DNA of 40,781 nucleotides, taken from positions 1-40,781 of the forward strand of contig JAGLSL010000012.1 of the NCBI GenBank assembly GCA_023135785.1. Direction: 5' to 3'. Source of the stretch: a bacterium. Its GTDB lineage: Bacteria > CAIJMQ01. Shown in pieces: positions 1-40,781 of this stretch. Each line of letters begins with the position of its first letter. Positions within the stretch are counted from its first letter, which is position 1. The notes under the pieces were generated by a model. The model was not told the DNA's origin and made no database searches. It saw only the letters and a list, made by a program, of their open reading frames with translations. The position numbers and the translations under genes were made by a program.

Positions 1-51
1 CATACAGAAAATAAAGCAGCGGGATAACAAAAAGAGTGAGCATCAAGGCGC
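1..51. repeat. 51-nt exact copy of part of the second RND gene
   Basis: Bases 1-51 are identical to 11087-11137, near the 3' end of the second RND pump gene, and the match stops at base 52. On the minus strand it would encode the same transmembrane segment. If base 1 is a contig end, this is what a shared assembly-graph k-mer looks like. A real partial duplication is the alternative. Confidence 0.9.
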
Positions 52-97
52 CTATCTGATTTATAAGACGGGTCAATTACCTTCTACAAAAAAGGAA

Positions 98-157
98 GTA
101 TAACAATAGAGCTGATGCACAGCATTTTCACAGGTGCCTTCAGCCATTTTGTTGGGC
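98..157 (-). other. attC-like recombination site (cassette B 3' end)
   Basis: Read on the minus strand, the site opens with GCCCAAC (151-157), a perfect RYYYAAC R'' box, and closes with GTTATAC (98-104), a near GTTRRRY R' box. The outer arms pair as AACAA/TTGTT. An inner arm pairs as GCTGA/TCAGC at equal spacing on both sides, the R/L box arrangement of integron attC sites. The stop codon of the upstream gene lies just inside it, as is usual for cassettes. This was judged by eye, without a covariance model. Confidence 0.6.
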
Positions 158-1027
158 ATCTTTTATTCTGTATGCTCGCCACTTTGAGCTATCGTGACAG
201 CAAATTGTCCAAATCTCTTTTATTCGTTTAATGAATCCCTTAGGGAGAGGCACACGTGCTTTTGGATTGTGGATAATCATTGATTCCTCAAACAAATTGA
301 AGGCCAAAGAAAAAAATGAACAGTCGGAATACAGCACCGCTGAAATCAAACTATTGTCCTCAGATAGAAAAAACTTTGTGTCGATATCCGGTCCATTGAC
401 TTTCGGAATGCTCCCACAAGATTCGACACCTTCACCGACAACTCCTTTACCTTGGTCAACTATTACATAAGGGTTCCCTAAACCATGCGTTGCTCTCATG
501 ATTGTCGGCGGCCACAAGGTAGCCCTCGGACTGAGCTTCGATGAGCTAACAGCGATAATACAGACGTCGTTCGCTGACACTATTCCTTTTTCGAGATACT
601 GCGTATACTTTTGCTTTTTATCCTCGAGTGCACTGCGGATACGTAAAACAATTTGTGCTACAGGAACTTTCCGAGCTATGGAAGCCCCACAAACTATCGG
701 CGGAACCGAATTAGGCTTATGCTCATCTCCATGTCCGGGACAAATGGCTTCAATGAAAACCCTCTTCCTGTCTTTTTCGACGACAAAATCTGGTCCATAA
801 TCGGTGCTCTTTGGCTCATACCCTTCAAACTTCAACATCTTTGCCATCATCATTTCCCATAATCGTGCGTTTGTGTCTCGGTCGAGTTCCTGCTCGAAAT
901 GGGAATCTTCTAATCCATCAATAGATGAAAAAAGCTCAACAATTCTTTTACGGAGCGGAAAGAACTCTGAATCTTTAGGTAACCCTTTGAGGAAAATGCT
1001 ATTCGGATATTTTTCAAAGATATTCAT
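140..1027 (-). CDS. Hypothetical cassette-borne protein, possible degenerate PD-(D/E)xK nuclease fold
   Basis: I do not recognise a family for this 295-residue soluble protein. An acidic helix, a GPD motif (Asp about residue 80) and, 13 residues on, a strand ending FIEA (Glu about 93) recall a PD-(D/E)xK nuclease core. The usual lysine after the glutamate is absent (E-A-I), so nuclease activity is only a guess. I chose ATG 1027 over an upstream GTG at 1057 because the GTG lies inside the attC-like site, while the ATG sits about 12 nt after its GTTGGGC boundary, the normal spacing for a cassette gene. The last residues (AQQNG) are encoded by the R'' box of the next site. Carriage on a mobile cassette is the main clue to its role. 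Confidence 0.7.
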   Translation of the reverse strand: MNIFEKYPNSIFLKGLPKDSEFFPLRKRIVELFSSIDGLEDSHFEQELDRDTNARLWEMMMAKMLKFEGYEPKSTDYGPDFVVEKDRKRVFIEAICPGHGDEHKPNSVPPIVCGASIARKVPVAQIVLRIRSALEDKKQKYTQYLEKGIVSANDVCIIAVSSSKLSPRATLWPPTIMRATHGLGNPYVIVDQGKGVVGEGVESCGSIPKVNGPDIDTKFFLSEDNSLISAVLYSDCSFFSLAFNLFEESMIIHNPKARVPLPKGFIKRIKEIWTICCHDSSKWRAYRIKDAQQNG

Positions 1028-1038
1028 TATCCCATATT

Positions 1039-1110
1039 GCCCAACATCAAAACTCACCTATTGCTATGGAATGCAACTAAATAGCGGTCAGGTGAAGCGC
1101 ATTGTTATGA
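1039..1110 (-). other. attC-like recombination site between cassettes A and B
   Basis: On the minus strand the site runs from TCATAAC (1104-1110) to GTTGGGC (1039-1045), a perfect GTTRRRY. The outer arms pair AACA/TGTT. The inner arms pair TCACCT/AGGTGA with equal spacing. A further GCTAT/ATAGC stem encloses the terminal loop. This layout (R box, spacer, L box, variable stem) is that of integron attC sites. The TAA stop of the upstream gene overlaps the R'' box. Length is 72 nt, within the known attC range. Confidence 0.7.
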
Positions 1111-1587
1111 GTTTTTTTTAGTCTCAATCTTTTCTTTGCATTCTAGGACATCTTTATTTAGTGTTTCTTGTAAATAATCTGAAAGATTGTTTATAAATTT
1201 TTTTGCATTTTGAAAATCATAAATTGCTGATCTATATTTCTTTAATGATTTATAAGCGCAACCTCTTAGGTAATAGGCATCTGCATTTTCTGACTCTGAA
1301 GAAATTATATTTGTTAATTGTTCGATTTCGCTGTTAGCTTCAGCTTTTTGAAGATTTTCTTTGATTTTTTTTAATGAGCATATGTTTCCTGCGACGACTA
1401 GACCACTTGAAATAAAAACAAATAGAAAAAGATGAAGGACATATTCAATATTGTTTATATTTAAGAATAACAAAATAATTATTATGACATAGGAAGCAAG
1501 TAAACAGTAATTCAAGGAATTTTCTGCTCCCTCTACTACTTTATTGGTCGGTATTGTAGGTTGTTTTAATTTTATATCTTTTGTCAT
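1105..1587 (-). CDS. Small membrane protein with one TPR-like repeat (cassette A)
   Basis: The 160-residue protein has a short polar N-terminus, two hydrophobic spans (about residues 28-44 and 48-68) separated by an Asn-rich turn, and a cytoplasmic-type tail. The tail contains a TPR-like unit (ADAYYLRGCAYKSLKKYRSAIYDF, about 102-125, in shortened form) and a lysine-rich end. No enzymatic motif is visible. It is the first gene after a strong promoter and a GTTAAGC cassette boundary, and its stop codon falls in the next attC-like site. It is therefore probably the promoter-proximal cassette. The function is unknown; the TPR unit suggests protein binding at the membrane. Confidence 0.75.
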   Translation of the reverse strand: MTKDIKLKQPTIPTNKVVEGAENSLNYCLLASYVIIIILLFLNINNIEYVLHLFLFVFISSGLVVAGNICSLKKIKENLQKAEANSEIEQLTNIISSESENADAYYLRGCAYKSLKKYRSAIYDFQNAKKFINNLSDYLQETLNKDVLECKEKIETKKNS

Positions 1588-1606
1588 TATTAGTTCATTT
1601 TTTTAT

Positions 1607-1646
1607 GCTTAACATGTATTATACGGACTAAATAATAATCTGACAA
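1607..1646 (-). promoter_or_regulatory. Sigma70-type promoter followed by a GTTRRRY cassette boundary
   Basis: On the minus strand, TTGTCA (1641-1646), a 17-nt spacer and TATAAT (1618-1623) form a strong promoter. Five nucleotides further on is GTTAAGC (1607-1613), a perfect GTTRRRY motif, and the first cassette gene starts 19 nt later. A promoter directly before the first cassette resembles the Pc/attI arrangement, but the adjacent upstream gene is a patatin-like lipoprotein, not an integrase. Confidence 0.7.
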
Positions 1647-1748
1647 ATATTGCCAACTTATCCTATTCTACTCTTTCTCTGTCAAAAAACTAATAAAAAT
1701 AGAACCGTCTGCTTTTCCCAATCAATTTTTTACTCACTTACTTTCAGC

Positions 1749-2954
1749 TTACTCCATCCCAGGAGGCGATTTTCTCCAAGGATATCCTTGCAAAGTCTCT
1801 TCAAAACCCAAATCAAAAAGCGCCTGCATTTCAACAGGGTCAAAAAGCTCTTTTGCTTTAGATACATGGGTTACCGGGATAGAGGCAAGATTAAAATCAC
1901 CGTTCCTTGCTCTTGTAAAAACATATAAGTAAATGATGTCGCCTACGCTTTGGGTATTGAGCATCGTTTCAATGGTGCGTTCCGCTATAGCAGGTATTTT
2001 ATCCGGAATCTCTTCCCAAACAGCATCTGTATAACCATTTCTAATAACATAAATTTTGTACTGTATCTTATAAATATCTACTCCTTTTTCTTCGGCGGCT
2101 TTCTCAATACCCTGGATAACATCATAAAGAAAAAACACCTGCTTTATTACCCCGCCGTCAACATGCATCTCATCATACTTTTCGTCATTAGCCTCCGCCT
2201 CTAAATAAACTGGAGGGAGTGCAATTGGAATGGACGCTGACGCTAATATGACTTTGCGAAACAACTTTAAAGCATTACCACCGCCTATGGACGCAATTTT
2301 GCCCATATCCCAAATAACAAGCTGTTGCGCATCCAAATTAGTAGTTCCCACATAAAGCCTGCGGCCTTTGTTATATTCAATAGTTATCTCTTTTAGTAAT
2401 TCTGTATCAAAGTATCGTTCAATAAGATATTCCAAAGGCTTGGTGCTGGCAAAGGCATTACGAGATGGATGTATCCGTAAAATATCCTTTGTTGAATACT
2501 TAGTATATAATTCCTTTAATGTATCGTCATGCCCGCTTCCTAAAAAGGCAAGCGGCGCAATTATCGCTCCGGTACTTATTCCAGTAACAACCTTAAAAAC
2601 CGGCCGTGTCCCGGACTGTGACCATCCGTTAAGTAATCCTGCGCCATAAGCACCGTTGGCAGCTCCACCCGAAAGAGCAAGTAGGTAATAAGTCTGTTTA
2701 GTTTTAAAATTAAAGAAAGAAGGTTCCCTTTTTTCTTCTTGTTCCAACAACTTAACAAAATCTTTCTTAAAAAAATCATTTGGGCTTCCACTGAACGCCC
2801 TGATGTCTTGCATGCCGAAAACTCGGACATCATTTAATAAATTTTCTGGGACAGCGTGACGCACTCTTGCGCAGCCGGAAATAAACAAGGGAATAAACAA
2901 AATGATTATACTAAACAAACATGATCGCTTTTTTATCTTTAGGCACATATACAT
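1749..2954 (-). CDS. Patatin-like phospholipase lipoprotein
   Basis: This 401-residue protein begins with a lipoprotein signal peptide (lipobox FISGC, Cys about 28), so it is probably anchored in the outer membrane. The patatin core is complete: the glycine-rich oxyanion segment GGAANGAYGAG (about 96-106), the nucleophile elbow GISTG (Ser about 127) and the DGG motif holding the catalytic Asp. Members of the family hydrolyse acyl chains from phospholipids or other esters with a Ser-Asp dyad. A Shine-Dalgarno GGAGAG precedes the ATG. The next three genes on the same strand include a PlsC-like acyltransferase and a glycosyltransferase, which suggests a lipid or envelope remodelling context. The substrate is not predictable. 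Confidence 0.88.
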   Translation of the reverse strand: MYMCLKIKKRSCLFSIIILFIPLFISGCARVRHAVPENLLNDVRVFGMQDIRAFSGSPNDFFKKDFVKLLEQEEKREPSFFNFKTKQTYYLLALSGGAANGAYGAGLLNGWSQSGTRPVFKVVTGISTGAIIAPLAFLGSGHDDTLKELYTKYSTKDILRIHPSRNAFASTKPLEYLIERYFDTELLKEITIEYNKGRRLYVGTTNLDAQQLVIWDMGKIASIGGGNALKLFRKVILASASIPIALPPVYLEAEANDEKYDEMHVDGGVIKQVFFLYDVIQGIEKAAEEKGVDIYKIQYKIYVIRNGYTDAVWEEIPDKIPAIAERTIETMLNTQSVGDIIYLYVFTRARNGDFNLASIPVTHVSKAKELFDPVEMQALFDLGFEETLQGYPWRKSPPGME

Positions 2955-2977
2955 TAAACTCTCCTATTGTAGCAGGG

Positions 2978-3196
2978 CTAACCTTTCTTAAATAGTGTGA
3001 ACTTGTTGCTTTTGTGTTCAGATTTAAGTGAATTTTTTTCACCACAAACAAAATACGGACAGCTAAAGTATTTTTTCTTGTCATTACACCAATCCTCTCT
3101 CCCTTTTTTATCTAAATGGATACCTTTTCCAAGAATCTTACACATATAGAAAACTTTTCCGGACCGATTAGACTTCTTAAGATATGGACAACTCAT
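2978..3196 (-). CDS. Small cysteine-rich protein, possible metal binding
   Basis: A 72-residue protein with CPYL at the N-terminus (Cys3), further cysteines at 19, 37 and 46, and a closing CPYF-V-C (46-51). The duplicated CPY pattern and basic character are typical of small uncharacterised proteins presumed to bind zinc or an iron-sulfur cluster; that function is inference. It starts 6 nt after the glycosyltransferase stop codon, with which it is probably cotranscribed. Confidence 0.65.
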   Translation of the reverse strand: MSCPYLKKSNRSGKVFYMCKILGKGIHLDKKGREDWCNDKKKYFSCPYFVCGEKNSLKSEHKSNKFTLFKKG

Positions 3197-3202
3197 AATT
3201 TA

Positions 3203-3886
3203 TCAAGGACAACTAACATAATCTTTTTCAAACTCTCCAGTCTTTGGCCACATATAATACCTAATGGTATTCAACAAGCCCATTTTAATAATTCTACGTC
3301 CTGAAGTAACCGCATGTAAATTGCATAAATAACGAATTTTATGAATTTTTCTCAAGATAGAGGAAAATTCTGTATCTTCAAGAAAATATACAGGGAACCC
3401 TCCCACTTCTTCAAAGATTTCCTTTCTTATGGCAATTCCACAGCAGCCAGGAAGAGTAGGCTGTCCAATTTTGTCTTTTATTACGAAGTAGAAGTTGGCA
3501 ACAACTTCAGAAAAGAGCAACTTGGGTTCTCTTTCTTTAAATCTGAACCAACCGCAAAAGGCAGATAAGTCTTTATTACTTGCAAATACTTTATATGCTT
3601 TTTGTAGGTATCCTTGAGGCAAAATAGTATCTGCATCAACAAAAAGTAAGTATTTACCTTTTGCGGATTTAGCGCCATAATTACGCACTGCTCCTACAGC
3701 TTTGGATAGACTGTGAACTACAAGATTTGTATATCTTCTTGCTATCTTTAGTGAATTGTCTTTACTCCCGGCATCACTAACTATTACTTCGTAATCGAAA
3801 CTTACATTTTGACTGCAGATAGACATAAGGGCATCCTCAAGATATTTTTCTTCATTAAAAACTGGAATAATTATACTCAGTTCCAT
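3203..3886 (-). CDS. Glycosyltransferase family 2
   Basis: This 227-residue protein opens with the GT-A nucleotide-sugar fold (LSIIIPVFNEEKYLEDAL) and has an acidic DAGS turn. It carries the metal-binding DAD motif (about 99-101, LLFVDADT) and a later FLEDTEF segment matching the ED acceptor-site motif. It lacks a strong transmembrane tail, although the C-terminus has an amphipathic stretch. Such enzymes transfer sugars from nucleotide donors to lipids or polysaccharides. The ATG follows the stop codon of the PlsC-like gene with no gap, so the two are coupled. A glycolipid role is suggested by this neighbour, not proven. Confidence 0.88.
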   Translation of the reverse strand: MELSIIIPVFNEEKYLEDALMSICSQNVSFDYEVIVSDAGSKDNSLKIARRYTNLVVHSLSKAVGAVRNYGAKSAKGKYLLFVDADTILPQGYLQKAYKVFASNKDLSAFCGWFRFKEREPKLLFSEVVANFYFVIKDKIGQPTLPGCCGIAIRKEIFEEVGGFPVYFLEDTEFSSILRKIHKIRYLCNLHAVTSGRRIIKMGLLNTIRYYMWPKTGEFEKDYVSCP

Positions 3887-4471
3887 TTAGCTTGTTTGAA
3901 ATTTCCTAAGGACTTCTTTCTTAAAGAATTTTATCGAATCATTATCCTTGGTAGAAGATAGATAAAAAGGCTCAGAAAATTCCACTTTAATCTTACTCCA
4001 TCCTATTTTTTTATTAGATGCGGGAAGAACTTTTTCAACTCCTTCTATCATCGCAAGAATAACGGGCACTTCTGCCTTTGTTGCAGCAAAAAATGCTCCT
4101 TTATAAAAAGTTTTCTTGTTTATCCCACCTTGAGGAAAAATCACTACAATTTCTCCTCCTTTTAATAGCCCTATTATCCTCCGTAATCCACTTATAGACG
4201 ATTTATCCTGCACAGGAATTGAACCAATCCACCTCGGGATAAGAGAATAGAAGGGATGATGAAACATAAATTCGGCAGAAGTGAATCTCGGTGGTCGCGG
4301 AAGAGCACAGGCAAGGATAGGCCCATCCAAAAAAGACTTATGTTCTGCAATTACTACCATACCTTCTTCTGAAAGATTTTTTAAGCCTTTTATTCTCATT
4401 AAAAATAGTATCTTAAAAAGAACCTTCCCAATTTTCGTCGCATATTTGTAAGAATCTCTTAAACTACGCAT
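3887..4471 (-). CDS. 1-acyl-glycerol-3-phosphate acyltransferase-like (PlsC family)
   Basis: The 194-residue protein carries the acyltransferase HX4D motif (HKSFLD, His about 44, Asp about 49). A downstream FPQGG segment replaces the usual FPEG substrate-binding motif, with Glu changed to Gln. The family transfers acyl chains to lysophosphatidate or related acceptors at the inner face of the membrane. The N-terminus is amphipathic rather than a clear membrane span. It is the first gene of a tight cluster with the GT2 gene. The sequence does not decide between a phospholipid and a glycolipid substrate. No Shine-Dalgarno is visible before this ATG. Confidence 0.85.
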   Translation of the reverse strand: MRSLRDSYKYATKIGKVLFKILFLMRIKGLKNLSEEGMVVIAEHKSFLDGPILACALPRPPRFTSAEFMFHHPFYSLIPRWIGSIPVQDKSSISGLRRIIGLLKGGEIVVIFPQGGINKKTFYKGAFFAATKAEVPVILAMIEGVEKVLPASNKKIGWSKIKVEFSEPFYLSSTKDNDSIKFFKKEVLRKFQTS

Positions 4472-4623
4472 AGATAGTAATTTTTTTGCTTTTTCTATTT
4501 TCTATCAAATCTTGGAGCTGACATCTCCCTTCAAATATTCTCTATTCCATACTATCTCAGATAACTTCCGATACTTTCTGTTATAATCAGATAGCTGATT
4601 ATTTTCAATAAAAGCACGTTTTG

Positions 4624-4740
4624 TCAGTCTTCAGATATAGACAAGGCATAATCTCTCTTTTTTGATTCGACTTTCTTACCTTTTAGCTTCTCTGTTAAAG
4701 GATACTGCTTTCTTTTCATCTCTTCATATTTCTTTCTCAT
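4624..4740 (-). CDS. Possible 38-residue basic protein coupled to the RND gene
   Basis: A small reading frame starts with an ATG overlapping the TGA of the first RND gene (ATGA overlap) and runs 38 codons, beginning MRKKYEEMKRKQYPL and ending LSISED. It is rich in Lys and Glu with no membrane span. The coupling favours translation, but at this length it could be chance. The rest of 4472-4736 shows no other gene. Confidence 0.35.
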   Translation of the reverse strand: MRKKYEEMKRKQYPLTEKLKGKKVESKKRDYALSISED

Positions 4741-7700
4741 TCATCTCCAATCACTCTTCTACTTACTTCTTTTCTTGTTCGATGAGCGATATCGTCTAAG
4801 ATGCTGTAAACTGTAGGAACAATTATTAGAGTTAAGAAAGTAGAAACTACCAGCCCTCCAATAACTGCTAAAGCCATAGGAGCTCTCAACTCTGAGCCTT
4901 CTGAGTTGCTTATAGCCATAGGAAGCATTCCAAATGTAGCCGTAGCTGCCGTTAATAAAACTGCTCTTAATTTAGTTACTCCCCCCTGAATAAGCGCGTC
5001 ATTTTTACTCATACCCTTAGATCTAAGCTGATTAACGTAATCCACAAGGACTATCCCATTATTAACTACAATACCGGTAAGAATAATGACGCCGAGAAGA
5101 GAAACCATAGAAAGACTATTGCCGGTTAATAACAGTATCAAAATTACACCAGTTATTCCAAATGGAACGGTAAACATCACTGTAAAGGGATGTACCAACG
5201 ATTCAAACTGGGCAGCCATAATCATATATACCAATAATATTGCTAAAATAAATACAGTGCCTAAGGCAACAAATGTCTCACGCATTCGTTTTGCCTCCCC
5301 GCCATATTCTACGAAATACTCTGAGGGCAAATTTGTCTCTTTTATCTTGGCTTTTATATCATTTAATATGCTTCCTAAATCCCTATCAGAGAAGTTAGCG
5401 GTAATAGATGTTTTCCTCTTTTGATTTTCCCGGTAAAGCTTAACAGGGCCTTTCCCTTCCATAATCTTTGCAACATCCTCTAAATGATGTTGAGAACCAA
5501 GACTTGAAAAAATAACCGCGCGTTTTACATCATCAAAGGTTTGACTATCTTCGTCTCGATATTGTACTCGCAGGTCAAATTCATCACCAGCTGTCCGGTA
5601 GCGGGTAGCAACCTGACCTTCAAAGTTAGCCCGCATAACAGAAGCTATCTGACCAACATTTAATCCTAATTGAGATGCTTTATCTCTATCTATCACGAAC
5701 CGTAACTCTGGCTTGCCGCTTCGAAGAGTTGTATCTATATCATAAAGACCTTGTATCGGCTTTATTTTGGTCACGATCTCATTTGCTATCTGCTCTAATT
5801 TAACCAAATCCTTGCCAAATATTTTTATCTCAATAGGAATCTGTCCCGTGCCTCCTGAGGTAATAAATCTGGCCAGATCAAGAAACTCGATTTTGGTTCC
5901 TTCAATTTGAGGAAATTGCTTACGAATAGCATTTTGTATTTGCATACTTGAACGCTTTCGTTTGCTCTTATCCACTAAATGAGCAAATATCATTGCCTCA
6001 TTTACGCCGGTATTACCTATCCCACTGCCACTAAAGGCAATATCCACCTTTGACCCTTCCATTAACCCGGTAAAAGTTCCTAAAACATCTGCTTCTTTCT
6101 GCCGCATCATAATATCTTCTACTTGTTTAACCACCCGGTCGGTTTCATCCAAACTTGTGCCAACAGGTGTCTTAACTTTAACTATAACTAACCCGGGGTC
6201 AATTACCGGCATAAATTCTTTACCCACAAAAGGCAAAAAACACATACTCAGAGCAAATATCACTACGGCTGCTACAGAAACCTTAACACGGTGGCGAAGA
6301 GCAATGACAAGAGTTTTCTTATACCAATCTTTTAAGAAATTGAATCCTCTTTCACCAAAATCCTTTTCGTAATCTTTTTTTGATTTCTCCTTTTTAAATA
6401 TCTTAGAGGCCATCATCGGGATTAAAGTAAGGGCGGTAAATAAAGAACCGATAAGCGCAAAGGTAACAGTGAGAGCCAATCCCTGGGAAAGTTTTCCCGC
6501 GATGCCCGTGGCATAGATTAAAGGTAAAAAGACAGCGATAGTAGTAAGAGTAGAGGCAGTAATAGCCGTACCCACTTCACTTGTGCCTACAATGGCTGCT
6601 TGCCTTTTATTCTTACCTTCCTCTAAATGCCGGAAGATATTTTCAATAACGATAATGGCATTAGAAACAAGCATACCTACCCCCAAGGCAAGACCGCTCA
6701 TCGTCATTATATTCAGGCTAAAACCCGCGAAATAGACAGCGATAAAGGTAGCCAAAATCGATAACGGAATAGATAAAGCAATGGCAAAAGTCGGCCGCCA
6801 ATTACGCAAAAATAAAAAAAGAATTATAACCGCTAAAAGTCCACCCCAGATAGCATCACTGGCAGTAGTAGAAATCATCAGTTGAGTAATCCTCCCTTGA
6901 TCCAAGGCAGTATATATCTTAATATCAGCGGGAAGATCTTTTCTTACCTCTTTTAATTTTTCCTTTATGCCGTTTGCTACCTCCAAGTCATTTGCTCCCG
7001 ATTCCTTAGTAACGGCTAATATAAGGCCGTTCTTTTTATTGGTGCGGCTATAGTTTCGGACCTCAGTATGGGTATCATAGACTTCGGCAAAATCCTTTAG
7101 ATATACCGGCTTCTGCTCTCTGACAGTAATTACTGTATTTCTTATCTGGTCTAAATTTTCAAATTCTCCCAGTGTGCGCAAAAGATACTCTGTATAACCC
7201 CTGGTAATATGTCCACCGGAAAGATCGAGATTCTCATATCTCAAAGTAGATATTACCCGCAGAATAGGAATATTAAGCGCTTCAAGTTTTTCTTTATCAA
7301 TCCTTACCTGAATCTCCCTTTCCCGCCCACCCATAATCATACAAGTGGCAACACCATCAACCATCTCAAGGCGGTCTTTTATCTGGTCTTTAACTAATGT
7401 TCTTAAATCTCTTAAATCTCTTTCTCCGGTAATTCCCAAAGCGAGAATGGGAATAATCGACGGGTCAAACTTGATAACAATAGGTTTATCTATGCCTTCA
7501 GGGAGAAAGTCTTCAACTACTCCAATGGCATCGCGCATATCCTGGGCAGCAAAATCAACATTAGTGCCCCACTCAAACTCCACCATTATAATAGAGATTT
7601 CTTCCTGGGAGACAGAATCTACTGTCTTGACATTCTTAACTTTGCTTACTGCTGCTTCAATGGGCTTTGTAACAAGAGTCTCTATATCTTCTGAGGCAGC

Positions 7701-7859
7701 GCCTTCATAAGTGGTAATAACCGAGGCTGTAGGATAGGTCAAATCAGGCATAACCTCTACAGTTAACTTGGATAAAGATATTATCCCCAAGACGACAATA
7801 ATACCAATTAACATCAAAACCGTAATAGAACGATTTACAGAAAATTCAGGCAGATTCAT
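4737..7859 (-). CDS. RND efflux transporter, HAE/AcrB-like (pump 1)
   Basis: At 1040 residues this is a full-length inner-membrane RND permease: N-terminal transmembrane span, large periplasmic porter loop, central transmembrane block with GVGML, second porter loop, and C-terminal transmembrane block. It would exchange protons for drugs, lipids or other hydrophobic substrates in a tripartite complex with the adjacent adaptor and TolC-like protein. In TM4 the usual V-D-D or V-D-N of HAE pumps reads V-S-N, so the conserved Asp of the proton relay is missing. The TM10 Lys position is Asn (VVNNGI), which is common in this subgroup. The ATG overlaps the adaptor stop codon (ATGA). The operon is TetR, TolC-like, adaptor, RND. 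Confidence 0.93.
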   Translation of the reverse strand: MNLPEFSVNRSITVLMLIGIIVVLGIISLSKLTVEVMPDLTYPTASVITTYEGAASEDIETLVTKPIEAAVSKVKNVKTVDSVSQEEISIIMVEFEWGTNVDFAAQDMRDAIGVVEDFLPEGIDKPIVIKFDPSIIPILALGITGERDLRDLRTLVKDQIKDRLEMVDGVATCMIMGGREREIQVRIDKEKLEALNIPILRVISTLRYENLDLSGGHITRGYTEYLLRTLGEFENLDQIRNTVITVREQKPVYLKDFAEVYDTHTEVRNYSRTNKKNGLILAVTKESGANDLEVANGIKEKLKEVRKDLPADIKIYTALDQGRITQLMISTTASDAIWGGLLAVIILFLFLRNWRPTFAIALSIPLSILATFIAVYFAGFSLNIMTMSGLALGVGMLVSNAIIVIENIFRHLEEGKNKRQAAIVGTSEVGTAITASTLTTIAVFLPLIYATGIAGKLSQGLALTVTFALIGSLFTALTLIPMMASKIFKKEKSKKDYEKDFGERGFNFLKDWYKKTLVIALRHRVKVSVAAVVIFALSMCFLPFVGKEFMPVIDPGLVIVKVKTPVGTSLDETDRVVKQVEDIMMRQKEADVLGTFTGLMEGSKVDIAFSGSGIGNTGVNEAMIFAHLVDKSKRKRSSMQIQNAIRKQFPQIEGTKIEFLDLARFITSGGTGQIPIEIKIFGKDLVKLEQIANEIVTKIKPIQGLYDIDTTLRSGKPELRFVIDRDKASQLGLNVGQIASVMRANFEGQVATRYRTAGDEFDLRVQYRDEDSQTFDDVKRAVIFSSLGSQHHLEDVAKIMEGKGPVKLYRENQKRKTSITANFSDRDLGSILNDIKAKIKETNLPSEYFVEYGGEAKRMRETFVALGTVFILAILLVYMIMAAQFESLVHPFTVMFTVPFGITGVILILLLTGNSLSMVSLLGVIILTGIVVNNGIVLVDYVNQLRSKGMSKNDALIQGGVTKLRAVLLTAATATFGMLPMAISNSEGSELRAPMALAVIGGLVVSTFLTLIIVPTVYSILDDIAHRTRKEVSRRVIGDE

Positions 7860-8779
7860 TGGACATTTCCCTTAGTTTCTATAAGGACATTTGCGCCGTC
7901 CTTAAGGCCATAATTTCCCTCTATAATTATATCTTCGCCAACACTTAGCCCTTCTATAATCTCTACAAAATCTTTTTGATATATTCCCGTTTCTACTTTC
8001 TTCTTGTGAGCAACAGAACTATTAACAATAAAAACAAATTTGCGGCTATTTTCGCTAAGGACTGCCTTAATGGGTACAATAAGAGAATTTTCTTTTTTCT
8101 CTAATATAATATTCACCCTGGCAAACATTCCCGGCTTAAGCCGATAGTCTTTATTGAGAACCTTTACTTCCACTTCTGATGTCCGAGTGGCAAGGTCAAC
8201 CATAGGGGCAATCCTTGTAATCTTGCCAAGAAAAACCTCGTCGGGATATGCATCTACCCTAACTTTTGCCTCAGCGCTTTCTTTTAATTTGCCTAAATAT
8301 TTTTCAGAGACGTTTACCAACACCTTTACTGTATCAATATTAGCTACCATAATTACCGGAACTCTCATCATCGGACTTACACTCGGCTCGACTTGAGAAC
8401 CTTCATCTAAAAATTTCTTTATTACCGTTCCGTCAATTGGTGATTTAATCAATGCCTTCTCGTATTTCATACCTTCTATATCCCTATCAATCAATACCAG
8501 AACATCATCTTTTTTTACTTTATCTCCTTCCTTAATAAGAAAGCTATCGATCTTTCCCGGAATCTTACTCATCAAGGTCACCATTTCCTGGCCGGCAATA
8601 TTGCCTACGCAAGATATTTGAGCTTCGATTTCACCTTTTATAACCTGAGCTACTTTAACAGTGGAAATTCTCGCCTCTGTTTGACGCCCATCATTATTAC
8701 TTTTTATGCTCCCGATAATCCTAAAGCTACCAAGTAGCACTAAGAAAGCTATCAATATCAAAATTACAGGTTTCTTCAT
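7856..8779 (-). CDS. RND periplasmic adaptor (membrane fusion protein), short form
   Basis: A 307-residue adaptor with an N-terminal membrane anchor (about 4-24) and no lipobox. The barrel-sandwich (lipoyl-like) halves lie at about 55-98 (GKIDSFLIKEGDKV) and 108-125 (IKSPIDGTVIKKF), followed by beta-barrel and membrane-proximal domains. The two lipoyl halves are separated by only about 11 residues, so the long alpha-hairpin that normally reaches TolC is missing. The adaptor of the other operon has it. The protein would bridge the RND pump and the outer-membrane channel, here perhaps through a different contact. The stop overlaps the RND start. Confidence 0.9.
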   Translation of the reverse strand: MKKPVILILIAFLVLLGSFRIIGSIKSNNDGRQTEARISTVKVAQVIKGEIEAQISCVGNIAGQEMVTLMSKIPGKIDSFLIKEGDKVKKDDVLVLIDRDIEGMKYEKALIKSPIDGTVIKKFLDEGSQVEPSVSPMMRVPVIMVANIDTVKVLVNVSEKYLGKLKESAEAKVRVDAYPDEVFLGKITRIAPMVDLATRTSEVEVKVLNKDYRLKPGMFARVNIILEKKENSLIVPIKAVLSENSRKFVFIVNSSVAHKKKVETGIYQKDFVEIIEGLSVGEDIIIEGNYGLKDGANVLIETKGNVQ

Positions 8780-8781
8780 AA

Positions 8782-10203
8782 TTATTCGCCTCCTAATTTT
8801 TCTGCCTTCGCCAAAGCTTGCTCTTTCGCCAAAGCTTTGGAGGATAGGTCAGCAGGCAGGCCTATTGCTTTTTCTAACCTTGCCTGACTCAAAATACAAT
8901 TATATATTGCTTCAAGATGATTTGTCTGGCTTTCAGTTAAAGCCAATTGAGTAGCCAATACTTCTACATTATCTACCCGGCCGTTTCTGTATCCGATTCG
9001 TGTACTGTTCAGACTTTCTTTGGCCTGGATTACTGCTTTCTCTGATACCTTGATCCTCTTTTTAGCCTCTTCTAAATTCAATAGAGCCCTTTTCACCTCT
9101 AAAGCAATCCCATCCCTAAGCTGAGTTTCAAGGTGCCCTAATTCTCTTAAAGCGGCTTTTGCCTGGCCTACCTGTGCTTTAGTCTCACCCCAATTCCAGA
9201 TGTTTACACTAGCGTTTACTCCCACCATCCAATCTTCTTTCCATTTTATAATAGGCTCATCGCCTTTGTGATATTTATAGTTTCCGAAAAGCCCCACTTG
9301 GGGCCAATAATTACTTTGAGCTATTCCAATACCAGCCTTTGCCATCTCAATGTTGTGTCTCATTTTATAGATTTCAGGCCGGTGCTCCTGAGCCTCTTTA
9401 AGTAATTGCTCTAGACTATAGTCCTGTTCTATAACCCTTAATATATCAACTACTTCTATTGACGAATTTAGATTTCTGCCCAATATGGTATTAAATAAAG
9501 ATTTTGCTAACTCAACACCATTTTCGGCTTTGATGAGTGCCTGCTCTACATTTGCCAATTGCACTTCGGTCCTCAAAAGGTCTATATTTGGAACAGTGCC
9601 GGCATTATAGAGACCTCTTACGGTCTCAAGATGAGCCTTCATCTGCTCTACTGCATCCTGACAGACCTTCTTATACTTCTGGGCTACTAATATCCCAAAA
9701 TAGGCCTCCTTAACCTGTAAAATTAGATTTTGCCTTACCTCTTCATAATTATATTTTGTAGCTTCTAAATTGTTTCTTGCCTGCTTATTTAAGGAAAGAA
9801 TTTTCCCTCCCGTAAAGAGTGGCTGCTGAACTACAGCCTGGGCATTATACATATCGTCGTCACCAACTTCTATTGATAGGGCATCGGGTGTAAAAACGCC
9901 TGCTTCCAAATCCAAACTCGGCGATTCGTTTAAATGGGTATAGGAAGATTCTACTTTCAGCTTAGGCAGAAATAAGGTTTTTGTCTCCCAGCTTTTTTCT
10001 TTGGCGCCGGTTATTTTTTCCGAAGCAGCTTTTAACCCGTGATTATTCTCTAATGCTATATCGATACTTTTTTCTAAAGTGAGGAATTTAGGCATATCCT
10101 TATCTTGCTTTTGGTATTCTTGAGCAAAAGAATTTGCAGTCAAAAACATAAAAGAAATTAGAGCAGAAATTACCATATATTTTATTCCAAATAAATTCAT
10201 CAT
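8782..10203 (-). CDS. TolC-like outer membrane efflux protein (pump 1)
   Basis: The 473-residue protein has a signal peptide (about 1-27, ending SFAQ) and the duplicated outer-membrane efflux protein domain. Each half has the long coiled-coil alpha-hairpins (EALKAA-type heptads, repeated LATQLAL/LRTEVQLA segments) flanking short beta strands. It would form the trimeric channel of the TetR-controlled pump. It lies 2 nt upstream of the adaptor gene. Its length is normal for the family. A C-terminal Ala/Lys-rich tail (SKALAKEQALAKAEKL) extends past the conserved end. Confidence 0.92.
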   Translation of the reverse strand: MMNLFGIKYMVISALISFMFLTANSFAQEYQKQDKDMPKFLTLEKSIDIALENNHGLKAASEKITGAKEKSWETKTLFLPKLKVESSYTHLNESPSLDLEAGVFTPDALSIEVGDDDMYNAQAVVQQPLFTGGKILSLNKQARNNLEATKYNYEEVRQNLILQVKEAYFGILVAQKYKKVCQDAVEQMKAHLETVRGLYNAGTVPNIDLLRTEVQLANVEQALIKAENGVELAKSLFNTILGRNLNSSIEVVDILRVIEQDYSLEQLLKEAQEHRPEIYKMRHNIEMAKAGIGIAQSNYWPQVGLFGNYKYHKGDEPIIKWKEDWMVGVNASVNIWNWGETKAQVGQAKAALRELGHLETQLRDGIALEVKRALLNLEEAKKRIKVSEKAVIQAKESLNSTRIGYRNGRVDNVEVLATQLALTESQTNHLEAIYNCILSQARLEKAIGLPADLSSKALAKEQALAKAEKLGGE

Positions 10204-10232
10204 TATATCTTCCTCATTTTTCTTTATTCACG

Positions 10233-10838
10233 TTAGAGCCTTGGAGTAGAAACTATGCCTTCAAAGTAAATCTTTAGGATTATGGGTGCCCTTTCCGAAA
10301 GGGGATACTTCTTGCCTTCAACCTGCCACATATAGATTAACCCGTTGAGCATATTACTCAAGACACCGATTGCACCCTTAATGTCTAACTTTTTAATCTG
10401 ACCCGATATTTGCCCTTCCCGAAAAATCTCCTCCATCTTGCCAATATAGGTATAGTAATGCTGAAAATATCTCTTATACATTCTTTCCTGAAGCTCAATT
10501 GGCGAACGAAGCAGAATTCCAATCATCTCCGGATTACTCTCAAAAAATCTTAAATAAGCTCTTACTGCATTTTCTATTTGCCCTAAAGGACTCTTCCCTT
10601 TTCCAATCTCCCTTAGCACTGAGTCCTTTAAATTGTCGAGCCCCCTCTCGACTGCGGAGAGGAAAAGGTTCTGCTTACTTTCAAAATACTGGTATATTGT
10701 CCCCTTTCCTATCTTTGCCAGATGTGCTACCTTCTCCATAAGGGTCTTGGAGAATCCCTTTTTAGAAAAAACATTAGTGGCTGCATCCAATATCTGCTTC
10801 TTTCTTCTGTCTATAAGCCCTTCTTTTTTACTATACAT
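10233..10838 (-). CDS. TetR-family transcriptional regulator
   Basis: This 201-residue protein has the TetR N-terminal helix-turn-helix (RRKKQILDAATNVFSKKGF at about 12-30, then KIGKGTIYQYFESK at about 43-56) and an all-helical ligand domain. Family members are ligand-released repressors. It is the first gene of the pump 1 operon, and an 18-bp imperfect palindrome sits between its promoter's -10 box and its start codon. It therefore very probably represses its own operon and responds to a pump substrate. Confidence 0.92.
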   Translation of the reverse strand: MYSKKEGLIDRRKKQILDAATNVFSKKGFSKTLMEKVAHLAKIGKGTIYQYFESKQNLFLSAVERGLDNLKDSVLREIGKGKSPLGQIENAVRAYLRFFESNPEMIGILLRSPIELQERMYKRYFQHYYTYIGKMEEIFREGQISGQIKKLDIKGAIGVLSNMLNGLIYMWQVEGKKYPLSERAPIILKIYFEGIVSTPRL

Positions 10839-10873
10839 CCCAAACTTCCATTTCCTTGTCCTCCCAATTTAGT

Positions 10874-10921
10874 TGACCGACCAGTCAGTCATAATATACA
10901 CTATAATAAAAATCGTGTCAA
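10874..10921 (-). promoter_or_regulatory. Promoter and TetR-type operator of the pump 1 operon
   Basis: On the minus strand, TTGACA (10916-10921), a 17-nt spacer and TATATT (10893-10898) make a near-consensus promoter. Directly downstream, 10874-10891 is an 18-bp imperfect palindrome with half-sites TGACTGACT and GGTCGGTCA, the style of TetR-family operators. A repressor bound there would cover the transcription start. Confidence 0.85.
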
Positions 10922-11057
10922 TAGGTTGTTGGATTAAAACTCCCCAATTTTTCTATGTTCCTTTCGCATGCTGCAAAAATTTTTGAGGAAACTTTTCTAA
11001 AAGTGGAAAAGAAAATACTAAAAGGACAGCAGGAAGGAAAGCCAGAATGTTATTTTT

Positions 11058-14000
11058 TTAACCTGACTTGCGTTGTCTTCTTTTTTCATACAGAAAATAA
11101 AGCAGCGGGATAACAAAAAGAGTGAGCATCAAGGCGCTGAATGCTCCCGATATAACTGTAACACCCATAGGCGATTTAAAAGCAGTAGCTTTGCCAACAC
11201 CAAAAGCAAGGGGGATCATTGCGGTAATCGTAGTAAAGGTCGTCATAAGACACGGCCTTAATCTTACGGAACTTGCTTCCACAATGGCATCAAGCGGTTT
11301 CTTACCCTGCTCAATAAGCGTCTTTGCGAAATTAATAATAAGGATGCCATTGTTCACACCTATACCGGTTAGAATCATAACTCCAAGAAGACTAAACATA
11401 TTAATGGTCTTGCCAAAAATAAAAAGACCGAAAAGTATTCCAATCATTGCCAATGGTAAAGCTGAGATTATAATGAACGGTTCGAACCAACTTTCGAATT
11501 GGGCTGCCATTACCAAATAAACGAGAATAATGGCGATAAGTATGGCAGTTCCTATATCGCGAAAAGCCTCCTGCATCATCTTTATATTTCCACCCGTATT
11601 TAAATTGACCTCACGAGGAACATTTATTTCTGTCAGTTTTCTCATAAATTCATTTGCTACAGTTCCCACAGGTTTATTGGTATTAGCGGTGAGAGTAATG
11701 CTTGGTTGACGATTATATCTTTGTCTTTGAGTAGGACCTGATGTTTCCTGTATGTCGGAAATTTGTTTTAATAAAAATATGTCGTTCATTCTGTTGGATA
11801 AAGGAATATTCTCTAAAACCTGTCTTTGTTTTTTCAATTTTTCGGGTATAGTGACGCGTATATCATATTCGTTTTCACCCTCGCGAAACGTTGTAGGCAC
11901 AATACCTTCCAAAGCCGCGCGCACATTTAACGCCACAGAATTAACATCCATATCAACATCTGCTAATTTTGCGCGATTGATTGTAAAATTTATTTCGGGT
12001 TTTCCGGGATGATAAGAATAATCCGCATCCAAAATACCGGGCGTATTTTGTAAAACTTTTAGAATGTCCTTTGCCGCGCTTGTAACAATTTCATGGTCTG
12101 GTCCGGTAACATAATATGTAATTGGCGCGCCGCCGCCGCCAACACTTGAGCTTATTTCTTGAACATTAATAGTGGCTCCCGGCAAAGACGCAAGAAAATG
12201 TTTTGTATCCTTTAACAATTCTACCGCCGAGAGGCTTCTATCATCTTTCCAATTGATTACTATTTGCGCATATTCGGGTCCCTGAGAGCCGACACTAACC
12301 TCTCCGCCTGAAACTGCGCCGATAGTGGTAAAAGTGCTGTCCAGTTCCGGAATTGTTCTCAACTTTTCTTAAATTTGCTTTACCATAGATTGTGTTTTTT
12401 CTAAATTTGTCCCGGCCGGCATTCTTATCGTTATGGAAGAAACGCCTTGGTCCGTTTGGGTGGCAAATTCCGACCCGATCATAGGAAGAAGCGCAATACT
12501 TGCAATTAGGAGTCCAATAACGATTCCAAAAACTAATTTAGGCCGTTTTAATACAATGGGCAAAAAATCTTTATATTTGGCTTTTAAAAGTAAAAACCCC
12601 TTTTCCCACTGTCTTGATAACCAAGTTTCTCTGGTAACATGTAAAAATTTGCTTGATAACATGGGAATTAATGTAAATCCGACACAAAAAGCAATGATTG
12701 TGGCAAAAATTTGCACCAGACCGAATTCTTTGAAGAACTGCCCCATCAGTCCCGCCATAAACACAATAGGCAAAAAGACCACAATATTGGTGCAAATAGA
12801 AGCAATCACAGCAGGGGCAACCTCCATAGTAGCTTCTTCAGCCGCCTGTTTTAAATTTTTACCCAATTCTTTCGTATGCCTGTGAATATTTTCCAGAATA
12901 ACTATGGAACTATCGATAAGAACTCCTACGCATAAAGCTAAACTTGTAAGTGTAAGAATATTAAAACTAAAACCCGTCATATACATAAAAAACATAGTCC
13001 CTATAAGCGAGACCGGTATTGTTATGCTGACAATCAATGTGCTTCCTACTCCGTGCAAGAATAAAAACAGAACAATACCCGTAATAATAACCCCTAAAAA
13101 CAAATTGCTCCTGACATCCGCAACAGCGTTTCTTATAAATAAAGAATCGTCAACGACCACTTTTAATTCATAACCCTCCGGCAAAACTTCATTAAGTCGA
13201 GCAATTTCCGACCTTACATTATCCACAACTTCAATTGTATTTGAATCCGGTTGTTTCTGGATAGTCAATGAAACTGCGTCTTTTCCGTCTATCCTTGCAG
13301 TATCTCTGACTTCAGCATAGGTATCTTTTACTTCGGCTAAACTTGAAAGATTCACTTTTCTCGTCTGTCTGGTTCTCTGGTCCATCAAAGGGATTTCAAG
13401 AGAACTTATCTGCGATATATCAGTAAATTCGGCATCTGTTCTGCCGGATATTTCTAAATCCCCGCTGGAAAAATGACCTGCGGGCAAATTTACGTTTTCA
13501 GATTTCAACCTATTAGATATATCAAGTAAAGTTATCCCATAAAATTTGAGTTTATCCGGCACCGCTTCCACTCTTATTTCCCGCCTTAATCCGCCTACGA
13601 TGTCAATATTGCCGACCCCCTTGACCGTTTGAAGAATTGGTTTTATGTTATCTTTTGCCTGCTGATAAACACTTTGCAAATCAGGGCCTGAAAAAGCTAT
13701 ATAAAGAATAGGGCTTGCGTTAATGTCGAGTTTAAGAATTTCGGGTTCTTTCACATCGTCAGGTAATTGCTCTCTTATGGAAGAAACTTTTTCTCTGACA
13801 TCCGAAGCAGCCACATCTGCAGAAACATCCATAGTAAATTCACAGATAATAATTGAAACTCCTTCCGACGATACGGATTGAATATTTTTCAAATTATTTG
13901 TTGTGCTAATTGCATCCTCGAGAGGTTTTGATATCAACGTTTCTACCTGGTCGGGACCTGCGCCCGGATACAAAGTTTTAACCGTAACGTAAGGAAGGTC

Positions 14001-14120
14001 GACATTGGGCATAAGCGTAACATTTAACTTGAATGCCGAATATACGCCTATAACCGCCAATGCCAAGAAAAAGACGGAAATAAAAACCGGTTTATTTATA
14101 GCTATTCTGGGTAAATTCAT
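11058..14120 (-). pseudogene. RND efflux transporter (pump 2) interrupted by one in-frame stop
   Basis: Residues before and after a single TAA (12369-12371) together make about 1020 residues in one frame, a normal HAE-type RND permease. The junction reads SMVKQI, stop, EKLRTIPELDSTF with no frameshift. The first part holds the N-terminal span, the first porter loop and TM2-6 with GVLIDSSIVILENI (Asp kept, next residue Ser). The second part holds the rest of the second porter loop and the C-terminal membrane block (GVNNGILIINF). A TTG six codons after the stop could restart translation, but half a pump should not work. The stop could also be a sequencing error or be read through. A Shine-Dalgarno GAGG precedes the ATG at 14120. 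The gene follows its own adaptor gene. Confidence 0.9.
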
Positions 14121-14185
14121 AAAATAATCCTCGTTATCAAAAAATGAATAGAAATATATGGAAATATATTGCCTTGTTACAACGC

Positions 14186-14218
14186 ATTTCTATCATATTT
14201 CTACCGTATTTCTATGTA
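14186..14218. repeat. Three 11-bp phased repeats upstream of the pump 2 RND gene
   Basis: ATTTCTATCAT, ATTTCTACCGT and ATTTCTATGTA follow one another with an exact 11-bp period, one helical turn. Further upstream on the same strand, TAGAAATATATGGAAATATA (about 14148-14168) could pair imperfectly with them. The stretch lies in the 154-nt gap between the adaptor and RND genes. Confidence 0.6.
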
Positions 14219-14274
14219 TATCCACTGTGGATTTAATTGTCTCCTTGCACACTGCTTAAAGTATAAACTTCAAA

Positions 14275-15417
14275 TTAGTTTCCTTCTATAACCTTTACAA
14301 GTGAACCTTCTTTAACATTCTCTTTCCCGAAGGTTATAATTTTAGTTCCAAAATCTATCCCCGATATAATTTCAAACTTATCCTCAGACCTATTGCCCAA
14401 TTTTACCTGCTTTTTTACTGCATGGTTATCTTCGACAGCAAACACAAAATATTCCATACCTTCTTTTATCAGCGCCTTGTTTGATAAGGTCATAATATTT
14501 TCCTTTGTGTCGACCAAGATTTTACCCTGCAAAAAAATTCCGGGAATTATATTGTTGGACATGTCTTCAAAGTTTATATATACGTCAAACAACCTCGTAT
14601 TTGCGTCCGGAGCGCCGGAAATTCTTGTAACTTGCCCTTTTAATTGTTTAATGGTCGACACATCAAGTGTTAGTATTGCGCGCTGACCGATTTGTAAACC
14701 GGAAATATCCTTTTCGGCAACTTTTACTTGAGCATTTAACTTTTGAGGGTTATATAGGCTGATTATAGATTGCCCTGGGCTAATAATTTCACCGACATCG
14801 GCTCTTCTTATCCCCACAACTCCGTCAAAAGGAGCAAATATGCCGTGGTCTTGGATATTCACATCTACTATTCTTAAATTATCTTTTGCAACTTCAAGTT
14901 GAGCATAAGCGGATTCAAGAGTTTGCTTTGCAGTTTTAAAATTCAGTTCAAATTGCTCCAATTCTCTTTTAGAAATCGTGCCATCTTTGAACAAATTACG
15001 CATCCTATCTAAGTTTCGCTTTACATCTTCAAACTGCGCTTGAGACTGATTTAGATTATTTTCAGCAATTTTTACCTGATTTTGCGCTTGGGTTTTTTGA
15101 ATTTCTAAAGAAGAAGTATCTATTTCAACTAGTTTTTCCCCGTCTATAACAACATCACCTGCATCTTTATGAAATTCTAATATTCTGCCCCCAGCTTTAC
15201 TCGAAAGATATGCATCCTCCTCACTGCCTACTCTGCCTGTTACATTAAGAAATTCGAGCAAAGAATCAGGTCTAATTTCAACTGCTTCTACGGGAATCCC
15301 TTCTTTTTCTTGAATTTGAGTAATACTTAGAGGTAATTTCGCGTTAAATTTTTGAATTATTATTAAAGCAATTACTCCCAACAAAAGTACTGATATTATG
15401 ACTGTTATTTTTCTCAT
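14275..15417 (-). CDS. RND periplasmic adaptor with alpha-hairpin (pump 2)
   Basis: The 380-residue adaptor has an N-terminal signal anchor (about 5-22). The first lipoyl half (EDAYLSSKAGGRILEFHKDAGD) is followed by a 70-80-residue coiled-coil hairpin (about 108-185, rich in Gln/Asn/Glu heptads), the second lipoyl half (IFAPFDGVVGIRRADVGE), and beta-barrel and membrane-proximal domains. It would link the pump 2 RND permease to its TolC-like channel. A Shine-Dalgarno GGAGAG lies inside the end of a decayed upstream ORF whose TGA overlaps this ATG (ATGA). The gene itself is intact although its partner permease is interrupted. Confidence 0.92.
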   Translation of the reverse strand: MRKITVIISVLLLGVIALIIIQKFNAKLPLSITQIQEKEGIPVEAVEIRPDSLLEFLNVTGRVGSEEDAYLSSKAGGRILEFHKDAGDVVIDGEKLVEIDTSSLEIQKTQAQNQVKIAENNLNQSQAQFEDVKRNLDRMRNLFKDGTISKRELEQFELNFKTAKQTLESAYAQLEVAKDNLRIVDVNIQDHGIFAPFDGVVGIRRADVGEIISPGQSIISLYNPQKLNAQVKVAEKDISGLQIGQRAILTLDVSTIKQLKGQVTRISGAPDANTRLFDVYINFEDMSNNIIPGIFLQGKILVDTKENIMTLSNKALIKEGMEYFVFAVEDNHAVKKQVKLGNRSEDKFEIISGIDFGTKIITFGKENVKEGSLVKVIEGN

Positions 15418-15651
15418 CTATTCTCTCCTATTTTAGTAACTATAAATTTTGCAATACCTGAAACAAAAGCAAGTATTATGCAAACTATTCCCAAGCGAAT
15501 CGAGAAATTACCACACTATGAGCCATACATCCGGATTCCAGCCCATGTTGCACAAATGGACTAAGCTGAGTAGCACTCAGTAATAAACAGTGTTCCTGCA
15601 AAACCACTCAACAGAGTGAAAATTCCTAAGATATCCTTAATATTTTTTCAT
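15414..15651 (-). pseudogene. Decayed small membrane-protein gene in the pump 2 operon
   Basis: Between the TolC-like and adaptor genes, one frame reads as a hydrophobic protein with two likely membrane spans (KDILGIFTLLSGFAGTLFI and RLGIVCIILAFVSGIAKFIV). Two in-frame TAG codons interrupt it. Its probable ATG (15651) is in another frame unless one base is removed from a run of six A residues. Its TGA overlaps the adaptor ATG, the normal sign of translational coupling, so it was probably once a real gene. I do not recognise a family. Confidence 0.5.
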
Positions 15652-15660
15652 TTTCAATTT

Positions 15661-16935
15661 TTAATCTTTAATTTTTGCTCCCATCGCTCTTTCAAGTTGC
15701 GAAAAGGCAATATTATATCCATAAAGAGCTTGATAATAACTTGTTCTTGCCTGACTAAGTAAAACCTGCGCATCCAAAACGTCCGTATTTGTCGAAAGCC
15801 CCTCTTTGAATCGCAATGAAGTATCGCGGAAATTTTTCTCGGCTTCTTTTACTGCTATCTCCTGCACTTTTATCTTTTCTTTTTCCGATAGCAATGTGAA
15901 ATACGCTTGTCTTACTTCAAGTTCTATATTATTTACAAGAAGTTCTAAACTGCTACGCGCTTGCTCAAATTGAGCTTTTACCTTTCTAACTTCGTTTAAA
16001 TTTTCTCCCCAGTCCCATATATCCATTTCTACCGATACAATTGCGCTCCAGGATTCTTTCCACTCATCTATAGGAACCTCCGCTCCTTTAATTTTATCCC
16101 ACTTTCCGATAAGCGAAACTTGAGGCAGAAAAGAAGAACGTGAAATGCTTACTCCGCTTTGTGAAATTTTCATCCTGCTGTTGGCTTCTTTTATTTCAGG
16201 TCTTGAATTAATTGCTTGGCGCATAGCCAAAGAAAGGTCAATATTATAATCATCTAAATATAGTACATCTTCTATCATTACCTCTTGCCCGAGGTTTCTA
16301 TTCAAAAGACTGTTAAAATAAGATTTTGACAATTCTAAGGCATTATTTGCATCTATTAGGCTCTGCCGAGCGTTTGCTAAAGCAACTTTTGCTCTTAAAA
16401 CTTCAACTTCGGAAACAAGCCCCTCTTTAAAATATGCTTCTACGGTATTAAGATGAGCCTTTGTTAAAGTTACTGACTCTTGTGCTACTTGCTTAATTTT
16501 CCCCGTGCCCAAAACTTGGAAATACGCCTTTTTAACCTCCAAAATCAGATTATTTTGGGTCGATTCTAAGTAGCTTTGACTCACTTTAAGGTTTTCATTT
16601 TGCAAATTATATGCAGGCAAAAGACCCCCGTGAAAAATAGGCTGTACTAAATTCAGATTGTAATCGTAAATCTCATCATCGCTTAAAACCACTGATGCCA
16701 TTTCGCTTTTTTCATCTAAACGCGTATAAGAAGAAGAACTGTAAATTTTAGGAAAGAAATAGCTTAACGCCTGGTTTTTTTCCGCTTGCGCTTCTTTTAT
16801 TTTTTCATTGGCTAATTTTATGGATGCGTTATTCTCCAACGCAATAGATACACTTTGTTTGAGAGTAAGCACGTCCCCCTGCGCAAAGACAAAAAACGGC
16901 AAACTAAATATAACCAAAAAAATGGATTTTTTCAC
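15661..16935 (-). CDS. TolC-like outer membrane efflux protein (pump 2)
   Basis: A 424-residue protein with a signal peptide (about 1-18, ending FVFAQ) and the duplicated outer-membrane efflux protein domain with long coiled-coil hairpins (LENNASIKLANEKIKEAQAE; LEVKKAYFQVLGTGKIKQVA, and the equivalent segments in the second half). It is a paralogue of the pump 1 channel and shares its order of motifs. The start is a GTG overlapping the MarR stop (GTGA), so it is translationally coupled to the regulator. It would be the channel for pump 2. Confidence 0.92.
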   Translation of the reverse strand: MKKSIFLVIFSLPFFVFAQGDVLTLKQSVSIALENNASIKLANEKIKEAQAEKNQALSYFFPKIYSSSSYTRLDEKSEMASVVLSDDEIYDYNLNLVQPIFHGGLLPAYNLQNENLKVSQSYLESTQNNLILEVKKAYFQVLGTGKIKQVAQESVTLTKAHLNTVEAYFKEGLVSEVEVLRAKVALANARQSLIDANNALELSKSYFNSLLNRNLGQEVMIEDVLYLDDYNIDLSLAMRQAINSRPEIKEANSRMKISQSGVSISRSSFLPQVSLIGKWDKIKGAEVPIDEWKESWSAIVSVEMDIWDWGENLNEVRKVKAQFEQARSSLELLVNNIELEVRQAYFTLLSEKEKIKVQEIAVKEAEKNFRDTSLRFKEGLSTNTDVLDAQVLLSQARTSYYQALYGYNIAFSQLERAMGAKIKD

Positions 16936-17348
16936 AGCAGTTTCTCCATTTTTTTGGTTACCTCCATGAAATTTTTCCTATCTTGGGCAGAAAACCCTTT
17001 AAAAATGGAAATAAACAGTTCGTTGGATTGGTTTTTAATTTTTGATATGACTGTGTTACCTTTAGGCGTAAGAGAGATTATTATTATCCTTCTGTCGGAA
17101 GAAGAAAAATCCCTCTTCACTAATTGCATTTTTACGAGTTTATCAACTAAACCGGTTACAGCCGGAGGAGTTACAAAAAGATAATCAGCAATTTCACGCA
17201 TAGTAGTTTCACCTCTATCATTAAGATGCTCAAGAATATGATATTGGGGAATTGTTATTTCTCCCTGGCTCAATTCGTTAGATAGTTTTGCTCTCATTTT
17301 TCTCTGTAGCCGAGAAATACTTTCTGCTATTTTTTCTATTTCCTGCAT
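16932..17348 (-). CDS. MarR-family transcriptional regulator
   Basis: The 138-residue protein has the MarR winged helix. The recognition region is TMREIADYLFVTPPAVTGLVDKLVKMQLV (in part about residues 55-80), followed by the wing KRDFSSSDRRIIIISLTPKG (about 82-101), with helices at both ends for dimerisation. It leads the pump 2 operon. A nearly perfect 31-bp palindrome overlaps its promoter, so autorepression relieved by a small ligand is likely. No cysteine suited to an obvious redox switch is visible. Confidence 0.92.
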   Translation of the reverse strand: MQEIEKIAESISRLQRKMRAKLSNELSQGEITIPQYHILEHLNDRGETTMREIADYLFVTPPAVTGLVDKLVKMQLVKRDFSSSDRRIIIISLTPKGNTVISKIKNQSNELFISIFKGFSAQDRKNFMEVTKKMEKLL

Positions 17349-17373
17349 AATACCCCCGTAATCCCTCTAAAAA

Positions 17374-17430
17374 CTTAACATTCTTAATAATTAAGAACGT
17401 TAAGTATATCATAAAAACATTTACAGTCAA
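17374..17430 (-). promoter_or_regulatory. Promoter and 31-bp MarR-type operator of the pump 2 operon
   Basis: On the minus strand, TTGACT (17425-17430), a 16-nt spacer and TATACT (17403-17408) form the promoter. The inverted repeat 17374-17404, with arms CTTAAC-N-TTCTTAAT and ATTAAGAA-N-GTTAAG, is perfect apart from one mismatched pair (A/C, position 7 of each arm) and overlaps the end of the -10 box and the start site. This is a convincing repressor site for the adjacent MarR protein. Confidence 0.85.
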
Positions 17431-17432
17431 TC

Positions 17433-17740
17433 CGCCCGCCACTGAAGCAATGGCGGGCGAGATTGACCTCGCCAGTTTGTAGTGGAGGGTCAACCCCGTT
17501 AGAGACCCGCCTGCCAAATCTTGGCAGGCAAGTATTTCGTGCTTCAAATTTTAAATACTTACGTTACTCTAACCGATACGGGCTTCCTGCTCATCAATCA
17601 CTATTGTGCTGTTCTGATAGTGTGTCATTCCCGCAATCTTTAAGCGGGAATCTCTACCTCCTGCAGGCAAAAATGAGCATATTGGATGCCCGACTAAAGC
17701 ATTCGGGCATGACAAAACTGCCAACTCGTCTGGGCAGACG
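17433..17740. repeat. Cluster of hairpin repeats in a gene-free stretch
   Basis: The gap 17431-17878 has no gene. It holds a 9-bp hairpin (CGCCCGCCA/TGGCGGGCG, 17433-17459), a half copy of the ACCCCGTTAGAGA repeat (17493-17505), a 9-bp hairpin with a 3-nt loop (GCCTGCCAA/TTGGCAGGC, 17509-17529), a TGTCAT-ended element (17623-17714) and a 6-bp hairpin (CGTCTG/CAGACG, 17727-17740). The remainder up to the kinase includes a 9-bp inverted repeat GCAATCTAT/ATAGATTGC. Confidence 0.75.
17623..17714. mobile_element. MITE-like element with TGTCAT ends
   Basis: The 92-nt unit starts TGTCATTCCCGC and ends TCGGGCATGACA. It holds two internal stems, ATTCCCGC/GCGGGAAT and ATGCCCGA/TCGGGCAT. It has the same style as the TGTCATTGCGAG-ended unit at 19875-19975 and the half units near 30982. 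It has no coding capacity, so any movement would need an enzyme supplied elsewhere. Confidence 0.6.
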
Positions 17741-17878
17741 AAGTCTGACCGATAACTAATTTGACAATACACTATCTTATATCCAATAAGCAATCTATTA
17801 AATCTCTAACAGGGTCAAACTTGAATTGATATTAGATTATATGATAGATTGCATTGTTAATATTACCAAAGACAAAAA

Positions 17879-18802
17879 ATGGAAAAAGGAACCGAATTTC
17901 AAATAGGCGGCGAAACTTACGTTTTTGACAAACTTGTAGGTCAAGGAGGAATGAGCCAAGTATACACCGCTTACAAAAAAACTAATGACAATGCAGAAAC
18001 ACACTATATAGCAGTCAAATTCCTCCCTCCTAGTATGGAGAGCGACAAGAGAAGAATCAAAGCGTTAAGAGAAGAATTTAATATTATAAATAAGATACCC
18101 GACCCTGAAAGTTACAACATAGTAAAGATATATGATATGTTGAAACTAAAGGATGGATATTGTCTGATTATGCCGTATCTGCAGGGCGGCAACCTTATAG
18201 AAAGAGTAATAAATAGGGAAAAGACTACAGGGGAAAAGTTCCCTTTCACGGAAAAAGTAAGAATTGCAAGAGATATAGCATATGGGCTTGCATATTTACA
18301 TGCTTACGACATAATCCATGGAGACGTTAAACCGTCCAATATTCTATTCAATGAAGAAGGACGCGTAAGGATAACCGATTTTGGTTTATCACATTTTTCT
18401 TCCAATACATTTTTCCATATCCTGTCTCGCCTGTTTTTGGTTGGGCTTTTACTTAAGAAAGATTTAAAAGGCGGAACTCCTGCCTATATGAGCCCCGAAC
18501 AACTTAAAGGTGCAAAACCCGACAAAGGCGTTGATATCTACGCTTTGGGAGTGCTTTTATTTGAGTTGTTTACGGGCACTTTGCCTTATTCTCCTTATGC
18601 GTTTTCCAACAACAGAAAAAGCATTATAAGAGGATATTATATGGCTAGAAAAAGAGACCGCAATTCAATGACAGTAAAAAGCCAGCTTCTTCATCTCCCG
18701 TTTTCATTACAAGAAATAATTCTGGGATGTTTGATGTTTGATAAACAAGACAGATTCCCCACGATTGGCAGCGTCTATGTCAAATTAGACCAGATAAGAT
18801 AG
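17879..18802 (+). CDS. Serine/threonine protein kinase, cytoplasmic
   Basis: The 307-residue protein is a lone Hanks-type kinase domain. It has the glycine loop GQGGMSQVY (about 21-29), the VAIK lysine in YIAVKFL (Lys47), the catalytic loop HGDVKPSN (Asp149, Lys151), DFG (Asp167) and an activation segment ending SPE. The HRD arginine is Gly, so it is a non-RD kinase and may not need activation-loop phosphorylation. There is no transmembrane span or sensor domain, unlike PknB-type kinases. It stands 39 nt before nadC on the same strand. Targets cannot be predicted. Confidence 0.93.
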   Translation: MEKGTEFQIGGETYVFDKLVGQGGMSQVYTAYKKTNDNAETHYIAVKFLPPSMESDKRRIKALREEFNIINKIPDPESYNIVKIYDMLKLKDGYCLIMPYLQGGNLIERVINREKTTGEKFPFTEKVRIARDIAYGLAYLHAYDIIHGDVKPSNILFNEEGRVRITDFGLSHFSSNTFFHILSRLFLVGLLLKKDLKGGTPAYMSPEQLKGAKPDKGVDIYALGVLLFELFTGTLPYSPYAFSNNRKSIIRGYYMARKRDRNSMTVKSQLLHLPFSLQEIILGCLMFDKQDRFPTIGSVYVKLDQIR

Positions 18803-18841
18803 TTTTCTAAATAATTTCTAATACCTAATTCCCAATTTCTA

Positions 18842-19846
18842 ATGAATACTGAAAAATTAAAAAGCATTATTAAATCTGCTTTAATAGAAGATTTCGGCCC
18901 CGAATCAGAGGGTTCTCAGTTCGAGGCAGGCAAAAAGGATATTACTACAGAAACTATTATCGGAGATATTAAAGTCAAAGCCGTAATCATCAGTAAAAAC
19001 GAAGGCGTAATAGCTGGTTTAGATATTGCAAATACCGCATTTCAACTGGTATCAAAAAACACAAAATTCAAGAAACTAGTAAAAGATGGCGATAAAGTTC
19101 ATAAAAACCAAATTCTTGCAATTTTAGACGGTAAAGCAAAAAAAATACTGATTGCCGAAAGAACTGCTTTAAATTTTTTGAGCCATTTAAGCGGAATTGC
19201 AACATTGACTTCAAAATATACAGAAAAGATCAAGCCCTACGAATGCAAACTCCTTGACACCCGGAAAACAACTCCCCTTTTGAGGGAAATGGAAAAATAC
19301 GCAGTAAAAATGGGAGGCGGACATAACCATCGCAAAGGGCTTTATGATATGGTGCTTATAAAAGATAATCATCTTAAACTTATATCCTATTGTGAAATAA
19401 AAAAGGTTATAGATTCGGTTAAAAAGAGAATCTCAAAGAGCGTCAAAATAGAAGTGGAAGTTGATACATTAGACTCTTTTAAGAAAATATATGATTGCAA
19501 AGTAGATATAATCATGCTTGACAATATGAGCCCCGACAAGATGAAAAAAGCAGTCCAATGGATGAAAAAACAAAAAGCACTAGCAAAATCTAAAAAAATA
19601 ATTCTCGAAGCTTCAGGAGGAATTAACCTTTCAAATATAAAAGAAATTGCAAAAACAGGCGTAGATTTAATTTCCATAGGAGAAATAACACATTCAGCGC
19701 CTGCGCTTGATGTAAGCCTTGAAATAATAAATATAAAATCCGAAATACGAATCTCGAAATACCCCCTAGAAATTGCTAAGCAATTTCAGGGACTAAGTCC
19801 TCGGAATTCTTCGAATTCCAGAGGGGAAACAAATTCAAAATTATAA
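18842..19846 (+). CDS. nadC: Nicotinate-nucleotide pyrophosphorylase (carboxylating)
   Basis: NadC converts quinolinate and PRPP to nicotinate mononucleotide, CO2 and pyrophosphate in NAD synthesis. Visible family motifs are TRKTTPLLREMEKYAV, GGGHNHRKGL, IKDNHL, VEVDTLDSF, IMLDNM and EASGGINLSNI. After the conserved end (HSAPALDVSLEI) the protein carries about 39 extra residues; most of them (YPLEIAKQFQGLSPRNS and following) are translated from a palindromic repeat. The start codon also lies in a repeat-like sequence (CCAATTTCTAATGAATAC) and has no Shine-Dalgarno. nadA and nadB are not in this window. Confidence 0.95.
   Translation: MNTEKLKSIIKSALIEDFGPESEGSQFEAGKKDITTETIIGDIKVKAVIISKNEGVIAGLDIANTAFQLVSKNTKFKKLVKDGDKVHKNQILAILDGKAKKILIAERTALNFLSHLSGIATLTSKYTEKIKPYECKLLDTRKTTPLLREMEKYAVKMGGGHNHRKGLYDMVLIKDNHLKLISYCEIKKVIDSVKKRISKSVKIEVEVDTLDSFKKIYDCKVDIIMLDNMSPDKMKKAVQWMKKQKALAKSKKIILEASGGINLSNIKEIAKTGVDLISIGEITHSAPALDVSLEIINIKSEIRISKYPLEIAKQFQGLSPRNSSNSRGETNSKL
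19761..19826. repeat. Double-hairpin repeat forming the NadC C-terminal tail
   Basis: The unit begins ACCCCCTAGAAATTGC and ends CCAGAGGGGA. It holds two tight hairpins, GAAATTGC-TAA-GCAATTTC (19769-19787) and GGAATTC-TTC-GAATTCC (19803-19819). In the nadC frame it begins Y-P-L-E-I. The same four residues P-L-E-I are encoded, with different codons, by the repeats in the prepilin gene and at 34266. Confidence 0.8.
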
Positions 19847-19874
19847 TGTTCAAATTTTTCAAATTGACACCGGG

Positions 19875-19975
19875 TGTCATTGCGAGAAGCCCCGCTGAAA
19901 GCGGGACGACGAAGCAATCTTGTTACTCACGTTTGAGATTGCCACGCCCTCATAATATTCGGGCTCGCAATGACA
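19875..19975. mobile_element. MITE-like element with TGTCATTGCGAG terminal inverted repeats
   Basis: The 101-nt unit has perfect 12-bp terminal inverted repeats (TGTCATTGCGAG / CTCGCAATGACA). Internal stems include CCCGCT/AGCGGG and GCAATC/GATTGC. Repeats with this end sequence are widespread in bacterial genomes. It fills the gap between nadC and birA. Confidence 0.8.
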
Positions 19976-20008
19976 AGAACTTCTTGTTTTTGATATTAGC
20001 CAAATAAA

Positions 20009-20665
20009 ATGAGACGTGTTATGGATATACTCCCGAAAAACTTTGAAGCTACACTCAAGACGAAGATTATCGGTCATCCTCTTTACCTTTACACCCAACT
20101 TGATTCCACACAAACAACTGCAAAAATTTTAGCGGAAAACGGCGCAAAAGAAGGCGCCACTATCCTTGCATATTCTCAAAAAAAAGGAACGGGAAGAAAC
20201 GGGAAAAAATGGTTTTCTCCCAAAGGAGGAGTTTGGTTCACTGTAATTTTAAGGCCTTCTTTTTCCTTAGAACAAACAAACATTATAAATGTAATTTTTA
20301 CCACTGCCTGCGCAGAAGTTTTGCATTCTTTTAAAATATCTAAACCCACAATTAAATGGCCCAACGACATATTGATAAACGGTAAAAAAATATGTGGGAT
20401 ACTAACACAGACGAAAAGCGGGAAAGACATAGAATATGCTTTAGTAGGCGTAGGTATAAATCTAAACGCTGAAATAAAAGATTTTCCGCCCAAGCTGAGA
20501 AATACAGCCACATCCCTTAAAAATGAGACCGGAAAAGAAATAAAATTAGACATATTTTTAACGTTACTTTTAGAAAAAATAGAAGAATATTATATTATGC
20601 TGAAAGAAGAAAAATCTAAAATCATTCAGACAAAATGGGAAAAATTTTCTTTAAACGGAACATAG
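20009..20665 (+). CDS. birA: Biotin-[acetyl-CoA carboxylase] ligase, C-terminally shortened
   Basis: This enzyme makes biotinyl-AMP and attaches biotin to a carboxyl carrier lysine. The catalytic core is complete: GTGRNGKKW (biotinoyl-AMP loop), KWPNDI (the lysine that holds biotin) and GVGINLN. At 218 residues it has no N-terminal DNA-binding domain, so it is a class I ligase, not a repressor. The protein stops at KWEKFSLNGT, where homologues normally continue into a C-terminal SH3-like domain of about 45 residues. The stop codon is supplied by a palindromic repeat that begins at 20656. A second in-frame ATG lies at 20021. coaX follows 39 nt on. Confidence 0.9.
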   Translation: MRRVMDILPKNFEATLKTKIIGHPLYLYTQLDSTQTTAKILAENGAKEGATILAYSQKKGTGRNGKKWFSPKGGVWFTVILRPSFSLEQTNIINVIFTTACAEVLHSFKISKPTIKWPNDILINGKKICGILTQTKSGKDIEYALVGVGINLNAEIKDFPPKLRNTATSLKNETGKEIKLDIFLTLLLEKIEEYYIMLKEEKSKIIQTKWEKFSLNGT

Positions 20666-20675
20666 TTCCGATTAC
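20656..20675. repeat. 20-nt palindromic repeat at the birA stop codon
   Basis: CGGAACATAGTTCCGATTAC contains the stem CGGAAC/GTTCCG with a 3-nt loop and provides the last codons and TAG of birA. An exact reverse-complement copy lies at 34384-34403, next to the 3' end of hisG. Confidence 0.9.
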
Positions 20676-20704
20676 AAAATAAACAAAATGGAGAATAAAC
20701 ACGT

Positions 20705-21457
20705 ATGCTTTTGGCTATAAACATTGGCAACACCAATATAAATATGGGATTATTTGCAAACAAAAAATTGGTTTCCTGCGTGCAAATCCAAACTCAAAAA
20801 AAACCAACCGCTAATTATTATAAAGCCGTTTTAAAAAATCTTTCACCATTCAAAAACATTGAAGCGATTGCAATCTGTTCTGTTGTTGCATCATTAACTA
20901 ACCCGTTTCAAAAATTATTAAAGAAACACTTAAAGTTGAAATCAATTATCGTAAAAGAAGATTTAAATCTCGGGATAAGATTAAATTATAAAAAAAAGCA
21001 GTTGGGCGCCGACAGAATAGCAAATACAGTGGGAGCTTACTGCCTATACAAAAAGGGCTGCATAATAATAGATACCGGCACAGCCATAACCTTCGACATA
21101 GTTTCTCCCAAAGGCGTATATTTAGGCGGAGCAATAGCGCCAGGTATAGGCATTTCCTCAAAGGCGCTTTTTTCAAATACAAGCCTGCCTAATATACAAA
21201 ACCTGAACAATACGAAATTTACAATAGGCAAAAATACAAACGAAAACCTGCAAATAGGGATACTGCACGGATTTGCTTATATGATAGAGGGAATGCTCAA
21301 TAAATTCAAAAAGAAATTGAATTTTAAACCGCTTATAATACTTACAGGCGGGGATGCAAAAAAAATAAGTAAAATGGTAAAATTTTCTCATATAGTCAAT
21401 CCATACCTAACTTTAGAAGGAATAAGAATCATATATGAGGAAAATGTCCGAAAATAA
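20705..21457 (+). CDS. coaX: Type III pantothenate kinase
   Basis: CoaX phosphorylates pantothenate in the first step of CoA synthesis. The 250-residue length is normal, and the acetate/sugar kinase fold motifs are present: LGADRIAN, IIDTGTAITFD, GAIAPG and LTGGDA. In the N-terminal phosphate motif, the usual D-I-G-N-T-N reads N-I-G-N-T-N (Asn6, codon AAC). That Asp is normally conserved and catalytic, so activity may be altered, although variants without it exist in some lineages. It follows birA on the same strand, a common pairing. The intergenic start has no strong Shine-Dalgarno. Confidence 0.92.
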   Translation: MLLAINIGNTNINMGLFANKKLVSCVQIQTQKKPTANYYKAVLKNLSPFKNIEAIAICSVVASLTNPFQKLLKKHLKLKSIIVKEDLNLGIRLNYKKKQLGADRIANTVGAYCLYKKGCIIIDTGTAITFDIVSPKGVYLGGAIAPGIGISSKALFSNTSLPNIQNLNNTKFTIGKNTNENLQIGILHGFAYMIEGMLNKFKKKLNFKPLIILTGGDAKKISKMVKFSHIVNPYLTLEGIRIIYEENVRK

Positions 21458-21463
21458 ACGAGG

Positions 21464-21516
21464 TTGACAGTTGAATACCGCCGATAAAAATGTTAAGTTC
21501 ATATAAAAACAGGAGG
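21464..21516 (+). promoter_or_regulatory. Possible promoter and strong ribosome binding site of the prepilin gene
   Basis: TTGACA (21464-21469) is followed after 15 nt by TAAAAA (21485-21490), a plausible but short-spaced promoter. AGGAGG (21511-21516) lies 7 nt before the prepilin ATG, the best Shine-Dalgarno in this part of the window, and fixes the start. Confidence 0.4.
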
Positions 21517-21523
21517 AATAAGT

Positions 21524-22390
21524 ATGAATAAATATAAAATCCGCAATGGATTCACCCCGTTAGAGATTAACCCAATAGAAACTTTAGTTTCAAATAAGAT
21601 TGCAAAAGCTAATGAGGAGACAAAGATATTTCCGGTTAGTTACGGTCGCCAAAGATACAATGGCGACCTATCTCTAACGGGGTTCACCCTCATTGAACTT
21701 CTTGTCGTTATCGCAATTATCGGTATGCTTGCGGCAATTTTGATGCCCACATTAAATAACACAAGAGAAAGAGGAAGAAGAGCCGTTTGTATAGGAAATC
21801 TAAAAGTCATAGGCGAAGCATTCAATATGTATAATATAGATATTGGAGAAATGCCTACTACAGAGGATATCCCTCCTGTTGGTCTCCCTAACAACGATGC
21901 AACCGATAAAATTGGGGATGCTGGAACATCAATAGTTCCCATAGGAATGGGTTATTTTTACGATAAATATATAGAAGATTTTACCGTCTTTGTATGCCCT
22001 TCAAGTGATTACTTAAGAGACCCCAAAGCCATTAAACAACTTTGGGACGCAGATAATGATACTTATTCCAGTTACATTTACAGAGCAGAATCGGGAAGTA
22101 ACGAGGGTTTAATGCTCGCGGATTCAAAACCGGCAATAGTTATGGACTACAATGATATAACAGATTCTAATGATAAAAAATACAACCACAAAGGAAAATA
22201 TGTAAATATCCTCTTCAGAAACGGGAATGTTAAGGGAGTGGAAAATAAAGATGATACGGAGCCCAATAAAGATGGACAATTAACTCTCGGCGGAGAAGAT
22301 ATGTTGACAGGAACAGTAAACATAAATACCCTTTTCCGACATGTGAGCGGCGGTGGTATATTAATTGGCGGCGCAGACTCATATCAATAA
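21524..22390 (+). CDS. Prepilin-type N-methylation/cleavage protein with an element inserted in its leader
   Basis: The protein carries a type IV prepilin/pseudopilin signature GFTLIELLVVIAIIGMLAA (Gly53, Phe54, Glu58), then a long helix and a globular domain. A late H-K-G-K-Y-V-N-I-L-F-R-N-G segment resembles the H-x9-DG motif of these pseudopilins. Such proteins are processed by prepilin peptidase and assembled in type II secretion-like or pilus systems. A leader is normally under about 25 residues; here the cleavage Gly is at 53 because a 132-nt element (44 codons) sits in frame between NGFT and the real cleavage site. A shorter false site, N-G-F-T-P-L-E (Gly9, Glu14), is created at the left junction. 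The start is set by AGGAGG. Confidence 0.9.
   Translation: MNKYKIRNGFTPLEINPIETLVSNKIAKANEETKIFPVSYGRQRYNGDLSLTGFTLIELLVVIAIIGMLAAILMPTLNNTRERGRRAVCIGNLKVIGEAFNMYNIDIGEMPTTEDIPPVGLPNNDATDKIGDAGTSIVPIGMGYFYDKYIEDFTVFVCPSSDYLRDPKAIKQLWDADNDTYSSYIYRAESGSNEGLMLADSKPAIVMDYNDITDSNDKKYNHKGKYVNILFRNGNVKGVENKDDTEPNKDGQLTLGGEDMLTGTVNINTLFRHVSGGGILIGGADSYQ
21555..21682. mobile_element. MITE-like element inserted in frame in the prepilin leader
   Basis: The 128-nt unit has perfect 13-bp terminal inverted repeats (CCCCGTTAGAGAT, 21555-21567, against ATCTCTAACGGGG, 21670-21682). It is flanked by direct repeats TTCA (21551-21554 and 21683-21686; identity extends to TTCACCC). An internal 8-bp stem is GGTCGCCA/TGGCGACC (21644-21668). 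Removing element plus one TTCA restores the uninterrupted leader NGFTLIELL. It has no ORF of its own other than the in-frame passage. Confidence 0.85.
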
Positions 22391-22441
22391 GAAATAAAAA
22401 GAACAACTTGACATGCAAGATATAATAGAAACCAAAAATTG

Positions 22442-25400
22442 ATGAAAATTAAATTTTTAACTTGCCTTTTGATTTTAGGTTTAATCGGATTCATTGGTAT
22501 TACCACTATAAATTCCGCAGAAGTTTCCCCTACTCCGACAGAACTAAAATCTTCCGTAGCAATTCCAAGCGATTCCGATAAAGACGGTTATAGTAATTTA
22601 TGCGAGTCTTTACATAAATCAGACCCACAGGATAAAGAAAGTACACCTAAAGAAAATATCACAATCAATGTCCCTTCGGATATAAAAACAATTCAAGGAG
22701 CAATAAATATAGCAATAGACGGCGACACTATTGTAGTTGCCCAAGGCAAATATCAAGGTAATATAAATTTCAACGGCAAAACAATTACCTTAACAAGCAC
22801 CGACTCGCTTAATCCCGATGTAGTAGCCAGAACTATTATAGAAGGTACTCATCCCGGCAGTGTTATTACAATAGACACTAATTCAACGCTAAAAGGATTC
22901 ACGATTACGAGCACATCTTCAAATTGCAGAGGCATATACTGTAAAAATGCTTCTCCTATAATAGAAAACTGTACAATTATCGATAACCAAACCACCGAAC
23001 TTGGCGGCGGAATATACTCCACAAAGAAATCCAAGCCAAAAATAATAAACTGCATAATTTCAAGAAACAAAGATTCAAGTGGCACACACGAATCAGCGCA
23101 AGCCCTAAACCAGAACAAGTTCGGTTCAGGGCAGGTTTTTGGCGGAACACCACAAATTACCCAATCTTGGATTAACGGACAAGGATTGGTGGACAATACG
23201 ACCGAAGAGATAGCCGTCCAAATACCAAGTTCTACTGCTGAAACCCCATCCACACAACCTACATCTACACCAACACCAAACGAACCATTACCTGAAATCC
23301 CTGAAACTACCGATAAAGTTTTTCAAATAATACCATTATCCGGTTCGCCTGTATGGTATGTCGACGATGATGCCCCTGATACGGGAACCGGAACATCCTG
23401 GGAAGACGCTTTTAAATATTTGAAAGATGCCTTGAACGATACTGGAATTCTACCCGGCGAAGAAATATGGGTAGCGCAAGGCACTTATAAACCCGACCAA
23501 GGAGACAGTATAATACTTGGTGATCGTACCGCCACCTTCCAGCTAATCAACGGTGTAACTCTCAAAGGCGGCTATGCAGGACTTGCTAACCCCTCAAATC
23601 CTGACGAAAGAGATAGAGCAAATTACCAAACCATCTTGAGCGGTGATATTGGAATACCAGATAATGAGGCTGATAATAGTTACCATGTTGTCGAAAGCAG
23701 TGGAACAGATACGATTGCAGTTTTCGACAGTTTTACCGTTACAGCCGGGAATGCCAACGGTTCAGCCCCCTATAACTCTGGCGGCGGAATGTATAACGCT
23801 GGAGACAGTCCTGTAGTAACCAACTGCAGATTTACAGAAAATTCAGCCATTTTGGGCGGAGCGGTTTTCTCCGGCGCAACTACAGAACAAGATATTGTCT
23901 ATATAGACTCCTGCCAAACTCTTGACCAGCCATATACAACATACTATTTGACCCAAGACCTAATCGGAGAAGAAGTCACCACAATCCATATCACTGCAGA
24001 GGGTATAATCTTTGACGGGCAGGGACACTCAATCACAAATCCGAATTTAGAAGCTCCTGTAATCCATTCCAGCGCAAACAACGTAACAATCAGAAATTTC
24101 GATTTAACTGCATCCTCGCAATATTTCTCTTCTGCTAATAACGGCTATGGCAAAGGAATCCATATAACCGCTGACAACAACACGGTTGAGAACAATACCG
24201 TTACAGATACTTTCTGGGGAATTGCAGTCAGCGGCGATAATAATATCATCCAAAACAACACCGTAGAAGCAAACGCAAAGGGAATTCATTTATCAGGCGA
24301 TAACAATATCGTCAAAAACAACCTCGCAAGAAATAATAATAAACATCAGAGCTGGGGTTTAGGCGTCTGGGTAGGACAGTCCAATCAATTCATCAATAAC
24401 AAAGTTTACGGCAACAAATATGGGCTTGTTCTATATGACGCAGACTATACTCTACTAAAATGCAACAATATATATGAGAATACAAGACAGAATATTTATT
24501 ATTATTCAAATACGCAAAATGTAACTACTGATGATAATTGTGATGACATTGACTGTATAATAGTAGATTCCTGCCAGGCGCTTGACCAGCCAAATACAAC
24601 ATACCGTCTTGCTGTAGACCTATTAGGAGAAGAAGTCTGCGCCAAATGTATAAATATCATCGCAGAAGGAGTTACCTTTGATGGAGGAAGCCATACAATC
24701 CGAACTTCATTACAAGAACCCGTCATCTATTCAACAAAAGCAAACACCACAATCAAAGACTGTATTCTTCAAGGGCCTTCATCCGGTTCTTACGGCACTT
24801 CCCAAGGAATTAAGTTTAAGGGTGAAGCAAGCGGTATAATCCAAAACAACAAAATCAGTGGTTTTGGCACAGGGCTTGATATTCAATCCGGCAACGGGAA
24901 TATTATTGATAATAACATCTTAGAAAACAATATCAAGGCGCTGCATCTGATGGGGAATAACTGCGCCAATAATATTATCAAAAACAACTTGGTAAAAAAC
25001 AACACAAGAAGCCAAGGCTGGGGAATGGCAGTTTGGACAGGAGAAGGACACCAATTTAACAACAACAAAGTTTACGGCAACAAATACGGAATTGTTCTTT
25101 ACGGCACAAATCATACACTCCTAAAATGCGACCAATATTTCAGTAATAATTACAAAGACATTTATCTTTACAGAGATAATCAGTATGGCACTCCTGCCTC
25201 CAACAACCGCGATGTCAATGCTTATGGAGTAAGCTATTCTACAAAATATATCGGCTTCGGAGCAGAGTTTAATGAATACCCCGACGATTGCGACGAGCTT
25301 GAATGTATCTGGCAAAATGATGTATGTGAAGTTACTACAATAACAAACGAACAGTCATCTCCAATTTTCACAAACTGCATCTTTGACGGCAATTCCGCTT

Positions 25401-27355
25401 CCTATGGAGGTGGTGTGTTTAGTTCGTTTTCTTCTATAGAACTCATAAATTGCATATTCAGCGGAAACTTTGCCGGTTATGGCGGAGCAGTAGCAATTGA
25501 TGGCTGCAACGAACCTGAACTTTCAAAAATAACTAACTGCACTTTTTACGGAAACTCTGCCACTGCTTATGGTAATGGTATATATAATGTTGACAGCAAC
25601 CCAACAATAATAAACTGTATATTATGGGATAGCGGAGAAGAAATATATAATGACGGTACATCAAATCCAACCGTCACTTACTGTGATATACAAGGCGGCT
25701 ACACAGGTGAAAGCAACATAGACAGCGACCCGTTATTTGTGAATGCAAGTAATCCCGCGGGTGTGGATGGAATTTTTGCCACTATAGATGACGGATTAAG
25801 GATTCGTACAAACAGTCCGTGTGTTGATTCGGCAAACGGAGAGACTGCGCCATTAACAGATATAACCGGACTTGAACGCATAGATATTGCTAATGTTCCC
25901 AATACCGGCGCGGGCGCTCCCAACTATGCCGATATCGGCGCCTGCGAATCAGGACACGACTTTGATTCCGACGGTATGCCGGATGAATGGGAAAGTTTTT
26001 ATGGACTTAATCCTTATAATCCCGATGCAAATGATGACCCGGATATTGACAATTTGACTAACTTACAAGAATATCTAACTGGCACCAATCCCAATGATTC
26101 AGATACAGATGATGATGATTTAAATGATGGTGACGAAGTTAATCTTTATAACACTGACCCGCTTAATCCCGACAGCGACGACGATTTAATGCCTGACGGT
26201 TGGGAAGTTCAATATAATTTAGACCCGCTTGACCCAAGTGATGCAAATGATGACCTGGACGAAGACGAAGTCACCAACTTATGGGAATATACATACAATA
26301 CAAATCCAAATAATCCTGACACTGATGAGGACGGATTAAGTGACGGATATGAAATATATGCCTATGGCACAGACCCCAACAATCCTGATTCTGACGGCGA
26401 TGGTGTAAGTGACGGAGATGAAGTAAATCAGGGAAGTGACCCTACAGATCCTTTAGATGAAGGACAGCCGCCCACACCGGAAGACCTTTTATCCCTGTTG
26501 GAAACGGCTTATTATGCCGGAGATTTGGAAGGAATAGCCATAAATGCGGACAAATTAATGAAACAAGGTTCAGCGGCTACTCTTCAACTATTAGCAGTCC
26601 TTCAAGATGAAGAAAAAGACCTTGGTTTCCGCGGAATAATAGCAGAAATAATAGAAGAAATAAAAGACCCAAATTCCGCAGACGCTTTAATTGCAATCTT
26701 GGAAGATGTAAATCAGGATACATACATTAGAGCAGAAGCGGCATACATATTAGGAACAACAGAAAGCGATACAGCCCTTGCTCCCTTGCTAAATGCTCTT
26801 AATAATCCCGATATAGACATAAAATCTTCCGCTGCTTTAGGTTTGGGTCTCTTAGGAAGAGAAGAAGCAATTACTCCTCTTATTATCCTTTTAGAAAATA
26901 CGGAAGAAGAAGCGATAGTTCGTGTCCGTTGCGGTGAAGCGTTATCTAATCTTAACACCTTATTAGCATTAGATACATTTATAAATACACTTCAGAATGA
27001 TGAAGATGAAACAATGAGAGGACGTTCTGCTTTATGGCTCGGTTCGCTTGAACATTCAGACGCAGTCCCGTCTTTAATAGAAGCTGTAAATGAAGATAGT
27101 AGTCTTTACGTAGCCGACAACGCTGCTATTGCTTTAGGAATGATAGGAGACATTTCCGCTGTAGATACTTTAATAAGCGCTTTAGACAGAGGCGGACTTC
27201 TTAGAATAAACTCCGCAGAGGCATTGGCTCAAATAGGCGATTTGAGCGCCGCTCAATCAATAGCCGATGCTATAGGAAACGAACAAGATACTTGGGGAAA
27301 ACAAAAATTAATAGAAGCATACGAACAATTGACAGGAGTGGAATATCAGCCATGA
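22442..27355 (+). CDS. Giant secreted beta-helix protein with calcium-binding repeats and C-terminal HEAT repeats
   Basis: The 1637-residue protein has a signal peptide (about 1-25), a short Asp-rich calcium-type repeat (SDKDGYSNLCESL), a parallel beta-helix segment (about 70-210) and a Pro/Thr linker. A WYVDDDAPDTGTGTSWEDAF module opens a second, longer beta-helix (about 305-1160) with many NNT/NNI turns. Within it, two NosD-like blocks both begin D-S-C-Q-x-L-D-Q-P and are clear internal duplicates about 220 residues apart. Next come five or six thrombospondin-3-like Asp repeats (DSDGMPDEWE, DSDTDDDDLNDGDE, DSDGDGVSDGDE), then HEAT/PBS-lyase-like helical repeats to the end (about 1345-1637). 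HEAT repeats on an exported protein are unusual. ATG 22442 is used rather than an adjacent TTG. It follows the prepilin and is coupled to the next gene. Confidence 0.9.
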   Translation: MKIKFLTCLLILGLIGFIGITTINSAEVSPTPTELKSSVAIPSDSDKDGYSNLCESLHKSDPQDKESTPKENITINVPSDIKTIQGAINIAIDGDTIVVAQGKYQGNINFNGKTITLTSTDSLNPDVVARTIIEGTHPGSVITIDTNSTLKGFTITSTSSNCRGIYCKNASPIIENCTIIDNQTTELGGGIYSTKKSKPKIINCIISRNKDSSGTHESAQALNQNKFGSGQVFGGTPQITQSWINGQGLVDNTTEEIAVQIPSSTAETPSTQPTSTPTPNEPLPEIPETTDKVFQIIPLSGSPVWYVDDDAPDTGTGTSWEDAFKYLKDALNDTGILPGEEIWVAQGTYKPDQGDSIILGDRTATFQLINGVTLKGGYAGLANPSNPDERDRANYQTILSGDIGIPDNEADNSYHVVESSGTDTIAVFDSFTVTAGNANGSAPYNSGGGMYNAGDSPVVTNCRFTENSAILGGAVFSGATTEQDIVYIDSCQTLDQPYTTYYLTQDLIGEEVTTIHITAEGIIFDGQGHSITNPNLEAPVIHSSANNVTIRNFDLTASSQYFSSANNGYGKGIHITADNNTVENNTVTDTFWGIAVSGDNNIIQNNTVEANAKGIHLSGDNNIVKNNLARNNNKHQSWGLGVWVGQSNQFINNKVYGNKYGLVLYDADYTLLKCNNIYENTRQNIYYYSNTQNVTTDDNCDDIDCIIVDSCQALDQPNTTYRLAVDLLGEEVCAKCINIIAEGVTFDGGSHTIRTSLQEPVIYSTKANTTIKDCILQGPSSGSYGTSQGIKFKGEASGIIQNNKISGFGTGLDIQSGNGNIIDNNILENNIKALHLMGNNCANNIIKNNLVKNNTRSQGWGMAVWTGEGHQFNNNKVYGNKYGIVLYGTNHTLLKCDQYFSNNYKDIYLYRDNQYGTPASNNRDVNAYGVSYSTKYIGFGAEFNEYPDDCDELECIWQNDVCEVTTITNEQSSPIFTNCIFDGNSASYGGGVFSSFSSIELINCIFSGNFAGYGGAVAIDGCNEPELSKITNCTFYGNSATAYGNGIYNVDSNPTIINCILWDSGEEIYNDGTSNPTVTYCDIQGGYTGESNIDSDPLFVNASNPAGVDGIFATIDDGLRIRTNSPCVDSANGETAPLTDITGLERIDIANVPNTGAGAPNYADIGACESGHDFDSDGMPDEWESFYGLNPYNPDANDDPDIDNLTNLQEYLTGTNPNDSDTDDDDLNDGDEVNLYNTDPLNPDSDDDLMPDGWEVQYNLDPLDPSDANDDLDEDEVTNLWEYTYNTNPNNPDTDEDGLSDGYEIYAYGTDPNNPDSDGDGVSDGDEVNQGSDPTDPLDEGQPPTPEDLLSLLETAYYAGDLEGIAINADKLMKQGSAATLQLLAVLQDEEKDLGFRGIIAEIIEEIKDPNSADALIAILEDVNQDTYIRAEAAYILGTTESDTALAPLLNALNNPDIDIKSSAALGLGLLGREEAITPLIILLENTEEEAIVRVRCGEALSNLNTLLALDTFINTLQNDEDETMRGRSALWLGSLEHSDAVPSLIEAVNEDSSLYVADNAAIALGMIGDISAVDTLISALDRGGLLRINSAEALAQIGDLSAAQSIADAIGNEQDTWGKQKLIEAYEQLTGVEYQP

Positions 27356-28650
27356 AGAAAATAGCCATCTATATATTTATTGGAATAATAAGTATTTTTC
27401 TTATTTCCAGTTTTTTTCTTTCCGGCTGGACTGATTGGAAAAAGTTGGGACTTGAGGGAAAACTCGTTTATGTTGGGACGTTTGACCAAATTCACATTTT
27501 AGATTTGGCTACGGGTAGAGACAATAGATTAGGAGAAAGAGGAGATTACCCTATTTTGTTATCTCCTGATAGCAAAAAAATAGCTTTTCATTCCTATACA
27601 GGAACAACAGGTTTAATAATAATGGATATTGCAACAAAAGAAAAAGAAGTAATAGATAAAGGTATTTGTAGACCAATCTCTTGGTCTCCTGATATGACAA
27701 AATTTGCCTATTGGACAAACAAATTCCTAGAAGAAAATTATATGGGCGCTATGGTTTTTGACCTAAAAGACAAGAAAAAATATTACATGAATACGCCTTC
27801 TTTTAATTGGTCCCCTGATAGTAAAAAGATTGCCTGCGGTCTTCTCAGAAAAGTATATAAATATCATCAATTATTTGGGCCAAAAAGTTCGGTGGAAGAT
27901 ATAGAAAGAGGGAAAGACCAAATTGTAATAGTTAGAAACGGTTTTATTTCCTCTATGTGGATAAGAGATCCTTCTTCCGGTGAAGAAAGAGAAATATACA
28001 ACGCTGAAACAAAAAACTTTTCAGAAGAAGCAGATAATCTTGTATTTAAGGTTAGAGATTCTGAAATGGATAAATACGCATTAATAGAAAAAAATAATGA
28101 AAATGATTTGAAACAGTTAAGTATTATAGATAAAAAAGATATAAAAAAATATAGTTATAGTGGTTATAGGTATGCACAAGAAGAAGAAAGAATTTGCATT
28201 ATAGATTTGGGAAATATGAGCAAACAAGATTTAGGACAAGGATATGACCCGCAGTTCTCTTCTGATGGTAGAGAAATTGCATTTTCAAAGCTAGGGAAAC
28301 CTAATTCAGTATGGATAATATCTTTGGAAAGTGGCGAGAGAAAAAAACTAATAGACGGAGGGTCAAGTCCGCTATTTTCGCCTGATGGAAAGAAAGTTTT
28401 ATTTTTCAAAGGAGAAAACATTTGGATAGTGGATAGAGATGGGAATAACCAGAAACAATTGACTTCCATTGACTCTAATAAAAAAGATTATAGGGTAAGC
28501 AATCCGCAATGGATGGAAAACACTAAAATAATATATGAAAAATGGTCTTTTGACACAGAGGCACCAATGGGTTTTTATTATTACTATGCAGTAAATACAG
28601 ACGGAACAGATAACCAAATGCTTAAAAAGATTCTGTGGACAGCTTTTTAA
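27352..28650 (+). CDS. Exported beta-propeller (TolB/WD40-like) protein
   Basis: I use ATG 27352, which overlaps the TGA of the giant gene (ATGA), giving 432 residues. There is an N-terminal signal anchor (about 3-24). The rest consists of TolB-like propeller blades, recognised by repeated S-P-D-S/G-K-K-I-A-F cores (LLSPDSKKIAFHS, SWSPDMTKFAYW, NWSPDSKKIACG, FSSDGREIAFSK, FSPDGKKVLFFK). TolB-type propellers bind protein or peptide partners in the periplasm; the partner here is unknown. Blades 4-5 are irregular, with a Lys/Glu-rich insertion. It appears to be an operon partner of the giant protein and the following NlpC/P60-like gene. Confidence 0.88.
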   Translation: MKKIAIYIFIGIISIFLISSFFLSGWTDWKKLGLEGKLVYVGTFDQIHILDLATGRDNRLGERGDYPILLSPDSKKIAFHSYTGTTGLIIMDIATKEKEVIDKGICRPISWSPDMTKFAYWTNKFLEENYMGAMVFDLKDKKKYYMNTPSFNWSPDSKKIACGLLRKVYKYHQLFGPKSSVEDIERGKDQIVIVRNGFISSMWIRDPSSGEEREIYNAETKNFSEEADNLVFKVRDSEMDKYALIEKNNENDLKQLSIIDKKDIKKYSYSGYRYAQEEERICIIDLGNMSKQDLGQGYDPQFSSDGREIAFSKLGKPNSVWIISLESGERKKLIDGGSSPLFSPDGKKVLFFKGENIWIVDRDGNNQKQLTSIDSNKKDYRVSNPQWMENTKIIYEKWSFDTEAPMGFYYYYAVNTDGTDNQMLKKILWTAF

Positions 28651-28651
28651 A

Positions 28652-30142
28652 ATGAGAGCCAAAAATATGCCAAGGATTATAAATTTTTGCCTGATGATAG
28701 GACTTTATCTCTTATCTTTATCTCTTTATGCAGGTGACTTGGGTTCGGTTGACGGTCATGCTTTGGTCTTTGAGAAGGGAGATATTATATCTTATCAGGG
28801 AAAGGAAGGGATTACTTTTACTTATGGGCATAATGGTATTTTTTATGAATGGCCCATAACAGAAGCAGATTCTCACGATTCCTCTCAATATGCCACTATA
28901 GAAGCTCTGGGGTATGAATTTCCGGTAGGCAAACGTGATATAGCTAATTTTTTAGAGCGTGGACGTGCATTCTGGGGAGTCTATAAGAACGCAAATCTAA
29001 CTTATCTTCAACGAAACAAAATAGTAGATACCGCTAAAAATCAGTTTGGAGTTAAATATTCAGTAATAAAGATAAAAAGACCTAGGGAAATATACGGTGA
29101 TAAAGCTTCTTTTCGTTGTGACGGATTAGTAGAATACTGTTATGAACAAGTGGGAGTAGATTTAGTGCAGAGAGATGCTGCTTGGCCTCAATGGCCATGG
29201 GAAACCTTAATATCTCCTCTAAAGCAAATACAGTCTTCTCATTTAGCAGAACGCACATCGGCTTCGGTAGAAACAGTAGAATTAGAAAGAGTTCTTCAAA
29301 ATGGTGAGCCAATAGAACCTGATGAAAATGATATATATTATGTTTACGATAGACCAATAACTGACATAGTGACGATAGAAGCAAACGTAAGCGATGGTGA
29401 CTATGGTTCAGGAATCAGAATGACCGATTTCTGGATTGGCGCACCAGATGATACCCCGGATGTATTTGAAAGTAATGATAGCGGTAAAAGGATAGGAATA
29501 GATAACCATCCTACAACAGTTGGCGGCATATATAAAGCGGACTGGGACATTGACGATTTTGAACCCGGCGAATACATCATCCATGTTTTAGCCTACGACC
29601 AAGCGGGGAATATGAAAAACATTGAGATAAAGATGTGGAAGAGACTGGAGATCGTACCTAATTGGACACTAATAAGAGAAATACGATTGGGAAGGGTAGA
29701 GTACTCTGTTTCGCCAGAGTATAGTTTTAACAAAGCGAAAGAAGATTGGAATAAAAATGACTGGTACTTTACGTATCTGGTGGGAGTGGATGTTCGTTTC
29801 GGATGGCTGGATTATGCGTTGCGGTATTATGTAGTCATTGGCAGAGGCAAACCTCATACGGATTTAACAGCTTATAACCCTGATCAATATCGTGCAGAAG
29901 TTTGGTATCAAATTACGAAAGGTGGCCCGATATATGCTGTATTTGATGCTCACAATAGCGGATATACAGAAAATAAATGGTATAAATATCCAGAAGACCC
30001 CGTAGTTGGAACTATTTGGACAGGAACCCAATGGATTCCGCCTGTTAATAACCCACCAAATTGGAATTGTTATCACGGTCCAGAAGAAGGAAAGATAGGG
30101 TGGGTTGCCGGAGATTGGAAATTCTTATTGCTACCTAAATAG
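28652..30142 (+). CDS. Exported permuted NlpC/P60-like (YiiX/LRAT-type) hydrolase with C-terminal Ig-like region
   Basis: The 496-residue protein has a signal peptide (about 1-26). Its putative catalytic His lies in TYGHNGIFYEW (about 57-67), ahead of the putative catalytic Cys in FRCDGLVEYCYEQVG (about 152-166). His before Cys is the order of the permuted NlpC/P60 group (YiiX, YaeF, LRAT), which cleave amide or ester bonds in peptidoglycan, peptides or lipids. After a linker (about 215-240) comes a beta-sandwich-like module containing YIIHVLAYDQAGNMKNIEIK (about 305-325), then a Trp/Tyr-rich C-terminal domain I do not recognise. It starts 1 nt after the propeller gene and ends the operon. 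Confidence 0.8.
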   Translation: MRAKNMPRIINFCLMIGLYLLSLSLYAGDLGSVDGHALVFEKGDIISYQGKEGITFTYGHNGIFYEWPITEADSHDSSQYATIEALGYEFPVGKRDIANFLERGRAFWGVYKNANLTYLQRNKIVDTAKNQFGVKYSVIKIKRPREIYGDKASFRCDGLVEYCYEQVGVDLVQRDAAWPQWPWETLISPLKQIQSSHLAERTSASVETVELERVLQNGEPIEPDENDIYYVYDRPITDIVTIEANVSDGDYGSGIRMTDFWIGAPDDTPDVFESNDSGKRIGIDNHPTTVGGIYKADWDIDDFEPGEYIIHVLAYDQAGNMKNIEIKMWKRLEIVPNWTLIREIRLGRVEYSVSPEYSFNKAKEDWNKNDWYFTYLVGVDVRFGWLDYALRYYVVIGRGKPHTDLTAYNPDQYRAEVWYQITKGGPIYAVFDAHNSGYTENKWYKYPEDPVVGTIWTGTQWIPPVNNPPNWNCYHGPEEGKIGWVAGDWKFLLLPK

Positions 30143-30165
30143 AAGGGGGACCCAAGTAATTGGTA

Positions 30166-30189
30166 AAATAGGGACAGCTGTCCCTATTT
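30166..30189. repeat. 24-nt perfect palindrome centred on GGGACAGCTGTCCC
   Basis: The sequence is identical to its own reverse complement across 24 nt, with the core GGGACAGCTGTCCC flanked by AAATA/TATTT. It lies 23 nt after the last gene of the operon and could form a strong hairpin, but it has no U-run for a classical terminator. GGGACA motifs recur at 30562 (GGGGACAGACACCTTTAAAA) and 31043 (GGGACACATCCCATTTAA). Confidence 0.85.
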
Positions 30190-30216
30190 ATTGACATAAC
30201 TGAGCAATTAGACAAG

Positions 30217-30259
30217 CTGTGAACTCTAAACTTTCTTAGAACTGGTGGTCCCCTGTTTT
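30217..30259 (+). repeat. 43-nt direct repeat, copy 1
   Basis: CTGTGAACTCTAAACTTTCT and the bases following to 30259 match 30867-30909 at 39 of 43 positions. The stretch 30143-31200 has no intact gene and consists mainly of such repeats, a candidate small RNA and an Rhs remnant. Confidence 0.85.
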
Positions 30260-30376
30260 ATCTTCAAGGTAAGCGAGTGAACGGGTTAACCAATTAAGAG
30301 TTTAATCATTTAACCGGCTAACTAAAAATAGTTTACAGTAACTACTTATAACCGAATTAAGGGATTTGACATATGC

Positions 30377-30404
30377 TTGACATTTGTCTGACGTATGTTA
30401 TACA
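30377..30404 (+). promoter_or_regulatory. Strong sigma70-type promoter with operator-like dyad
   Basis: TTGACA (30377-30382), a 16-nt spacer and TATACA (30399-30404) form a near-consensus promoter. An imperfect inverted repeat ACATATG (30369-30375) / CGTATGT (30392-30398) overlaps it, as in an autoregulated or repressed promoter. No gene of ordinary length follows. Confidence 0.65.
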
Positions 30405-30410
30405 CTACAG

Positions 30411-30476
30411 TAGCTCATCTACCATGTGTAGAAGGAGTATCGGTGTCGTCTTTCGAGGCGACGCCAGTCTTTTTAT
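30411..30476 (+). ncRNA. Candidate small RNA of about 65 nt
   Basis: Transcription from the promoter at 30377-30404 would start near 30411 and end at an intrinsic terminator at 30442-30476. The RNA has a small 5' hairpin (CTAC-CATGT-GTAG, 30419-30431), a GGAG motif and the terminator stem. No ORF of useful length is present. It could equally be the leader of a lost gene or a transcribed repeat. Confidence 0.45.
30442..30476 (+). terminator. Intrinsic terminator
   Basis: GGTGTCGTC (30442-30450) pairs with GGCGACGCC (30457-30465) over 9 bp including two G-U pairs, with a 6-nt TTTCGA loop. It is followed by AGTCTTTTTAT. This is a textbook rho-independent terminator on the plus strand. Confidence 0.75.
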
Positions 30477-30586
30477 AAGACCTTTCGCAAGCTTTTAACA
30501 ATTTTCTCTTCGTATGATTTCTATTTGTTGGATAGGATGTTAAGAACGGCGGAAAGGGAAAGGGGACAGACACCTTTAAAATATAA

Positions 30587-30757
30587 ATTCTCAATCCTTA
30601 TAACTACTGTTTTAATAATCCTATTAATTATGTCGACCCAAATGGGGCATCTCCCTCATTAATAGTCGTAATTGTTTGTCTTACAGCTCTGGGAATTTCG
30701 CTTGTAAATGCGTGGTTACAAACGGCATATGCCGGCAGATTTAAAAAAGATAAGTAG
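30587..30757 (+). pseudogene. Remnant of an RHS repeat-associated core protein C-terminus
   Basis: One frame without a good start codon reads ILNPYNYCFNNPINYVDPNG, the hallmark end of the RHS repeat-associated core. It then continues about 36 residues into a hydrophobic segment (SLIVVIVCLTALGISLVNAW), ending FKKDK and TAG. The match begins directly after a GGGGACAGACACCTTTAAAA repeat. The large YD-repeat body expected upstream is absent. This is therefore a fragment left by deletion or rearrangement, with the short variable tip that would have followed the core. Confidence 0.7.
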
Positions 30758-30866
30758 GTGTATTAGACAGTAAACAAGAGAGAAGAGAGAGAAGAGGGTC
30801 AAATCTTGACATTTGACAAAAATCTTTCAGGAAGGTCTTTTACCGAACGCTTTCAGTGCTGACAAT

Positions 30867-30909
30867 CTGTGAACCCTAAACTTTCTTATAACTGGTAGTT
30901 CCCTGTTTT
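30867..30909 (+). repeat. 43-nt direct repeat, copy 2
   Basis: This copy differs from 30217-30259 at four positions. The two copies are 650 nt apart and bracket the candidate small RNA and the Rhs remnant. The intervening block may have been moved or duplicated as a unit. Confidence 0.85.
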
Positions 30910-30981
30910 CTAAGAGATGCGGTTTCCCCCACCACTAAAGATCGGTGGTCAAGTAAAATTGACAAGATAAACTATCATTGG

Positions 30982-31027
30982 ATTCCCGCATTTGCGGGAA
31001 TGACAAAAGAAGAGAGCGGGAATGACA
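30982..31027. repeat. ATTCCCGCA hairpin and adjoining half copy
   Basis: ATTCCCGCA (30982-30990) pairs with TGCGGGAAT (30993-31001), followed by GACA. AGCGGGAATGACA then repeats the right arm at 31015-31027. It is related to the TGTCATTCCCGC element at 17623. Confidence 0.75.
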
Positions 31028-31181
31028 GGATTGCTTAAAATCAGGGACACATCCCATTTAATGTTTTCGAAAATTAGAAAATAGTAGAAAAATGATTTTC
31101 GGTTTCCGTTAATTACTTACAACTTAAAACTGCCCAATATCTTCCTCGCCTTTCAAATATAACCTTGGTATTACTACTTAA

Positions 31182-31210
31182 TTGTCCATAAATATAAATA
31201 AGTGTATAAT
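31182..31210 (+). promoter_or_regulatory. Promoter of the mntA-hepT module, probably leaderless
   Basis: TTGTCC (31182-31187), a 17-nt spacer and TATAAT (31205-31210) are followed after 6 nt by the ATG at 31217. The expected start of transcription is at or within a base or two of that ATG, so the mRNA would have no leader. The upstream stretch 31066-31181 has no other feature. Confidence 0.7.
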
Positions 31211-31216
31211 TTTGGC

Positions 31217-31525
31217 ATGAAACAAATGGAAAATATAGAAAATAAACAAATTGAAGACATAAAGAGAACAATTACTCAAGTATTAGTGAGATATGAAGTC
31301 AAAAAAGCCGCTCTTTTTGGTTCTGTTGTAAGAGAAGAAGCAACTGAAGGCAGTGATATTGACTTGCTTGTTGAATTTAATGGAAGCAAGAGTTTATTAG
31401 ACCTTGTAGGGTTAAAATTAGAACTGGAAGAATTGTTAGGGAAGAAAGTGGACGTTCTCACTTATAGGTCTCTCCATCCTCTTCTTAGAGAAAGAATATT
31501 GGCAGAACAGAAAGTAATTCTATGA
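31217..31525 (+). CDS. mntA: MntA-type minimal nucleotidyltransferase antitoxin
   Basis: The 102-residue protein carries the nucleotidyltransferase motif G-S-x(10)-D-x-D (GSVVREEATEGSDIDLLVEF) and a later D-V-L-T strand giving the third acidic residue. MNT proteins of this group neutralise HepT by adding AMP to a tyrosine of its active-site motif. I choose ATG 31217 because a GTG further upstream (31202) overlaps the promoter -10 box. A second ATG at 31226 is possible. The stop overlaps the hepT start by 4 nt (ATGA), the usual gene order of the module. Confidence 0.9.
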   Translation: MKQMENIENKQIEDIKRTITQVLVRYEVKKAALFGSVVREEATEGSDIDLLVEFNGSKSLLDLVGLKLELEELLGKKVDVLTYRSLHPLLRERILAEQKVIL

Positions 31526-31860
31526 AGAAAGATGTAAAAATATTATTAGAACACATATTGGAATGCATTGGATTGATTGAAGAATATATAAAAGATAAGA
31601 CAGAAAAAGACTTTTTCGCTTCTGTTCAACTTCAAGATTCTATTATTCGGCGCATAGAAATCATAGGTGAAGCGGTTAAACACATTCCTGATGAGACAAA
31701 AGAAAAATATCCACAGATACAATGGAAAAGGATTGCAAGTATGCGCGATGTACTTGTCCATGAGTATTTCGGCATAGATTTAGTGTTGACATGGAAAGTT
31801 GCCAAACAAGATATTCCTGAGTTGAAAAAGAGAATATTGGAAGTCCTCTCAAAAATGTAG
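31522..31860 (+). CDS. hepT: HepT-type HEPN ribonuclease toxin
   Basis: The 112-residue all-helical protein has the HEPN RNase motif R-x4-H-x-Y (RDVLVHEY). Arg and His cleave RNA, and Tyr is the residue AMPylated by MntA in characterised pairs. The family (formerly DUF86) acts as the toxin of a type VII toxin-antitoxin system, sometimes with anti-phage activity. It is translationally coupled to mntA. It ends 1 nt from the end of the convergent HAD gene, with no terminator between. Confidence 0.92.
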   Translation: MKKDVKILLEHILECIGLIEEYIKDKTEKDFFASVQLQDSIIRRIEIIGEAVKHIPDETKEKYPQIQWKRIASMRDVLVHEYFGIDLVLTWKVAKQDIPELKKRILEVLSKM

Positions 31861-31861
31861 A

Positions 31862-32518
31862 TTACTTCACAACTGTCAAATCCTCAATAGATAGTCCCTT
31901 CAAACTATCCACCACAAAATCGGCTTGTTGGAGTTTGGATTCTGCAAAAGTGCTTGCAACTCCAACAACAATAAATCCTCCCTTTTTTCCTGCTTGGATA
32001 CCGGCAGGCGAATCTTCTATTACGAGAGCTTCCCCGGGTAAAACATCAAGTTTTTTTGCGGTTAATAAGAATATTTCAGGGTCGGGCTTTAGGTTTTTGC
32101 ATTCTTCGGCGGTAGTAATTGCGTCAAAATCCCTTATATCTATACCTGCCCCCTTTAAAGTTATCTCTAAAATCGACCTATGAGAAGATGTTGCGATTGC
32201 GGTTTTAAGTCCTACTCTTTTCACTTCTTTTATGAGTGCAACAACTCCCTGGAAAGGTTTTATACCGCCAGCAAGGGCAATCTCACGGAAATTTTCCTCT
32301 CTCTTTTTCATCGCTTTTCCCATATTAATGGATACATTGTATTTTTCAGCCACGCCCATAATATATTTTTTGGTTCCGGTACCGACAAATGGCAGGAAAT
32401 CTTTTTTCGTTACTTCTATGCCATAGAGTTGTCTAAACATATCGACAGTAGCCCCAGCAGTGGCACCTTCCGTATTGACTATCACCCCGTCCATATCAAA
32501 AATAACCGCTTTTATCAT
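31862..32518 (-). CDS. HAD-superfamily phosphatase/phosphomutase (beta-phosphoglucomutase-like)
   Basis: The 218-residue protein has all four HAD motifs: FDMDGVIVN (nucleophile Asp9, Asp11), TSS near residue 115, Lys in NLKPDPEIF, and EDSPAGIQAG. A helical cap domain lies between motifs I and II, as in beta-phosphoglucomutases and phosphoglycolate phosphatases. It would act on a small phosphorylated sugar or acid. The ATG overlaps the stop of the TPR gene (ATGA), so the two are coupled. The substrate cannot be chosen from sequence. Confidence 0.9.
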   Translation of the reverse strand: MIKAVIFDMDGVIVNTEGATAGATVDMFRQLYGIEVTKKDFLPFVGTGTKKYIMGVAEKYNVSINMGKAMKKREENFREIALAGGIKPFQGVVALIKEVKRVGLKTAIATSSHRSILEITLKGAGIDIRDFDAITTAEECKNLKPDPEIFLLTAKKLDVLPGEALVIEDSPAGIQAGKKGGFIVVGVASTFAESKLQQADFVVDSLKGLSIEDLTVVK

Positions 32519-34224
32519 TTTACTATCAATTTGTTCTCTAACTCTTCCAGCTTCTTTTTAACCTCTTCCCTCGTAGAATCAAGAGAAACGGATATTTCCC
32601 ATTGTTTTTTTGCTTCCGCAAAATTTCCTTTTTTGTAATATGCGTCTCCGAGGTGTTCTCTTATTATGGAATCATCTGTATTATATTTTTGCAAAAGTTC
32701 AATGGCTCTACTAAGTTCAAAAAGCGCTTTATCAATAATCCCTTTTTGATAATAAACCCACCCCAGAGAATCGACGAAATAGCCATTGTCAGGTTCTATT
32801 TTTAATGCTTTCTCTATTAGAAAAATAGCTTCGTTAAGGTTTATGCCTTTTTCAGCAAACATATAACCCAGATAGTTTAACGCTTCGGCGTTTTCGGGGT
32901 TCATTTTTATTGTTTTCCTTAAACAATAAACCGCTCTAAACCAATTTTTGTTTTGCTCGTAAGAAGCCGCAAGCTGAAATGCAATAAAATCGTCATCAGG
33001 ATTAAATTCGTGCGCTTTTCTTAAATAATTTATTGCTTCGTTATAATTTTTAAATTGCAAATGGACTATTCCAAATAACAGATTTATCCTGTCTTTGGCA
33101 AGCAAAGATTTTTCTAAAGCATCATTTAACAAAGCCAGCGCCTCATCTTTTTTCTCTTGCTCACCATATACGTGAATGAGGAGAAAATAAGAAACATAAG
33201 AATTCGGCATAAGTTGAATGGATTTTTTTAAATTTTCTTCCGCTTTATCCATACTGTTAAGTTGTACTAATAACGTTCCCAAAAGATAATAGATGCGGGC
33301 ATCTTTAATAGGATAATCTTGCAAAACTTTTAGCCCCTTTGAGTACTCTCCTTTCCTATAATACAGTTGGGCTAAATTTGTCGCGCTTACATAATCGCTG
33401 TTATTTATTTGCAGAGCTTTCTCGTATATAAAAATCGCCTCATTCACATTGTCCAAACGGCTATATATTTCGCCCAACTTATAATGAAGAGCAAGAGAAA
33501 GAGGCGAAAGCTCAAACGCTTTCTTATATTCTTCTAAAGCTTCTTCAAGTTGTTCGTCTGCTTCGTAAAAAGTTCCAAGCGCCGCGTATAACTCCACATC
33601 ATCAGGATAAAGAACCTGCGCTTGCTTTAAATACCCTAACCCCTCCGCAAAATTTTTAACTCTCGCATATTCCATCCCGATTAAAAGATAAATTCTTTTC
33701 AGGTCATCAGCCTCTTCGCTGTCTATAAGCTCTATCATTTTTTGGGCGTATTTTTCGGCTGTTTCCCACTTCTTATCGTTTAAAAAAAGCGTAAAAAGTA
33801 AATAATTGACTTTTTGATTCTGCGGATTTCTTTTTAAAATCCTCTCTGCAATCTTAAAAGCATTTTTGTTTTTGCCTTCGCTTTTATATATTTGCGCCAG
33901 AATCAATTCCAAATCTTCTTCATCCGGGAACCGTTTTAAAGTTTCTTCCAATAAATCCCTTGCCGATTCCATTTTATTGTGGCTGATAAATAGCGTTATC
34001 AACTTTTTTCGCAAATAAAACGAGGAAGGATCGCACTGGATAGCTTTTTCGTATTCCTGAATAACTTTTTCGCTATTACCTTTTACTCTTTCTAATTGAG
34101 CATTTAAGAAATGGGCGTAAGCGCAAGAAGTTCCTTTTGAAGCAGAATAGCTATGCTGCGGAAAAATGATATTACCCAGAAAAAAAATGAACAAAAAAAC
34201 GGAGTATCGGGCTATTTTATTCAT
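32515..34224 (-). CDS. Exported TPR-repeat protein
   Basis: A 569-residue protein with a signal peptide (about 1-28, ending YSASKG) and about 14 consecutive TPR units (for example AQIYKSEGKNKNAFKIAERIL, LGTFYEADEQLEEALEEYKKA, LGWVYYQKGIIDKALFELSRA). It ends in a basic coiled coil. Such superhelical scaffolds bind partner proteins, here on the outer side of the inner membrane. On its own strand TATAAT (34232-34237) lies only 7 nt before the ATG and no Shine-Dalgarno is present, which suggests a leaderless transcript. The HAD gene is coupled behind it. Confidence 0.9.
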   Translation of the reverse strand: MNKIARYSVFLFIFFLGNIIFPQHSYSASKGTSCAYAHFLNAQLERVKGNSEKVIQEYEKAIQCDPSSFYLRKKLITLFISHNKMESARDLLEETLKRFPDEEDLELILAQIYKSEGKNKNAFKIAERILKRNPQNQKVNYLLFTLFLNDKKWETAEKYAQKMIELIDSEEADDLKRIYLLIGMEYARVKNFAEGLGYLKQAQVLYPDDVELYAALGTFYEADEQLEEALEEYKKAFELSPLSLALHYKLGEIYSRLDNVNEAIFIYEKALQINNSDYVSATNLAQLYYRKGEYSKGLKVLQDYPIKDARIYYLLGTLLVQLNSMDKAEENLKKSIQLMPNSYVSYFLLIHVYGEQEKKDEALALLNDALEKSLLAKDRINLLFGIVHLQFKNYNEAINYLRKAHEFNPDDDFIAFQLAASYEQNKNWFRAVYCLRKTIKMNPENAEALNYLGYMFAEKGINLNEAIFLIEKALKIEPDNGYFVDSLGWVYYQKGIIDKALFELSRAIELLQKYNTDDSIIREHLGDAYYKKGNFAEAKKQWEISVSLDSTREEVKKKLEELENKLIVK

Positions 34225-34265
34225 AGTACGGATTATACAAGAAATGGAAAATTGCTTAAATGTTT

Positions 34266-34403
34266 ACCCCGTTAGAGATTAATTTCCCAGTGCTAAAGTA
34301 CGGAAGTCCCTTATTGAATCAACCCCGCAGAGTGTCGGAAAAATATCCTTTTGGGAAATTTTTCCGATGGTTTACGTCGCGGGGTAATCGGAACTATGTT
34401 CCG
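34266..34403. repeat. Composite repeat next to hisG
   Basis: The block starts with ACCCCGTTAGAGATTAA (34266-34282), shared with the prepilin element. It continues into a nested inverted repeat ACCCCGC (34322-34328)/GCGGGGT (34379-34385) enclosing CGGAAAAAT/ATTTTTCCG (34336-34366). It ends with the reverse complement of the 20-nt birA repeat (34384-34403). A plus-strand frame reads FTPLEIN, as in the prepilin, but I regard it as repeat sequence rather than a gene. Confidence 0.8.
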
Positions 34404-34404
34404 A

Positions 34405-35289
34405 TTAAGGAACAACTTTATTCAACGGATATTCTACAATGTCTGTGGCACCCACTTTTTTAAGCTGTGGGATAAGGTCTCTCACCTTCTTTTCTTCTAT
34501 TACTACCTCGATAGCAAACCAAAAAGTAGCAGGCCCTTCTAAAGCAAGTCTAGACATAGTAGGATTTATTCCCATTTTAGAAAAAATAGAGGTTATATTG
34601 CTCAACTTGGATTTAGGAATGTTCATTTTTAACCCCACTTTGTCTTCAGCATTCAGGGCGCCTTTGAGCAGTAACGCAATATTGTCTATTTTGGCTTTTT
34701 TCTGTTTATCAGCATAAGATTTCTTGTTTGCGATAAGCCTGGTGGTAGATTCCAGAATAGTTTCAACTATTCTTAAGTTACTAGCTCTTAGCGAAGCTCC
34801 CGTTTCGGTAAGCTCCACAATAGCATCGGCTAAATAGGGGGGTTTGACTTCGGTCGCGCCCCACGAAAATTCAACTTCAGCCTTGACTTTGTTTTTCTTA
34901 AGATATTCTTTCGTAACTTCCACAAGCTCGGTGGCTATTCGTTTACCCTGCAAATCTTTAACGCTTTTAATTTTTGAATCGTTGGGAACAGCAAGCACCC
35001 AGCGCACAGGTTTGAATCCTTCTTTTGCATATATCAGTTCACAAATTTCTACTACTTTTGCTTTGTTTTCTTTTACCCAATCCATACCTGTAAGCCCTGC
35101 ATCTATAACGCCGCTTGCAACATATTTCGGGATTTCCTGCGCCCTTATAAGCATAGGTTCAATTTCCACATCATCTATTGACGGAAAATAAGAACGCCTG
35201 CCTACTATCATATTAAATCCGGCTTTCGCAAAAAGTTTAATCGTCGCTTCCTGCAAACTACCTTTTGGTATTCCAAGTTTTAATTTCAT
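34405..35289 (-). CDS. hisG: ATP phosphoribosyltransferase, long form
   Basis: HisG couples ATP and PRPP in the first step of histidine synthesis. The 294-residue length and the C-terminal regulatory (ACT-like) domain, beginning about [13 protein letters not shown], show the long HisG_L form that works without HisZ. Catalytic-domain motifs include [24 protein letters not shown] and the PRPP-binding [22 protein letters not shown] segments. No other his gene is present, so the pathway is scattered or the gene was moved. TAAAAT lies 6 nt before the ATG with no Shine-Dalgarno. The stop codon is 2 nt from a palindromic repeat. Confidence 0.95.
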
Positions 35290-35345
35290 GGTGATATTTT
35301 ATCATAAACCATAAACTATTAACTATAGACCATCAACAGTCTTTG

Positions 35346-35400
35346 GTAGTGACAAAGCTTGCTTTGCTTTTTTTGTTTGCAGAGTAAACTCTGCCACTAC
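35346..35400. repeat. Two-hairpin repeat with GTAGTG/CACTAC ends
   Basis: GTAGTG (35346-35351) and CACTAC (35395-35400) bracket two hairpins, CAAAGC-TT-GCTTTG (35353-35366) and GCAGAGT-AA-ACTCTGC (35379-35394). It lies upstream of hisG. TTGTAGTGG at 17478 may be a relic of the same family. Confidence 0.75.
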
Positions 35401-35457
35401 AGATAACAATAAACCTCGTCGATAAATCGGCAACTACATGTTTTGCTCTACTCTGCT

Positions 35458-35600
35458 TAAATTCCTAATTACTAATATCTAATTCCTAATGAAATGTCTA
35501 ATGTCAAATTTCTTAAAAATCTTACGCATTTTATCATTGAGCATTTTTTAATTAGGTATTCATTAGAAATTGGTAATTGGATATTGGAAATTCTCTTAGT
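35458..35600. repeat. Low-complexity CTAATTCC/GGAATTAG inverted repeat
   Basis: CTAATTCCTAATG-type units on the left (35458-35495) face their reverse complements (ATTAGGTATTCATTAGAAATT and similar, 35550-35600). The right half contains the reverse complement of CCAATTTCTAATGAATAC, which also contains the start codon of nadC. It fills the gap between hisG and the dehydrogenase. Confidence 0.65.
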
Positions 35601-35619
35601 CTTCGGTCTTCGGTCTGGA

Positions 35620-36642
35620 TTAGGGTATCACAGCGATTTTTATGCCTTCACCTTTTATTATTTTTTCAAACGCATCTAAAACTTTATCCAACGGAATTTT
35701 ATCCGTAATTAAACGCGACAAGTTTAGCTTTTTTTCTGCAATTAAATCATACGCTTTTTTTACATGGACAGGAGTATGATGAAAGACACCTTTCATCGTA
35801 ATTTGGGAATAATGCACAAGTTCGGTATCCAATTCTATTTTCTCGACTTGTCTGCAACCTCCAAAAAATAGAACCCTACCACCTCCTCTTACCATTTTAA
35901 CGCTATCTTCCCACGCTTTAGGAATACCCGTTGCCTCTATCGCTATATCCGCTCCTTTGTCAAAAAATCTTTTAACCTCTGTAATAAAATCATCGTTTTC
36001 TTTAATCAAAAATCCCTTATCGCATCCTAACTTTTCCGCAACTTTCAACCTTTTTTCATTTTTTTCCGTTACTATGACTTTTACCCCGATATTTTTTAAA
36101 ACAATAAGGAAAAGAAGCCCAATAGGACCTGCTCCGCTTATAACTACTTTGTCACCTTTTTTTACGCCTATTTCTTCAACTCCGTGAACAACACAAGAAA
36201 GCGGTTCCAAAAATGCTGCTTCTTCGTATGTGATATCCGCAGGAATTTTGAACATATTCGTTTCTACAATTGCTTCGGGAACTTTTATGTATTCCGCATA
36301 AGCTCCGTTTAAAAAAGTTAGGTGTTCACATAAAGAAAATTGATTTATTTTGCAGTAATAACATTTAAAACAGGGAGCAGAATTTGCAGCAACAACTCTA
36401 TCGCCTTTTTTAAAATTCTTTATATGACTTCCTACTTCTTCTACGATACCCGCCCATTCGTGCCCAAATACGGAAGGAACACTTAACATTTTGGAATGTC
36501 CACCCCTTTGATATACTTTGGCATCGGTCCCGCAGGTTAGGGCAACTTTAATTTTTACCAGAACTTCCATATCGCTTATGGAAGGTTTTTCTACCTCTTC
36601 CAACCTTATATCTTTTACACCGCAAAGAACTGCCGCTTTCAT
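35620..36642 (-). CDS. Zinc-dependent medium-chain alcohol/polyol dehydrogenase
   Basis: The 340-residue protein has the full MDR layout. The catalytic zinc ligands are Cys37 (CGTD), His61-Glu62 (GHEW) and Glu146 (EPLSC). The structural zinc set is C91-x2-C94-x2-C97-x7-C105. The Rossmann motif is SGAGPIGLL (about 169-177). The family oxidises sugar alcohols, threonine or similar secondary alcohols with NAD(P). Overall pattern fits the sorbitol/threonine dehydrogenase branch, but the substrate is unknown. The ATG overlaps the fmt stop (ATGA), so it is cotranscribed with fmt. Confidence 0.92.
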   Translation of the reverse strand: MKAAVLCGVKDIRLEEVEKPSISDMEVLVKIKVALTCGTDAKVYQRGGHSKMLSVPSVFGHEWAGIVEEVGSHIKNFKKGDRVVAANSAPCFKCYYCKINQFSLCEHLTFLNGAYAEYIKVPEAIVETNMFKIPADITYEEAAFLEPLSCVVHGVEEIGVKKGDKVVISGAGPIGLLFLIVLKNIGVKVIVTEKNEKRLKVAEKLGCDKGFLIKENDDFITEVKRFFDKGADIAIEATGIPKAWEDSVKMVRGGGRVLFFGGCRQVEKIELDTELVHYSQITMKGVFHHTPVHVKKAYDLIAEKKLNLSRLITDKIPLDKVLDAFEKIIKGEGIKIAVIP

Positions 36643-37577
36643 TCTGAAAACCTCATCCCTTTTTCTAATTTATGCCCTTGTAAAAAATCCTGTATGCTCA
36701 TTTTCCTTTTGCCTTCAATTTGTACTTCTAAAAGACTTAAGTCTCCCTCGCCTGTTGCAACAACAAGATTGTTTTTATCAACTTCTATTATTTCCCCTGA
36801 ATTTATTTTTGCATCGCCAAGTTGAAGTATCTGTGCTTTATGTATTTTGAACATTTTCCCGTTTAAATGTGTGCAAGCAGACGGCCATGGATTTAGCCCC
36901 CGGACAAGATTAAAAATTTCTTCAGCGCTTTTATCCCAATCTATCAATCCGTCTTCTTTTTTTAACAAAGGAGCATAAGTTGCTTTGCTATCGTCTTGTC
37001 TGGTAGCAACCACTTTATTTTCTTTAATATTTTGCAAAGTGGAATACAATAGTTCCGCACCTTCTTTAGATAATTTCGCAGAAAGTGTTGCAGATGTGTC
37101 TTCCCGGCTTATTTCTACTTTTTTTTGATCAATGATATCTCCCTCATCCACTTTTTCGTTCATATACATAGTGGTAACGCCCGTATATTTATATCCGCGG
37201 ATAATACTGCAGGGAACCGTGCCGGCTCCTCTCAAATCCGGCAGGAAAGAAGAATGCAGGTTAACACATCCTCGGGTAGGAATTTCTAATATTGCCTTCG
37301 GCAGTATTCCGCCGTAAGCTACAACAACTATTAATTCGGGTGCAAGCGATTTTATGTAAGATATCGCTTCATCTTTGAGTTTTTCGGGCTGATAAACGTT
37401 AATGCCAAGTTCTAAGGCGACAGTTTTTATTTCCAACGGAATAACCTTTAATCCCCTGCCTTTTTTTCTGTCAGGTTGGGTAATGACACTTAAGATATCT
37501 ATGTCTTCCTTCTTTTCAGATAACAGTCTTAACGAGGGAAGGGAAAAATTATCAGAACCAAAAAATATTATTTTCAT
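36639..37577 (-). CDS. fmt: Methionyl-tRNA formyltransferase
   Basis: Fmt formylates initiator Met-tRNA with 10-formyltetrahydrofolate. The 312-residue length, the N-terminal FFGSDNFSLPSL segment, the catalytic N-x-H (NLHSS, Asn106, His108), the following LPDLRGAG loop and the Asp in KVDEGDI (Asp144) identify it, with the C-terminal OB-like domain after about 205. The loop RGAGTVPCSII differs from the usual RGAAPIxWAI. def is not adjacent. TATAAA lies 6 nt before the ATG and no Shine-Dalgarno is present. Confidence 0.94.
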   Translation of the reverse strand: MKIIFFGSDNFSLPSLRLLSEKKEDIDILSVITQPDRKKGRGLKVIPLEIKTVALELGINVYQPEKLKDEAISYIKSLAPELIVVVAYGGILPKAILEIPTRGCVNLHSSFLPDLRGAGTVPCSIIRGYKYTGVTTMYMNEKVDEGDIIDQKKVEISREDTSATLSAKLSKEGAELLYSTLQNIKENKVVATRQDDSKATYAPLLKKEDGLIDWDKSAEEIFNLVRGLNPWPSACTHLNGKMFKIHKAQILQLGDAKINSGEIIEVDKNNLVVATGEGDLSLLEVQIEGKRKMSIQDFLQGHKLEKGMRFSE

Positions 37578-37713
37578 CGGCGTTTTATAAATCCTGCCTG
37601 ATTGTTGTTTTTATATCTTTGTAATATCAAAAACTTTCACTTATGACATTTTAAGAAACTTTTAGGGAGATTGCAATTAAGGGTATAGTGACAGAACAGC
37701 AATTATTCTCTTG

Positions 37714-37798
37714 CTCCGTTAGAAGTCTGTATCACATTTACCTCTGCTAACAAGGGATTACAAGCATTTCGATTGTGCTGGGATTACTTCTAGCGGGG
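37714..37798. repeat. Degenerate copy of the CCCCGTTAGAGAT-ended element
   Basis: CTCCGTTAGAAGT (37714-37726) and ACTTCTAGCGGGG (37786-37798) form imperfect terminal inverted repeats (11 of 13) related to those of the prepilin element. The right end supplies the last codons (P-R) and the TAG stop of the C39-DUF1573 gene. Confidence 0.6.
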
Positions 37799-39199
37799 TT
37801 TTACCAAACCATAAACAGGGATTTCTATTTTAGGTTGAGTAAGGTTGTTGGTGTAGATAGTTATGTTTCCTTTTATGCTACCTACCGGTGCATTATCCTT
37901 TAGAGTAGCAGTTATTTCATATTCCTTGCCTTCGACCTTAGGATTTATGGCTACTGAAACAAACTGCAGAGAACTTTCTATTTTCTCTATCTTCAAAGGT
38001 TCCTTGCTTGTTGTGAATATAGTTACTTTGCACGAAGATGTTTCTTCTCGCTTTACAAACCCAAAAAAGAACATATCAGGACGCAGTTCTATATCACCTT
38101 TGATATTTCCCGTAACGGAAATTTCTATTTTGGGGTGTTTTTTATCATCAGTATATATAATCAGCTTCCCCTTGAATTCACCAATAGGAATATCAGGACT
38201 AATATTAACCTTCACCTCCCAACCTTCATAATTTTCATTTGTACTCTTATAAAAGTTGGTATAAAGATAATCAGAAGAGGACTCTATTTTAATAATTTTT
38301 AGTTCTCTATCTTCAGGTCCGATAATATAGAACTTCCTGATTGCCACAGCTTCTTTTTTAACATATCCAAAATCAATATTTTTACGTGAGACATGAAGTT
38401 CTCTCTTAATTGTTCCTTTTACTTGAAGTATGACTACTGGAGTTACCGGGTCATTACAATAAACATGTATACCATAATTTTGCTCGCCTGTTCTACCCCT
38501 AATATTAACAGTTGCTTTTATCTCGCCTTCCCCTTGAGGCGGAATGTTTTTTTCTGAAAGAAGGGTAGCATTTGCCCCACAGCATGCTTTCACCTTGGAA
38601 ATTATTAAATCTTCCTTGCCTGCATTTTTGAATTTAAAAATATAGTTTAATGTATTATTCTTCGACTGTTCAATTACATCAAAATTATAAATATAAACAT
38701 CAAATCTTATATCCGGTTTTTTTGTCTCTATTTTAGGAAGTGGAATTTTACCTTTGGAAATTAAAAGAGAAAAGCCGGAATAAGTATCAGTAAAATCTTT
38801 TTTGGATACCAAACGAGGTTCTTTGGGTGGGTCTATTATTCTTAGATTACCTCCTTCAAACCCATCTATTACAAGACAATGATTGTTCCGGAGATAAGCA
38901 ATTATGGGTATCTTTAGCTTAGCAATGTCATCAAGACTTAGCTTCATTCCTACTGCATAGAGCCCTTTTGCTTCTGCTGCTTTAGCAAGTCCAGCCATTG
39001 TTGTGCCTTTTTTATCGTCATAGTCAGATAGTTTTTTCAGTTCATCAAGATTAGTTTCCACTCCTAATTTTTGACAGACCACTAAAAGACTATTAGGACC
39101 ACAGAGAAGGTCTGATTTAACTTCGGCTTGAGCTGAAAGGAAGGAGAAAGAAATTAAAAATAACAAAAAAATTATTAAGAGAAATGATTTTATTTTCAC
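37790..39199 (-). CDS. Exported C39-like peptidase fused to DUF1573 repeats
   Basis: With a GTG start at 39199 (469 residues), the protein has a signal peptide (about 1-25, ending LSAQA). A C39-type papain fold follows, with Cys33 in LLCGPNSL, His107 in NNHCLVIDGF and Asp123 in IIDPP, all intact. After about residue 160 come DUF1573/Ig-like beta modules, the first with the K-A-C-C-G motif, then at least two more repeats ending in INIYTNN-type strands. C39 peptidases cut leaders after double-glycine motifs, usually as ABC-transporter domains; here there is no transporter and the protease is exported. A longer start at 39301 would add about 34 residues with no signal character and cross a C9 run, so I prefer the GTG although no Shine-Dalgarno is visible. 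It is last in a three-gene operon. Confidence 0.85.
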   Translation of the reverse strand: MKIKSFLLIIFLLFLISFSFLSAQAEVKSDLLCGPNSLLVVCQKLGVETNLDELKKLSDYDDKKGTTMAGLAKAAEAKGLYAVGMKLSLDDIAKLKIPIIAYLRNNHCLVIDGFEGGNLRIIDPPKEPRLVSKKDFTDTYSGFSLLISKGKIPLPKIETKKPDIRFDVYIYNFDVIEQSKNNTLNYIFKFKNAGKEDLIISKVKACCGANATLLSEKNIPPQGEGEIKATVNIRGRTGEQNYGIHVYCNDPVTPVVILQVKGTIKRELHVSRKNIDFGYVKKEAVAIRKFYIIGPEDRELKIIKIESSSDYLYTNFYKSTNENYEGWEVKVNISPDIPIGEFKGKLIIYTDDKKHPKIEISVTGNIKGDIELRPDMFFFGFVKREETSSCKVTIFTTSKEPLKIEKIESSLQFVSVAINPKVEGKEYEITATLKDNAPVGSIKGNITIYTNNLTQPKIEIPVYGLVKPR

Positions 39200-39260
39200 A
39201 ATATTTATATAAGAAGAACTACTATCTGGAGCCCCCCCCCTGCGTCTTTGTCGGCGGATA

Positions 39261-40175
39261 TTAAGGACAAGGCTCTCCACCAGAGCAAGGTTCTCCACCA
39301 ATCTCTATTGCCTTGTCTTGTATTTCATCCCAAACAGTTACGCCTTCTTTCCATTTAAGATGAAAGAAATCATCAGGAATACCTGTGTTTATTTCTACAC
39401 TCTTTTCATCGACTATCAAAATATACTGTGCTCCTTTAACAGGATGGATTTCTCCTGGGCGACCAATTCCTTTTATAGGGAACCAAATACCATCTGCAAA
39501 TTGCTTTAATTCAATTGAATCACAGGATACTATTACTCCTTTTTCGGGCATAAACACCTCAAATTTTAGAGGGCTAAAACCTCTACTAGTATCAATCCAA
39601 ACTTTGTATTTAACAGATGTTCGGCTAGGTCTGGTTTCCCCTTCCACAACATAGCACTCATGTCCGTTGACTTTTCCTTTTCCTAATATTTCAGCAGTTC
39701 CGTTAAGCAGAACTTCGTCCCAATATAACGGTTCGGTGGAAATAGTAAAAACCAAACACTTGGGAGTAAGGATACCTCTTGGGAATTCATTACCTAGCAT
39801 TATTCTTCCTGAACCAGGGTCATCCTTTTTATTTGGATGATACCAACTTGTAGCTACTTCCCCATCATAAGCAAATGTTTCTTCAAGAGTTGCATCATCT
39901 TCATATAGGGTTTTCGACCATGAAAATTCTTTCTCACCTTTAAGCGCCCAGTTAAATTCTTTAGTATCTTTTTGTGTTCCGTATTCAGGCTTTTTGCCAA
40001 GGTCAGTTTCAATTCTATAATTTAATTTAATGTCCTTTATTAGAGAGCGATGGTATTTCATCCCCATAGCAATATCATTGACAGTAACAACATCTTCCGC
40101 TACTATACTGGGAGCAAAAAGAATCACCACCACCACCCAAAAAATAGATACCTTTATACTCTGAAATTTTGACAT
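39261..40175 (-). CDS. Exported LolA/RseB-fold-like protein
   Basis: The 304-residue protein has a signal peptide (about 1-26, ending SIVAED) and a long antiparallel-beta body with the pattern of LolA/RseB-like half-barrels. Visible parts are NYRIETDL, the WSKTLYEDDATLEETFAYDGEVATSW block, the VNGHECYVVEGE hairpin, the KYKVWIDTSRGFSPLKFEV strand pair and a final DDFFHLKW. Proteins of this fold bind lipid or acyl chains in the periplasm. The C-terminus ends with a tandem GGEPC duplication (two Cys). It lies between the Cys-rich precursor and the C39 protease on one strand with gaps of about 60 nt. Confidence 0.7.
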   Translation of the reverse strand: MSKFQSIKVSIFWVVVVILFAPSIVAEDVVTVNDIAMGMKYHRSLIKDIKLNYRIETDLGKKPEYGTQKDTKEFNWALKGEKEFSWSKTLYEDDATLEETFAYDGEVATSWYHPNKKDDPGSGRIMLGNEFPRGILTPKCLVFTISTEPLYWDEVLLNGTAEILGKGKVNGHECYVVEGETRPSRTSVKYKVWIDTSRGFSPLKFEVFMPEKGVIVSCDSIELKQFADGIWFPIKGIGRPGEIHPVKGAQYILIVDEKSVEINTGIPDDFFHLKWKEGVTVWDEIQDKAIEIGGEPCSGGEPCP

Positions 40176-40233
40176 TTTATCCCGTCTTTCCTGTTACTTT
40201 AATGGTTCCTTAACTTCTCCAATATTTTATGTC

Positions 40234-40710
40234 TTAGCTGCATGTAGAAAGATAACCACAACTACCGCTATAGTTGGGGTATGAACAACCACCTCCTTCA
40301 CACATTCCTACTGTCCTATCCCCACATGAGATAAAGGCACCATACGAGCATGTATCTTCTGGACAGTATGATAAACTAAAAACACAACTTCTGCCCGAGC
40401 CAGAAGTTGGGCAATAGACACATTGTTGTCCTTCATTTTCCAAAGCAGTCCCATACTCTGAAACTGCTGGCCAAGAGCAAAACACTTCGGCACTGACCGA
40501 AGATGTACACCTTTGTCCATCTGGCCGACACCTTGTACCGCCTATATTACACTCCTCCCAAGGGTTACACTGAATGCATCCAGCTTTGACTAGGCTCATC
40601 TCCTTAACAGATAAAATGCCAGCGTTTAGAGTTGTAATTTTACTTAAATACAAACCCAATCCCAGAAGCAACACTACGGCTAACAAACTAACTATCATTA
40701 GCTTCTTCAT
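40234..40710 (-). CDS. Cysteine-rich secreted precursor with double-glycine-like leader
   Basis: The 158-residue protein has an N-terminal membrane segment (about 3-22). A leader follows, ending L-S-V-K-E-M-S-L-V-K-A-G at 33-44, which matches the double-glycine leader pattern LSxxE(L/M)xx(I/V)x(G/A)G position by position. The rest, from Cys45, holds all 16 cysteines, many Gly/Ser and few charged residues (GCIQCNPWEEC, CVYCPTSGSGRSC, MCEGGGCSYPNYSGSC). The layout resembles NVEALA-type precursors of Bacteroidota. AAGGAGG precedes the ATG. It is first in an operon with a LolA-like protein and an exported C39-like peptidase. I do not recognise a named family. Confidence 0.8.
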   Translation of the reverse strand: MKKLMIVSLLAVVLLLGLGLYLSKITTLNAGILSVKEMSLVKAGCIQCNPWEECNIGGTRCRPDGQRCTSSVSAEVFCSWPAVSEYGTALENEGQQCVYCPTSGSGRSCVFSLSYCPEDTCSYGAFISCGDRTVGMCEGGGCSYPNYSGSCGYLSTCS

Positions 40711-40716
40711 TCTCCG

Positions 40717-40747
40717 CCTCCTTAATTTAGGAGTATTATACTCCCCC
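40717..40747 (-). promoter_or_regulatory. Shine-Dalgarno with possible alternative hairpins before the Cys-rich precursor
   Basis: On the minus strand, GGGGGGAGTA (segment 1), TACTCCT (segment 2) and AAGGAGG (segment 3, the Shine-Dalgarno, 40717-40723) follow closely. Segment 2 can pair with segment 1 or with segment 3, so the ribosome site could be hidden or exposed. TATAAT lies between segments 1 and 2 and could be a -10 box, although its -35 region is poor. Confidence 0.35.
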
Positions 40748-40781
40748 CTATTTTCTCTAACGCCTCTACTACTCTATATCT

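Follow-up and report, generated by a model that had tools for sequence, protein, structure and literature searches.

The array lies at one end of the window, by which we mean the whole stretch of 40,781 nucleotides that was analysed and which is an entire contig (C12) of the draft genome G000, a MAG of 1.34 Mb that is 96% complete and split over 104 contigs. It occupies positions 1-1646 of the minus strand, where a promoter is followed by GTTAAGC, an ORF of 160 aa, a first attC site, an ORF of 305 aa and a second attC site (Table 1). The preliminary description had correctly placed both attC-like sites, one at the 3' end of each minus-strand ORF (1587-1105 and 1057-140), as well as the strong promoter ahead of GTTAAGC. 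The predicted start of this promoter is close to the crossover point, and TATAATAC at the promoter end of the array is kept in the congeneric genome G001; promoter-like matches in the region show no excess over shuffled sequence (8 versus a mean of 8.1).

Table 1. Coordinates of the features of the array within the window
Feature	Position	Strand	Basis
Promoter TTGTCA-17-TATAAT, Pc-like, at the array head	1618..1646	-	11 of 12 consensus positions; best of the region
GTTAAGC, left crossover between G1613 and T1612	1607..1613	-	G000/G001 similarity up to G, then background
Gene cassette 1, 568 b, TTAAGC to G of attC1 R'	1045..1612	-	Limits set by left crossover and attC1
Cassette 1 gene, 160 aa	1105..1587	-	ORF; two predicted membrane segments and one TPR-like repeat
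attC1, 72 b	1039..1110	-	R1 22.5 bits; R2 35.6 bits
Gene cassette 2, 941 b, TTGGGC to G of attC2 R'	104..1044	-	Sequence
Cassette 2 gene, 305 aa from GTG (295 aa from ATG 1027)	140..1057	-	PD-T7-1/PD-T7-5-like
attC2, 60 b, R'' GCCCAAC, R' GTTATAC, right crossover G104/T103	98..157	-	R2 13.3 bits; border common to G001
Chromosomal right flank shared with G001	1..103	-	91% identity outwards from crossover

In cassette 2 the R'' is the perfect reverse complement of the first bases (GTTGGGC), which is what an intact cassette should show, and the R'' of attC1 is off-consensus, with no match to the first bases of cassette 1. Both genes had been thought to stop inside R'', which holds for gene 1 (TAA, 1107-1105), whereas the TGA of gene 2 (142-140) lies nine bases past R'' (157-151), within the L'' box. 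The right flank ends in a remnant of the 3' end of an RND transporter gene, 51 b of which recur exactly at 11087-11137, and it is probably because of this exact repeat that the assembly broke at the contig end. Rather than the distal piece of a longer array, as first suggested, the two cassettes probably form a complete array, both borders of which are visible.

Two other genes of the window may be noted. The RND transporter gene (11058-14120, minus strand) is split into ORFs 12369-14120 and 11058-12362; both align at 96-97% identity with portions of a single 1030-aa ORF of G001, and the split reflects either a frameshift or stop or an assembly error. A patatin-like lipoprotein gene (1749-2954, minus strand) adjoins the array and is present in one of the six class mates (G003, 79% identity).

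Proteins encoded by the cassettes

The gene of cassette 1 has a GC content of 27%. Of its description as a TM-TPR protein, the two membrane segments stand as predictions read from the sequence, and the TPR part is marginal, the match to Pfam TPR_1 (E 1e-5) falling below the curated cut-off.

The 305-aa protein of cassette 2 matches the PADLOC profiles PD-T7-1 (E 1e-15) and PD-T7-5 (E 4e-14) over about 220 residues, profiles for which no curated cut-off was available, and is 22-31% identical to six plasmid-borne proteins. These plasmid relatives are encoded beside a type I restriction system in Photobacterium and beside toxin-antitoxin genes elsewhere. The motif GPDF...FIEAICP is kept among relatives as GPD...(W/F)xEAxCP, with GPD and E invariant in 7 relatives and the lysine of ExK absent, in agreement with the early suggestion of a degenerate nuclease. 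PD-T7-1 and PD-T7-5 have been reported as PD-(D/E)xK-containing anti-phage proteins (PMC10952713), and the cassette 2 protein is, by sequence, probably an anti-phage relative of the two. Its more likely start is ATG 1027, since GTG 1057 falls inside attC1. No match of the protein was found in phages or viral contigs, nor any relevant match of the array DNA on plasmids. PDB matches were weak only and were rejected as relatives, a single-sequence structure model was too poor for use (pLDDT 37), and the alignment of homologues was too divergent to serve as a genome-scan query.

Identification of the attC sites

Searches of Rfam gave no match to an attC family, and 29 attC sites were therefore collected, from annotated class 1 and class 3 plasmid integrons and from intI-bearing chromosomes, for a covariance model of our own (R1). 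MAFFT put L' in the wrong place when applied to full-length attCs, and N was therefore substituted for the variable loop in the alignment; a plain distance-and-pairing scan was too noisy and was rejected. The 29 known sites share the geometry 7-5-3-EHB-6-EHB / 6-3-6-7 (EHB, extrahelical base), in which the first arm consists of R'' (7 bases), a spacer of 5, a run of 3, an extrahelical base, a run of 6 and a further extrahelical base, and the second arm of runs of 6 and 3, a spacer of 6 and R' (7 bases).

attC1 matches this geometry base for base, with R'' TCATAAC, L'' GCT(T)CACCTG(A)CC (against ACT-CACCTA), L' AATAGGTGAGT and R' GTTGGGC. It thus combines the features by which an attC is recognized, namely R'' and R', paired L'' and L', two extrahelical bases and the conserved spacing, and, read in gene orientation, the extrahelical bases are on the L'' side, where plasmid attCs also have them. 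R1 finds it with an E of 0.006 when the window is searched; R2, a class-level covariance model built without the window sites, gives E 1.1e-6 for the window and 3.7e-5 for the whole genome. Of the two, R1 provides the greater independence, because the training set of R2 contains the attC of contig C22, which is 76% identical to attC1 over 68 b; at E<=0.01, 60 of 79 varied genomes had no R1 match. attC1 is a genuine attC site.

For attC2 the R boxes are perfect and the L stem GCTGA/TCAGC is present, but the R2 match has an E of 0.5 and is not significant alone. It is nevertheless the second-best match in 81.6 kb of strand and lies where such a site would be expected; for the 1 kb downstream on the correct strand alone, E would be about 0.006. 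Its R' border, moreover, coincides exactly with that of a strong attC (48.8 bits) at this locus of G001, and we accept attC2 as an attC for this reason; it presumably functions as one. Folding energy was uninformative as evidence, neither site folding significantly better than shuffles (z 0.20 and -1.37).

attC sites elsewhere in the genome and class

The genome contains at least 8 further attCs at about three other loci, several of which score higher under R1 than attC1 (C22, 41 bits; C91, 37; C56, 35; C34, 32; and others). The preliminary description had made its reading depend on hits to an attC covariance model and on similar sites elsewhere in the genome; as our own models find attC1 and stronger attCs exist at other loci, that reading stands. 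Among the class mates, attCs are present in G001, G004 and G005 and none were found in G002, G003 and G006. In an alignment of 21 attCs from G000 and the three attC-bearing class mates (none from the window) with 4 reference sites, the pairs covary strongly, with 78 double-change cells versus 34.5 in shuffles and 14-22 with the partner slid.

An exact overlap of 150 bases joins contigs C32 and C91 into locus B, which is flanked, likewise in G001, by genes for an adenylate-cyclase-like protein and a histidine kinase; in G003, where the locus is empty, these two genes are directly adjacent. The cassettes of locus B include YafQ, Phd/YefM-ParE and HEPN proteins, and toxin-antitoxin cassettes are thus present in the arrays other than that of the window. 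C22 and C56 appear, from their orientation, to be two ends of one locus D. Loci besides the array described here (locus A) also differ in cassette filling between G000 and G001, and cassette GC ranges from 25% to 53% against about 38% for the genome.

Loci B and D have a common leader with a promoter and an attI-like end, TATCTGCTATCAT-N8-TAAGAGT[A/G]ACTGTTCAATG...GTT, which has four occurrences across the seven genomes, all of them in G000 and G001. Its positions are L064 2223-2175, L068 5719-5671, and L083 6215-6263 and 10130-10178, one of them inside an array, without intI. At locus A the GTT point beside the promoter is seen and the attI-like leader of the other loci is absent; the locus-A leader was considered as a copy of the B/D leader and rejected, the sequences not being the same.

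RAYT-like (REP-associated tyrosine transposase) genes were seen at L068 3706-3020 and L067 7025-7690, the former breaking an attC in array B. Array B also contains, ahead of a peptidase U32 gene, some 335 b repeated from its own right flank (L068, about 2225-1880), which looks as though a cassette had taken up flanking chromosomal DNA.

Cassette replacement between sister species

G001 (JAHJCU01, deposited as Candidatus Omnitrophota isolate Modern_marine.mb.319; MAG 92% complete) carries the homologous array inside a 593-kb contig, in the order RND gene, leader, three cassettes, attC, RND remnant and valS. The three cassettes encode proteins of 91 aa, of 230 aa (weakly C39-like) and of 463 aa (beta-lactamase fold), and no cassette gene matches either of the two in G000. 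At the right border, identity is 91% over the 103 bases outside the crossover and 49% inside it (null 44-51%). At the left border, the last ~30 bases up to TATAATAC[A/G]TG are kept and the next 85 are at background level; this border is less sharp, because the flank outside the crossover is just 60% identical, mostly in those last ~30 bases. In this alignment, chromosomal similarity ends on both sides at G^TT, which is where an integron integrase cuts. The comparison shows a replacement of cassette content at fixed borders.

In G002 an RND gene lies directly before valS, with no cassettes, and in a more distant relative (L143) the region before valS is also without attC. A clean pre-insertion allele of locus A was not found, the G002 sequence being too different for base-by-base joining of the flanks.

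Search for an integrase

The intI search covered the seven class genomes (G000 and six class mates) and about 140 further genomes taken as a sample. TIGR02249 gave nothing above cut-off in the window or the genome of G000 and no match at E<=1e-50 in the six class mates, and no intI lies between the RND gene and valS in G001. PF00589 identified exactly two tyrosine recombinases each in G000, G001 and G005, of XerC/D size. No intI was found beside the array, where a complete integron would have one; rather, with two attCs 0.9 kb apart and no intI nearby, the array falls under the definition of a CALIN (two or more attCs separated by under 4 kb), an assignment that partly rests on attC2. It is because no intI was found, and only XerC/D-like recombinases in G000 and G001, that we assign the array to this kind, as had been proposed for a genome of a candidate phylum.

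Among other genomes, attCs, several at scattered loci, were seen without an intI match in G007, G033, G061, G064 and G071. A cyanobacterial plasmid of Kovacikia minuta (L048, 3702-3787) has an attC-bearing integron whose integrase is 63% identical to that of L005.

Origin of the array

We consider it very probable that positions 1-1646 of the minus strand hold a small, complete cassette array without an integrase gene, the cassettes of which were placed by an integron integrase. A chromosomal promoter would read into two cassettes, each of one gene and an attC, which an integron integrase would have joined at the GTT beside the promoter (G1613^T1612), either by attC x attC recombination or by recombination with a non-attC site. 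The same GTT point would have received different cassettes in the sister species. As neither assembled genome encodes an integrase, the enzyme may have acted in trans, from a plasmid, a phage or a neighbouring cell, or have been lost after loading. The promoter would then express the membrane/TPR protein and the PD-T7-1/5-like, probably anti-phage, protein. We infer the source and timing of the integrase, the expression of the cassettes and the defence function. Off-target insertion, loss of intI and rearrangement have been proposed as origins of CALINs (PMC8618304), whose cassettes can be moved by exogenous IntI (PMC9668308). An extension of this reading, in which the genus keeps several fixed landing sites, some with a promoter and an attI-like leader, as a platform without its own integrase that is refilled by outside integrases, appears unlikely.

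The array could instead be the dead remnant of an ancestral integron that lost its intI, leaving the cassettes as ordinary genes. The off-consensus R'' of attC1, the weak attC2 and the REP-associated transposase interrupting an attC in locus B fit such decay, and intI loss is one proposed CALIN origin (PMC8618304). On the other hand, borders are kept while all cassettes differ, and the proteins neighbouring the arrays are 92-97% identical between the two species, which argues that cassette exchange continued until late. We therefore regard a dead remnant as a serious but somewhat doubtful alternative.

Since both MAGs are incomplete (96% and 92%), an intI could lie in an unassembled part of the genome and the array belong to a complete integron; the genome is in 104 contigs, this contig starts at an exact repeat, and draft genomes inflate CALIN counts (PMC9024848). 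However, both borders are visible, the G001 array runs from the RND gene to valS inside a 593-kb contig without intI, and intI was found in none of the seven class genomes, which makes this improbable. That the resident XerC/XerD, the sole tyrosine recombinases in G000 and G001, move the cassettes is very improbable: attC hairpins with extrahelical bases are IntI substrates, a gap in the profile near positions 183-232 suggests that the resident enzymes lack the IntI-specific stretch, and no dif-like core was seen by eye. Chance inverted repeats or terminators are scarcely credible as an explanation of both hairpins, for although folding is no better than in shuffles and the attC2 score is low, attC1 reaches E 1.1e-6 with a model built without it, and covariation, the exact shared border and further attCs in the genome accompany it.

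Comparison with known systems

PD-T7-1 and PD-T7-5 are reportedly anti-phage proteins of E. coli (Vassallo et al. 2022). The cassette 2 protein resembles them in the profile match over about 220 residues and in the PD-(D/E)xK-type motif GPD...ExA, but is without the usual ExK lysine, is shorter (295-305 aa versus profiles of 346-452 positions) and is encoded in an integron cassette; an uncultured lineage is thereby seen to carry a probable anti-phage gene of PD-T7-1/5 type as an integron cassette. With mobile class 1 and class 3 and sedentary chromosomal integrons the arrays of this genome share attC anatomy, toxin-antitoxin and defence cassettes and a promoter reading into the array, whereas here there is no intI and several small arrays take the place of one platform. 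The cassettes at attG sites (Loot et al. 2024), as described in the citing text (PMC12901181), are similar in lying at a plain chromosomal GTT, at several loci and outside an integron; locus A is distinct in having a promoter at the site and in being filled in two species, the likeness to the sites so described being one of GTT crossover geometry only.

The array is real and belongs to a known kind, the CALIN. The list of integron-bearing phyla in PMC8618304 does not include the host lineage, which is no proof of a first record. CALINs are common and, because they are usually known from one genome, relics and live sites are hard to tell apart; here the question becomes testable, because two congeneric genomes show the same borders, different cassettes and no resident integrase. 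What makes the case interesting is the comparison of two species, the recurrence of attI-like leaders where no intI was found, and the defence-like cassette. The array agrees with the CALINs of Cury et al. (IntegronFinder, PMC9024848) in its two attCs less than 4 kb apart, single orientation, one gene per cassette and lack of intI nearby or in the genome, but differs in that no intI was found in the host lineage, the head promoter is conserved and cassette replacement at the same borders is shown comparatively.

Follow-up and report, generated by a model that had tools for sequence, protein, structure and literature searches.

Peptides with a double-glycine leader are taken to be exported by ABC transporters, and genome mining for such peptides is directed at that transporter. 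In the PCAT/AMS proteins (PCAT1, LahT, ComA), the C39 peptidase domain is cytosolic and is fused to the peptide-exporting ABC transporter. LahT requires hydrophobic residues at leader positions -12, -7, and -4 and needs no more of the leader than its final 13 residues (PMC6363468); C39 proteases accept GG, GA, and GS (PMC6363468, PMC10885120). The use of C39 peptidases in the periplasm is not unprecedented, given that FapD of the Pseudomonas Fap amyloid system is a periplasmic C39 peptidase with a Sec signal and is needed for secretion (PMC5557850). The target of FapD was reported to be unclear, and the Fap proteins lack a canonical C39 sequence (PMC5557850). Three other groups of proteins invite comparison: the DUF1573/OS_HP2 (seleno)proteins (PF07610, NF041425), whose family models contain no C39 domain and whose function is unknown (PMC9312934); the PA2778 family (NF033920) of stand-alone, C39-like exported peptidases with TPR repeats; and the Bacteroidales GG precursors (TIGR04149) and NVEALA proteins, which are short precursors with a GG-type leader.

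We identified three genes that combine features of these systems at one end of the window, by which we mean the whole stretch of 40,781 nucleotides that was analysed. A check of open reading frames confirmed them as real genes on the minus strand, running from 40710 to 37790. They encode a precursor of 158 amino acids with 16 cysteines (40234..40710), an exported LolA-like protein of 304 amino acids (39261..40175), and an exported C39-DUF1573 protease of 469 amino acids with a GTG start (37790..39199). The gaps are 58 bp between the precursor and LolA-like genes and 61 bp between the LolA-like and C39-DUF1573 genes. Both partners begin with signal segments, and the two exported proteins expected on the strand of the precursor are indeed there. 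The contig ends with the window, which leaves 71 bp upstream of the precursor ATG. Downstream on the same strand are genes resembling, by sequence, those for Fmt (fmt), an alcohol dehydrogenase, HisG (hisG), and a TPR protein.

The start of the protease gene required some attention. The TTG at 39301 chosen by the ORF caller was dropped because it overlaps the LolA-like gene. Translation probably begins at the GTG at 39199, and the protein then has a predicted signal peptide of 25 residues (residues 1-25, 39125..39199), with a helix at residues 3-25 in the structural model. There is no Shine-Dalgarno sequence before this GTG, which leaves the start or the coupling of the gene uncertain. A run of nine C occurs at 39232-39240, between the LolA-like stop codon and the GTG.

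The precursor has a strong Shine-Dalgarno sequence (AAGGAGG) upstream of its ATG. Its N-terminus starts with Lys-Lys, followed by a hydrophobic signal or transmembrane segment of 19 residues (residues 4-22, 40645..40701), a layout that recurs in relatives. The block LSVKEMSLVKAG (residues 33-44, 40579..40614), aligned with 21 other leaders, directly precedes the first cysteine, and the predicted Cys-rich core with all 16 cysteines follows (residues 45-158, 40237..40578). The sequence therefore confirms the original prediction in its description of a 158-residue precursor with an N-terminal membrane segment and a leader directly before the first of 16 cysteines. With Leu at -12, Met at -7, Val at -4, Ala at -2, and Gly at -1, the block has the hydrophobic residues required at -12, -7, and -4, and cleavage is predicted after Gly44. 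The AG ending is uncommon among the precursors compared, as Ala occurs at -2 in just 2 of 22 and Gly in the other 20. The precursor had no match beyond chance in Pfam or NCBIfam, and the TIGR04149 and NVEALA models did not recognize it; the relative in genome G234 (L139) matched TIGR04149 weakly (14.4 bits, cut-off 25). The likeness to NVEALA precursors proposed earlier thus holds for the layout only, as no such family model was matched.

All 22 precursors share the signal or transmembrane segment and a block of 13 residues, with Leu or Ile at -12 and Met, Ile, or Leu at -7 in every one. Together with Gly or Ala at -2, this pattern fits the positions that are recognized in double-glycine leaders. 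Near many of the Poribacteria proteases the block takes the form L-S-x-x-E/Q-M-x-x-L-x-G-G. Mean identity among the 22 (some leader boundaries were placed by eye) was 37% in the leader and 27% in the core, compared with 26% for shuffled cores. The leader is therefore conserved while the core varies, as had been anticipated, and the cores have no similarity beyond composition. Of 21 full-length precursors, 18 have an even number of core cysteines (binomial p 7e-4, a value that ignores relatedness). In many relatives the hydrophobic segment is separated from the leader by a signal-peptidase-like site, read from sequence (VRA/D in L095 and YAA/D in L088, for example), which fits a pre-pro-peptide. 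The window precursor has no clear signal-peptidase site by sequence. One further precursor, with a core of 36 cysteines (L103:2044-2709), is found next to a C39 protein that stands alone and lacks DUF1573.

When the window precursor was used in a plain sequence search, neither its own genome nor 60 relatives gave a convincing match. The plain search fails because the cores do not align, and only a profile of the leader works. With a leader profile built from 20 precursors without that of the window, the window ORF was the top match in the 40 kb (E 1.2e-5, scaled to 1000 sequences) and the next ORF had an E of 1.2; since this profile is independent of the window, chance is a poor explanation for the leader. 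A profile of nine precursors had matched the window ORF weakly (E 0.52 among 3847 ORFs). In Poribacteria the leader profile found seven new precursors (E up to 0.013), each adjoining a LolA-like gene wherever sequence exists, with the C39 gene not always adjacent. The profile gave no convincing further lineage in 386 diverse genomes.

The leader profile also allowed us to ask where precursors occur. They were present at 12 of 15 testable loci with an intact C39-DUF1573 gene and were absent from all 43 control loci with DUF1573 only (0/16 among the long ones) and from all three loci with a dead C39 domain. The association with intact C39 has a Fisher p of 5e-10; restricting the controls to the 16 long ones gives 3e-6. 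Because the compared loci are related, both values overstate independence and serve as a guide only. Two intact loci (L041 and L096) had no precursor recognized by the leader profile, and the precursor at L138 was a weak match (E 0.27). The original prediction held that precursors should not regularly occur without a C39-like protein nearby. This stands at the level of the genome, in that the only genomes with a precursor and no C39 gene (the Poribacteria G128 and G143) have damaged loci: G128 has a stop codon in the signal segment of its precursor and a split LolA gene, and the C39 domain of G143 breaks off some 25 residues in. A point against it is that the precursors of G101, G147, and G102 are beside a LolA-like gene and not beside a C39 gene. 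Several C39 genes are present elsewhere in the genomes of G101 and G147, and G102 has a fragment only.

The protease has a C39 peptidase domain (residues 33-150, 38750..39103) that scored 75.4 bits on PF03412 (cut-off 22), and its Cys33, His107, and Asp123 align with the known catalytic positions. Across 17 aligned copies the Cys and His never vary, and 15 of the copies keep the Asp. The exported C39 protein does have the intact triad that was claimed for it. Among solved structures, the C39 profile best matched the PCAT1, ComA, and LahT peptidases, and the inactive HlyB domain scored far lower. An AlphaFold2 model made from two sequences had a mean pLDDT of 58.5, with the C39 part at about 70-91. 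In this model, the C39 part is predicted to adopt the papain-like C39 fold. When it is superposed on the structure of LahT bound to a leader peptide (6mpz), the rmsd is 2.0 A over 121 columns and the TM-score to the target is 0.77. Classical C39 proteases have a Gln before the catalytic Cys, and the aligned copies do not conserve it. In the LahT structure, the distance between that Gln and the intermediate is too great for the residue to count as clearly essential (PMC6363468).

The remainder of the protease consists of DUF1573 repeats, with three stretches matching PF07610 (99 bits). The first Ig-like domain (38411..38707) has a Cys206-Cys207 pair, which is Cys-x-Cys in relatives and Sec-x-Cys (UxC) in two Poribacteria (G045 and G130). 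In this first domain with its redox-type pair, the protein resembles the DUF1573/OS_HP2 family, although it scored below the NF041425 cut-off (77.8 bits, cut-off 100). Further DUF1573 or Ig-like repeats (37796..38410) appear as strands in the low-confidence part of the model. The G218 protein (L138:9681-12347) continues into a segment containing CxxC and a multi-helix membrane part; this extension looks thioredoxin- and CcdA-like by eye, and family searches gave no confirmation.

The window protease shares with the PCAT/AMS domains the predicted fold, the Cys-His-Asp residues, and the -12/-7/-4 leader pattern, with AG at the end of the window leader beside the GG, GA, or GS of that class, but it is exported, is fused to DUF1573, and is paired with a substrate that has its own signal segment. 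It resembles FapD in being an exported C39 peptidase with no ABC transporter. FapD, however, has neither DUF1573 nor a LolA-like partner, and its operon encodes amyloid subunits together with a pore in the outer membrane. On the FapD model NF058616, the window protease scored only 13.3 bits (cut-off 330). The 1.34-Mb genome from which the window comes is 96% complete and contains two C39 matches, the C39-DUF1573 protease and a PA2778-type protein, neither of which is in an ABC transporter. No C39-ABC transporter or fusion was found in this genome, and the protease ends in DUF1573 repeats, in agreement with the earlier proposal of a system without an ABC transporter. There is also no VKOR gene in this genome. 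The PA2778 relative (L012:6386-8080 on contig C30) is a C39-like peptidase with TPR repeats that scored 103.6 bits on NF033920 (cut-off 150); the PA2778 family belongs to a different C39 branch, with TPR in place of DUF1573 and no LolA-like partner. Its gene adjoins those of two paralogous membrane peptides of 66 amino acids, each with GGG between two hydrophobic segments, and together with these peptides the peptidase may form another pairing of exported protease and peptide.

These results suggest, with a probability of roughly 70%, that the operon matures a pre-pro-peptide whose leader is removed outside the inner membrane by the exported C39 protease. The Cys-rich precursor would enter the Sec pathway through its N-terminal hydrophobic segment, which would be retained as an anchor or, in many relatives, cut at the signal-peptidase-like site. 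Beyond the inner membrane, the C39 protease would read the hydrophobic leader residues at -12, -7, and -4 and cut after Gly44, releasing a peptide that is predicted to be disulfide-rich. The LolA-like protein may bind or carry the precursor or its product in the periplasm, and the DUF1573 part, with its redox-type Cys pair, may help to fold the core or dock the carrier. We infer that the product would also be exported across the outer membrane. Recurrence, the leader, the triad, and co-occurrence all support the earlier proposal, in which the exported protease would free the Cys-rich core outside the inner membrane.

The C39-DUF1573 protein could instead be an exported chaperone or docking protein that binds the leader, like the inactive C39-like domains of type I secretion systems, with cleavage minor or absent. 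The lack of conservation of the oxyanion Gln and the loss of the Cys in three relatives (L094, L086, and L087) would fit such a role, which we nevertheless consider unlikely, given that the Cys and His are invariant and the Asp nearly so in 17 copies and that the domain is closest to active leader proteases, with HlyB much lower. The original prediction had named loss of the active Cys/His in relatives as a refutation, and the copies that lost the Cys have no precursor beside them. Slightly less probable still is that the product is a Cys-rich protein anchored in the membrane or displayed on the surface, with the block as a linker and another target for the C39-DUF1573 protein. The absence of a clear signal-peptidase site in the window precursor and the existence of a 301-residue relative with only 4 Cys (L102) agree with this explanation, but it does not account for a block that is kept across lineages at the spacing read by C39 proteases while the cores share nothing, or for the strong association with intact C39.

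Two more conventional explanations are much less probable than these. The AGC at residues 43-45 and the LolA-like neighbor might indicate a lipoprotein, with the AGC as lipobox, Cys45 lipidated, and the LolA-like protein performing ordinary sorting. This is very improbable, as there is a Lys at -3, about 20 residues separate the hydrophobic stretch from Cys45, the sequence does not conform to a lipobox, and nearly all relatives have no Cys directly after the block. It is at least as hard to sustain, and in our estimate the most improbable of all, that a C39-ABC transporter encoded elsewhere exports the precursor as a classical double-glycine peptide and cuts it in the cytosol, the neighbors being unrelated. 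Its leader block does fit the double-glycine class, but the nearly complete genome has no such transporter, the precursor has an N-terminal hydrophobic segment, and the linkage to exported partners recurs.

A C39-DUF1573 profile matched in 22 of 85 Poribacteria genomes, and many of the matches have short proteins around them in which a hydrophobic N-terminus is followed by a leader and a Cys-rich core. The Poribacteria precursor gene is followed by a LolA-like gene and then the protease gene, or by a LolA-C39-DUF1573 fusion. Among about 386 genomes (approximately one per family), the full architecture was found in the window's genome, in two Poribacteria, and in G218 and G234, which represent two further families outside the Poribacteria and have the precursor and LolA-like genes beside or close to the protease gene. 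The set is therefore present in at least three phyla. A contig scan with the C39-DUF1573 pair matched a Poribacteria copy only, and the wider reach comes from profile searches of the genome set; through these, the three-gene set that the original prediction proposed to look for was found to recur in unrelated lineages. In a genome of the same genus (G001), the order of the TPR, hisG, dehydrogenase, and fmt genes matches that of the window. Near this conserved order (L034:8235-10124) is a LolA-like domain fused in frame to DUF1573 repeats, without C39 and without a precursor, so that the protease and the precursor are missing together.

The combination of C39-DUF1573 protease, LolA-like protein, and precursor seems to be undescribed. 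Literature searches found no published description of the gene set, and Pfam and NCBIfam have no curated families describing the precursors. Somewhat less firmly than the maturation itself, we think it probable that these genes represent an undescribed class of Sec-dependent pre-pro-peptides, with a signal segment, a double-glycine leader, a variable disulfide-rich core, an exported C39-DUF1573 protease, and a LolA-like carrier, joined in some lineages by a selenocysteine or thioredoxin-like redox module and an STT3/PMT glycosyltransferase. If an exported protease can also remove leaders from precursors that leave by the Sec pathway, then a whole class of disulfide-rich secreted peptides has gone unnoticed, in this case in uncultured bacteria, Poribacteria among them. 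Such a class would provide substrates with leaders for periplasmic C39 proteases, which are little understood, and would give DUF1573 its first testable context.

The most constant neighbor of the precursors is the LolA-like protein, which is fused to the protease in some relatives. The window protein narrowly exceeded the PF17131 cut-off (30.7 bits, cut-off 30) and matched a profile of precursor-linked carriers built without it at an E of 3e-31, and we predict that it is a carrier or chaperone. The Poribacteria clusters also carry genes for STT3/PMT glycosyltransferases, FGE-sulfatase domain proteins, and ECF sigma factors. STT3/PMT genes adjoin the protease or carrier gene at L084:2803-4806, L091:4545-5207, L102:8337-10979, L093:5289-7070, and L176:2672-4417, and the product may be glycosylated. 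The G234 cluster has a BlaI/BlaR1-like regulator pair between the protease and precursor genes (L139:8920-13727).
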